Assembly: GCF_032118995.1 (NCBI RefSeq) | Contig: NC_092653.1 | Span: 23,517,202 to 23,581,201, forward strand | Direction: 5' to 3' | Length of the DNA: 64,000 nt | Origin: Asterias amurensis | Taxonomy: Eukaryota; Echinodermata; Asteroidea; Forcipulatida; Asteriidae | Shown: one piece after another, positions 1-64,000 of the stretch | How the letters are laid out: each line of letters starts with the position of its first letter | How positions within the stretch are numbered: position 1 is the first letter of the stretch | Notes under the pieces: model-generated | Database searches by the model: none | What the model saw: the letters and a program-made list of their open reading frames with translations, nothing else | Told to the model about the DNA's origin: nothing | Translations under genes and position numbers: made by a program

Positions 1-301
1 ACGCGCAATCGCGTCTGCGACACGCACCCATTAGCCGTGTACAAAACAGCGCGATGTTCCCTCATTTTGCCAACCAAAACGTTAGTGATCACGCACTACG
101 TGCAATTTACATGTTTCATGAGAAGGGTCTATTGACACAATGCATGTAGAACCTAATTTCTAGTACACCAGAACTTGACTACTTGGCACATGACTACTAA
201 CACATTACAACAGTTATTGTATTAGTATGAACTAAAACATAACATAAAAAAAATTGTTTACAAAAATTTTCAATTGGAAAGGAACTCAGAATTGGCAATA
301 C
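1..301. other. Intron of the flytrap receptor gene; no exon seen
   Basis: This stretch follows the donor of the exon ending at 302 (ACAG then GTATTG on the minus strand). I find no further coding exon before the window edge. The CG-containing first 70 bases show no motif I recognise. Confidence 0.5.
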
Positions 302-2406
302 CTGTGCAGCTGACACCATAATTATTGTTCCCACCAGGGAGATCACATTGAAACTTCTGTGACCAGAATTCATTGAAGAAAGGATTATAGTTGTCATCCT
401 GTGGGGTTCGACTTAGCAAGTAGTCTTCAAACGTCGGAATGAAGGATGACTTGAAATTCACAGTCAAAGCTCCTAATGATGGGATATTTAGACACAATAA
501 TATAATAAAGGGCAGTGACAATTCTAACCTGTTTTTATCTGGTCAATTAGATTCAGTTGGCAGGGACCAAAGTTATAACCACTTGAGGAACTTAAAACAA
601 CAGATAAAATAGTGGTTGAGGTTAGGGGGCACAAAAAATTCAAACATTGGAACATTAATTCTAAACGGAGTTTTCACAAAGAGAGATCCATTGCAAGTCG
701 CAACACTAGCTGGCTAGTTCCTGCTAATGTAGAACATGTATCATAAAAGTTATTAAAACAAATCTGTTACAAATTTGTCATTTTGAAAAACAGCTTTTTG
801 GGGGGTAGAAACACATCATAAAGTTTAACCGTTTTTCTTGTCTGTTTGAAAGCAATGTGGACATACCAACAGCTGGAGCTTCCAAGCCTGTAATGAAGTC
901 TGACCTGGTACCCCAGGTATCTGAGCCAATTATCTGGAAGTATCCAGGCTCCACATTTCGGTTCACCATTTCTTGAAGCAGAGCTTTGATTTGATTGTCA
1001 TACAAGAAAAGCACAAGAACCCTGGCATCCCACACAGCCATGAGGTTGGACACAAGCCTGATATAATCACTGTTTGAATCTACAGTGTATGACTTTGCTA
1101 CACACACACCAACCTGTTGGGTCATAAAGTAAAAAAAACAGTTTCCTTCATTGAAATTATACTATCAGTTGCTCTAATTTACTCTTTAGTTAAGCAAATT
1201 AATGAGTAAAAAAAAAATAATAATAATAATCTGATTTATTTTGATGTTTATGTGGTTGCAAGTTCTTTTCTATGAACATGTTCATGGTATTTTAGCCTTA
1301 ACAATGGTACCTCTTACTTTTAAAATATGTTGAACATTTTAAACCAAAAACGTGGGGAATTTAATGTTTTTATATCATCATGAATAATAACTGAGAGGAT
1401 GAATGAACGGAAAAGTTGTCTTTTAACTTTGATCAACACATTGTAATGCACAAAAACCCACTGTATTTGTCTACCAACCCAGATTTTCTTTTTAAGTACC
1501 TACATGTATGACCAACAGGCCTTAGGAAACTTGTAAAAACCATACATAAACAACACTTAATCAACATGTGATTGGCTTAAGTTTAAGTCAGGTCGAAGAA
1601 AGGTACAAGTAAGGTCCTACTCGAGTCTAAGTTTGGTTAAAAAGACACTAATTTAACCTTGGGAACAGTGCTGGTAATGAAACAGAATGCTTTTTTACTT
1701 TGTTTTAAACTACCAAGAAAAAGGATAAAAGTGTAATTTTCTTACTAATACTTACTTTCTTTGATGCATCTTTTATGGCCTTGGCACCACCTTCCCCATA
1801 TGCACCTATGGAATTAACAACTTGTACATTCATCAGTCCAAGTCTCGCCAAAACCTCTGTTATCAGTGTAGCTTGTTTAGTATCTGAAGGAACCATACGT
1901 AAGAAGTTTCCAAACTGTTCTTTATCACTCAATGCTGGACTTGTTGCTAAGTTGGAAACGATTGGCAAATCCACAATTTGGAGAGTTTTGCTAACTTCAA
2001 TAGCGGTGCCACTACTCCCTGTATGCAATACACCCATAAGGTAGGACTCATCATTGGTTGGAAACCCTCCATCAAAATCCCATCCCTTGAGCATTTGAAA
2101 AGCAACCCTTCCAGCATCCTCAGTAGTCAAGCAGATGGCAGTGAGAGGCACAGAGAGATGGAGTTGTGGAAGGAGATCAGGGTTTTGATTGATTGTTTCA
2201 ACAGCAAACCTAATCGCCTCAGTTTGAAGTAAAGTAAATTGTGGTAAGTGGATGCATCCTATTCCATATAGATCAAACAGAGCTTCAATGACAAACTCCG
2301 ATTTCTCGCGGCAGCTGCTAGAGTTATCAATGGAGTCATCTTGACTGACATAAGTAATCTCATTCTTGTTGATGGTTAATCCTCCATCATCACTCCACTG
2401 ACCAAC
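302..2406 (-). other. Third Venus-flytrap module (incomplete at window edge)
   Basis: Exons 1756-2406, 867-1113 and 302-472 repeat the layout of module 2: 651, 247 and 171 nt against 693, 247 and 174 nt, with the same phases. Motifs: FVIEALFDLYGIGC, AVETINQNPDLLPQ, NLATSPALSD, NFLRMVPSDTKQ, IGAYGEGG, IIGSDTWGTR and NPFFNEFWSQKFQC. Pocket Ser (GSSGTA), Thr, Asp, Tyr and hinge Asp are all present, but the Arg78 position is again Gln (LLQTEAI). The closing exon, equivalent to 2559-2860, is not in the window. By the spacing in module 2 it would start about 450 bp past the edge exon, so the module is truncated by the window, not broken. Confidence 0.85.
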
Positions 2407-5400
2407 CTGTAATATACAGAGTTGTACAAAGTTAATTCCAAAATGCAACTCCAGTAAACAAGTCTTAGCTAGTTATCAATGATCTAGAAAAGATTATTTT
2501 GAAATTCAAGCCCTGTGAGCAAAATAATGTTCCAATAAGACAGAATCAAATAATTTACCTCCTTAAACTTATATTCACTGGTCTCCTGAATGAGTTGGTA
2601 AACAGCAAACAATCCAGCCCCATCACCGTTCTCATCAAAGCTGACTAATTTTCGTGAGCCGACTGGACTTGTAAAATCAACATCGTGAAGATACTGAAGC
2701 CATTGCCCAGGTTCAACATCAGCAACTGCATCACAGATCGTCCCATCTGGGCAGGTTTTGTTGATGAGGTTAGAGAGAGCCATGGAGTACACAAACACAA
2801 CATTTATTATGTTCTCCATACCTAGACTACTCACATCATTGCTTGTCAAGATCTCGGAACCTAAATAAGGATGAGAAAGACGTTTCAACAGCAAAACCAA
2901 GAAGCACAAGTTATATTGACACTAAGGACAGTAATTGATTCTCTAAAACTGTTTTGTTTTACCCTAAAAGTGATGTGTGCTGAGCAGTGTATACTGAAAC
3001 CAAACTCAAACATGGTGTGTTCCCCAAGGATCTTTCATTGGTCAACATTTTGATCACTTACTACTCTCACTAATTGGTTAAACTATTCACTGTCACTCAC
3101 TTTAGTTCCATGTTGTGCTTTAAGTTTTTCTTTTCCAGTGTCTTTTATTCTTTTGTGATTTGAGAAAATAGTGCTTTCTGAGTCCTGCAGAAAAAACCCG
3201 TTCTAGACCAGATAGATGTCTTGAGTACAAACCCACCGAGTGCCGGGATTAGGGATGGGATTTGTCAGTATATAATTTGAGGATCATAGCTGCATTGAAT
3301 ACTTTACCTGTGCAGTTCTTGCCATACTGTGTGTTTCCACTGGGGAGGTCACATTGGAATTTCTGAGACCAGAACTCATTGAAGAAAGGATTGGAGCCGT
3401 CCTGATTCATAGGAGTCATAGTGAGAAAGAATTCTTCAAATGCAGGGATGGGTGATGATTTGAAAGTCACAGTCAATGCTCCTGTTGGATAAAGGAATAC
3501 AAAGTATTTAAAAAACTATAAATGAACTGTTTGGTTAAAAAAAAAAGTGAATTAATTTAACCTTTTAAATACCATTTGTTTCTGTTTTACTACCACCATG
3601 CACCCAGACATATGGCTAATATTGTTGAGTTTTTGACACACAAAAAAATCTTTTAAAAGTGTCTGAAAGAAGAATTTGCAGCAGAAATTTGGTTTTATAT
3701 TCAACTGCTATTTGTTTACTCTGACAGTATTTCAGATGAAAAATATTTCTCTGAAGAATGGTAAGAGCTTTTTTATCAGTAAGCTTTCACGTTGCCACTA
3801 CTCAATGCTCAACATAACTACCAACTGTACTTAACTTTGTCTTTAAGCATTTTTCACAGAGTTTCTGGACAAACTACAAAGAAGGATAGATTATTTACAC
3901 AACTGCTTGTCAGCTTTGGATGTAAATCAAGGAAACTTACAAGATAATGGACATGGAATACATTTAGATAAATGAAGGAGTAAGAACCAATGACTGCACT
4001 TACCAACAGCCACACTTTCCAATCCTGGAATGAAGTCTGCTCTGGTGCTCCAAGTATCTGATGCAATTATCTGAAAATATCCCGGCTCCACAGATCTGTC
4101 CACCATCTCTTGAAACAGACCTCTAGCATCACTGTCAGTCACAAACAGGACAAGAACCCTTGCATCTGGCTTTGCCATCAGATTGCTTAGCAGCATCCCG
4201 TAATTCGTGTTTGAATCCACAGTGGCAGAGTTGGTAATACACACACCATTCTATTTGGTAAAGATAACTTAATATGATGCTGCAACAAGCATAACTCTGT
4301 CGAAACTCAAAACTCATGGCTTTATTTGCTCATCAACAAATTGAGAAAAAGGCCTTCCAAACAACACTTTTAGAACTAGACCTGATAGTGCAAGTATTTC
4401 TCAACATAAAAAGAATATTTGTATCAATTTGAATCTTGAGGTTGTCTTCATTCTTATCACCATTTAGATATTTCCGAGAAGTGCCTGATTTTGGTTTGGG
4501 CCATTATGTATGGCTCATTTTACATCATGCGAACCAGACAAGACTAAAACAGCTTTGATGTTCTCAGTTCTTATCAATTCCTGCATACTGGAATATCTGC
4601 AAACTGAGCTGAAAGTATTAAACCACAAATCTTCCATCTATACCTGACCTTTTGAGCCTTGTGGCGACTTCCATTGAAAATAATACAATACACACAAAAA
4701 TAGGAGATCTTGACTTTGTTTTTAAATTTTGGTACTGTAAGCTTCTTTCGAAATCCCACAAGTTGAAAGCTTTTTACTTCAAACTGAACAGAAAAAAGTA
4801 ACCACATGTATACCTTATTAATTCACTCATATAAAAACGGACGTTAACTACGATTCCTAATTTTGGTACACTTACCTTCTTTGCTGCATCTCCAAAAGCC
4901 AGGGCACCACCTTCTCCATATGCACCTCTAGAGTTGATGACCTGCACATACTTTAATCCAAGACTTACTAAGATCTCCGACATGGCCAACGTTTGCTTAG
5001 TGTCTGATGGCACTGTACGCAGGAAGTTGGGAAACTCTTCACTATCACTTAATGCTGGAGATGTGGCACTGCTTGCAAGCAGCGGCACATCCACAATCTG
5101 GAGGGTCCTACTCTCTTCAATGGCCTTACCGTTACTACCAGAATGCAGCATACCCATGAGATAAGTTTCCCCATTTTGTCTTGCAAACCCTCCACCAAAG
5201 CTCCAATCTTTGATCTTTTGAAAAACAACCCTGCCAGCATCCTCTACACTCCCACAGATGTCACTCACAGTCATGGACAGATGGACTCCAGGAAGGATAT
5301 TCGAATCCTGGTTGATTTTGTTCAGTGCGAAGAGAGCAGCTTGGACCTGGGTAAATCGGTTCTCACGAAGGGTGTCGCAGCCACTACCATGGAGATCAAA

Positions 5401-8400
5401 AAGAGCTTCAATAACAAACTTTGGAAAGCCACCACGGCATCTTAAATCAGTGCATGCTCCCTCCTCACAAGTAGACATGGGTGGTTGGACAAGCAAACCA
5501 ATCTCTCCGTAGAATTCCATCTGAGATTTATTGAGAGTCAGCCCTGTTGTAGCATCCCACTCTCCAACCTATAGTCAAATAGAATCATTCATTACTCAGA
5601 CATGGTCAGACACAGTCACCAAGAACTTTGCATAATGATGTTCCTTGTTCTGCAGCACTAAAAATGAAAGCATAATAGCAATTAAGTTACACAGTGATGT
5701 AGCTAGAGCAATTCTAGTGGTGGGCTCCGAGTCCAATTTAGTCCACCAAGGGGAAGCGGTTCAACAAAATGATTCATGTTTAGATATGGGGTCATCATTG
5801 CGGTGGGAAATCTGTGCTGGGCAGCACAGTGTACTTTGCTCAGAGTGCTGGGCAAGGCACTCAGGATTGCCCGACACTGCCCACCATGGCTTCAACACTG
5901 ACAATGTATATGTCGGTTTCCCCATTAACAAATTTAACCACTACTAAAAATCGCAAAGCTAAACAGAAGATTTTGGTATTAAGACTTTTTTATTACAGGA
6001 AATCAACAGCATTAGTCTGAACGGTTGAATGGAATTAGTCACTGGAATCATACCACTTGAAGGGAATATCCATCGGCAATGACAGTGCTCTTATACTGGA
6101 GAATCTCATAAAAGCTTTGCAGTGGGTCACCATTTTCATCAAATGCTACACGGCCACCGCTCACTCCTGTAAAGTTTACCCTTTTCACATACTGAACAAA
6201 TTCAGAACCTGTGCAGGAAAAAGTAACATAGTGAAGAAAAAAAATGCACTGGCTGAAATGTGTGTCAAGACTAGACCTGAATATGCTGAAAGAGAACGCG
6301 TCTTCTGAATGCCAACATCACCACCACCAAGAGCACTCTCAGGTCAGTTTGATGTAGTGGTGTCTTGCCTCGCCTTCCACATCTGGGACCCCAGTTCAAA
6401 TCCCCCTTGGGGCACTATATGGATTGGGTTTCAGTCCATACTTGACCGAGTAGGCTTTCCCTGGAATAATTCTCTGGGGTTTTCCTACATCTACAACTGA
6501 AAATACTTCATTGTCTTCTCTTTCCTCATTTGGCTCAAGAGCCAAAGTAAAACTAAACTCAGCAGTTTTGTATTAACCACATGTAAAACAGCACTGTTTC
6601 AAAGATACATATATGTAAATACCTTGAATGGAAGCAAGCACATCACACGATGCTGACAGACCCCCACACTTTTCTAGGTGAGCCAAAGAGAAAGCTTGTA
6701 AGTAAGCATGGATGCTATCAACCAACAGCACAGAGGGCAAAAAGGTAAAGTCTATGCTCGGGTGGAACTTGGCAAGCCAAGCTTTGAAAGCTTCACTCTT
6801 GACAAATGGAGACACTGCGATGATGCCCCGAGCAACTGCTTTCTCCCCATCAGACAAGTCGTTGAATGAAACATAGTGTATGGTATCAGTGGTTACCAAC
6901 TGAATGTCGTGGGCTGCACCCCCAATGCGATCGATGGCTTTGAATAACCTTATAACATTGAATGACGAAGTCCACAAAATAAAAACTGTGGGGAAAGAAT
7001 AACAGATTCAAAAAACAATAGTAAATAAATAAATAGTAAATCTCACTTTAAGAAAGAAATACATCTCACTTGATTGTTAATTTTTAAAACAAGTAAGAAC
7101 AGACAAAGATTTCTTTACCCTCTTTTTTACTACTAGCTGCGAGTTAAGTGGATCCACAAGTGAAACCCTTACCTCAGATCTAGGAGAAGGCCTAATAATA
7201 ATAATAATACAAGACATTTATGTTTGGGCATAATACCGGAGCCTCTAATCTATGCGCAATACATGTGTTCAAAAATGGCTTAAAACAGGAGCAGGCATTT
7301 TTAAGGCTCACTCTGAGCCAATTTTAATTTCAGTGATAACATAAAACGATGACATAAAACATATTTATAAGCAATAGTTACAAAAACACAATAGAATTTA
7401 GTGGACAAAGTAGTCTGTGTCAGTAGGGATTGGCCAGTAGAACAATGGGGATGAAGAATATATTTCTGTTGAAGATCAGATACAGACCTGTATAATACCT
7501 GTATAATACCTACTACTAGAACAATGAGCTATCATCTCCATGAACTATGAGGTTCTTTCCACTATCATCTCTTCAAATCGGAGAGGGTAGCAGAACGAAC
7601 ATCATAGTTCTAGGAATATTAATACCCACCCTTAATATTCTGTTGGACACACTGGTTAACTATATCATCATACACCTCATCACTCGTCTCCCTTCTGTTA
7701 ATGACAATAGACTCAGAAAGACAAAACCCTCCATCAGGCTGTAATGCTGCAGTCAACAATGCCCTCTCACCGCTCAGTCCAAACTCATTTCCATTGTGGA
7801 TCATTTTAGCGTAGGTCCAACCAAAGCTCTTCATGACGGCTGTAAGAACCTGGGGGCAATAGATGGATTGCAAATAGTGTCATGGACCGCAATATTTGAT
7901 GATAACAATGGACAAAGGCATAATCGTACAAGCTACACACAACTCTCAGCCAATGATAGCCTTTCACACATGACAGTTTCATCCATTCAAAGATGGTAGT
8001 CAATGTCGGATTTACGTCCTGTATTATGGACCCTACCGAGTATCCAAGTGTAGAAGTGCAACCCAGATCTATAGGCCTAGACAAATTATTCTACTATCAA
8101 ACTGATAACTGCAAATACAGGTAGGCATGGCTGGGCCTGGGTCTTTGATTCTCAAACAAAGCAAAATAAGATCACAAAAAAAAACACCATAAATTTAAAG
8201 TTTAAAATAAATATATAACTTAACTAAAGGAAAAGTTTCCGTATGGCGCCACCACTTTTTCATTCGAAATAAAATAATATAGTATCTAATTTACCTGATT
8301 GATATATCCCTTTTTGTAAAAATGAGTGAAAAAGTGGTGGCGCCATACGGAAAGTTATCCTAACTAAAGCCTAAGTAAGTGGCGGCATGGTGTTGTATTG

Positions 8401-10875
8401 AACAATTTTGAACAACTGCAAATAGTAGTAATATTTCTTGAATTTTGTTAGGCCTAGCATGGAGGTACGGGCCTATTGATAAATTAATAAAAACAGGAAA
8501 CAGAAATTGCTTCCTACGGGGATGCTAGCCCAAAATAAATGGGGACAGTCCTCTTTGTATCATTGGCTAAAAATACGCAGTGAATTGGTCCTTTCTTTCT
8601 GGGACTAGTCCGTCGGACCATGGTCGGACACATTCGCCCCCTGTCCCCCTTGCCTGACAATGGGGGCGCAAGCTCAACTGATGACGGCACGCTGAGGCAA
8701 AACTAGTATTAGTAGGCCTACCGATATTCCATCCTAAACTAAATAGAGGCCCCTGTAGATAATTTAGACTCACCATTTTCTTTCCCCACATCCTGCATTG
8801 TATTGCAGGATTTCTTCTAGCAAGGAAATAGGGGGGAGAGAGAAAGCAAAGGCATGCTTGCCAGGCCGCGACACATGATCATGACAGGTTCTACACGTGA
8901 ACAACACACACAAGGGAAAGCACCGCGTGAAAGTAGCCAGAGGCACTGAATAATTGCCCATATTAAATCACGTTGCGACGTCTAGTGTTCTGACTTTGAC
9001 TAAAGTTTTAAGGGACCTATGGAGCGCCGAAAGTTACAAAAAGTTCAACGAACCTGCACAGTGGTGTGATCGGGCGGGACAGTCCTGAAGAAGTTTGGGT
9101 ACTTGGTGGTGTCACTGAGTCCATCGGCAGTGCTTGTAAAATCAATAACTGGTATGTCCAACGGCTGCAGAACCATTGACAATGGTCCAGTTAATGAGCT
9201 AGATTCGAAACCAACAACTCCTACAAAATAAAGAAAACATGCGTCGACTTTACGGGACTTCTCCGATCTTCTCTATCCTTTATTATTGCACTTGTGTCTT
9301 CGCACAAGCAACACCTGACGACGACACCGACATCCTCTGCCCGCTATAACCTCACCCCATGGGCTGGTTCCCAAGAACCAATTGGCTTGTCGGTGCCCCC
9401 CCCCCCCCCCTAACGGTAAACTGTTTACAAATAGGGACAGAATCTCCGGTGAACAGATTTCCCCTTGGCGGGCGTGGCAGGATATATCTGTGTGTCTTCC
9501 CCCCCCCCCCCCATAACATCGACTAACTGTGTACAAACTTCTTCTGATAGCGCCCTCTTTTGAATCAATCGTCTCCTTCCCATGTTAATTTCCGGAGGGA
9601 CAGACTCCGATGAACAGATTTCCCTGGGACAATGGCATGTCTAAATGGCTATAGCAGTGAGTCTCACAATGCCCGTCTGGTATGCATTTTTTGTGAGTGA
9701 TTTATTGCAAACATATAGTTGACATTGAACAACATAGGCCTGTAAGCGAATAATGCTGTTCCCGGGTTTTCCTAGACGGCAATAAATAGCCACGTTGTGC
9801 AGACAATATCCAGACCCAGATCATTCAATAAAACACGGCTGAACGTACTCCATAACTAAACTCCGTTGAGGATGGGATTAAGGTTCAAGGTTCATTTATT
9901 TTCTACAGTATAAAAAAATATATAAAAAAAAAACGCTCCAGAGCGATCAGCTTAAAGAATAAAACTTTACGTAAATAAACGATGAACAAATAAATGAAAA
10001 CAAATACGACACTGCAGAGGGGTCCAAAGCTTGTAGGCGATGGTCCATGACGATGTTAGCGTCTGCATTGAGACAATTTGCATAATTATTTGAATGTTGC
10101 ATAAAAAGAGTCGTTTACTTCAAAACTTACCAAGTCGGAGAGTGCTGTTCGTGCACTCTACAGATGTATTCGAGTACAAGCTTCGGTATCTCCCGTTTAA
10201 GTAGCGACTTGCGCCGAACCGACCCACGTTCAGAGATAAACACGTGTCGTATATCTCAAGACCTACAGTACAGAAATCCAGAGTACCGATAAGTAAAGTA
10301 ATAGTGGATTGATTTCTATCAGGGTATGAGAAAGAATAAAGTTTTATTAGTTTTGTGCAAACTAGAGTTTGTTAGATTTTGTAAGCTTATACAGTTTCAA
10401 AGGGCTACCTTTAAATTCGACGCAGTTCCTACAATGTTCCAGTCATGAAACTTTGGAAGGGAAAGCATGGTTGTCTTTTAAAGGAGTTGGCGACACCAAT
10501 TTTTTGAAATCATATCAGCAGTGAGCCTTTTTGCATTCGGATTCATGCACCCCTGCACTCACCAAAACTAATCCCAGATGCAACAGTGATCGAGTTTGGC
10601 CAGTTGTTGATAGCCGTCTCAGCTACAAGCTTCGCCTGCTCCCCGGCAGGGTTTGCTGGCTTATTGAAGTCACATTCATCAGCATTGATATCACCAGCAT
10701 CGTGTAACTCTAGCATAAGGGCTATGATAAGGTCGGCGTCCGGATTGGTGACAACGGGCTCGTATCCTTGTTCGATCGGGCACCAATCTTCTTGGGAGTG
10801 GGTTGGTACTGGCATCGTCATCATCATGGCGACGATGGATAACACCAGCCTCTTAGATGCTCTTGCTAACGTCAT
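302..10875 (-). CDS. mGluR-like protein with three tandem Venus-flytrap domains (partial, C-terminus off left edge)
   Basis: Twelve exons in continuous phase: 10563-10875, 9054-9220, 7630-7849, 6623-6985, 6054-6208, 4876-5568, 4004-4250, 3308-3481, 2559-2860, 1756-2406, 867-1113, 302-472 (3703 nt, 1234 residues). The ATG at 10875 is chosen because it begins a hydrophobic signal peptide (LVLSIVAMMM, then THSQ). Each module carries metabotropic glutamate receptor signatures: LSD..FP.F.RTVPSD, the YGEGG loop, SDTWGTR, NPFFNEFWSQKFQCDLP, and FDENGD near the end. Exons 4876-5568 and 1756-2406 each begin with the end of one module (VGEW or VGQW) and run straight into the next, so the modules sit in one protein. 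No cysteine-rich NCD3G domain separates them. Whether a seven-helix GPCR domain follows lies outside the window. The family assignment is secure; the ligand is unknown. It could also be a secreted or single-pass receptor. Confidence 0.9.
2559..5568 (-). other. Second Venus-flytrap module
   Basis: Encoded by exons 4876-5568, 4004-4250, 3308-3481 and 2559-2860. Motifs in order: FVIEALFDLHGSGC, ALNKINQDSNILPG, SSATSPALSD, NFLRTVPSDTKQ, GAYGEGG, IIASDTWSTR, NPFFNEFWSQKFQC, VVFVYSMALSNL and FDENGDGAG. The Thr of SSAT, the Asp of VPSD, the Tyr of AYGEGG and the hinge Asp are kept. The mGluR1 Arg78 position appears to be Gln (FTQVQAALF), the Lys409 position Ala (CDAVADVE), and the pocket Ser165 position Asn (GSNGKA). 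The alignment was done by eye. Confidence 0.85.
6331..6500 (+). repeat. tRNA-derived SINE-like element in a receptor intron
   Basis: A box-B-like stretch, CCCAGTTCAAATCCCC (about 6412), is followed by a conserved-looking body containing GGATTGGGTTTCAGTCC and TCTCTGGGGTTTTCCTAC. The order, a tRNA-like head then an unrelated tail, is that of a SINE. It sits between receptor exons 6054-6208 and 6623-6985. I do not assign a superfamily. Confidence 0.55.
8229..8360 (+). mobile_element. 132-bp hAT-like MITE, copy 1
   Basis: Terminal inverted repeats of about 34 bp (start GGAAAAGTTTCCGTATGGCG, end ACGGAAAGTTATCC) flank an AT-rich core. Both flanks carry the 8-bp duplication TAACTAAA (8221-8228 and 8361-8368). 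Eight-base target duplications are typical of the hAT superfamily. No transposase is encoded, so this is a non-autonomous element. It sits in a receptor intron and matches the copy at 41602 over its whole length as far as I can read. Confidence 0.85.
9396..9512. repeat. Two poly-C runs (15 and 14 bases)
   Basis: C runs occupy 9396-9410 and 9499-9512 inside the first introns of the flytrap receptor gene. Runs of this length recur through the window. Confidence 0.9.
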
Positions 10876-12150
10876 TGTGGTTTTCTTTTTACTGATACAC
10901 CATCTAAACTGTAATATATGATTTATACAATGAGGCAAAATGAGTAAAAACGTTTTGCAGGAAAACGCTAGAAGCTTTAGACAACAGTAACGCATCTATG
11001 TGGACCAGTCTGTGAGGACAAAAAATGACAAAAATGTCCCACATTGTTTTGCCACAAGGGTCTCGCGACAGCCACATCAGGATGGCGGTGGCAGTGTCCC
11101 GCAAACCTCAGTCCCCTTATCCACTCTTCAACCAAAGTCATGATGGCAACTTCATCGAACCAGAACCTCTTTCTCTCCCTAGTCTCACAGAGTTAATACA
11201 TGCAGCCAACTGGAAAACTTTTAGGGTGGAAACTTATTAAAGTGATCAACGAAAAACTATGTTAAATTTTTATGGATTTTGCGCAAGCTCATAATAGGCT
11301 TTTGATTGCATCTCAATGAGACACAGCTGTTGTGTGGAAGTCTTCACAATACTATTCTGGTAAAAGGTTTTAGATAGCAACGTCCCCTTTGCAAGTTTTA
11401 CTTTTAAAAACATATAACCAGTCTATTCAAGTAAAGCCACAGCCAACATTTTTCGGTTACTAAATATTCAGGCATAAACACAAAGGGGGCCTAGTTAATG
11501 GGGTAGTTCATCCATGGAGATAGAAATAGATGGTTCATCTAAACACAAAAGCAGGGTATTCTTCAGAAAGTATGAGCTGATGTGAGGAGGGCAGTATGAG
11601 CTGATGTGGGACGTGTGGGAATGTAAAGCCGATAGTGTTTTCGCCTTCTTTATTTTGTTTGTATCTAAGGCTGTTTTGTTCTTCCTGTGGTGTTATTTCA
11701 AAATTCAGTCATGCGATGCTCGTTACTTTGTATGGCAGTAATAACATGCAAAATAAAGTTTAAAAGTGCAATGAAAGTGGCTGATAAAGTCTAGACGATG
11801 TTTAATTTAAAGGGAGGGATATACCACTCAAATAATTCTCTTCAAAGGAATGTGGTTTTAGATAGAGAGATTCAAAATCATTTCAATCTGAGAAACGTTT
11901 CAGTATCTGAAAATTTTCCCAGATTGCATATTCAAATCACGTATTGTTCTACTAATGAAATGTAATTATCTTATTTGTTGAGTGTTGATTCAACGGAGCA
12001 CTCATTTCCAAACAAAATTGAATGAGCCGGATGTTAAAATTAATTGAATTTTTGTTGAAAATGGCCGGGAAAACATGTAGTTAATTGAATGGAAGTAGAT
12101 GTTGAATATTAGAGAACGGCAATGTTGCTCTTCCACAACCCGAAGGATAT

Positions 12151-12396
12151 GGGCCCAATCTCATAGAGCTGCTAAGCACAAAAATTTGCTTAGCATGAAG
12201 TTTCTTCCTTGATAAAAACAGGATTACCAACCAAATTTCCATGTATTTGTTGCATGTTGCTTGTTACTGGTATTTATCTGTTGTTGGCTTATCCAGAAAA
12301 TCATGTGGAAATTTGGTTGATAATCCTGTTTTTATCGAGGTACAGATTCAATGCTAAGCAAATTGTTGTGCTTAGCAGCTCTATGAAATTGGGCCC
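12151..12396. mobile_element. MITE with GGGCCCAAT termini, copy 1
   Basis: Starts GGGCCCAATCTCATAGAGCT and ends with the inverse, AGCTCTATGAAATTGGGCCC. Inner arms with GCTTAGCA are also inverted. The same terminal sequence recurs at 25494-25745, with weaker copies near 29748-29930 and 30547-30780 and a half-copy near 49370. Confidence 0.75.
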
Positions 12397-12464
12397 TGGT
12401 TACAACCGAACTGGTAATTATGACAAGTAGCTAGGCCTACACTCACCGAAACATTGAGATGTGT

Positions 12465-12617
12465 CCAATACGCATCTCTTATGTGCATGAGTACGTCACA
12501 ATTCTAATCCAAAACGAGGCCATACGAGGCGCAGCCACTGCAAGTGGTGGCTGACGTGCGCCTATGGTCTCATTTTGGGTAAGAACTATGACGTCACGCA
12601 AGAGAGGTGTGTATCTA
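12465..12617. mobile_element. Imperfect inverted-repeat element (MITE-like)
   Basis: Two arms of about 70 bp are roughly complementary: the left runs from ACGCATCTCTTATGTGC to GGCGCAGCCACT, the right from AGTGGTGGCTGACGTGCG to CAAGAGAGGTGTGTATC. The middle is only a few bases, so it would fold as a long imperfect hairpin. Confidence 0.55.
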
Positions 12618-14586
12618 ACCAACGTTCAAAGTTAGCACAAGTTTTGCAAACTGAGATGTCGAAGAAAACATTTTACTTTAACTTACTTTTGATCTAAATC
12701 ATATGGATGCACTCTATCTGACCAAATAATAACTGTCATGTTTTACAACCACAGAGTTCTTATTTAAATATGAATGATAAATTACCCATTACAAAATACT
12801 TAAATGTGACCTTAATAATATTTTGTTTGAGGTCTAAGTTTCTTAACTCACCAAATGTTCTCATCTGCGCATGGCTCCAGAAGCGTCTAGTCCCTTCACC
12901 ATTAACCATGCAAATGGTCGCACAGAGAAACGAGGCCACCAGCTCTAGGTACGGACCTGGCAAAGGCTACATGCGAAACAAACAATATTTCTGAGCCAAC
13001 CATAGGTGAGGTCGCTCCACCGCCCTCCGTGCTCCACTGCCCTCCGTGTACTTCGTGTATATTATTGTCTGCCTATTTTTTTTTCCTTTCCCTTTTTATT
13101 TTGATGTTACGGATAAAAAGCTGTTGGTAACACAGTTATGATTGTATTGAACTATTATAAAGAAAGCTCGATGAATACTCCAGGGACCAAATGATGCAAA
13201 ACTCGGTCATACAAATTGAATGAGAAAACAACAACAGCTCACACTAGAAAATCGGTGCAGGAGATTTTGTGTGTCTCACCCCCCCCCCCCCCCCCACCCC
13301 CACGGATATTCTTACCCCATTATGTAGTATCCATCCCAGTGGCGAGAATAATTCGTGAAGCCACTGTCCTTCGGGACATGGTATATGCAAGATTAGGGAA
13401 ACAGTTGTAGGTTAGGACTATACTTTTAAACGACTGAAGTATAACTGCGTTTAAAGAAACAGAATCTGACACACAGACTCAACCTTAATGTGCTTGCGAC
13501 CAACTTGGTCTCAGAAGTTCGAATCCGGGCGAGAGACTTCAAAGGCTAAAGGCTGCTTCAAATGGCATTAAACGCAACACACTGACCATTTTCAAATTTA
13601 TATTTAAATTATTTCGTTCTGTTCTTTATTTGTTTTTTTTTTGTTTTTTTTTGTTCAGAAATTCGCTTTAGTTATACATGTATCATCTATATACAGTATT
13701 TTGGTCTCTTAACATTATTTACACAGATTAAAATAAGCTCTTATAGTAACATTAGAAATCTCCTTTTGTCACAATCATAACAGTGATACATTAACAAGCA
13801 CTCAGCATCAGACAAAACAACAGTCACTAATTGATTTGAACTAAAACAAACAGAAACTCCACAACCCTAGCTATTTGTATTGAGCTACAAAAAATCACTC
13901 GCACTCCGAAAATCTCTTTCCTCATTTGTAGCACAAAGAAGTTCACACCAATGAAACATAGAATATAGCAAAAACAAACTCTTCTGGGTGAACTACCCAT
14001 ACAACAACTTGACAAAAGAAAACAATACGAGTAAAAATAAAAATTAGAAACTCATGCCTTGGCCTTGAAGTACCAATCATACTTGATTCTCAGCCACATA
14101 ACAACACACTATAGGAGTAATAAATAACATCAATAAACACTTCAGACCAGCTTTGCAACAACAATTAAACCAATATATACACAATGGAAGAAACACAAAA
14201 AGTGTGAATAAATTATACTGACTGATGAAAGCTGTGTGTAAGATAAGCTCCATAATAATGCATATTCATATATCAACATAATTAATAGATGCAAACTTTT
14301 GTAACCAAGAAAAACATCTTTTTAGCAATGATATTTCACATAGCAGCAATACAGTTTAAAATTAATATCAATATCGTCAACCTTCCATATATCATGTATA
14401 CAAAGTACAAGAAGCCTTGGCAATGTACGTCACTTATTTAATACCAATCCAATACTTTCCAAACAGCTGCCAGCTAAAATAAATAATGGCATGCCAATAA
14501 ATAGTGATAATAAATACTTGGCTGGCTGTATCAACTTCAACATGGACTACATTCAGTTCTTGGCAAGTAAAATAACGCCCAGGAGT

Positions 14587-14724
14587 GGATTTTACAAAGA
14601 GTTAAGACTAGTCTTATCTTGAGTTAGGACGAGTTACTCATTCTAACTTGGGACTAGCGTTTAAGTTTTCAATAACTCCTCGGACTAGTCCTAAGTTAGA
14701 ACCATCTTTGGGAAATCAACCCCT
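14587..14724. mobile_element. MITE with GATTTYACAAAGAGTTA termini, copy 1 (diverged)
   Basis: Left arm GTGGATTTTACAAAGAGTTA, right arm an imperfect inverse ending CTTTGGGAAATCAACCCC. Inside, GACTAGTC and GAGTTAGGAC motifs recur in both orientations. A better-preserved relative lies at 55214-55360. Confidence 0.6.
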
Positions 14725-15365
14725 GAGCACACAAATCTCTTTCACACAGTACACACACACAATACTCCAATCCATTTAGTCCCAAGTTCATATCCAAATT
14801 GTGCAGAGATATTGATTTACAAATTTCAGGCATGCACAAAATTAAAACAAAATCATAAAATGCCCAACTACGCTTACATAATTTTTTTTTAGGCTAAACC
14901 AAGAAATCAGCTCATCAACTGAGGTTGCATGCCTGAAATTTGCTTTCTGTGTGACATTTGCAGGGAACTAGTAATTAGTTATGCGTATCACCACTCAGTT
15001 ACTTTTTATTAACTTGAAAATGTATGACACACACAATACTCTCCTAAACTCAACAATGCTACAACCAAGAATGCAGCATAATTTTTTTAAGGGAGTTGAA
15101 GTCATTTAACCACAATGCAGTAGGCATGATCTACATGCAAACTAAATTTAAAATCTTGTGTACATTCTAATCAAGCGACTCCTGAAAAGTTAAAAGCTCA
15201 CCCACCACACAGAATATATCTTGGCTGTGCAATTTGGGAGTCATATTGAGTGTTAATTTGCAGTGCACAGTTAAGTCACTACGTGTGCCTTCAGATTCGC
15301 ACCATATTTGTTACATGCCCCTGATGCCCACATGGCATGTTGTTAGGGCAGATAACATGTGTGAG

Positions 15366-15755
15366 GGGGTCTTTATGGTAAACAGAACACTAAGCCGATG
15401 CACCTCTTTCTTTTTCCTCTCCTTTCTTTACAACAGGACAGGGGTCACAGCATCCTCATCAGCATCCTCATAGATGAGACCAGCTCCTTCCTAGAAAGCT
15501 TCCCTTACTCGGCTTCACTGGTGGAGATGATTGTACCATTGGAGGCGGTCTTGTAGCCACAGGTGGCATAAGTACAAGGGGTCTTTATGGTGTAAAGAAC
15601 ACTAAGCACATCTTTCTGTTTCATCTCCTTTCTTTAACAACAGGGCAGGTGTCACACCATCCTCATAGATAAGAGTAGCTCTTTCCAATGAAGTCATCAA
15701 GGAGTTGGCTTCATGGGTAGAGATAAGTGTGCCATTGAAGGCGGTCTTCATATTT
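15366..15755. repeat. Local tandem duplication, two diverged units of about 190 bp
   Basis: Unit 1 (about 15366-15557) and unit 2 (about 15578-15752) both run from GGGGTCTTTATGG through CTCCTTTCTTTA and CCTCATAGAT to GGCGGTCTT, offset by about 212 bp. On the minus strand unit 2 is open for some 49 codons ending in TAG (STHEANSLMTSLERATLIYE inside). Unit 1 has a one-base length change that breaks the same frame. It may be the remains of a ULK terminal exon or UTR sequence; I cannot decide which. Confidence 0.6.
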
Positions 15756-15766
15756 AGAGCATCGTT

Positions 15767-16155
15767 TAAAGGAACACGTTGCCTTGGATCGGTCGAGTTG
15801 GTCTTTGAAAAGTGCTATGTAACCAATTGTTATAAAATCGGTATGGTTAGAAAGATGTTGTAAAAGTAGAATGCAATGATCTACACAAATATGCCTCGAA
15901 GTTGCACGGTTTTCGTTTTACCCTGTCGACAAACACGGTCGGCCATTTATGGGGGTCAAAAATTTGACTCCCATAAATGGCCAACCGTGTTAGTTCGCGA
16001 CGTAAAATGAAAACCGTGCAATTTTGAGTGATACTTGTGCCGATCATTATATTCTACTTTTAAAACATCTTTCTAACAAATGCATTTCATAACAAAATGG
16101 TTTCAAACGCTTTTCATAGACCAACTCGTCCGATCCAAGGCAACGTGTTCCTTTA
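15767..16155. mobile_element. MITE with AAAGGAACACGTTGCC termini, copy 1
   Basis: Begins AAAGGAACACGTTGCCTTGG and ends with the inverse, CCAAGGCAACGTGTTCCTTT. A second, inner hairpin surrounds ATGGGGGTCAAAAATTTGAC. A full second copy lies at 60828-61220. Both carry the same short minus-strand open frame, which is a by-product of the repeat. Confidence 0.85.
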
Positions 16156-16592
16156 ATGAGCCGTTAAAGATTATTGGGTTGCCCACAACTGATCTTTGAT
16201 CCTCTAAAAGTTGCCAACTCTGCATGGAAAGATAAGCATCCAAGGATAGTTTTTACCTCCATAGAAGGAGGCCAATCATTATGGCAAACTACTTTGGGGG
16301 TATGAAAACTTCCTTGGTTGATTTATACCACTTTCCTACTTTCCTCAGATGTCAGTGAGAGGTTGCAGCATGTAATCTTCAGACCTTAGGAAATACTCCC
16401 TGCAGCAACCTGGTCACTTGACACGACAGTCTCAATAGCTAGCTTCCTAGGTTGACTGAACTTTTAGATCATATTCCTCTGATATTTGTGTTATTTTGTC
16501 TCACGTTGTCAATGGATGCAAGGAAGGGTTAGACTTTCGCTCCAGGTGGAGTATCCGTTGATCCAGAAGCTGTTTATCTGTTGGTAATAGCA

Positions 16593-16795
16593 ATAGACCG
16601 TATTGAATATGATGTCACTGTTCAAATATCTGCCCTACAAGATGGCGTCTGTGAGCGTGCTTGTGCCATAGAAATCAAACCGGGAATGCTGCGTGCTGCG
16701 TGCTTCCTTGATGTACGCGTTTAGACGCGCATATGGTTTGCCCTACAAGATGGCGACTTTCATAGCCGCAAAGGGGTCATTCAATACGGTCTATA
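16593..16795. mobile_element. MITE with ATAGACCGTATTGAAT termini
   Basis: Left end ATAGACCGTATTGAAT, right end ATTCAATACGGTCTAT, a perfect 16-bp inverted pair about 200 bp apart. The sequence GCCCTACAAGATGGCG occurs twice inside in direct orientation. Confidence 0.7.
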
Positions 16796-16875
16796 ATGTT
16801 CTTGCATTCAAATTTCAATATTTTTATGAAAAATTACACTGTATAAACTGTATAAGTTAAGTATTAATTATACCC

Positions 16876-17178
16876 TTAAAGGCAGTGGACACTATTGGTA
16901 TAAAACATTGTGAGAAACAGCTCCCTCTCGAGAAAGAGGTAATTTTCCATGAATTTGATTTTGAGACCTCAAGTTTAGAATTTGAGGTCTCGAAATCAAG
17001 CATCAGAAAGCACACAAATTCGTGACAAGGTTTTTTTTCTTCTTTCATTATTATCTCGCAAATCTGACGACCGATTGAGCTCAAATTTTCACAGGTTTGT
17101 TCTTTTATGCTTATGTTGAGATACATCAACTGTGAAGACTAGTCTTTGACAATTACCAATAGTGTCCACTGTCTTTAA
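16876..17178. mobile_element. MITE with TTAAAGGCAGTGGACACTAT termini, copy 1
   Basis: Starts TTAAAGGCAGTGGACACTAT and ends ATAGTGTCCACTGTCTTTAA. An internal hairpin is built on GAGACCTCAAGTTTAGAATT and its inverse. Related copies lie at 55202-55728 (interrupted) and about 61494-61866 (degraded). I recall this family as common in sea-star sequence. Confidence 0.8.
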
Positions 17179-17246
17179 GGTCTTAATTCTCTTTGATGTT
17201 GCAATATTTCAAAAAAGAAATCAGTTCAAATTGAAGGATTACTTAC

Positions 17247-20200
17247 ATGTTAGAAGGAGGTCCCTGTCACTGTCTGTTGCAGCTTGGAGACATAATCCAC
17301 GCAGGAGCATCTGAGCAGTGTGATAACGACTTACACACTATAAAATAATAACAACAACAAACAATCTTAAAGCTGGACAATAAAAATCTCTTGAAAAACA
17401 GGTAGAAGAGGATAAGTGAGGAGCTGCTGGTGCACATAAAAAGAAGCCCGCAAAGAAATTCATCAGCAAAAACCCTGTGATAAAAAAAGGCTTACAATGT
17501 CCATACATCGGTCAGTGGCCCCAAACATGTGCAACACAATGTTGTTAAAACTGTTCCCAACCAGGGTTACATGTAGGTATTTCCTGGAAGTGCGAGGGTT
17601 AGTCATTTAAGTATGATCAAACAGATCAAGCAAATTTTTCTGGCTGGGCAAATCGTCTTACGAGTGAAACAGGCTTCACTAGGGAGATTTAGCTGCATGA
17701 TACGCGAGCAAAAACATGTACTTGAACGCGAGCAGATTTTGTTGTTTCAAGCATACGTGAAGTTACAATTTTTCACGTCAGGTACGTACGTGTAGACGCC
17801 ATACATGAGCATGCAATAAGACCAAAGTGGTGACGTCACCTAGAAACGAAACAATTTTCTGACATTCACAATCACGTTTTTTGCTCGCACATGTAGCTAA
17901 ACCTTTCTACTATTGAAGAGATCAACATACCTCCTGTGGGTTACCGAATAGTTCATCCAGCCCTGTGCTCTGACACAGATCTATTGCATAGCTGTACATG
18001 AGTTTGTCTGCTGTAATCATAAACCTATCTCTCTCCACAGTGCGTGCCCTACTCATGTTCTTATCATAGAGGACCCTGCAGCGACCTAGACAGTGGTGGT
18101 AGCGTTCATTCAGTGCAGTCACAACTGGTTAGGTAAAATGAATAGAAGACCGTTGTTTTTAAACACTTTCAAAGCAAGGGAACAATTTTAGCTCTACAAT
18201 GCTTCATTATTAATAATAGAGTGTAATCATAATAGTATTAATAATAATAATCTGGGAATGTACATAGTATAGTATAGTACTTTTACAACAGCTATGAAAA
18301 AGACATAAGTTCTCAGTCCTCTTTAAAGCAAAACTACATTACATGCCTTTTTGCATAGGATGTTTATCAGGCTTAAGACAGAGACATTAATAGCGACAAA
18401 TACTGCAAATGACATGAACTATTTAAAAAATGCAAATAATAATCGGTGAATAACTGGTAAATAAGAAAATCCGCTTACACGTTTGGAAACAGGGAATATG
18501 ACTTAAACTTTCCCCTATTCAACAGAGGCAATTAAACCCAGCATTAAAACAAAATATAGAAGACATACAGAATAATACTATGATGAAGACAAACAAACAT
18601 CTAGAGTTTAAAGACCAAGTAAGGATTCATAAACAAATACATATCAAACAATTGAGCACAGAGAGAAAGTAATCAATCACAGGATCTAAGGCATATGGTT
18701 TAAGAACAGTGCTTTGAGGTCCTGCCCCAAAGTTTCACATAGAGAGCAAGGTGGATACACAACAGAACAGGGAATTTCATGTAAGAGTAGGGCTGTTTTG
18801 GCAACAATATAATACAAGTTTACAATATTAACAATTTTATCAAACAAGCAAATAAATGAGCAATTTTTTGAGCAAAAATTGAGCAAAAATGAGCAAAAAT
18901 TTCTTATTAACATGTACAGATTAGTTTGGATTCACAAAACAGTTTCATCAATGTACAAATGGAAATAAAACAAACAGACAAACAAACTTACCATTTCGCA
19001 CAGTGTTTGATGGTTTAAGCCGATCAGCCAGGATTTCAGTTTTGGCCATGTCCAGTGAGGCGGAGAGAAGTTCTAACGACCTAGCATATAACACTAACTG
19101 CTCTGCTCTCCTGAACATACAAACCAAATTACATTATTCAACTTTACTATCCAATTTAACTTGTAGATTTGGCCAACTTCCAGTCAACCAAAAAGGTCAT
19201 GTCCCGAACTGACATTTTCCAAAGTTTACATCTCTTTAATAAAACTGAACCCACATTCTGCTGATCAGAAACACCAGAGTTTGAATTCGGTGCTCTTAAC
19301 CGCTCGGCCACAACAGTTACCACAGTGTCCTTGATTAGGCAAGATCTACTGCCTTGAAATGAGTGTACATGTTCATGTATTGGTAATTCAGATTGAATAT
19401 TCTTTGATAATCCTCACCTGTATCCCTCACTGACAAAGCAGACTTGATCCCCTGTTCCGATATCCGTCTCAACCCCATACACTGACTCAGCTAACGGGTC
19501 ACTCCTCTGCTTTGCTACCTCATTGATGGCATCTACAATGCCAAGAATGACGCTGAGACGGTCAACTGTCTCATTATGCTCCGGCTGGGAAATAGAAATG
19601 GTTGTAGCTCAATTAAGACAACTGAACTCGATATTCTTGCCTTGTACTAATAAAGGCTGGTTCACACACAACTGGTTCTCAAAACGTCCAAAACACATGC
19701 AAAGAAAAATCATAAAACAGCTTTGGTCTGCTAGAACTTATAGCTTTGGCCGTAAATTTCTATAATGTGACCATAGTAGCTTAAATTCTGGTAATGAATT
19801 TGGTCTATGTTAAAACAGGATGAACGTGCTACAAACGGACCAAGTCTGTGTGAACATGTACATCCAATGCCGCCAGACTGCACCACATCCAGCACGTCCC
19901 TAGTATGGCAATTCCGTTCGCAGTTTGTCCTTCTCATTTTACGAACGATGCCACTGTCTAATTGCAGGGCGGGATGGTCAGCAGACCCTTAAAGGTTGCT
20001 ACTACGTCCACTCCATTTGCATACAGTTTTAGCCAGTTCGGCTTCATTTTTCAGATTGTAATGAGAATATGTTCGATGTGATGGGGGTGTTACATGTCTT
20101 TAGTTGTTACATGTCGTTACATGTCTTTAGTGCATAACAAAGTAGCATCTTACCTCAAGTAGGGTTTCCTCCGGTAGCTCAGGAGCAACAAACATGATTG

Positions 20201-20350
20201 GACCCATCATGTTGGGAGGCGAGGCAGCATATGGAATGGGGCTTTGACTGGAGGGTGAACCCTCAGACTGCAAGGCCGAGTTGCGTCGTGATGTACTACC
20301 AATATAGAACATTGGATTGGTCGGTGGACTTGTGGCAAGAGATATAGCTA
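17247..20350 (-). other. ULK: ULK C-terminal EAT/MIT-like domain exons
   Basis: Five exons encode the helical C-terminus. Landmarks: [76 protein letters not shown], and [19 protein letters not shown]. They match human ULK1 EQLVLYLKVAELLSSGLQ, AERLIFSHAVQMVQSAALDE and CVPRYHKALLLLEGLQ in order. In the family this region binds ATG13 and membranes. Only the expected short tail after LLLT is missing. Confidence 0.9.
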
Positions 20351-23300
20351 CTTGGAAAGACACAATAAACAGACATAAGAAGTTTTTTGGTCACCTCTTC
20401 ATTGGTCTAAGTCTCAACTCAACTACTTGGTTGTAACCGCTAACCATTAAAAACAATTGCCTACACAACTGTTTAAAGCATACCAGCATATCAATGAATT
20501 CAATACTAAATGGGGTGCTGGGTGGGAGGAGGGGTGGGGGGAGACAAAAAGCCCTCTTACTTTCCATGCCATTTTCCAGTGTCTTGAGTTGACCAATCGT
20601 TTGGAATCATTCAACTGACTGGGTTTGTCTATTGTGGAACAACTGCGCAGTTGTACATGTATGTATATGTGCTGTGAATATGTCTTGCAAAGGGCATACA
20701 TGTACCTCTCACAACTATGTGGATGATAATGAATGGTCATTTAGTAGGAGGGTTGACTGTGTACTGAGTACTGTGTAGATGCAACCACTTTATAATAGTA
20801 TATTGAAAGCTGGCCTTCTGCATACATATATCCTCAAAAACTAAAGGATTATAATTATTGAATGGTCAGAGAGTACTAGGGTTAAATTACAGTTCGGAAT
20901 TACCTATGAAATACTTTAGCGAGTCAATGCATTGGGGAGATTTTATTTGAAAGTATCGTACCTGACAGTCCATCAAAGCTTCCTGCAGGAGACTTCCCAA
21001 GGCTCTCAAAGGCAGCTTTGAGTGAGTACTGGTCTAGCCTGCTTGAGCTTGCACTACGAGGGAAGACTGCTGTCTCCTTCGGGGAACAGGCTTCATCATA
21101 GCCACCTATAGCACCAGAGAATGTCTTGGTACGCTGGGGTCTGGCAAAGGGGGCACTCAATGGCTGTTAGAGACAATCAAAGGAATAAATATCAGCCTCA
21201 GCTAAAAAATTTTTTTTTGAAGGAATGGGAAACTTTAATATGCATGGAAAAAACTAATATGGGTAGATTCCAAGGTTGACCCTGTTTTCAGATCAATGAA
21301 GTTCACCATGCATCTCATCAGTCTCCTTGAGAGTACATTCTTTCAAAGGAATATCTTTTATATTTTCGGTGAAAAAGCGTCATGAACATATTTTCACAAA
21401 TAAATAACTTAACGCTTATGATAGCATTTTAAAACTGACAATAACTAATGTTTTAAACTTAATACGGAAAACGTTTTCCGGCAGAGTATTTTAGCCTTGT
21501 ATGCATTACAGAAGATGCTTTAAAAATATATATCAAGACAAAGTATCAAACATTTCTTACTGCTTCAATAATAGTATCTTCCAATCTCATATTGGATTCC
21601 ACGCTTCCAACTCTTTTAGTGGGTGATCCCAATATTGTCGGCAGGGCAGAGGGGTTGGTAAAAGCCAGAGGGGATATCCTTGCTGGAGAGGACACTGCTA
21701 AGACAACGACAGACAAAATAATTCAATTATTTCACATGACCTACACTGCAATAACTTTTTTAAGACAATGTTGTCCCTACAGCAAACCTGAAATCATATT
21801 TAAAAAAAAACAATGTTTGTTTGCATTAAGGTAAGATTTTCAGATTTCTTTGTCAATATCTTGTAAAGGGCACTCTAAGAACCTTTCAAGGGCACCCCTT
21901 TGTAAAGTATCAGGCCTGCAAGTATTTAACATGAACTTACTTTTCCTTCTTGCCGGTGAGCCTGAACTTTGGCGCTTGACTGATGGCGGGGACCATTTGT
22001 GAGCTCCTACTGATTGCATGGGGCCTGATGACCCGCTATCAGACAGTGGTGGAGAATAAGAACCAATTGGGAAGCGGAAGAGGGGCGGGGAGGGCGAGGC
22101 TTGCGTCCGGCTGCCAGACACCCTATGATGAACACCAGGACCTGAAGTCACAGATAGACAAGAGAAGCTGGTAAAGACAAACTAGTGAAGTCAGAAATGA
22201 GATTTGGACCAGGCCTGGAATTTCATCTTTAAAAGGGCAAGGCCATTTTCATTTTGCAAAGGGCACTTCCATTGGAAAATCTTAAAATCAATGGGATACT
22301 TTTGTAGGGGCACCAAGGCCAAAACCAGGGGTAAAACCAGTGGTCTGCGTGTCATTCCAGGCCTGTTGGACACCGCAATAAATCGGGATAACAGTACAAA
22401 TCTCTGGACACCAAAAACCTTGTATTTGGAGACAACATTTTTCTAAAGATTGACTTTTCACATAGAAAACAAATCCACCAGGTACATTGTGTTTTGACCC
22501 CTTTGTAGTGGCATGGTCACACCTTTCAAAAAACTTCAAAGGCAAGAAAATATTTGAAGAAAACTTGATGCCAAGAAAGATTCTGTGAACAAAATAGGCA
22601 TGACTGATGTACATAAAACCAAACATTAGCCCACCTGGTGATCCTGAAGGGCAACTGATGGGTGAGGCTAATCCAACTGCTGCAACTGGACTCGGTAACT
22701 TGCCAAACTGAAGCTGGTGGGCACCCTTGAGAAATGTAGAACCAGTTCAGACGTAAGTTTTGATTTAATGGGGATTTTTAGACTATTTTATTATAGGTTT
22801 GATTTGTGGGATCTGTGGAATGATACACAGAGATGCAAAAACCTAAAGCAGTGTACATACCACATCAAAATAATGGCCACATTTGATAGTCAGTTACCAT
22901 TTGAACACACAGGTATAGTACATCATACAGCAATATAACGCAACATTGAAAGTTAACAAAATAAACAAGGAAACACCAAATCATACGCACAATTGTATCA
23001 TGTTAAGCCAACCAACAGAATGTTACATTATTTCAAAACATTAAAACCACTCAATATTCAGGATCATCTATTATAATAATAATAACAAACATGTATTCAT
23101 ACAGCGCTCGCTTAATACAGGGTTCCTAAGCCCTGAAAATGAATCTACACATACATTTAATAACAATTGCATCACCAACACACAGGCCTGCATACTCTAC
23201 AGAGGCAATGGAGGCAATAACATCATGCCCCTGGGGCCAATTTCACTAAGAGCTCAGATTGATCTTATCTGTATATCAATCTTAGTTGCTATTTATCAAG

Positions 23301-26300
23301 ATCATCATGTGAAAATAAATCACAGCCAGTTGTATGTGTGCACAATATATTTATAACACTGAAATTTTTTAATAAAATAGTTAATAAAATGTTACGAGAG
23401 AAATAAATGTCTTATATTGTTTAAAACAAAACACACAAGCTTAACCAATTATGATAGAGAAGAATATTTATTGATTTAGCAGTTCACAAAATCCAACATG
23501 ACAGCACACATTCAACACAGACAGCCCAATCCCCCTGGACCAATAACAGCCGAATCTTTCAATACAATACATTTTATACAACACTATACCCTCAAAGATC
23601 AAATGATATACATGTATGAAAACAAAGCAATCTTCCTAAGGGTAATGATGTTAAGGCGCTTTGAGAAGCCTGTTAGGGGTGAAAAGCGTGGTATAAAAAC
23701 CAACTACTATTCATTATTATTCTGGAACTTAGTACTGTTTGAAATTAAGCTTACCTGTGGGGATGTTTTGGAAGGACTTATTGCACTATGTGGACTTGGG
23801 GTAGAAGCAGGTGGCGTCATCTTAATCCCTGGGGGATTCTGCCGATTGGGACTTGATCTGGGCCTGCCAGATGATCCCGTAGCTATAGGAAGACTTGTCG
23901 GCCTGGGATTATCCAAAGAGAGAATGGTTATTTAATGATTTGTAACAACTTAAATAAATGAATAATAAATGTTAAATTTGCATCAATTTTTACCAATACA
24001 CCGATTACTGTATACTCAGTACTTTCCCAAGTCCCGAAAAAATATCACTGGCATATTACTCCGGTGGGATTCGAACCCACCATCCTTGTAATTCTAGAGC
24101 AGTGTCTCATTGACAAACCTATCACTAAAAACCACTTGAATGATATCGAATGGTCAGACGGTGAGATGGTTTTAAAGCTAACAACATAACACTTTGGCAA
24201 TCCTTGACCAACATACATGTACCCACCTCCCATTTGGAGACTGACTTCCACCAGTAGGCGACTGACCCCCTGATGCTTGCGTAGCATACATGGCAACAGG
24301 GGAGGAGGGAGAAGGGATGGACCTATGCCGGGGTACTACAGGAGGGTCACTGTAACCAAGAAAATGTCAAGGGGGGTTACTCCAGCAGCAACAACATCGG
24401 AAAATGGGTAATGCAGAGCTGTCAACAATTTCATCTTGCTATCCGGGAGATTTCGTACAACAATCAGGGAGATATTTAGTTACATCCAACATGTAGGAGG
24501 AAAAAGTTCCAGAAATCAGGGAGAGTTCCAAATGTTTTCATCAGAATATGAAAAGTTTGGTTTCTTTTCCCTGAACTTTCTGCAGAATTAGGGAAAGTTG
24601 GCAGCTCTGGTAAATGAAGCAATTGGCACAAATCTTTTGAACAAGATTTGGGATTACTGTATCAGTTCAGCTAGAGTGACCAGAGACCAGTTTTATATAG
24701 AGCTGCTTATCAAACAAATTTGAGTGAAACCATGCTTAGCAGAAACATGACATCAGCCAAAACTCTATGCAATGCAGATTGCTCTTCCATTAAGCAGAAT
24801 TTTCTGCTGAACAAGAACAAGTTTACCAGTTTTTACAGCTTAAAAGTATGTACAGTTTGTGCCTGCATGGTATCCACTCATGGTATCCACTCATTTCTGC
24901 TTGGCAATACCGGTTTATACATACAGTTAACAGCTCTATCTTACATGACATCAAGCACAGCATGCACACTGGAGACACCCCAACAATTTTAGAACTATGA
25001 CAGCATTATCCATTGACAATTCTAGCAGCATGTTTACCTTTCAACTATTGACAAAAGAATCCTGTACAATATTTTTCAAAAGAGTATAGGATTTCAATAA
25101 ACAAGGAACCCCCGGGTAATGGTCAAGTTGTATGTTTGCCTTGACCATTACCTGTACACAATTTGGCCTCACTCTTCTTTCATCAGCAGTCCCATAATAA
25201 GGCCATCATTTTGGTACAAAGGTTGAGTTTTGCACATAGACAATTCTCTCCACCGACAATGAGATTATATCCCACCTATTATTTGTGTGGCTTACATTTG
25301 GGTTAAATGATAACAAATATGGCCTCGTGCTCTACCAAAAATCTTGTTTGCATCAAGTTCATAACTTGTCATGCGACCTTGTTGCACTAACGTGAGCAAA
25401 TGTCCTTGTGCACTACCCATCGTCACATGTTGGGACAACAGATTAAAGTCTGACCCGACAGATAAAGGTTACTAGTACAACATACAAACAGACGGGGCCA
25501 ATTTCATAGAGCTACTTAAGCAAAATATTTGCTTAAGCATGAAAATAGCTCGCTTATTTTACACATGTTACTGGCCAGAATTTCATGCCATATACATTTG
25601 TACATTGCTTGTGACTGGTATTTAGCTGTTGTTTACTTAACATAACAATTGAGTGGAGTCTTGGACAGTAATCTGATTTTACTGAGCAAGGATGTTTTTG
25701 CTTGAGCAAAATTTTGTGCTTAAGCAGCTCTATGAAATTGGGCCCATGATTCAAACCCACATTCTGCATACTCTAATAACAAAAAAATATAAATTGGCCA
25801 CGATGCTCCACAAATCACATGGCTTCAAACTTCTGACCCAGCATTTGCCAGCGCAGAAGAGGGATTGAATGATTCTGAATGTGATCTTAATCATCAAAGA
25901 TGAATTACTAAAGAAGTCAAACAGACTCTGCTAGGGTCAGAACGTCAAGCCATTAACTATTTATTGCATTTATACTGTTGGTCCTTTTGGTTGGGAAGCA
26001 GTTTGCAACAACTTATTCTATTTTTTCAGTTACACAAAGAGTCAGAATAAATTAACCTGCCTGATCCCATTCTGGCCTATGCCAAACTTAGAGTACCATG
26101 GTGTCTTATAGGCCGTGTCTGAAATGGCGACTTTGGCTACAGCTACGGCTAGATCGTGAGTGTTTCCCTATTCTTCAACACTGGAAAGACGCGCTAATCT
26201 AGCCATAGCTGTAGCCGAAGTCGCTACACGGACATGGCCTTACACTTTGTATGTTTGCATTGACCAGCAATTTACCTGATTGACCGCAGACGATCAAACT

Positions 26301-28060
26301 GTCTACTCTTTGGTGACTGCTCAAACCCTGTGCCTGATAAAGGTGAACAAGTTCATATCAGGTTAAGTATCAAGTTTAAAGTTTAAAGTTCATTTATTTC
26401 CACAGTACCAACTGCAATCAAAATAAAATAACAAGAGAGACTGTTGGTGTACGATTGTTGGTATACAAGCACAACGTTAATGAAGTAAGTGTGAACATGA
26501 AGTGCAAATAAATAATCATGTGGTGCACCAATTAATGTAGTACAGTAGTGAAACCAGTTTCATTTGTCTGTTTTTACGAAAACTGAAAACAAGTTCACAT
26601 TTTGTGCATCTTCATTAAACTGTCACGTCAAAGAAAGTTAAACAAATACTCACATTGAACATTTGAAGAAACTAAAACGAAATCCTGTGAATAAAGTGGA
26701 CAAGAATTAACAATGATACTAGCTGTCCAACATGTGGGACAAAGTTTTGCTTGAAATCTCACAGAAAAAAAAGCGTATCACACAGCAAGTTGACCAATCA
26801 TTAGAAACCATTCTACTGTATGGGTTGCATATTATAACAATAATAATAATAATAATAAAAATAATCACCAGTTTTTATAAAGCGCTTTTCACACCCGAAG
26901 AGCATCTCAAAGCACTTCCAACATTATTACCCATTGTCACTGGGGTTAAGTAATTCCTTAAACCATCTCAAGTCAGCACAACTGGGATTTGTCTACCGAG
27001 TACATTAACATGTCTACAAGTTGAAATTCCTTGTTAATCCTTGCTCTGACACGAGCTGAAATCTTGATAAGAAGTTTGTCTTACCCCTTCCACTATCTCG
27101 TTGTCCAGGGAAGTGATACTCTGTGGCGTGCCAGTCCCGTATTTATCGGGTGAGCTGGACACATTGCCCCCACGACTAGTGTCGCTCTGAGAGGATGAGG
27201 AGCGGTGTTTCCTTGGAGGTTGGTCTTCAGGGGATGATATAGGCATGTTACCGGAGAGAGGAGAGACAGAGATGGTACGTCTCTCGGGGGAGTCTGCTAC
27301 GTAGCTGTAAGTCCTGCTTGGTACTGGCATTGGGGTGGCTAGAAAGGAGAATTTACAAGTCAAAATGAAGACAATTTAAGCTACAATTTTGTTTAAACTA
27401 GTTATTATTATTATTAATATTAGTATTGTTATTAAGTTAGAAGGTATTTAATATGCTTCCTTTGTGAAATTACAAAGTTAAGTTTAAGTGTTCAGTTTTT
27501 CATCAGTACATCCCCCAACCTGTTCTTGTGAAACTTTGACAAGAAAACAGACAGATTTTTATAGCATGTTTGTGTTAAATTTCTCCCTGTAATCAGAGGT
27601 TTTGCACATTTCTGGGAACTTGAGGTTTGTATAGTTGTAAAGGAAACAAAATCAAACAATTAAGTACGACCAAGAGCTACATATATCGTATTGGTTGCCC
27701 CAGCATAGAATTAGACAGCGAGAGATTATGTATTGAACAACCTCAATTTCATCAACAAGTCAATAAAGGGGTACACAGTATTTGGCAACATCGATTGGTC
27801 TTTGGTTTGGTGATAATATTGAGAACAAAAATCCAAACAATACTCACATGTTGAGGTAGATTGCACTTTCTTTCCTAGAAATGGATGACTGAAGAATGCA
27901 TCTACAGTGAAAATGAAAATTGTAAATAATATTTATCTAACAAAAGGGTAATGTTACACAAATAACCAAAATCAATTTTTTAATCAATCAATTTTTTAAA
28001 CTATCAATTGTGTTACCTTTTAAGAAACAGAAACCCTAATCTCCCTTAGTATATCTACAT

Positions 28061-28112
<52 letters not shown>

Positions 28113-31100
28113 TCTTATACAGCGCATTTCATAACAACCGTTTCAATGCGCTTTACATTAGTGCCCTGGTCATAGGGCCAATAACATCCCTTTTTAATGT
28201 TTCTCAGCTCCCTTGGCGAGTGTACAGCCCTGAGCTGCCTGTAAGGCGCTTGTGGCTTATCATTACACAATATCAACCTCTACTCTCGCAGGTACCCATT
28301 TATACCCCTGGGTGAAGAGAATCAATTATAGTAAAGTATCTTGCTCAAGGACACAAGTGTCACGGCATGTACAATGATAATTACTCAATCTCACAGTCAA
28401 ACATTCAAGACCACTACTGTACACTTAGTACTCTGATATTTTAGTAGTATCATATAAATTTATCAATCAAGATGAAATCAGTTCAGCAGTACTCAGTCCT
28501 ATTTAGAATCATTGATTGGATAATCAGATTATAGAAGACATCCAACTGTGTAGGCAAAAAAGAGGACATGGCCAAGCACACAAAATGTTGTAAAGTGATT
28601 TTCAGTACTCTATGGCAATATTATACACACATAAAACGAACATAAAACGTGTGGAACTGAACGATTTACCTAAAGATTTTTTTATTACTGGACCAATCGT
28701 AAATTGAATGGACAATGGTCAGTGTTCCTGTGGCTATTTCGAGCCTGAACTTTATGATGATGACACTATGATGATGATGATTTGATAATAATGTACTCAT
28801 TGTACTTAAAGGGGCGAAGACAAATTAATTAAAGAATCAAAAGATATGTAAAACTTACCAAATTCTATTCTATTATTCTGGTTTCTTTGTAAAAGTCGAA
28901 GAAGGAGATCTTTCAGTTCCTTGGATGTTCCAGAAGGAATACTATACAAAAGCAGAAAATGGATTGAACAAGTGATTCTGAAACCAATTCAATTTGGTTT
29001 GTTCCGATCATATTATTGTATAATTTAACACTAGGCCTACATACATAGGTTAATAACAATAATACGATACACTTATATGGCGCATAAAGGAGGAGCCTCC
29101 ATGCGCAACACAAAATAAAAACAATTAACAAATATACAAAAAAAATTGTTACAAAAAGAAAGAATCATACATATGAGTCTTTAAAAGTCCCTTGGAAATC
29201 TGAAGAGAGTCAGCTGGACACATAAGTTGTTCCATAACAAAGGTGCAATGAAGTGGAAGGCTCTTTGACCATAGAATTCAGTGAAAAAGGTAGTTTGAGT
29301 TGGTAGGTTAAGAGTCTGGTATAGTCTACTTAACTTATTTGTAGCACTCTTTGCTTCCAAGAACAATAAGAATAGAGGTTTATGCTGAAGATGAGGTGAT
29401 GTTGTTACTTCTTCTTTATTTTAATTTCTTTTAAAAGATTCGTCTTTCAACAGATTTGAAAACTTACTCTGGTGTGACATGCTTTGCTCGCTGGTAGAAT
29501 TTCTTCAACTCCTGTGGGTTGGAAGCTTTGAACGGCGCAGACCCTGTTAGACATTGGAAGAGTATGGTACCCAGACTCCAAAGGTCAGCCTTACCATCAT
29601 ACTGCTGTGACATAATTACTTCTGGCGCCTGTTTTGCAAAATGAACAAAAAAGATACACTCTAAACTAAATTATTTACTATAAATTTACATGTAGTTTAC
29701 TCAGCACCTGTTTTTTCACAACTGTAAGATCAAGCTGGGCACAATTTCAGAGCTGCTTAAGCACAAAACGCAGCTAAGCAAAAAAAAATAAGCTTACCAG
29801 ATTAGGGAACCGGCCATAAATCAGGTCACATACACCATTTCTTACTGGTATCCTGCTAATTGTTGGTAAGCACAAAATATGTCAGCAAAATTGTCAGCTT
29901 AAGCAGCTCTATGGATGTGGGCACTGGTTATATGATAGATGTACATACATAATACAATATTTAAGTCAATAAAATAAAAAAATTGTAAAAATCAATTGAA
30001 ATGTTGCTTATAAGAGGATAAATTCATTGTTTGATCATTTCTTACCATGTAAAGAGGCGATCCACACAATGTTGCTGCCATCATGTCTTCCTCTAGAAAC
30101 CGGGCAAATCCAAAATCAGCTAGAAAAAAAGAAAATAAACGAAGATCATAATCAAAACATGTTTTGCCTTGGTTAGAGTTGGGAGTGAAATGTCACAGAG
30201 AAATTATCTGATGCTTGATCACCACACATCTAGATGTAGCTGGCTTTCTCCACGCTAGCTAATGAAAAGAGGCTTGACTCTGTTCCCTGATCTTTGCCTA
30301 AGGAGCCACTTCAAAAGTCTCCCATAGTCTTTAAGAATTTCCGAAACAAGTACCCTATTCTCACATGTAGATGGTTTGGGGCTTTGATACGAAAACCTTC
30401 ATCTGTCTGAATTGTTTAAATTATGCCAGTGTATGTTTACGTTTAATCCTTGAGCTGGGAACAAAATTACAAAACTATTTGTTTGCAGTCTGTTAACTTA
30501 GATAGTAATCACTTGTTCTAATTGAAAGGAATTGTTTATAGAACCAGGGCCCAATTACAGTTACTTAAGCACAAGTCAACCATGCTTACTGGAATAAGGT
30601 TACCGCGCAGCCAGAATACAATGTCACATGAACCATCAGATAAAAAAAAAAATTGATTTTACAGTCTTACTGCTATCAAAAAATAAGTAGAAAACCAGTC
30701 AAAGACAGCCTGTGTGGCATGGTTTTTTTTTAGCCAGAAACCTATTTCCTTTGTTTAAGCTCTACAAAATTGGGTCCTTCTTTGAAGAACTATAAATAAT
30801 TCTGAGAGATAATTTCTATTAAAATGCTTATCACCTTTGAGAAAATAATCATATTGTATGCAAATTGAAATTGAAATTCTAGCTACGTAACTTTCATTAA
30901 ACATGTACATTTCGCGAGTACACATTTATCTTTATAATGCCAGCATCCTTTGAAATTGCATTTTGATAGATCCTGTTATTTATAGGGCTTCAAAAACTAC
31001 AAATCCTATAAGAAATAAAATATTCTTTCAAAGACTGAGCTTGAGCCTTTAATGGTGACTGCCATCAGCTCCCTATTGGCGGGAAGAGGTACACGCATGC

Positions 31101-34100
31101 ATGTGCAAAGCTAAAGATAAAATCTAATGCCAGAGGTTTATGCAGATAATAGTCAGCAGACTGGTGACAACAGTCTCGCATTTATGCCATCATCAGTACC
31201 ATCAAATCACGAAGGCTGATAATAGATTCAGTTGTGCATGACTGGCTGGAAAATTTCCAGAAGCTCACCTTGGTCCACGTTTTAATCGTGTGTCAAGGGA
31301 ACATAACAAACAAAATTGTACACGTTCATGGTATGCACAATCTTACATCATATACGTAAACAAAGCAATTTTTTGCTGCAAAACTTTAAAAACTTTGACA
31401 AAAACTTTGTTTAGGCAAAGTCAGATTTAATTCCTAAATCTAATAGATTTTTGTGCAGTGTTCTTTTGTCTCTTGAAACCGGATATTTAGTACCTAAAAT
31501 AACGAAAATTGTAACCATTTCAAAGCCATCATGTTTTACATGATGTTATTGTAAGCATGTTTTGTAACTACAACGTATTCATGTTTTGCAATCTTACATA
31601 CATGGACACTAAAGGTTGATAATGGATTCAGTTGTCCATGACTTGCTGGAAACTTTCCAAGAAGCTCACCTTGGTTTACGACATAACCGTGTTTCAAGGG
31701 AACATAATCAAAATTCTACACGTTCATGTTGTGCACAATCTTACATCATGTACGTAAACAACAAATTTTTTTACTGCAAAACTTTAAAAACTGTAACAGA
31801 AACTTTGATGTTGCAGGATCTGCAAGTACAGTATCTGCATCTATTATAACATGAATTGTAATCTCATGTTATTTTTTTTTCTCTAAAACAGGAAATGTAA
31901 TACCTGAAATAACAAAGTTTGCAACCATTTCAATGCTATTATGTTTTACATGATGTACATTGTAAGTATGCCAAATTTTTGTTTACTATTTTATGCTTTA
32001 CAAGCTTAAATAAATTGACATGTATACAAATGCTACACTTTATCTTTAAATGTTACTCACCTATTTTGATTCTGATTTCCGAAGGAGGTGGTGTCTTTTT
32101 GCCTCGATGGGCGAGTAACAAATTCTGGGGCTTGAGGTCTCGGTGTATGATGCCCTTGTTGTGCAGTACCTCCATAGCAGACGCTGTAACAACGATGACA
32201 AGACCACTCAGTTATCAGGAAAGAGGAACAGTGTACTTGACTGTGCTCGATTAGATTCCATCAAGTTAGGAGTCAGTGTTCAGATGTTTTGCACTAAACA
32301 CAGTGAACGATTTCCCTTGTATAGCAGAGAAAAATGCTACACAAAATGTTTCAATAGACCCATGCATGTGATGTCACATGCTGAAAAAGCGCCCTCACTG
32401 GGGTCAAAAAGCGCTCTCACTGGGGTCACAGGAGGCAAATGATTGGACGATAGCTGGTCTTTGCGTGAAAATGTGCGCGTGAGCTCAGTATCAGTGTAGC
32501 GTTTCGCTTTATGCAAGGGGTCTATTGCCACTCAAAAAACTGGATTTGCTACTTATTAGCACTAGGTGTGCACACAATAAGTTCAGGCTAAATTTCTTGC
32601 TATACAAATCGGTAAGATGAAATCGTTCCCCGAGATATAATCAAATGTCATTAGCATGCTGTTAATTAAAATTAAATGATGAAAAAGTGGACATTTCAGC
32701 CAAAGATGACATACACAAAAGAACAGGGGCTGTTCCCCTTTAAATAAGTCAGACAGACAACATTTGATCAAACACATTACTTCAAACTTGGGGGGGGGGG
32801 GGGGCTGGTGATTTTCGTGTTTGTTGAAGCGTGATAAATGTTAGCTCTCTGGGAATGTCAGGAAAAACATCAAGGACCCTAAACCATAAAAAATGTACAG
32901 CTTACACAATGTACAATACAATACACCAATGCAAAGGAATCATACATGTGTACTTCGTGTACATGCTTGACCCAAGGGTCACAGGCTTTCCATGGAAAAA
33001 AAAGAGGAAAATACACAGTACATACCCATCTGTCGTAAGAAGAATCGTATTGTATCTTCGCTCAGAGTGCCTTTTGCTGTAGAGTAAAAAAAAAAAAAAT
33101 ATGGGGGGTTTTAACCGGAACAATGCATCAAGAAACCTGAAGATATGAATTGTACGGAAACAGTTGTGCTGCAGCAAAGTGTTAGTTGTGTGACCTGTAT
33201 TTTATGACAGGTCAACATCATTTTCGTAATACATACATGTATACATACACTGGGCTTCTTTAGAGGCTGCGACACATGTTTTTATATGCCCTCGAGCTCC
33301 ATTTTACAATTGAGTATGGCAAAAAAATCGTCATAAATCAATGAATCATCAACTTAAAACAATCTGATTAACAGCTTTACTACATTAACCATTGGGGAAT
33401 ATTTTGACACAGATGCACTGTACTGTGCATTGATGTTACAGACAAAATGCTTTCAAAACAAAATAACAGGGCATACTTCTATGAGCTCCATCATATTTCA
33501 AATGTCAAACATTAATGTCAGATAGATTATGCTACGCTGAACTGCTGTAGATGTAGCTATTTGAAGGAATGTGTATTTTAATCATACCATGCAAGTAGTC
33601 TGCTAAGTCACCGCCATTGCAGTATTCCATCACCAGAAACATAGAACTTGAAGTTTCCTGCAAATACAAGAGATGAAAAGATTTCATTTAGAACCCAAAT
33701 AAAAAATTCAAATTGTAAAGTAAAAAAAGGAAACAGAACATACATTACAAATGTCCTGTACACACTTTCAAATATTACAAGAATATGTAAAGTTTTTTGT
33801 TTGAAATTGAAGGTATGTGTAATTTTTACATTAATATATTATTCTTCTCCAATACTAAATGAATAAAAAGATTTGTTTCAAAAAATCCAAAATGTTACTT
33901 AGGCCTACTTGTACATTTAATTTTTAGTAGATACATTTCACTCCAACCCTAGTTTTTAATAAAAAAATAGACACACCATCCAATCAAACCAAAATGTGAA
34001 AATTTTCTTAAATTTAGGTAATCCTGTTTCCATGGTTTACTATGCATCAACTGTTTTGATAAACAAGGAGATCTAATACAGGCCTGTATGCTTCGTTTTT

Positions 34101-37100
34101 AAAAGGGCAAGGGCACCAAGGCATTTTCTCTTCGGCAAAGGGCACCCTATGAGGAAATTGTAAATTTCTACTGGATCATTTCAAGGGCACCAAGGCAATG
34201 GCAAGGGGCAACGGAGGCAATCGCCTTCGTTGCCCCTGTGAAGTATCAGGCCTGCTAATACGCAATTGCATTGATGTACACAAATCTTTAAAAAAGGCTG
34301 TAATTACCCTACAGTTGTCTACATTGAAAGGTCATTAGGCTTAGCACATTCATGATCTGTCTAGACTCCTTAAAGCAGTAGACCATGTAAACCTTTGTTT
34401 GTAAACAAAACGAGTGACCTTGCTATCAGGATATTTCCTGTCACTCTCAGGCATGTGGAAAAGTTTACATTTTGTGTCTTCCTACATAAATTCAAGCTCG
34501 GTATAAAAATGACCTCTTAACCAATTTTGAAGTAAGCCTCTTTTCATTAATATCTTAATACTTGTTGCAAAACAGCTCAATGTGAAACTGTGTTCTCTTT
34601 ATTTTTATTCCGGTCTTGTATGGAACTGGTCCAGTAAAAGTTTTGAGCTACAAGCCCTGCAGACTTGTTTGAATCCCCCCCCCCCAAAAAAAAAAAGAAT
34701 ATATATCTAGCCCTATGCTGGTGGTCTCCCTATTTAGTCAATATCATTCAACCGCAAACTGCCGTGTAGCCAGGGATCACACCCAGGTAACGATACAACC
34801 TGGGAAGCGCCAGACAGGGGATCACCTTTTCAAAGGGGATGCAACTTTTTGTATTAGATATCAAATAATAAACCACAAGGGAAACTGACTGGGTACATTT
34901 TAAAATGATTTTGGGTTGAACAAAGAAAAATTGACTAGAGCGGGATTTGAACCAACGACCTCCGGTTTAACGTGCCGGCGCTCATATATATATTTTTATA
35001 TATAAAAATAAAATAAAAATTGAGCCCTGTCTGTGGCTCTTTTGTTAACATGTGATGTCACAGGTTATGTACCAACTACAATTCAGGATATATCACACCT
35101 CCATGCACACTACACAAACTTGCTGACCTAGTAGTAGGAATTCTCTGTGTTCTCCCATAGTTTTTTTTTTGCGATGTCCCTACTGATTTTGTACGATGTG
35201 TAAGCAAAGTGAGAACGCTCTCACTCAGCCCATGCTCAGCCATGGCCAAACCAAACGGATCCCCTTTGTTTTGAATTGGTAGACATTAGGCCTACGACAC
35301 AGGTGTTCAATTTTTCGCAATGTGTGTGACCTTGACTCCATTTACATAATATTAAGTTGATACGACCAGCATTTTGTGATCACGTTCCATATACATGGGT
35401 CACTCAACAAGGGAAGGTCATGTCTGACAGTGACACCAATATGTAAACACCAGCACTGCAGTAATAGTGAATTAAAGCAGAGCATGGAAACCAGAAAAGA
35501 GCTTTTAACAATAAACTTAGCGGAAACAAAATACACACTCTTGCCCTAGCAAATACTTTTCCCAAAAGTTAATCAGTAGGCCTAAATGTAGTACATTGAT
35601 GTACATGGCCCAATAGTAAACATAGCTGGTTCTAGATATTGAAACTACGTAATCATCAGTCAATAGATTTCATGATCAATATCAGTGGGCTGCGTTCTTG
35701 GAAACAAGCCAATCTGTGATGACAACAAAGCTGTGATTGTACAATATTACACAGACTGGCCTTGCAGCAGAACATGTAGAGATCCTAGGTTCTGTCTGGT
35801 GTAAATTAAAACATGGACCAGATTTTATTGCATGACAGCACGGCCAGCTGGGAAGAATGACCATTACATCATGACCTTGTGGTCAATATAGTACATTATC
35901 GCCTGAACATCACATAATGATGATAAACACAACAGATGAGGATGTGTTATTGTTGACATTATGTTTATTTACTACCCTACAAATACACATATTAGACATG
36001 ATGTGTACCAGTACTGATCATACTCATCTCAATGTACACATGTTAAATACTTTATTTCACTCTCCATGAGAATGTACATTGTTAATCACATCACATTTAC
36101 GTGAAAAACTGAAAAAAACATAGGCCTACCTTCATATAAACCTGATATAAATAACAAGACCTGTGCCACAAACCCAACAACAAACAAACAAACAAATAAA
36201 CAAACAAGCAAATAAACCAGCAAAAAAAAAAAAACAATCAACAACAAAGAACAAAATTTTCAATAAGTTTCTGTACACAATACAAAACCACATGATTTAC
36301 ATATAACTGCAGTGTGAATATCACAACACAACACACTAATCACAATACTGAACAACTTACTTACAAGCAATTGTGATGTAATGGTTATTTTGGGAGATGA
36401 TTCACTTATCATGATGACAACAAAAACCTTTTGAGTTCATTGAAAATGATTGAACAAGCACACAAGATGCTGTATAATGACACCTTGCTCTGTTGCTCTT
36501 TTTACGTTGCAACTGAGTGTACTTGTTTTAATAGAAAAGGGACCATGCAACAGAGCCACCCTGTCCTTCTAAGTTGTATACTTTTGTACACACGAACTGA
36601 ATCGTCTGAACAAGGCAGTTTTGGGTACATTCTTGACAACACCGTTTAGAGAAAGGTTGATTCAAAGATTTTAAATGTATTTAAAACTAACCTCAGAAAA
36701 CAATATTTCTAGTTGGTTATTTTGACCTGCACAGCATTTAAAATTTTACTAGTAAAACTTAGACCAACGGTGAACTTGCAGGCATGTATGCTTTGATTTT
36801 GAAAAGGGCAAGAGTACCAGGGCATTTTCTCCTTGGTAAAGGGCACCCTAAGAGAAAATTGTAAATTTCTACTGTGAGCATTTCAAGGGCACCAATGCAA
36901 TGACATTAAGGCAATCACCTTTGTTGCCTCTGTGAAGTACATGTATCAAGCCTGAATTTGTATTCTATAGTGTTTGATTTTGAATAAATAAACACAAATC
37001 AAAATAAAGTATCAACAACGAGATACAGTTAAATAACAATACTTTTTTTCCAGATGATCAACCAGCCAGTGTCAGCTACAATTCTTAATTTATTTTCATA

Positions 37101-40100
37101 TAAAATTTAAGCGATTTGAGCACTGTAAACACTGTTCCATAAAGGGCAACATTTGAAAAGTCAGTTTTATTAACAACCAATAAAAAAAAACTGTGGTGTT
37201 GATCGCCTGCAACAAGGATTCCTGGCTAGTCTCACAATGAACATTCCCTAGACCAGCAGCTAGGGTGCATTCCTGTGACCTACATTTACAGGGTAATGTT
37301 AGTCAATCTGGTCTAGTGTGTGCATTAACTATGCTGGCCATGAGCCAATATTATATTGCACAACTTATGGGAAACCAAATAGGAGGCTGTAAGCTCGGCC
37401 CCATGGTCATGGTCTAAAGGGAAAGGCCTAGTATTTTAAGTAAAGACTTTTATCACGGTGTGGTCACCTTGATTTTACTCCATTCCAACTCATTGTAACC
37501 AAACTGAGGCTGGATGAAATAATAGTCTGGTGCCATGCGCAATGAATGCTAGCATTCATTTGTAAACAGGGAACATGCCCAATATAGGACAGCAAGATTA
37601 AGGTCTGTAATACTTTCTTTTGACATGATGATGATGATTAAAAGATATTCCCTTCAAAATAAGATCCATGTATGCATCAACATGTTTTTGTCAAAATTAT
37701 ATATATGCTCACCACATGTTTATACCTTGGGCCTACATGTACATATGATTTTATTTTTTAAGATTTTACTTACAATTTTCTTTTTTAAATTTCTATTGTT
37801 CCTTCTTGATCGAATGAACTTTGCCAGACACCTTAATACATGTAGTACTACAGCCATACATTACATAACATGTACCAACTTGCCCCTCTCAATCTTATTA
37901 TCATGTGTGTAATGCATGGACAGTGACTGACCTTTATGACTATTGACCAATTAGACCCTAGGGATATTTACAATGACAAAGAGAACCCCTGGACTTAATA
38001 AAGGAGAGCAGGGTCAATGAGTTTCCATCATGCAGTGGGCACAGACAACAATTGCATCATGCTACTGTAATATGTAACAACCATGGCCTGGCAGGCACCC
38101 TATCTGACTGGTAAAGGCACTACATGTGATTCATGCATCTTGACGGACTAGAGTCCAACTTCCATCATGCTCATTACATGGGCTACCTCCATGATTATTC
38201 ATAAACCACTTTCACTAATGAATTTTGAGGTGGAAATAAGAAAACATTTCACGTCAGCCTGTACAAACATGTACAAAAACTCTCAGTACTGTAAATTGGA
38301 CAATGAAGGGAAGACTGTAAAAGCTAATAAAAAATGGCAGTTTATAAATGCAAATTCTACTTCATTAGACCAGTTTTTCAATGCGAGTGTCCGGAAGCTG
38401 TTGATAGTGTATTGATTTGAACATAGAGCCTAGCTCTATGATTTGACTGATTATGGAGAGGATACAAAAAACATGAACAAAAACATTTCCACGATCTGCA
38501 AACATTGAAAACAAGGCCCAAGTTTGGGTAAAGACTAGGACCTAAAAATTGAAAAATTACATTGTGACTTTCCAAAAAGAAAAAACGAATTCCATTGATA
38601 AACCCTACAATAGTCAGTAATGACACTTCACTAAGACAACATATTTGTACAGTTACTTAGATAACGAAACGAAAAACTACATCTGTAACAAGGTACCTGT
38701 GTTGCCTTGCCTTATAACACGCTCAGGTCATACTGTACATAGCTAGTACGTACAAGTGTGATACCAAACAAACATGTAACAGAGCTATAAACCCTTCTAT
38801 ACGTATGTAGCTCTATTATTATTCTGATTTTATCATAGACAAAGGACTTTCTCTATGCTTTGTATGTACATGTACCATGTACAAAGTAAAGCTTACGGTG
38901 TACAGTATTTAAGTACATTATCTTTACTAATAAAAACTAATGTATGTACCGGGTACATGAAAAATAACACACTAATAACATCAATAGAGAATCGATCATC
39001 AACTTCTCTTGAACCTGTTCCTATACCATAGTTTTTCAAATAAGGCATTGACCAAAACCTCAACAATACAGAAACCTTGGCAGTTTTAACACTTAGCAGA
39101 CCGAGTATTCAACATTAAAATATTATTATGAAAACAACCTTCAGGGCACACGTACACAAGCATTGACATTACATCTCTGGCAACATAAAAAGACCCTTTT
39201 GATTGAATCCTACACTGAAATGGGAAGATTTTGCTGAGAATGAAAACAGTTCCTGCACGAGAAGACAAAACGGCTGCAAACACAAAGGCTATAAAATGCT
39301 TGCACCATGGGGAATCAGGATCTGAAAGCACTAAAGCTTTGATAATTCTGAGAACTGGTTGTAGCATGGTAGGAACAAAGAAGTGGACCTTGGATTCAAT
39401 TTTTAATGCGTCACATGATTAGTTTCAGGACGAAACCTCATTTGATGTACCCGAAACCCATCATCAACAGAAATATGACCTTCGAAATACTGTCAACATT
39501 AAAGCACCATAAAAATATATATATCACATTTGAAGACCCTTAATGACCATTGCTTATTTTGTTTGCCATAAAAAATCAACCATTTTTGTTTTTTAATTAA
39601 ATCTTGTGTGTTCACCATGCACATGTACAATGTAATTAAAAACTATTGCAGATGTGTTGTCTCGGAAAAAAGCCATTTAGTTGTTGATGTTCCAATTACA
39701 TCATGTCCGGTGCTCTAGTTGTCAAGTTGTCAGGTGACAACATTGACAAATAAATGTATAAAACAAAATACTCACAAGTTTGTTAACAAGTACATGTATT
39801 TATTGAAAACTAGAGAGAGGGTAAATGAATTAAGTCTTCCAAAAACTAACATTTAATGTACTTGAGATGAGTATTCTTTGTGGCCTACATCCCAAAGAAA
39901 GGTAAATTGAATTGATGTACTGGTAGTCGTGTGTGAATATTTACTTAACATAAAACTGTACATTGTATGTAAAATACATTAAAACATGTGCTCTGATTAC
40001 AAAATTGTCAACTTACCTTGAAATGTAGTAATGAGACTACGTTTTCATGGTGGAGGTCCTGAAATGTAAATTAGAGGTAAACAAGCATTAGTAAAAGTGA

Positions 40101-42098
40101 TTGTAAGTTTATCACAATTTAGAGCGGGCCGTTGCTTGCGTAAGAGCCTTGGACAAGGCTAGGTCAAACCCTGATTAGGAATACCCAAACTGCAGGTGAT
40201 TCCACACTGAGGTCACTGGATTTAGAACTGTTATGTAATGTTTTGGTCTACTATGACAGGAAATGACTACTTTTGTACTTGTATCATCAACAACATTGAA
40301 CAATAGCTCAAGCACAAATCAGGCCTCATTATTTCATTCTTCCAATGGCAAGGCAGTTGCTCCTTGGTATTAAAGGGTATTTCAACAAAAAATATGAAGT
40401 ACACACCTGGAATATTTATAATCAGTATAGCAGTTTATCAATCAGAATATGCTATATAACACAAACACATTTTTAAAGAACAAATACTTACAAATATTCA
40501 ATACAAGTTGATTTTAAGGTGTTGGTTTATTTTAAGGTGTTAGTTTATTTAAAGGTGTTTACAAAAAACTCAGCTTTAATACCGGGTATACCTAGTTCAA
40601 GGATAGATTCAAACTGTACCTTAAGAATTTCAATTTCTTTCTCTGGCATGGTCTGCGACTTTGATAACTTCTTCTTGTTAATGCACTTGATTGCCACAAC
40701 CTCGTCTGCTCTCTGTCAAATAATCACACACAAAACTACAATACTCAAAATGATACGAAAATAGCACATTGAGTGAGCAAGGCATGCTGGGGGAAAAATG
40801 GCGCAGCGAGATGGATTGTCCCAAACTCTGGTGGAACGGTAATATCAGTACAAAATCAGGCGGGACTAGAATGGCGCAACAAAGAAAGTTAATCTTGGTG
40901 ATGCATTAATTTGATTTATAATATAGGCACCTCATCTCTTTTCTAATTGTGACACAAGAATATTTGGTTTGCATACAAATTGCTTTTAGTTTACCTGTGC
41001 ATAAGGTTTATCGCGATTCAGAAACGCAATGCATTGTGGGAAGGAATATGGGGCGGTTTCTATGCAGTTTCTATGACTTGCGCACGCAACGCCTATACCT
41101 TTGTGTGGGTTCAACAGCGCCCTCTCTTGATATTTTGCTATTCGCGATAAACCTTATGTACAGATGTAGCTAGTACTAGTATAGTAGTAGTTTGAACCCG
41201 GCTTAAACTTAACTTTAGTTTAAGCATTTGAAATTCAAAAACAAAGACTTCTACCTCCATGATAAAACCAAAATACAATTACAATATTTTAAAAGGGTAA
41301 CAACGTATGGAACGAAAATAAATGTGTCTCTCGTCTCACCCAAACTATACAAACCAACTTTACTTTTTTTTTTAAATCTAAATCTAATAGTAATATAATA
41401 TCTAGGGCTAGGGTAGACCCAGTAACTGGGGCGCTGTACTCCTTTTCAACAATTTTTGACTTTATCTGTCGTACTGGGCGCTGTACTCCTTTTCAACAAT
41501 TTTTGACTTTATCTGTCGTACTAGCTAGTACGACAGATAAAGTCAAAAATTGTTGAAAAGGAGTACAGCGCCCCAGTAGCTAGTACGACAGATAAAGTCA
41601 AGGATAACTTTCCGTATGGCGCCACCACTTTTTCACTCATTTTTACAAAAAGGGATATATCAATCAGGTAAATTAGATACTATATTATTTTATTTCGAAT
41701 GAAAAAGTGGTGGCGCCATACGGAAACTTTTCCAAAGTCAAAAATTGTTGAAAAGGAGTACAGCGCCCCAGTTACTGGGTCTAGGGCTAAGGCTATTTTG
41801 TAATCTGATATGTCTGATATCAGATACATAATAAAACAGCAGCTGCAATATTAGTATCGAGAAACGACTTCTTCAATTCACACTGGAAAACATATAACTC
41901 TTCAGATTGTGTCACAAAGTAACATTAAAGTACTAATTAATTAGTTATTTGAGTTTGACTTTGACAATGAATTGTTGAACTTAAATGGTCAAAAACAAAA
42001 TTGTTTACCTGTTTTCTCTTGCCTCTGAAGACAACTGCAAATGCCCCATGACCGATTAGGTCTTTCTTGTTGTACTCAAAATCTCCAACGTTTTCCAT
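17247..42098 (-). CDS. ULK: ULK1/2-type (Atg1) autophagy-initiating Ser/Thr kinase, last codons not found
   Basis: I trace 24 exons in unbroken phase: 42009-42098, 40620-40712, 40017-40058, 33588-33657, 33026-33076, 32061-32183, 30046-30119, 29468-29628, 28859-28941, 27848-27901, 27085-27338, 26654-26684, 26276-26333, 24227-24349, 23755-23902, 22635-22725, 21941-22141, 21561-21694, 20962-21163, 20154-20350, 19418-19584, 18992-19110, 17931-18124, 17247-17337 (at least 950 residues). ULK phosphorylates ATG13, FIP200 and Beclin-1-complex partners to start autophagy. The start at 42098 ([18 protein letters not shown]) matches the family start; an in-frame ATG at 42122 adds eight residues. Domain order is kinase, Ser/Pro-rich spacer, EAT/MIT. 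The 31-nt exon ([10 protein letters not shown]) corresponds to DFVMVPAQF of human ULK1 and is needed to keep phase. It is close to full length, since human ULK1 is 1050 residues. One orthologue of ULK1 and ULK2 together is the likely status. Confidence 0.95.
22210..22365. mobile_element. CAGGCCTG-ended dispersed repeat, copy 1
   Basis: Bounded by CAGGCCTG at both ends, which is its own inverse. Inside are TTTAAAAGGGCAAGG and CAAAGGGCAC motifs shared with 34079-34254 and 36779-36954. It lies in a ULK intron. Confidence 0.6.
25494..25745. mobile_element. MITE with GGGCCCAAT termini, copy 2
   Basis: Starts GGGGCCAATTTCATAGAGCT and ends CAGCTCTATGAAATTGGGCC. The interior resembles 12151-12396 (TGACTGGTATTTAGCTGTTG against TTACTGGTATTTATCTGTTG). 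It lies in a ULK intron. Confidence 0.75.
26111..26239. mobile_element. MITE built on CTACAGCTACGGCTAGA inverted arms
   Basis: Left GGCCGTGTCTGAAATGGCGA and right CGCTACACGGACATGGCC are inverse to one another. So are the inner arms CTACAGCTACGGCTAGAT and ATCTAGCCATAGCTGTAGCC. It lies in a ULK intron. Confidence 0.7.
28063..28380 (+). repeat. (AAT)n microsatellite joined to a SINE-like dispersed element
   Basis: About 15 AAT/ATA units (28063-28106) lead into ACAGCGCATTTCATAAC and GCGCTTTACATTAGTG, then a segment ending GCTCAAGGACACAAGTGTCA. The same microsatellite-plus-GCGCTTTT design appears at 26835-26945. It is a common dispersed element in marine invertebrates, inserted here in a ULK intron. 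Confidence 0.55.
31212..31990. repeat. Tandem duplication of about 400 bp in a ULK intron
   Basis: Unit 1 starts AAGGCTGATAATAGATTCAG (31212) and unit 2 starts AAGGTTGATAATGGATTCAG (31612). Shared blocks in the same order include TGCTGGAAA, AAGCTCACCTTGG, CACGTTCATG, CACAATCTTACATCAT and CATGTTTTACATGATG. Divergence is moderate, with small indels. The duplication is not coding on either strand. Confidence 0.8.
34079..34254. mobile_element. CAGGCCTG-ended dispersed repeat, copy 2
   Basis: CAGGCCTG at both ends encloses TTTAAAAGGGCAAGGGCACC, then GGAAATTGTAAATTTCTACT, with TTCAAGGGCACCAAGGCAAT near the right end. It closely resembles the 176-bp copy at 36779. It lies in the large ULK intron. 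Confidence 0.7.
34855..34983 (-). repeat. tRNA-derived SINE-like piece
   Basis: On the minus strand, GAGCGCCGGCACG is followed by GGTCGTTGGTTCAAATCCCG, a T-arm/B-box-like sequence. Next comes CTCTAGTCAATTTTTCTTTG and an unrelated body. The rest of a tRNA cloverleaf is absent, so this is a SINE fragment and not a tRNA gene. More of the element may extend to about 34735. Confidence 0.5.
36779..36954. mobile_element. CAGGCCTG-ended dispersed repeat, copy 3
   Basis: Starts CAGGCATGTATGCTTTGATT and ends ATGTATCAAGCCTG. The body matches 34079-34254 (AGAAAATTGTAAATTTCTAC). The ends are slightly mutated. It lies in the large ULK intron. Confidence 0.65.
40995..41163. mobile_element. MITE with CTGTGCATAAGGTTTATCGCG termini
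   Basis: Left end CTGTGCATAAGGTTTATCGC and right end GCGATAAACCTTATGTACAG are inverse with one mismatch over 20 bp. The body is about 130 bp, GC-richer than the surroundings. It lies in ULK intron 1. Confidence 0.75.
41414..41783. mobile_element. Hairpin element with internal duplication, interrupted by a hAT-like MITE
   Basis: The outer arms start TAGACCCAGTAACTGGGGCG and end with the exact inverse. The 40-odd-base unit containing CTGTACTCCTTTTCAACAAT occurs twice in one orientation, then twice inverted. The last inverted unit is split by the 132-bp MITE at 41602. Flanks GGGCTAGGG and GGGCTAAGG could be a 9-bp target duplication with one mismatch. Without the insertion it would be nearly one perfect hairpin. 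Confidence 0.85.
41602..41733 (-). mobile_element. 132-bp hAT-like MITE, copy 2 (reverse orientation)
   Basis: This is the reverse complement of 8229-8360 with no difference I can see. It is flanked by the 8-bp duplication AAAGTCAA (41594-41601 and 41734-41741), and the target is a unit of the hairpin element around it. Because the split unit still reads through when the MITE and one duplication copy are removed, the insertion order is certain. Confidence 0.85.
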
Positions 42099-42122
42099 CT
42101 TTTCAACCTCAATAATGAACAA

Positions 42123-44719
42123 AGAGGTGCAAAAATGGGACCTAAACTAAGCGGTCATAGAGTTACAAAACAAAGCACAAAGCTTGTTCGCTTTGCTGAC
42201 GGCAAACAGCCCGCCATACAATCGTCTGTCACACTCGGACGGGTGCGCCGTTACTTAAAAATGCTAGTCCATTTTCTTCTTTTTGTTGACAAGGCTGTCT
42301 CGATATGGTTAAATAAATCACTGCTCCAAAGCTACAGCAACATGTTCACATCATCCAACATTCATTTTTGATAAAACGGAGGTCACTTTGGAGAAATATA
42401 CTATAAAAAATTGCAGACGAGTCTCAGTTTTTGCTCTGTTCTAGCCAGCGATTTTGTGGTTTGTTGTCGAATGACGACATCTCGTCATTCGATCCCATGC
42501 ACTTTTGACCTTTTAATATAAACAGGCCAGCTGATTGCTTTATGTATCATCGACTTTTAAAAGGGGCGGCCAAAATGTAAGTATGTACACCAACCGATAC
42601 ACAATCATTGGTTTGGCATCTTTGTCAATAAAATGAATAAAAAAGTCACAAACTTATTGTTAATAAATCTAAATCTTTAAAGATTATGATCAATCCTTGC
42701 AAGACATAGCTTTTTACGACAGTGGTTACGATAATATAAAAATGACACACCTCCTATAAAAATGGTATATCCACTCTGACGTAGGGTTGTTTTGGTGGGG
42801 GCCGAATAGCTCATTATGCAAGAAAAAATAGATCCCATCTTATTATTAAAGTTATCACTTCAGATTTGATAAAGTATTTTTTAACAAAAAATTCTTGAAA
42901 GAAAACACATGTCAACTGCATGTCTTTTATAATTTACTGATTCGTTGAGATTTCCAGCAGAATATGTTCACAATAAACCAATGTTTTGGGCGGATCACAT
43001 TGTTGAGTTTGTTGTATCAATCCATCGTTACTCACACGATATTCAGGGAACCCGTTAAATGCTGAAAAGCACGGGGGTACACACTCTCAAATAAATATGT
43101 ACAAATATAACATTTTTGTCTATAACAAAATTTCGCAAATTAGAAAATTTAACAAATTTCAAAGACAACAAAAAACTAAATAAAAGTGCCAACAACTGTT
43201 TCGTTATTTGTAGTATTAATTAAAATGTAATTTAAATCATATGTTTTACCTCATATAAATACGAGCTGTGCGCCTCATGCTTCAGTCTCTTGCTACGTAT
43301 CCCACGTGGTGGTGATTTTGCTTCTAACTGCTGGAGAATTTTGTGAAAATTCTCCTTTTGGTCGAGGTAAATATAATTTATTTTCACGTAGACGGGTAAC
43401 TTGATATCTATAGTTGATGTTTTTGGTGGAAAAAGTACTTGTCTTTTGTTAAAATTGGCAGAAATTAATGATCTTTGTTGATGGTCACACGTGGCGATTC
43501 TGGGCTGTAGTGTAGGCATTATTGACTGTGTATTGTATTCTGGATTGCTGTTTGTTGTACCATATGCGCATGGTGGAAAGTTGCAACCATGGTGAAGAAT
43601 GGTTCAATCGGTTGTCAATTTCCACGCTTGTTTTATGTCTGTCAAGTACATAAACATTTTTTTGTAGGATTAAACGGCAATTTGAATAAAAAGTCAGAGT
43701 GTAAATGAAACATGTGCACTTTTCTATCTTTGCAACTTTTGATTGAGCAATTTATTTATGTTTTCATCACAACAAAATTAAAACAAACGACATGTCTCAT
43801 TCCTGAAAAACAAACCCGAGTTGTTGGTGTTTACCATGGAGGTCCATGGTGTTTACTGACTGTTGTGCAACACCAACAGCTTGATCCTGCTGAGTGATAT
43901 TGAATACCTAGCCCCAATAATGGTGTCAATACATACTTTTACTTGTCACTCATGTTCAATTTTTGATGGGGTCAATACGACTAGTGGTCTAGTGGTTGAC
44001 TGCATGACTGAGAGAATTGCCTAATAATAAACAGTAAAACTAAAAAGTATACTGCAGCGACACAAGAATCTAGGTTTTATTGTGTAGCTGCAGTAAACAT
44101 TAGGCTAGATTATAATAGGTAAAGCAGTTTCAAAAACATTCAAATACAGTGCAAACACTAAAAATGTTAAGTTAAAGTTGCCTCTTTAAAAATTTTGTAA
44201 ATATGATCGTGTAATCATAGAGCAAGGAACAGAAATACTGTTACATGTACTGTTTTTGTTTATAATATAACTGTGGTCTCTTTTATTAAAGTTTAGGGCT
44301 AACTCATGCTGTGTTATTCTTTTTAATTTCTCCCTTCAGCTTTTCCTGAATGGCACTGCAAATGACAGAGCAACACAGCATCAATGTTTTCCATCAATTC
44401 AGACGAAGACCTCCCTCGGATATACTGAGATTACTATCGTATAGAAACATTGCACCTGTTTATCTATTAAGAAATCAACCTGTCCTAGACTCAAGGACTT
44501 CAGTACAAGACTCAGTTTCCGCTCTTTGAAACGGTCACCCCTAATAGTATATATTTGTGGGGGCCAGGAGGCCTTTTTTGTTACACTTTTGTAGTATTTA
44601 TACGCTTACGATATTCTACATTCACTTCCAATTTGAGTATTTTTTGTGTGGGGTTGCTGAACCCTTATCTGAGAGACATTAAAAAATTAAAGTTAGTTTT
44701 TCAGGAAAAATAGTTAGCC
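42123..44719. promoter_or_regulatory. Divergent ULK/AKAP1 intergenic region with 5' exons
   Basis: ULK starts leftward from about 42.1 or 43.5 kb and AKAP1 rightward from 44.7 kb, so the two share this upstream region. A pyrimidine tract and acceptor-like CCCTTCAG ending at 44339 suggests that the AKAP1 5' UTR contains an intron. CG dinucleotides cluster around 42.2 and 43.5-43.6 kb, against a CG-poor background. No TATA box stands out. Confidence 0.45.
43250..43519 (-). CDS. Candidate upstream ULK exon, open for 90 codons, unrecognised protein
   Basis: An ATG at 43519 (MPTLQPRIATCDHQQ) opens 90 codons ending LYE at a good donor, GAG then GTAAAA. A possible acceptor at 42109-42108 (ATTATTGAG then GTTGAAAAG) would join it in frame to [12 protein letters not shown], giving an N-terminally extended ULK. 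No intervening stop is present. I recognise no domain in it. It could equally be a 5' UTR exon that is open by chance, since fly and human ULK start at the ATG used in the main model. Confidence 0.35.
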
Positions 44720-47700
44720 ATGGCTCAATTGCGTTATACAAAGTATGCCATGGTGTGCGGCACTGCTGCTATAACCGCAGGATTAGTCGGACTTTACTTA
44801 TACAGGAATAAAACAAAGAAGGATAGATCACCGCTTGCAAAGAAAGATCAGGAAAGCAAAACTGACATAAAAGGAGAGAGTTTGAAAGAGGAATTGCCTT
44901 CAGCTGATTGTTCCTCTACCCAGAGAAGTTCCTTGAATGCACAGAGTGAGAAACTTGAGTTTTCGGATGAAGGTCAATCACAGAATGAAGTTGTTCAGAA
45001 AACTATCGCTGAAGAAGCGCAGGACATGTTTGCTTTAATGGACAATGTGAATGATTCAGGGTTTGCAACTAATGCCAATGAGACAGAAACCCTTCCAGTG
45101 GATAAGGTCATTGAGGAGCAAGTCACACAGGCGATTAAAACATCTTTGGAGTCCGCTATCCCTGATAATGGTTTACCAAGCGAGGGGGAGATATCACTTA
45201 CCTTAGATTGGGCTACTGCAACAATGCAGCAAGATCAACAAGAAGCCAAGTCGCCAGTGTCACCAACTACAAGTGTTCATAGTCATCCAGAAGGGTGAGG
45301 GATGTTTTATTAACCATAACCTCCCCAAAACCACTGCCCCAAAACCACTGCCCCAAACCCATCAAAAGGTGTGTTGCTTAATTTTGATAAAAACATCACT
45401 TGCAGTTTTTTTTACTTGAGTGGCTGTTCCTGCCTGACATGAAATCAGGCACACCATCAGAGTCAACATGTTTGTTGCACATGGACGAAAGTACATGTAC
45501 ACTCTAACTTATATTTAGGCTTCTGATGGGTTGAGAATGGTTCGCTGCAAAATTCATAAGATAAGTTTCTAGAATTACATGTAACTGTATGCAGAAAGTC
45601 AATATAAACAAGGGTGTACAAATTCTAAGTAAGGTTTGCGAGAGACATCTGGATAACCTGTTGACTAAATCCATGTGGACTAATCTTTGAAATTTTACTC
45701 TCTCTGTTAGGTCCATGGCTGGATCAGATTTAGGTAGCGAGTCTAACAGCGACAGCTCATCATTTGATAGTGGGCGCTGCACAGGGTCGACAACAAGCAC
45801 AGGAGCAGTGCAGCAGTTGCAGCAGCCTGTTGCTCCTGAAATGCCCACTGTCTACCGGTTTGAATTCCCCGCTGATTTGTGTGGTCGACTCATTGGGAAA
45901 GCAGTAAGTTTTTGTTAAATTTACAAGTTTTGTCTTATTAATGATATGAATGTAAAAACAAGCTTCATGTTCTGCTAGCAGTCGCAACATATTACACAGC
46001 AGTCTCTCCACTTGGTAAAGCGGGCTTATCCATTGCAAAGTATTCACGTTCTTAATACACGTTTTTTGTGTTTTTTTTTACTTCATTAGGGAAAAAACAT
46101 CAAAGGAATCCGGAATCGATCAGGTGCCAAAGTGACTCTTCTTGACATGCCAGAGGACGAAACTCTACAAATCTGTGTTGTTGAAGGTATTTGATAAACT
46201 TTTCTAAATGCTTTCAATAAAGGTGGAAATCAGGTTTTGGTTTACACCATGTGGGTGAAGTCGTTCTCCTTTGTTTGGTCTTTTCAAAAGACCAATACAA
46301 TTTTTTTTAGGAACTAAATCTGATTATGGTTGGTGCATTGTACCAAAATTACCTTTATATACCACAATCCCCAAACCCATATTAAGTATGGATCAATGGT
46401 TCTGCGCAAAGAAATCCAGTGTCTAAGGTCACATTCTGTGCAGGGCAAAGGTTAATGCAATAATTTGTCCACATTTGCTTGATAGGTTTTCAGAGCCAAA
46501 TTGATGCAGCCCTTAAAGATATCCAGCACAAGTTCCCTGCAATCGACACCAGCAAGCAATACATCAAGAGCAAACAAATTCAGCCTGATCTTGTCGCACC
46601 AGAAATATCCACGGTAAGATTAACCTAACCTCTGACCATGTGTCTTTTAACGTTTAAAATGTTTCAATATGATTACTAATCAACGGGGCTGCTTAAGGCG
46701 AAATTAATCTGTGGGAAGCTTAGTAACGATATTGAGAAGGTTTTGAAGAACACATTTCAGTGACAGAAAGACAACAATTCTTATGCCTCATACACGCACC
46801 ACTATTAATGATGTCAAAAGAAGGCACCTGGTTTTTGTTAACAGTTGTAGAATGCTTGTGCACAGGCACATATTTTCATTGTCTGAAGAAAAGGTTGTTA
46901 TATGTTGGTTTTAATTTCCCTCACAGATTCATCTGCATGATGAGATCATCAATGATGTCCTGGTCTCTAGTGTTGTGTCTGCAGGTCATGTCTTCATCCA
47001 GCAGCCAACCCACCCAACATACATGGCTTTACCCAGACTAGACAGCTTCATGAATAACTGTTACAGCCAAGTGGAGATGACACCACCTCTTCCCAGGCCA
47101 ATTGAAGGTACGGATGTGAAATCGGTTTGTTTTTATTGATTCAATTGTACCCTTAAACTACCTTGCATCTTATCATTACAATGCGAAAACTAATTTCTTA
47201 CGACAGTTTTTCCAGTTAAACTGTTAAACAAATGTCAAGTACATCCTTTGCTAAGTAATAAGGTCAGATCTTGAGGCTGTTTACAGAGTCCAGTTGAACT
47301 TTTGAGTGTCTAGCAATATTGGACTGAACATAAGCAGTGATTTAACCTCTTCTCAACACTGTGAAACATCTTTACATGCCTCTTGAACTTGTTTATATAG
47401 TGGGGTTTCTTGCCAAGTGCTAATATTACTGGACAAGTGGTCCAGTGGTTGTCTCGATAATAAAATGTAATAATTGTTACATTTTGCTCTGGTTTTTGTT
47501 TTGTCCAGTTGGTGTTATATGTGCTGCGCCTATAATGCAAGGCTGGTATCGTGCTCAAGTAGTGGACATCTACCCCGACACTGAAGAAGTAGACTTGAAG
47601 TTCTTAGACTATGGTGGCTATGCTAGAACTGATAGCTGTGTTCTGAAGCAGATCAGAACAGACTTTATGTCACTACCATTTCAAGCTACGGAATGCTACC

Positions 47701-49018
47701 TGTCAAATATTGCACCCTTGGCTGGTAAGTGAGACAAGAATATTATATTTCCCCCTTCACACTCGGAATTTAACACTCTTAGCTCTGCATGTAAATATGT
47801 TTAAATACTTGCTGATTAAAACAGCAAAAGTCAAAAGACATAAGGCAGAGAACAACAAATTGTTGAAATCACCGTCTGAGTCATTCTTCAAGGAAAGAGA
47901 ATTTCAGATTGCGCTTCTCATAAAGGCATTTTAGTCTTGGCGAAACTGATGCTTCCACTTTTAGTGTATTTTATGTAAATAGTTTAAAAGTTGCAACAAA
48001 TAGTTAATAACCTGACGTTTCAACGCAAAAGCTTGAAATTTGATAGATTAAATTGTTGTTTTGTTATCGTGGACACGTAAGGTCAGTGGGCTAGGTTGAC
48101 AAACTGCGTGTTTTTTTTTTTAGTCTCTGGCTTTACTTAAATTGCATGTGCTTTTACAATCAACAGATGAGGAAGATTTCTCTGAAACAGCCAGAATCTT
48201 TGTGGAGCAGGTCGCACAGAGTTTTGCAATCTTACAAGGACAGGTGACAAGCTACAGTGAGGATGGAGTACCATTTGTTGAACTTTTCTACACGGACAGC
48301 GAGAGAAGGGTAGGCCATCAATTTTAATTATCGTTTCAGTAGAATAACGTTTTACTGAATACACAATTGGGATGATGATTAAAGAGAAAGGATACCACCC
48401 TCACTATATCGGGGGTGGTAGGCAGCATGTTATAGATAGGACAGCTGCAAGCAGTATGCATGCTAAAGGGTTAAACAGGATAAATAACTTCATATCTTGG
48501 AGAAGGTGCATACATGTAGGAGAACAGCATCTTTCAAAATGCACACTTTCACAAGGATACTATTTTGGACATGAGATAAAGATTAGGTGTACTGGCTCTT
48601 TAAAGTGCCAAGGTAAAGTTTTAGTGTTGACCATTGATTCAAAGCACCCTACCCCAAGGTTTTAGCCAGAATTTGGGAATAGAGTGTCTGGATATTTAAA
48701 AGTTACCAAATTGTGCGTTTACATGTGAAATACATGTTCATGTTTTGTAACAGATAAAACTATCTCCAAAAGACGCCCAGCAACTTGACATATAATCGTT
48801 TTATGTAAGCTCTCTGTTTGTTATCGGTTTCTTTTCCGAATCTTCTTTAATTTTTCTGTTTTTCTGTCTGTCCAATCATTGATCGTCCACAGATTCAGTC
48901 CCTAAACAAGGAGTTAGTCAACCAAGGATTGGTCATGTGGTTTGAAGACAGCATCGAAATGCCATCATTGTCGTCCGAAAACACCAGCCTTGTAACAGAA
49001 GAGCTTATTACGGAATAG
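44720..49018 (+). CDS. AKAP1: AKAP1, mitochondrial A-kinase anchor protein with KH and Tudor domains
   Basis: Eight exons in continuous phase: 44720-45294, 45711-45903, 46090-46186, 46486-46613, 46927-47107, 47509-47724, 48167-48309, 48893-49018 (552 residues, TAG at 49016). Residues about 10-28 form a hydrophobic anchor (AMVCGTAAITAGLVGLYLY) followed by RNKTKKDR, the layout of a mitochondrial outer-membrane signal anchor. A KH domain follows, with RFEFPADLCGRLIGKAGKNI carrying the GxxG loop. The Tudor domain has ICAAPIMQGWYRAQVV and VDLKFLDYGGYAR, against ICAAP.. WWRAQVV and VEIRYVDYGGYKR in human AKAP1. AKAP1 tethers PKA, mRNAs and other partners to mitochondria. It is shorter than human AKAP1 (903) because the N-terminal linker is reduced. 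A possible PKA-binding helix lies near residues 129-148. Confidence 0.93.
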
Positions 49019-51760
49019 AGTAAGATTGCATCATTAGTGAGTAAATTAGTGTTTGTTTGAAATCAGTAGCTAAAGAATATTCTGTTGTATCTTTATAACT
49101 CCAATCGGTTGATGCTTAAAAGCCTCCTGCTTTTGAGGAAAAATACTTAAGAAATGTGTAGAACATTGCCTGTTGTTGAAAAGTGTTGCATTTATGATCC
49201 TCTGGGTGTACTGAAACTTATGTCATCAAACCTGAGTGTAAATTTCATTACAATGCATTATTGTACTGCTCTCCTTAAACCAGTTAAATATGCCGTAGTT
49301 CCGATTAGTGGCTTGGTCTTAAAAACGCTCTTAATACATGTAGCTGAAAAATTCCTGAGCCCAATTTCATACAACTACTGAAGCCGAAAATATTGCTTTA
49401 CAATTTTCTGCTTGGCAAAAAATAGTAGGATACCAGTGGCAGACTGTACATGTGACTTTGTATTTTGGCTGGTGACTGAATATTCACAAATTTGATTGTT
49501 CGAAAGGGTTGCTTAATTCAACAAAATTAAGTATTCAGATATTTTCACAAGTATTCAGAAATTTATGTAAGAAAAGGGCACATAGAAAGTATGCCATATC
49601 ATTGGCACATTAATTTTTTCTGCAAAAGTTTTGATTGCTTTTCCCCCCTTTTTTCTAAGAGTGTTAGTGTTTCTGTATCTTTTTCTGGGTTTATTTCTGT
49701 TCTTGTCACACTTTTGTTTGTCATAATTTCATCAAATTAGTGTTTTACAAAATATTACCTCTAAATTTTTGTTGCCAAATGAATGATATCCAATAACTCT
49801 TTCAAGTGAAATCCTTGTAATAAGCAAACTATGTCATTAAGCAGCTTGGAAAAATTAGAAATAGAAAAATTGTATATAGAATTTTTGATGCAGAGTCAAA
49901 CTTTCTCATGTAAATACATTTATGATGCTCTCTAAATTTGAATAGGTGATGGTTGGGCAAACGTTATTTTTCTCTCTTTTGCAGGGAAATATATTTCAAG
50001 TCCGAAATATATTGTTTTGTAGGTAGCTCTTTTTTCTATTAAATTTTGTTTTGCTACCAAAATCGTCATAAAAGTATGCAAAGGAAAGCATGAAATGAGC
50101 ACCGTCATCATGATCATAGCAGGTTTGCGGCTGTACATCAAATTATGAACTCCAACCCAGTCAATGCGCATGTGCAGAGCTATGGAGGGCTTGCGTGTGT
50201 GTACAGTAATAGGTTTAGTATTCATAATTCCATGTACAGCTACAACCCTACTTTGGTCATGACAAGAGTGCCCCATAAAGAAATTATTGTTGTCACATTG
50301 TTTTAAAAAGACTTATTTTGTACACTCAAAAGAGTTTGATTGAATTGAACTGAATATTGCATGCTCACTTTCATGAAGTGTCTATTGATAAATAAACCTG
50401 AAGATACACAACTTTTCACAGCGTTCAGCAGTAATGTTCACAACTCTCTGCTTACAGAGTTAGCATAGCATTATTCCTTAACTGGTCTCCTGGCCAAGTG
50501 TGTGTTTAAACACTCGTGTAACGATCAAAAGTCTCTCCATGTGGTCTGGCTGGCTAGTTCAGTGTTGAAAAGCATTATACACAGGTGGACAGAAATTGAT
50601 ATGCTAACTGGTCGCACTGGCTAGTTAAGTCTCTGAAACCCTGTAGTGGTGTTTACACTGAATGCATAAAGTTTCCTTCCTCCAAATATGAAGTATGCAT
50701 AATTTATGTACAAGTTCCTAATGTAGCTAACCTGCAAAACATGCTTACCTATCAATAAAGAATGTTCTACTACTACTATAAGCACGCACTCATTTTGGAG
50801 TAGGCATTGCAATTTAATAAGACCCTGATGTCCTCGACATACATTCTAACCTAGCTAAAATAAAATAAAATCATGTCTCATCCAAATAACCTTGATCATA
50901 ACAATAGAAAAACAAAATTATATCATTGAGTTCAATACATGTCAAAACAAGCCTAGAAATTGAGGAGGCTATGTTATGGAGTCTGTAAAAACAATCAAGA
51001 TAAGTAAAAGAAATTACCTCTATGACAAGTTTGTGCAACGAGTGGTTTTGATCATGTTGTAGCAGGATAAACCACAACATGTGTACATTCCATGATTTTG
51101 TAAGGATTCATTACCTTTGCCATTTTGTTATTATGGTTTAAAATTATTTGCAGAGATAAGATCTTTCTGAAGTGACACTTAATTATCTAAAACGTTTATG
51201 TTATATGCTTGACCCCCAATAGTACTAGATGGATATTATTTACTAAATTTATGCTGCAGTAAAAAAAACTTCATATTTTACCCTTAAAGGTACCCAAAAG
51301 GTAACACAAAACTAAAAGGTTTCAGAAAGCATTTTTGATTTTAAGTCCAGTTAATTTTGTTTAAAAACATACTACATTAAGTTTGGTGGAAAGATTTCTA
51401 CTGGAAATTTAATGTCACACAAAATGTTAAAACTTTTTTGTACTGCTGTTTTTGTGTAATGTTCTAAAGAAATCACAGTAATTTGCAGATAGTAAAAGCT
51501 TACTGTATGACCCCAAAATTGACAGCTGATAGTGCCATGAAATATAATGAATAAGATCATCAACAAAATATCTCTATGTACAACAAATACTGTAAAGAAA
51601 TATGCCACATCTATGTGTATTATTTTAGTAGATTTGAGATTTGTTTTAAATAAAGCTTCATTAAAAGCAAACTTGCTGTATGGAACAGTTAACAGAATTG
51701 TTGTGTCTAAAATTTATTCAAGTTTCACACGCCTTGCTTGATTGTTAATAATTAATGCTA
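49019..51760 (+). other. AKAP1: AKAP1 3' UTR with alternative polyadenylation signals
   Basis: AT-rich non-coding sequence follows the stop codon. AATAAA hexamers occur at 50391, 50754 and 51649, so 3' UTRs of roughly 1.4, 1.8 or 2.7 kb are possible. A half-copy of the GGGCCCAAT MITE family lies near 49350-49440. No other gene is visible. Confidence 0.5.
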
Positions 51761-54700
51761 TGACATGGAAGTCTTCAAAATAGTTATTTATTAATTGTGT
51801 TAGTAGTTTATAAAAGGTGTATTCATAGGCAGGCTATTTTCCCACCCATTGAGTGAGTGATTTGGGCCGCCATTTTGGATTTGAGAAGTAGTGGGCCAGA
51901 CCATAGACGACACAGAGGGTGGTCGAGCTCAGCGTTCTACGGGTTCTGTTTCTATGGGCCAGACCAATATAGCGCCCTCTTGTTGTGTGTGTGTGTGTGG
52001 CGGGGGGGGGGGGGGGGGGGGTGGGGACAATGAAAGGTCCAACCAGCCTAAACGACCCCCACATAGCACCGAACAATGCAATTATTAATCTAAAACTTGA
52101 GATATAGGGCCTAAACATCTTGCTTGAACTTTGGAACTCAAACAAAAAGTGAATAACACGATAAAGTTGTTATTGCGACAACCCGGCCCCCACACGTAGA
52201 TATAAACACAGCAACCAGGAGGTGTACACTTGTCTTGGTTTTTCTATCTATGACTCAGTATTAAACTCGTTGTTTTGTCTTTGTTAATAATTTGTGGCGA
52301 GTTAAAAAAAATTGTCAATATACAAAAGGACGTTCTGTTATCGAGAAGTTAGTTAATATAGTAACACGTTTTTGTTGTTTAAAGTGTACGTCTTCATTGT
52401 TATTTTCTTCCAGTAGCGGAAAACACAATAACAAGTGCTTGGTTTTTTTTTTAAGCTATTTAAAAAAAAACCTGTTAAACGTCTCCTAAACGGGCTAACA
52501 TCGTACACCACTAAATAAGGTTTACATAGGGTTACGTTTTGATCTCGTTTCTGTTACGTCCTAACGAGGTAGGCATAAAGGAAAACAAATTGCGGCCATT
52601 TTGAATGTAACTTTTTTCATTTTTGTATCGCTCTTTTTTTACATCGGTTAAATAGTAGACCCGTCCAAAGTTTTAGGGATCACGAGAAAGGGCCAAGAGC
52701 AGCGTCATGGAATTGCGTCCGGTCCGATAGCGCTGAGTGTGGTTTCTTCAGAACTGATTGTGGTAGCCGTAGACGCCACTTTGAAGTTTCATTAATTGTT
52801 TGAAGTAGTTGATTGTTTTACATATACAGTTCAAACATGGAGGAAGGTTCAAAGTATTCGAGTGAGTCACACCATGGAGGTACATCACACAAGAACATTG
52901 TCAATAGTGTCTCTTATGTGTGTCCACTGATAACCGCAATGCTGTATTGACATCGAGTAGGGCCTTAGACGTTCTGATTGTAATCAGTGTTCGAAGAGCA
53001 AAGTCGACTTTTGTTTCATCCCAAAGTAATGGATAACAACGAAGCTGGCCGTAACTGATGGTACCATGTACCAAGTTCATAATTATGTTAATAGGGCCAA
53101 ATTTACCTCACAGTTCAAACATAATCAAAGACACGACGAATAAAATCGGAACATCGCAACCCAGCGGCGTAGCCCAAGCACCCACAAACTTCCAGTGCCC
53201 CCCCCCCCCCCCCAGCCACCAATCAGGTGCACCCACTAACACAAACCCATTCCTCTGCCTCTTTTTTGGAGCAACACCCTGTGTTCAAGCCCCCCCCCCC
53301 CCTTCCGAAAAAGTCATGGCATACGCACAGAATAAAGAGATAAGAAACAAGACTGGCACAATGACAGTGCCCAAAACCACAGCTAATTTATAAAGCGTAC
53401 AAATCACCTAGGTTTTTCAGTGTTTTCAAACATAGAGTTGTCGTGGGAACATGCCTAGGGGTGTCGAAGTAATAAAAGAGCAGTCCATAAAGAAAACCAT
53501 AACAACCATAACAAAACAACCAACAACAGCAACAACAACAAAAAGACCCGCACGGAGGGAACCGCGCGTGAACTAGGCTGTGAAAGTGCTACAAATATAG
53601 GCCTGTACCTCAAGTAAACCTATTTTTAGTACAACATACATGCCTGACGTTTCGACCATTGCAGAGTCTTTCTTGAATTGAAGGCTATTTTTAGTTCATC
53701 TGAATTGCCCCCCCCCCCCCCCCAAAAAAAAAAAAAAAAAAATTGTTCTGTTCGGTAAAAAAAAAAAACCTTGATCAAATAGTTGGATGGTATCCAATTT
53801 GGTATTATATAGGTATAGGCCTATAGCTATATGCCTAGCGCCTATAAGCACAAACAATACGCTGACGTTACAGGCTGATTTGAACATGAGGACATTGCTT
53901 GTTTCCATAATAAGTTATCCAGTCCTTTTGCGTGGACACCCAATGAATTCAATTCATCTTGACATGCCTGTAGTTCAACGTTGGACCACTGACTCACGCA
54001 TTGTGTACAAGTTATCGCGTTAGGCCTATACACCAGACCATAGAGTAAGGACAGTCTATGACCAGACTAACACCAACTGTTCGGTTTCTATCACTTCCGT
54101 TAAAGGTCAAGAGATCCCTGTCTTGGACTCAAACGGGACTTTCCCCAATATTTTTTTAGGTCGGATTTCGCAATTCAATTGTTTGCTTGTTGTTTACCCT
54201 GTGGGAGAGGTCAGTGTACACTAGGACCGATTCTGCGGAAAATGTAAACAGAATTCCACAATCAAAAAGTGCATAAAGCTCATTGTTAAACAGTGAACAA
54301 ATCCCTCTTATTGGAAAGAAAATTGTATTTCATAGGTATGGGTAACATTCGAAGTGGAAACGGAACACCTCAAAATAGAATTTAGAACGGGTTTGACAAT
54401 AGCAGGCAGACCTATGCAATTTGACAATTTGTTGTGTTCGAATGAGTCACAAGGTTATGTTTTTTTTTAGGACATTGATTTATAGAAGTTCAATGAGCTA
54501 ATTGTACATCGTTTCAATAAAACATAATGACATAATTGTCAATGAGCACGTATTTCATTACAACTGTTAATACAAAATATTTAGCCAATACGATTTTGAA
54601 TAATAATTATAATACAGTATAAATATAACAACAATAACAATTTGAACAAGAATTGTTCTATTTAAATTAAGCGAAATAAATTACAATGAATCAAAATAAA

Positions 54701-55201
54701 AGGGGCCATCTTCTCACACTGCAAAGTATATCCCATGTCGCTTCATGGTTTTAATTTGGATAAATATATAAATGTAAAAGCAAAGGTTAAATAATAAGTC
54801 AATATTTGGTGTTTTTTACACGAATTATCGTTATATTCGTTTGTACAATCTCATGAAAAGAACCGTTAAAATATGAATTAATTCATTACGTGCCAGTGTG
54901 TGTAGGTCCGACTCAATTATCACTCGGCCGTCAAATTAACAAAAGTTGTATACGTGAAATAATAGGCTTCGGCACAAGGCACATAACAAAAATACTACAT
55001 GATAATGAGCATAAAGAAATGCATTTTTTTGGCAAAATAAACCGGATCAATCAATGGGAACGCTTTGATGTTGCCACTAGCCCTGACGGCCTTACACTTT
55101 CGTGTTATACTACAGTGACTGCATCTGTGTACGGCATAGAGGAGTCGTCTTGCCACCAGCTATGGCGGCTTGCCACTATAAGCAGCATGCGCAATGACAA
55201 C

Positions 55202-55728
55202 TTAAAGACCCTGGGGTGGATTTCACAAAGAGTTAGGACTAGTCTTATCTCGAGTTAGGACCAGTTACTCGTCCTAACTTAGGACTATCCATGTAATTTG
55301 TATATCTCCTAGGACTAGTCCTAAGTTAGGACTAGTCATAACTCTTTGTGAAATCGACCCCTGGACACTATTGGTAATTGTCAAAGACCAGTCTCCTCAC
55401 TTGGTGTGTATCTCAACATGTGCACAAAATAACAAACCTGTGAAAATTTGAGCTCAATTGGTCGTCGAAGTCTAATAGTGAAAGAAAAAACACCCCTGTC
55501 ACACGAAGTTGTGTGCTTTCAGATGCTTGATTTCGAGACCTCAAATTCTAAATCTGAGGTCTCGAAATCAAATTCGCAGAAAATTACTTCTTTTTTGAAA
55601 ACTATGCACTTCAGAGGGAGTCGTTACAATGTTTTATACCATCAACCTCTCTCCAATACTCGTTACCAAGTAAGGTTTTATGCTAATAATTATTTTGAGT
55701 AATTACCAATAGTGTCCACTGCCTTTAA
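55202..55728. mobile_element. MITE of the GGACACTATTGGTA family, copy 2, interrupted by another MITE
   Basis: Begins CTTAAAGACCCTG, resumes after the insertion as CTGGACACTATTGGTAATTG, and ends ATAGTGTCCACTGCCTTTAA. An internal hairpin is built on GAGACCTCAAATTCTAAATC and its inverse. It is the same family as 16876-17178. Confidence 0.8.
55214..55360. mobile_element. MITE with GATTTCACAAAGAGTTA termini, copy 2 (nested)
   Basis: Left arm GGGTGGATTTCACAAAGAGT and right arm ACTCTTTGTGAAATCGACCC are inverse with one mismatch. Inner GGACTAGTC blocks are also inverted. It splits the TTAAAG...GGACACTATT terminus of the surrounding MITE, with CTG on both sides. Confidence 0.8.
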
Positions 55729-57378
55729 GCAACACACACACACATCACATTCCAGTTCTGCTTCTATGAAGTCAATTTAAACTTGATAAATTGCCATTCA
55801 AACAAAACTATAGTGTTCGTATAAAAACAACTATTTAGCACAACCTTCTTTTTACATTCACACATGTTATTTATAGTTTGTTCACCCCCCCCCCTCAACC
55901 TGTCCAATGTCTTTCGCTTCTGATAAAAAGCAATCCCAATTGATCTTTTACATCAGGCAGTGATGAAAATAACATTTTTTTACATCATTAAACAAATCTT
56001 GAAGAAGGCGATCAAAATGACATCATGTGTAAGTTCATTCATTTAACATGACTGAAGAGGTATGTATCGAAAAAAGTAGGGGTCCAAATTTTTTTCAAAA
56101 TGGCGCCTGTAATAATCCCAGAAAATACCATGAAAGTCTCGCTCGTATTCGGATATTATGGGACCCCTTTGGTCAGACATATATATACATTGAATTTTCT
56201 ACCTGCCCGGACAAAATGTGTCATACATTTGCTTCTCGTAGAGAAATAGTTTTACATACAACAGTGCAACTTGCACGAATAATAATCATGAACAAAGAAT
56301 AATAGTTATAAGACAAAGTTCACGTGATTAACCGGATTGGTTATCTCTACACCCTATCAACACGCATTTTTATACAAACCACTACATAAAAACATTCCAA
56401 CAACTTAACAATCGCAAGTTTGAGATTACAACAAGGTACTTTACCCTTTAATTCTCAGGTTCCGCACTATTGTATTGCTTGCCACGCTGGAAATAATAGC
56501 ACGTGCACGATACGCAATCACCGTTCTTTTTTTATAACTCAACGAACATGTGCTACTAAACGCAACTATTGGTTGCCCTGTTCGTAAAGCTCATCATTGA
56601 AGTGCGATTGTATTCCAACATACCTGCAACATTCCTATAGACCACGTAAACATTTTTTGTAACAAAAAGAGTGACATTCCATAGCCACAAAGGCAGGCTA
56701 CACTGTTTTTGGCCATATGAGAAGTTTTACGTTGTGTCATATTTCACATTTGTATTAATCATGCATCATAAAAGTATACCGCTGAACAAGTTTTGAGACG
56801 TGCCCCCCCCCCCCTCTTTCATATCAAAAGTTGATAAAAACAGGAAGTGCAATCACCACAAAAAGTTGCATCCTTAAAAAAATTCACTTCACTCTTCCAA
56901 CATTTCTGATTGAAACCGAGGACAATGATTTTGTTTTGAAGGGCCGTGTCACACGAGGCCATTTTTTCCAGACAACTTAGACTAGAAACAACCAACTGCA
57001 GTAAAGTGCATGCTACAGAAACGCTTCAGTAGAACTTGAGTATAATTGTTCGTACAAGAAAAATAGGTGAACGTTCAAATGCGAGTGGCGTTTTCTTACT
57101 GGTTTGAGATTGCCTGGAACGTGTAACTTGCATAGTGTGACATGACTGTAAGCTCCAATCGTAAAGAGTTATTCTTTTCGAACTAAACATATTCAATATA
57201 GTTTTTCAGAAAGTGGTTCATTCAAACAAAGTAATTTAGACAGTGTTTACGAGTATGTGTCAGCATAGGCCAACTGACAAAATACACAAAAAGAGTACAG
57301 ACAAAGCAGCATCAAAATTCAGGTTTTAACTATGGCAGTATCATTAGGACTTGTACAATATTAGTGTTAGTTCACAGT

Positions 57379-59532
57379 TCACGATTCATTTTCAGCACAC
57401 GTTTTGTTCGTATTGACATACTTCATGACAGCATTAGCAGCATCAAGTCTCCGTGCCTGGATCATGACAGATGCTAACCACTGCAAACCTTTGCACTGAT
57501 GTTCCACCTCCTCCAGCAGAGTCTCCGTGGGCTTGTAAGCCGGAGTGTCCTTCAAGAGTGGTATCAAGGAGTCTAACTCCAAGGCACTTGCGAGGATGCG
57601 CCAGTCATTTCCCAGAGTAGCCAATGGGTCTAGGAGCAGCACCAACTCCATGCAGAGCTCGTGAGAGATAGTCCGTGGAGAGCCAGCCTGACTCAAGAAG
57701 TCAGTCGGAGAAGGGGATTCATCTCCGTTTATGATTATCTTCATATTTTGCGTGCACGGTTGTTGCGTGGGTTGGTCAGTGGTTTTAGACAATTCGTCAT
57801 CTGACGATGAGTTTGATGTGTTGTCTGATGAGGTATCTGATGATGAAGGCACTGATGAGTTCGAGGATGAGCTAACATCTGAAGACAATGAGCTGATGCT
57901 TCCTGACCTGCTGCTGACGCTGGAGGTGCTGTCGTAGCGTCTTCTCTTTCCTGATCCTCTACGCTTGCTCGAGGGAAACACATTGATGACGGCCTTGTTG
58001 GAGTTTCCAATGTTCTCAAAGTTGCGCTTGGATGATGAGTTAGATTTCATGGAGGCAAGGACTTTTAAACACGTCTTATCAGATTCAATTGTTTCCCTGC
58101 CTTGCTGGTGAAGTACCAGTCTGACATCTATGTCCCGCACGTGCTCGTTCTCGTGTTTGAAGATAAAAGACACATGGGGGCACTTGCCATGCCAAAGGTT
58201 GAGGAATGGTACACGTTCTTGCCGGTCGTCCAACCGATGTGACCACCCTTCGTTGACGTGTTGCACGGTGGCCAACATGTCCTGATCATCCCCATGGAAC
58301 AAGAACTCCTTCCGGGGGCACAACATCTTGAAGTGGTTCTTCGCCTCATTTTGTACGGCAAATTGCAGTGCGCACGGGGTGTTGTTCAGTAAATACACGC
58401 GGATTTCGTAGTGTTGTTTGGCGCGCATCTTCCCACCGAACACAGCCAACTGCATCCACTTTTTTATCCCTTTATTTGGTGATGTTTTCCCTTCAGCTAT
58501 GCAGGTATAAAGAGTAAAATGTGACACCTGAACCTGCACTTCATTCGGGAAAAGTGTGTACGGTTTAATACTGTCCTCCTTAGAGCAAACCTCCTTCCAG
58601 TCCTTGTTTTGCATGAGGTGGGTCTGACTTGCCACAATAGAAACGTCGTTGATGTTGTAAGCACAGTGTCTGTAGCTCAGCATGGCAGGCTTGTTCAGCT
58701 TGAGTCCGTGAGGCCCACAGTGCACGACGGGGCTGATGATTGTCTGATCGTCACTCATGCCTGGAAAGTCTCCCAAGTCCCAGTCCAGGATGAGTGAGAT
58801 GCGCTCGGTGCGTCCAACATCGATGGCGTGAGGTGGGATCGTCAGAGAGATACCCATCTCATTCAGTACTAACGTGTCACCGAGATGGTTCACTTCGCGG
58901 GATATGAAAACAACAAGTTTACTCCCCACCATGATGGTTTCACTCTGGGACATTCCAGCTCTCACCAACTCCTGTAGCTGATGGTCCGCCTGGAAGGATG
59001 GCCCCATCCCTCCATCAGTCAGAGCGGGTATTGGCGATGGCGTCTCATCACTACGTACTCCAAAATGGCCGTCGTATGTGTATGTATACTGGCCACCCCC
59101 AGTAAGTGAGCTTGCATCCAGGGCTCTTACCTGCGGGTTCCCATCTCCTAGCTCCCAAAATTGCGGGGGTGATCCTGACACGCCGGACGGCAGTGGGTCA
59201 TGCAGGAATCCCCCATTAAAACCTCGGTTACTATAAGTAGTGGTAATCCACGGCACGTCTCGACCTCTACGGGGGTTGTAATATCCTCGAGAGGTAATGT
59301 CCTCGGCTTCGTCGACCTTCATGTGATCAATCGAAACCGCCTGAAATTCTTCGCACGTTATTTTAAACGTTCTACCGCAACACTTTGAACAAATACACTT
59401 AGTAATACACACGATGATGACAAGGAAAAGTACAGTTGCTAAAACAGCTATTACAATCATATATTCCATATCACCCCAATGATCATTCTCTGTGTTTGAT
59501 GTTGGTGATACTCCACCCATTGGTCGACCCAT
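57379..59532 (-). CDS. UNC5CL: UNC5C-like death-domain protein (membrane anchor, ZU5, UPA, death domain), intronless
   Basis: One open frame of 717 residues from ATG at 59532 to the stop at 57379. Residues 24-45 are a membrane anchor (YMIVIAVLATVLFLVIIVCI) followed by the Cys cluster KCICSKCCGR, likely lipidated. A ZU5 domain lies at about 215-345 (ISLTIPPHAIDVG, ISPVVHCGPHGL, VQVQVSHFTLYTC). A UPA-like region spans about 355-495, a Ser-rich linker about 497-590 with a basic patch KRRGSGKRRR, and a death domain about 622-710 (NDWRILASALELDSLIPLL). No immunoglobulin or thrombospondin modules precede the anchor, which separates it from netrin receptors UNC5A-D and fits UNC5CL. In mammals UNC5CL (518 residues) activates NF-kB and JNK through its death domain. 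The extra length comes from the N-terminal spacer and the Ser-rich linker. Confidence 0.88.
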   Translation of the reverse strand: MGRPMGGVSPTSNTENDHWGDMEYMIVIAVLATVLFLVIIVCITKCICSKCCGRTFKITCEEFQAVSIDHMKVDEAEDITSRGYYNPRRGRDVPWITTTYSNRGFNGGFLHDPLPSGVSGSPPQFWELGDGNPQVRALDASSLTGGGQYTYTYDGHFGVRSDETPSPIPALTDGGMGPSFQADHQLQELVRAGMSQSETIMVGSKLVVFISREVNHLGDTLVLNEMGISLTIPPHAIDVGRTERISLILDWDLGDFPGMSDDQTIISPVVHCGPHGLKLNKPAMLSYRHCAYNINDVSIVASQTHLMQNKDWKEVCSKEDSIKPYTLFPNEVQVQVSHFTLYTCIAEGKTSPNKGIKKWMQLAVFGGKMRAKQHYEIRVYLLNNTPCALQFAVQNEAKNHFKMLCPRKEFLFHGDDQDMLATVQHVNEGWSHRLDDRQERVPFLNLWHGKCPHVSFIFKHENEHVRDIDVRLVLHQQGRETIESDKTCLKVLASMKSNSSSKRNFENIGNSNKAVINVFPSSKRRGSGKRRRYDSTSSVSSRSGSISSLSSDVSSSSNSSVPSSSDTSSDNTSNSSSDDELSKTTDQPTQQPCTQNMKIIINGDESPSPTDFLSQAGSPRTISHELCMELVLLLDPLATLGNDWRILASALELDSLIPLLKDTPAYKPTETLLEEVEHQCKGLQWLASVMIQARRLDAANAVMKYVNTNKTCAENES

Positions 59533-59959
59533 TATGACGGCTGAACAATAATCTCCTCAGCACCAAACTCGCCTTAAAATACACCCGTTTCCTCGCACAC
59601 TACGGGGTGGCGAGGTACCCGTCAAGACAAAATGCCAACACAAACTTGTGAGGTGTTACTTTAACAAGTAGGTGCACTGTGTTCGTTCCCTCCTGACAAA
59701 TCCTTCCATGGAAGTTGCGAGACAAGTTGATAATGGTGAACATCAAGTTCATGCATACAGTTCAAAGCCGTTCAACTCGAACCGATCACTCACCGCAAAT
59801 AAAAAACGAGGGACGTACATACACACGTGTAATCCAGACGGGAGCAAGAATAGGGCCTACGTGCAGTCACCACCGAGCACAAACAACTATGGATAGAGGT
59901 CATGCATGTTCAGATTAGCCACCGAATCAGATCAACCACCAGTTGGCACAATACGCCCA

Positions 59960-59971
59960 CACGTGACGTCA
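59960..59971 (+). promoter_or_regulatory. E-box CACGTG overlapping full CRE TGACGTCA
   Basis: CACGTG (59960-59965) overlaps TGACGTCA (59964-59971), about 430 bp upstream of the UNC5C-like ATG. The CRE octamer is the consensus for CREB/ATF factors and CACGTG for bHLH-ZIP factors. A function is inferred from position only. Confidence 0.4.
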
Positions 59972-60180
59972 CTAATCTTGCGTATAACGGTAATTGTTCT
60001 TGTATACGAAAAATCTTAAAGATACCCGATTGTTTTCATTTTCGACGATTAAGACAACTTGTATTGTGGAAGACGTTTATATACGGAATCTTAAAGTTAA
60101 ATACGGAATCTTAAAGTGATCATCGGCCGCTTAACATGTTTCCTATTGTCACCTAAATAATGCCAACGTTTACGTCCGAT

Positions 60181-60191
60181 TGCGCATGCGC
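60181..60191 (+). promoter_or_regulatory. NRF-1-type palindrome TGCGCATGCGC
   Basis: A perfect match to the NRF-1 core (GCGCATGCGC), about 650 bp upstream of the UNC5C-like ATG and 20 bp from a long palindrome. NRF-1 sites are usual in CpG-type promoters. No gene is seen starting to the right, so it may mark an unrecognised transcription start. Confidence 0.35.
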
Positions 60192-60211
60192 TTGGTCTGT
60201 GAGAAGTAATC

Positions 60212-60251
60212 TTTGTGTTAGTCATCATAATATTATGATGACTAACACAAA
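60212..60251. repeat. Perfect 40-bp palindrome with no spacer
   Basis: Two 20-base arms, TTTGTGTTAGTCATCATAAT and its exact inverse, meet with no spacer around AATATT. It ends sharply, with no pairing beyond 60212 or 60251. No second copy is seen in the window. Confidence 0.9.
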
Positions 60252-60827
60252 ATGTCCCCTACGTACAAATGGTGTTTCACGATGCATTTTCTGATGTGCA
60301 ACCTTGAAGAATGTGCAAGCTTCAATTGGAAAGTACCAAAAGCCGGTCAGCCAACAGACTAAGGAAAAAAACAAAACGGGGGGGGGGGGCACAGTGACTT
60401 TATTGCCTCATGTTTTGAACAACCAATTTCTTTCTCAATGCAATCATTTAATTCCTAATTATCTTCACAGGGTTTATGTCTTATTTTGAAGTAATAACTG
60501 CGATATCCACACCTTTCCCTCCCCCACCCCCCGAAAAAAAGAGATCCGAAAAAACTAAACCCTTGCTTTGATATGCGCCTCCCAGCCATAGTTGCGGATT
60601 TACATAACGTCTCTTGTTTCTAAGTTGTTGTCCTCCATTTTGTTGTAAATGCAGACAGCTTGGTCGATTGCTCTATGAACAACTGAAGTGTTTTATTTTT
60701 ACCCTCTGTGGTGCTGATATCTTTTTATGTCAATAAAACCAAATATCCCGGAGATATCAACCTCTGGTGGATATTTAGGGGACTGTCCCATTTCAGTTCA
60801 CGCGTTGTCTGAATGGATTGAGTTTAT

Positions 60828-61220
60828 ATTAAAGGAACACGTTGCCTTGGATCGGTCGAGTTGGTCTTTGAAAAGCGTCCTGTAACCGTTTGGTGTAATA
60901 TCGAGATGGTTAGAAAGATGTTGTAAAAGTAGAATACAATGATCTACACAAATATGCCTCGAAATTGCATGGTTTTCGTTTTACCTCGTCGACAAACACG
61001 GACGGCCATTTATGGGAGTAAACACTTTGACTCCCACAAATGGCCGACCGTGTTAGTTCGCCACATAAAATGAAAACCGTGCAATTTTTAGTGATACTTG
61101 TGTGGCTCATTATATTCTACCTTTAAAACATCTTTCTAACCATATGCATTTCATAACCAAACGGTTTCAAACGCTTTTCATAGACCAACTCGTCCGATCC
61201 AAGGCAACGTGTTCCTTTAA
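60828..61220. mobile_element. MITE with AAAGGAACACGTTGCC termini, copy 2
   Basis: Same family and orientation as 15767-16155, with the same outer arms and inner hairpin around CCATTTATGGGAGTAAAC. It is flanked by TTAA/TTTAA-like sequence. Divergence between the two copies is scattered point changes. Confidence 0.85.
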
Positions 61221-61493
61221 CCTTTAATGCTGTACGGTATGTTGAACGTTATCAATAATGCACACAGTATGAGATAAAGGATGGTTGTTTTTACTGGAAA
61301 CCAATCATCACAATCAAGTAAAAAAAAGTTAGGGACATGTGACATGAGGTGCAGGAAGCATATGAAATCTAATGAATAATGAATGAGTTTTGTTGATGAA
61401 CTGTGATTGTGAATGCATTGTTTACTTTTTTGTGAGAGATAATATTAGTAATGAAACGTTTTGTTGTTTAAGTAGCGCAGAAACAAGATGCCA

Positions 61494-61866
61494 CATGGAC
61501 ACTATTGGTAATAAGGCAAAATAATTGTCAGCATAAAAAACTTACTTGGTAATGAGCAATGGAGAGATGTTGATAGTATACAATATTGTGAGTAACGGAT
61601 CCCTCTGAAGTAACGTAGTTTTCGAGAAAGAAGTAATTTCTCACTAAAATATTTGTTGAATTGAATTCAAGACCTTAGCTGGGGTATCGAATTCAAGCAT
61701 CTAAAACACCGTAAATTTGTGCGACAAGGGTGTTTGTTTTCCATTATTCTCTGGCAACTTCGACGACCAATTGAGTCAAATGTTCACAGTATTGTCAACT
61801 TATGCATTAATAGTGTTTGGATACACCAAGTTAGAATATTTGCCTTTGACAATTACCAAAACGTGT
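61494..61866. mobile_element. Degraded MITE of the GGACACTATTGGTA family, copy 3
   Basis: Begins ATGGACACTATTGGTAATAA and ends TTTGACAATTACCAAA. Interior landmarks such as CACCGTAAATTTGTG and AACTTCGACGACCAATTGAG match copies 1 and 2, with many changes. Confidence 0.6.
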
Positions 61867-64000
61867 AGAATTACATAAAGATGGTGGTCATAAATAGATT
61901 TTATACCTTGCTGAAAACGCCATTGATAACATTGTTATAGATTAGTGTTGTGGATTACATACAGGTCTAGGCATTTTATTTCCACCCCACTTCCCCAAGA
62001 GTACAAAAACGAACAAAGGCAGAATAAAGGACCATTGTGGAATGTTAGTGGAATTTTCCACATTGGAAAGATTTCTTCAGTCACTGAGAAATTTTTAGTG
62101 AATGCAGTCATGTTCACTTATTACTTAAAAAGTAACAATAGTTGTAAACAATAATAGTAATAAAAGTAATAATAGTTGTATACAGTTAGTATCATGAAAC
62201 GCATTGTGAAACTGTACGATTGGATCACAACTTTATATTGCTTAGGCCTGATTATATTTCATGCAATACTGAAAACCTTTATCAAAAAAAGCATTTTTTT
62301 TTTCTCTCGTAAACTACGCTTGTGGATTAGGCAATTCACTTCCGCTCATTTCCCCATTACGACAACGAACAAAGGCAGAGCAGAAAGAGTCATATGTGGA
62401 GTTTCAGTGGAATTTTCCGATACTTTTCCATTGTGAAGACTTCTGCAGGGCACACATCTGGCTTTTTGTCCAACAATACAAATGGTTTTACCATAGAGTA
62501 AGGTGTTACCCGTCGATTGAGCCTTTGCGCTGCTCCGCCCCCAGACGTGAGACCCACCCCCATACTGGTCTACTCAAACCGGCTTTCTACGCTTCTATAA
62601 ATATTTAAATTTTGTTTAAAAAGGTGGGAGATTTGTATCCGATGTATCTTCAACGTATGATTAAAAACGAGACTGTAATTCTTGTGTACTAATTTTTCAT
62701 GCGAAAAATACTAATAAATTACTATAAACTACAGTTGTTATTAACAATAAAATATATCAATACAACTTTGGTTTTCGTATTTCGTAAATGGAAGGCATCA
62801 ATTTGGTTGAAAAAAATCACCGTCTTTCAGTAGTATTGTGCACTCCGCACGTTTCGTACGATCTTCTCGTCTTCTTAGCCTCAATGGTAGTACCGCTTGT
62901 GATGAAGAAGTGGACCGCACCTTTCCTGTATGTAGCATCTCTACTCACTCCTCGTCCATGCCCCCATAGTAGCCTACATTGGATTGTGAACTTTGTATCC
63001 GATGAACATCGAAAAGGTAAGCCATTTACTGTTGACAAATTATGTGCATTGTCTCGTGCCATCGTATACTTCTTCTTCTTCCTTTAAAGTGCTGCTGACC
63101 AGATGGGCAATGTTTTAATATGGCAATATGACGGTGTTACGTCATCATGTATGGGCACAACGTACACACCCTTACTTACTTTTCACAGCACTATGAATAC
63201 ATTGTCACTCACGTCAGTTGCAGATTGGGAACTTTGGTTTATTTTTCTATTTGCAGATTGCAGAAAATAGTGTCAACCTTTTGTTAACTCATAAACTTTA
63301 ACTATAAGTAAACAAAATCCTTAAAATAAGTATTTACTAAATAATATCAAAGTATTCACATAGTCTAGAAAAGTAAATATAGGTTATATTAAAGTTTACA
63401 CTTACAAAACCTATATAAAAGAGAGTTGCAACATTGTGCATGGTCAAATAATTATCTAATAATTCATTCATAATTGAGGCAATTCTATAAATTTCTAAGA
63501 AATTAGAATCATATATATGAATCTCAAACTTGATATACATTGCTAATATATCACTACAAAAATAGTAACCTACACAAACAGTTTTTCATAACTTTAATGA
63601 TAATTTGAAAAATATACAATGGCGTCAGGGAAAAGTACACAATGTTTTTATGTAAACGAATAATGCCATCCCATCCTAGACTAGCTTCCATCAACACAAC
63701 TCAAACCTTAAACCTGTAAAATGTTATAAATCATTAAACTATTGTGTCAATGTTTTTAATGTGAACTTTTGGCTTATTTTGATTGGCACACTTGATACCT
63801 TTTGAGGACTTGGGAGGACTTCAATTTTTATTTTCTCAATTGACAAATATTCAGATTTTTGACAGGATAATCATTGACCTTTCAGGTTGAACTAGATTAT
63901 TATTGCTTTTCTATATTTCTAGATGTAAACAATAACTAATTACTGTCCCAAAGTCTTCAAATATCCACTTTACTTTTGGATATATGTAATCTTTTCTTGT

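Follow-up and report, generated by a model that had tools for sequence, protein, structure and literature searches.

The window, a 64,000-nucleotide stretch of the Asterias amurensis genome whose base 1 is C6:23517202, carries on its minus strand 13 exons (302-10875) of a gene that continues in 8 further exons directly to the left of the window (C6:23509722-23516773; Table 1). The gene model joins 21 exons through 20 GT-AG introns into a single open frame of 2636 residues with no internal stop. Its splicing is a prediction from genomic sequence, and since the splice sites were chosen with homology in view, the agreement of phases is not an independent test. The original prediction had described 12 exons, all in phase; the phase holds, and the number within the window rises to 13. 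It had also placed the end of one flytrap module and the start of the next within exons 7 and 11, and both were recovered at exactly those positions as uninterrupted frames with phase 0 at either end, opening with the final strands of one flytrap (VGEW.../VGQW...) and continuing with the first lobe of the next. Four such linker exons occur in the gene, each fusing one flytrap's end to its successor's start; AlphaFold structure prediction of exons 7 and 11 gave a mean pLDDT of 31, too low to be informative. The N-terminal signal peptide was called by eye, and the KD hydropathy scan at 1.6 does not flag this segment.

Table 1. Predicted exons of the five-flytrap receptor gene, in window coordinates or, where preceded by C6, in contig coordinates (M, module)
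Exon	Position	Strand	Content
1	10563..10875	-	start codon, signal-peptide-like segment and M1 start, aa 1-104; donor GTGAGT
2	10131..10262	-	M1; phases 1/1; Pfam ANF_receptor
3	9054..9220	-	M1; S165/T188/D208 equivalents present; donor GTTCGT weak
4	7630..7849	-	M1; Y236 replaced by F
5	6623..6985	-	M1; carries D318 equivalent
6	6054..6208	-	M1; 3' limit is the phase-0 intron preceding VGEW
7	4876..5568	-	linker exon, M1 last strands and M2 lobe 1; 231 codons; PF01094 match
8	4004..4250	-	M2, cassette exon b; phases 0/1
9	3308..3481	-	M2, cassette exon c; phases 1/1
10	2559..2860	-	M2, cassette exon d; phases 1/0
11	1756..2406	-	linker exon, M2 end and M3 lobe 1; 217 codons
12	867..1113	-	M3, cassette exon b
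13	302..472	-	M3, cassette exon c; final exon within window
14	C6:23516469-23516773	-	left of window; required to complete M3
15	C6:23515636-23516283	-	left of window; linker exon M3/M4
16	C6:23515074-23515320	-	left of window
17	C6:23514323-23514493	-	left of window
18	C6:23513642-23513943	-	left of window
19	C6:23512459-23512944	-	left of window; linker exon M4/M5
20	C6:23511245-23512147	-	left of window
21	C6:23509722-23510735	-	left of window; seven-helix exon including stop

Sequence and predicted splicing make the gene product a class C GPCR that has five Venus flytraps in tandem and lacks a cysteine-rich domain. A Pfam scan of the whole protein matched ANF_receptor in 5 stretches covering all five flytraps at full length (E 9.7e-231), and the modules scanned singly gave E values of 2.6e-42, 9.8e-53, 1.6e-46, 9.3e-48 and 9.1e-40 for modules 1 to 5. 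The expectation of at least three mGluR-type modules in one chain was correct as to their tandem arrangement under the predicted splicing, and fell short in number. The seven-helix domain 7tm_3 (PF00003) was matched over profile positions 6-251 of 251 (E 6e-30 in the whole protein), and a profile search of the genome also found it (E 1.3e-29); with the ANF_receptor domains lying extracellularly and N-terminal of the seven helices, both domain features of class C (family 3) GPCRs are present. No segment at or above 1.6 precedes aa 2347 in the KD scan, which merges or misses part of the seven helices, so that their assignment rests on the full-length Pfam coverage. Module 5 leads into this domain through a short stalk carrying two cysteines.

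NCD3G was absent at E<=1 from scans of the five module pieces and of the whole 2636-aa protein, and with the same Pfam library all 9 of the other receptor ORFs that were scanned in the genome show the domain (5 above Pfam's cut-off and 4 slightly below, E<=3e-8). Some introns contain cysteine-rich frames (>=30 aa, >=5 Cys), but the five that close a module do not. The absence of a cysteine-rich domain between modules had been anticipated, and extending the sequence leftward, as had been proposed, yielded two more flytraps and the seven helices (7tm_3 at E 9.7e-31 when scanned together with module 5), but not the NCD3G that might have followed.

One four-exon cassette with a phase-0 intron on either flank underlies modules 2, 3 and 4, which are its diverged copies. 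Among codon positions, the third accounts for the largest share of the differences between them (196/425, 201/432 and 104/224), and across the three cassette pairs dS ranges from 0.325 to 1.3 and dN/dS from 0.23 to 0.47, while no similarity was detectable between the introns of the compared cassettes, which argues that the likeness of the copies is not due to chance. A tree of 16 rows, comprising the 5 modules, 9 other receptors of the genome (L001-L007, L018, L019) and 2 mGluR fragments, with L008 (in-frame stop) and L015, L017 and L020 (partial) excluded, joins modules 2 to 4 in a clade with support 100/99. Tree, phases and codon comparison together show, at the level of sequence, that the cassette was duplicated at least two times to give these modules. 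Because the clade of all five modules reaches only 70/83 and modules 1 and 5 form long branches, the tree does not settle the origin of these two. A phase-0 intron stands immediately before VG.[WY] in all five modules; the same motif falls within an open frame in all 11 of the other receptor ORFs that show it at the flytrap end, the scan covering ORFs >250 aa in L001-L007, L015 and L018-L020, with L008, L016 and L017 outside it.

The ligand pocket was compared with the amino-acid motif of Ser165, Thr188, Asp208, Tyr236 and Asp318, together with the glutamate-binding Lys409 (mGluR1 numbering; motif meaning as presented in PMC2680970). In the alignment all five motif residues are found in modules 3 and 4, four in modules 1 and 2, and three in module 5. 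The Lys409 column is occupied by lysine in none of the five, leaving no module with the full glutamate-binding set, and the mGluR-like L001 of the same genome has it. Module 2 has Asn where Ser165 is expected, a serine that all nine other receptors of the genome keep in the alignment. The degree of motif conservation speaks for amino-acid-like ligands in modules 3 and 4, possibly in modules 1 and 2 as well, and for an altered pocket in module 5; modules 5 and 2 may not bind an amino acid, because the former lacks two motif residues and the latter carries Asn165. The receptor as a whole probably senses amino-acid-like ligands other than glutamate. The module with two of the five residues missing is also the one adjoining the membrane domain.

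How binding might reach the seven helices is suggested by the cysteines, of which modules 1 to 5 contain eleven, eight, eight, 10 and nine. The helix F of mGluR2 is described as spanning a ligand-touching tyrosine to Cys234, and a Cys234-Cys518 disulphide as tying the flytrap to the cysteine-rich domain (PMC12394075). All five modules have the matching cysteine in lobe 2, and behind each comes a short linker containing one to three cysteines, which resembles the stump of a cysteine-rich domain. By cysteine counts, from which the pairing is deduced in place of a structure, the single linker cysteine of modules 2 and 3 is the sole leftover candidate partner for the lobe-2 cysteine. Given a lobe-2 cysteine in every module and this leftover partner, a closing flytrap would exert a pull on the module that follows it. 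The ligands that close modules 3 and 4, and perhaps 1 and 2, would be amino-acid-like but not glutamate; the pull would be relayed from module to module and would reach the seven-helix domain last, by way of module 5 and the stalk with its two cysteines. Coupling of the seven-helix domain to G proteins is presumed. Several ligand-binding events could in this way be summed or gated within a single chain. Taken as a whole, the account of a five-flytrap class C GPCR, formed by cassette duplication and working by a flytrap-to-flytrap relay that sums or gates several inputs, is the one we favour, with a confidence somewhat above even.

There is a smaller but appreciable chance that the chain is mostly structural, with one or two flytraps binding ligand and the rest serving as stalk, spacer or dimerisation scaffold that raises the sensing module off the membrane or keeps partner chains together. 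The erosion of the motif in modules 5, 1 and 2 would fit this, and GABA-B2 offers a class C precedent for a flytrap without a known ligand of its own. Module 1, alone among the five, has a cysteine (C141) in a loop column which we take to be the site of the mGluR inter-VFT disulphide; for this reason module 1 may link two chains. Cysteine is also found in this column in mGluR5, mGluR8 and 6 of the 9 other receptors of the genome, and an inter-VFT disulphide has been described for mGluRs (PMC10543438). Against a mainly structural role, the low dN/dS across the cassettes and the full motif in the two youngest copies suggest that binding has been maintained. A further reading, which we consider unlikely, is that tandem flytraps pair within the chain through their lobe-1 faces, so that each chain would carry its own flytrap dimers and detect at least two different ligands in coincidence; if true, the chain-to-chain flytrap dimer, essential in the studied mGluRs and CaSR, would be dispensable.

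It is far less probable that separate receptor genes, or internal promoters yielding one- or two-module isoforms, have been misread as a single gene. Both ends of a cassette are in phase 0, a symmetry by which the skipping of a module would preserve the frame; AATAAA is present in 9 of the 20 introns, and the linker exons contain an in-frame Met at codons 17, 105, 13 and 21. Yet going upstream from any of the four linker exons, or from exon 21, the frame ends before a Met is reached, the internal Mets are, by eye, not followed by a signal-like segment, and there is a single seven-helix exon. Moreover, the introns at the module 2/3 (exon 10 to exon 11) and 3/4 joints measure 152 and 185 bp, and any module followed by another would lack its last strands unless spliced to the linker exon holding the next. 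Tandem repeats are a known cause of assembly error, but a false duplication or a decaying pseudogene with relaxed copies is largely refuted at the sequence level and hardly credible, since the cassettes have diverged to the dS given above with dissimilar introns, and 2636 codons are free of stops with dN/dS well under 1.

The five-flytrap receptor is predicted to be a chain whose five ligand-catching clamshells may weigh several chemical signals at once, and it provides a model from nature for sensors with several inputs. Textbook mGluR-type class C GPCRs have one flytrap per chain, work as dimers and are coupled through the cysteine-rich domain; the present receptor puts both rules to the test, asking whether one chain can build flytrap dimers of its own and how closure is transmitted without that domain. 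The original prediction knew of no such architecture, and our literature searches of open PMC papers likewise listed no class C GPCR of this layout. Large arrays of ANF_receptor on contig C5 were considered as further multi-flytrap receptors and rejected: guanylate cyclase domains are interspersed among the copies, and the copies inspected, of which four lie in L021 and one in L016, each start with a Met and signal-like segment of their own, for which reasons they are taken as another kind of locus.

Among known receptors, the nearest solved structures are mGluR5 for module 3, mGluR4 for module 1 and mGluR8 for module 5 (best 60 of 91-98 PDB matches), and the seven-helix domain is closest to mGluR3 and mGluR2 among its 54 PDB matches and shares no more than 29% identity with the five other matches in the genome. 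These four parts have the sequence affinity of the mGluR/CaSR/T1R group, but the NCD3G that in this group lies between flytrap and seven helices is absent. As in mGluR1-8, the flytrap cysteine pattern and the amino-acid motif are largely kept; unlike them, with one flytrap each, the receptor has five and lacks NCD3G and Lys409. On the best reading of the sequence, the receptor has its ancestry on the mGluR/CaSR side of class C, with the cysteine-rich domain lost and tandem flytraps gained. The GABA-B receptor, as described in PMC12716839, likewise passes from flytrap to seven helices without a cysteine-rich domain, but has one flytrap against five here. GABA-B is represented neither in the 54 PDB chains that match the seven-helix domain nor in the best 60 of the 91-98 that match modules 1, 3 and 5, so that from the matches listed the closest similarity is not to GABA-B domains.

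Receptor guanylate cyclases carry one flytrap per chain. They and the Venus kinase receptors, described as animal receptors based on the flytrap domain (PMC2680970), share a flytrap/ANF-type domain with the five-flytrap receptor, but join a single one to a cyclase or kinase output where 7tm_3 is found here. The nearest analogue, by analogy of design, is the BvgS family with its up to five tandem flytraps. The BvgS flytraps belong to another flytrap family. Tandem flytraps in a single chain are common to both, a likeness of design and not of kinship, whereas BvgS proteins are bacterial histidine kinases with a different output domain. For these sensor kinases, one to five tandem flytraps per chain and a proposed integration of multiple chemical signals have been described (PMC4352136), and a like architecture in bacteria and in a sea star may point to a recurring solution for integrating chemical cues.

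The receptor locus of Asterias amurensis is, as read from sequence and predicted splicing, a class C GPCR gene, intact and present in a single copy, whose product has five flytrap modules in tandem (M1 to M5, N- to C-terminal) and lacks a cysteine-rich domain. The original prediction had placed at least three flytraps in one chain; the tandem layout holds, and the number becomes five, as ANF_receptor matches in a profile search continue left of the window, where, of the seven helices and NCD3G that it proposed to look for, the former were found and the latter was not. Exons were placed by homology and splice sites using 60 kb left of the window (assembly searched, 491.5 Mb in 23 contigs), giving 21 coding exons, 20 GT-AG introns with matching phases throughout, and a single frame of 2636 residues ending in the seven-helix exon; splicing is predicted, and exon 3 has a weak donor. 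The window holds 13 of these exons, not 12, all in phase as claimed, but since junctions were picked with homology in view, the matching phases are no independent test of the model. The two exons central to the claim proved exact in position, open, and phase 0 at both ends; each starts with VG.W (a flytrap's last strands), after which lobe 1 of another flytrap follows.

By predicted splicing the locus is one gene, not several, because four linker exons (7, 11, 15, and 19) each encode the last part of one module together with the first part of the following one, introns 10/11 and 14/15 are short (152 and 185 bp), and upstream of each linker exon the frame closes without a methionine. When exon 7 was searched against the whole genome, only two of 30 rows, both from this gene (exons 7 and 11), reached query position 1 (linker), the other 28, including exon 15, beginning at position 44 or later; the exon 15 linker was shown by direct alignment, though the genome search missed that part. 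Nothing else in the genome closely resembles the seven-helix domain (five other matches, identity at most 29%).

With the protein split at the linkers into five pieces, Pfam recovered ANF_receptor in every module, with profile positions 5-350 of 353 covered at the least (E = 2.6e-42, 9.8e-53, 1.6e-46, 9.3e-48, and 9.1e-40, M1 to M5), and a 7tm_3 match spanning 6-251 of 251 (E = 9.7e-31); the uncut protein gave five ANF_receptor stretches (E = 9.7e-231) and 7tm_3, the remaining rows being Peripla_BP_6 and five matches under cut-off. In neither form was NCD3G found at E<=1, in agreement with the earlier claim that no cysteine-rich domain lies between modules. The same Pfam library detected NCD3G and 7tm_3 in all nine other class C receptor ORFs of the genome (NCD3G over the cut-off in five, slightly under it at E<=3e-8 in four) and ANF_receptor in eight, the flytrap of the ninth, L001, sitting on a separate ORF. 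Moreover, cysteine-rich frames (>=30 residues, >=5 cysteines) were present in introns inside modules and in none of the five module-ending introns, and no KD hydropathy segment >=1.6 lies ahead of residue 2347.

M2 and M3 contain eight cysteines each, six of which we take to be the three canonical flytrap pairs, as in mGluR1; this leaves the GVC cysteine and a single cysteine in the linker. By alignment, all five modules hold a lobe-2 cysteine equivalent to Cys234 of mGluR2. In that receptor, helix F runs from the ligand tyrosine to Cys234, and the latter forms a bond with Cys518 in the cysteine-rich domain (PMC12394075). For coupling, we infer a mechanism in which the GVC cysteine would pair with the linker cysteine in M2 and M3, so that the lower lobe of each flytrap would be fastened to the unit that follows, in place of the lost cysteine-rich domain; M1, M4, and M5 hold more than eight cysteines, and pairing there is less clear.

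In mGluR1, Ser165 contacts the amino-acid carboxylate, Thr188, Asp208, Tyr236, and Asp318 the amine, and Lys409 the glutamate (PMC2680970). Alignment places all five residues of the general amino-acid set in M3 and M4; Phe replaces Tyr236 in M1, Asn replaces Ser165 in M2, and M5 is without Ser165 and Asp208 equivalents. The Lys409 equivalent, present in mGluR5, mGluR8, and L001, is absent from all five modules; its replacement in Venus kinase receptors is read in the same paper as "probably not glutamate" (PMC2680970).

A four-exon cassette with identical intron phases (0, 1, 1, 0) is repeated in M2, M3, and M4, at amino-acid identities of 62% (M2-M3), 60% (M2-M4), and 77% (M3-M4). An assembly artefact is unlikely, since by two methods the copies have diverged (dS 1.03-1.17, 1.10-1.30, and 0.325-0.353, in the same order) with dN/dS of 0.25-0.28, 0.23-0.27, and 0.41-0.47, and intron-vs-intron blastn between cassettes gave no match at E 1e-3. 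Internal duplication as the origin of all five modules is favoured by a phase-0 intron immediately before VG.[WY] at the end of each, whereas the motif lies within an open frame in all 11 other receptor ORFs showing it at the flytrap end (loci L001-L007, L015, and L018-L020); for M1 and M5 this is short of proof. In the tree, the M2-M4 clade has support of 100/99 and the five-module clade only 70/83, M1 and M5 being long branches.

Locations of the receptor features and of other loci noticed (C5, C6, and C14 are contigs; C6 is NC_092653.1, and the window is C6:23517202-23581201)
Feature	Location	Strand
Linker-type exon	window 5568-4876	minus
Linker-type exon	window 2406-1756	minus
ANF_receptor match	C6:23515603-23516100	
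ANF_receptor match	C6:23511275-23512156	
7tm_3 match	C6:23509836-23510576	
Tandem-repeat tract, ~18-23 kb left of window	C6:23494000-23499000	
ZU5/UPA frame, 725 codons	window 57379-59556	minus
Candidate flytrap first-exon cluster (L021, L022, L023)	C5:3566402-3624842	
Guanylate cyclase expansion	C5:21.81-22.17 Mb	minus
mGluR-like locus (L017:5506-6537; L018:3111-4121, 6273-7637)	C14:145-158 kb	
Rest of its 7tm_3	C14:157764-158186	

Several other loci were noticed. The candidate first-exon cluster has, among the matches listed, 14 copies of a receptor-guanylate-cyclase-type lobe-1 flytrap exon (seven flagging a stop within the match), preceding a single downstream set with the flytrap C-half, membrane segment, kinase-like part (by eye), and one guanylate cyclase domain. 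Each of the four copies in L021 has its own Met and signal-like segment, and three share a GTAAGTG donor with a stop just beyond it. This looks like a protocadherin-style variable-first-exon cluster swapping half a ligand pocket, of which no example appeared among the literature matches listed. The second C5 region, a large receptor guanylate cyclase expansion, has ten cyclase domains interleaved, by position, with flytrap first exons (one to five for each domain), perhaps including more alternative first exons. On C14, one exon (flytrap C-half, NCD3G, start of 7tm_3) has upstream of it two exons for the flytrap N-half, both with a signal-like start and, by eye, a phase-1 donor; these two may be alternative exons for ligand binding in a single mGluR-like gene. 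The ZU5 (7.6e-19) and UPA (1.2e-12) frame, with a Death domain under threshold (3.1e-4), corresponds to the intracellular part of a UNC5/netrin-receptor-like gene. The repeat tract consists of long overlapping open frames built from a recurring motif; TYHQRPTAQEQTADRH, for example, is read in several of them.

The claim that no receptor of this layout has been described is borne out among the matches listed from open PMC literature: none was a class C GPCR with tandem flytraps, and we take the "two VFT domains" of papers on CaSR and taste receptors to belong to the paired chains of a dimer. For metazoan receptors of the glutamate family, ANF, NCD3G, EGF, and Cache are given as extracellular domains, with no mention of repeated ANF in the passages concerned (PMC12716839), and two mGluRs of crown-of-thorns starfish are described with an ANF domain and NCD3G (PMC6267866). 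Repeated flytraps are found in BvgS homologues, which carry one to five (PMC4352136).
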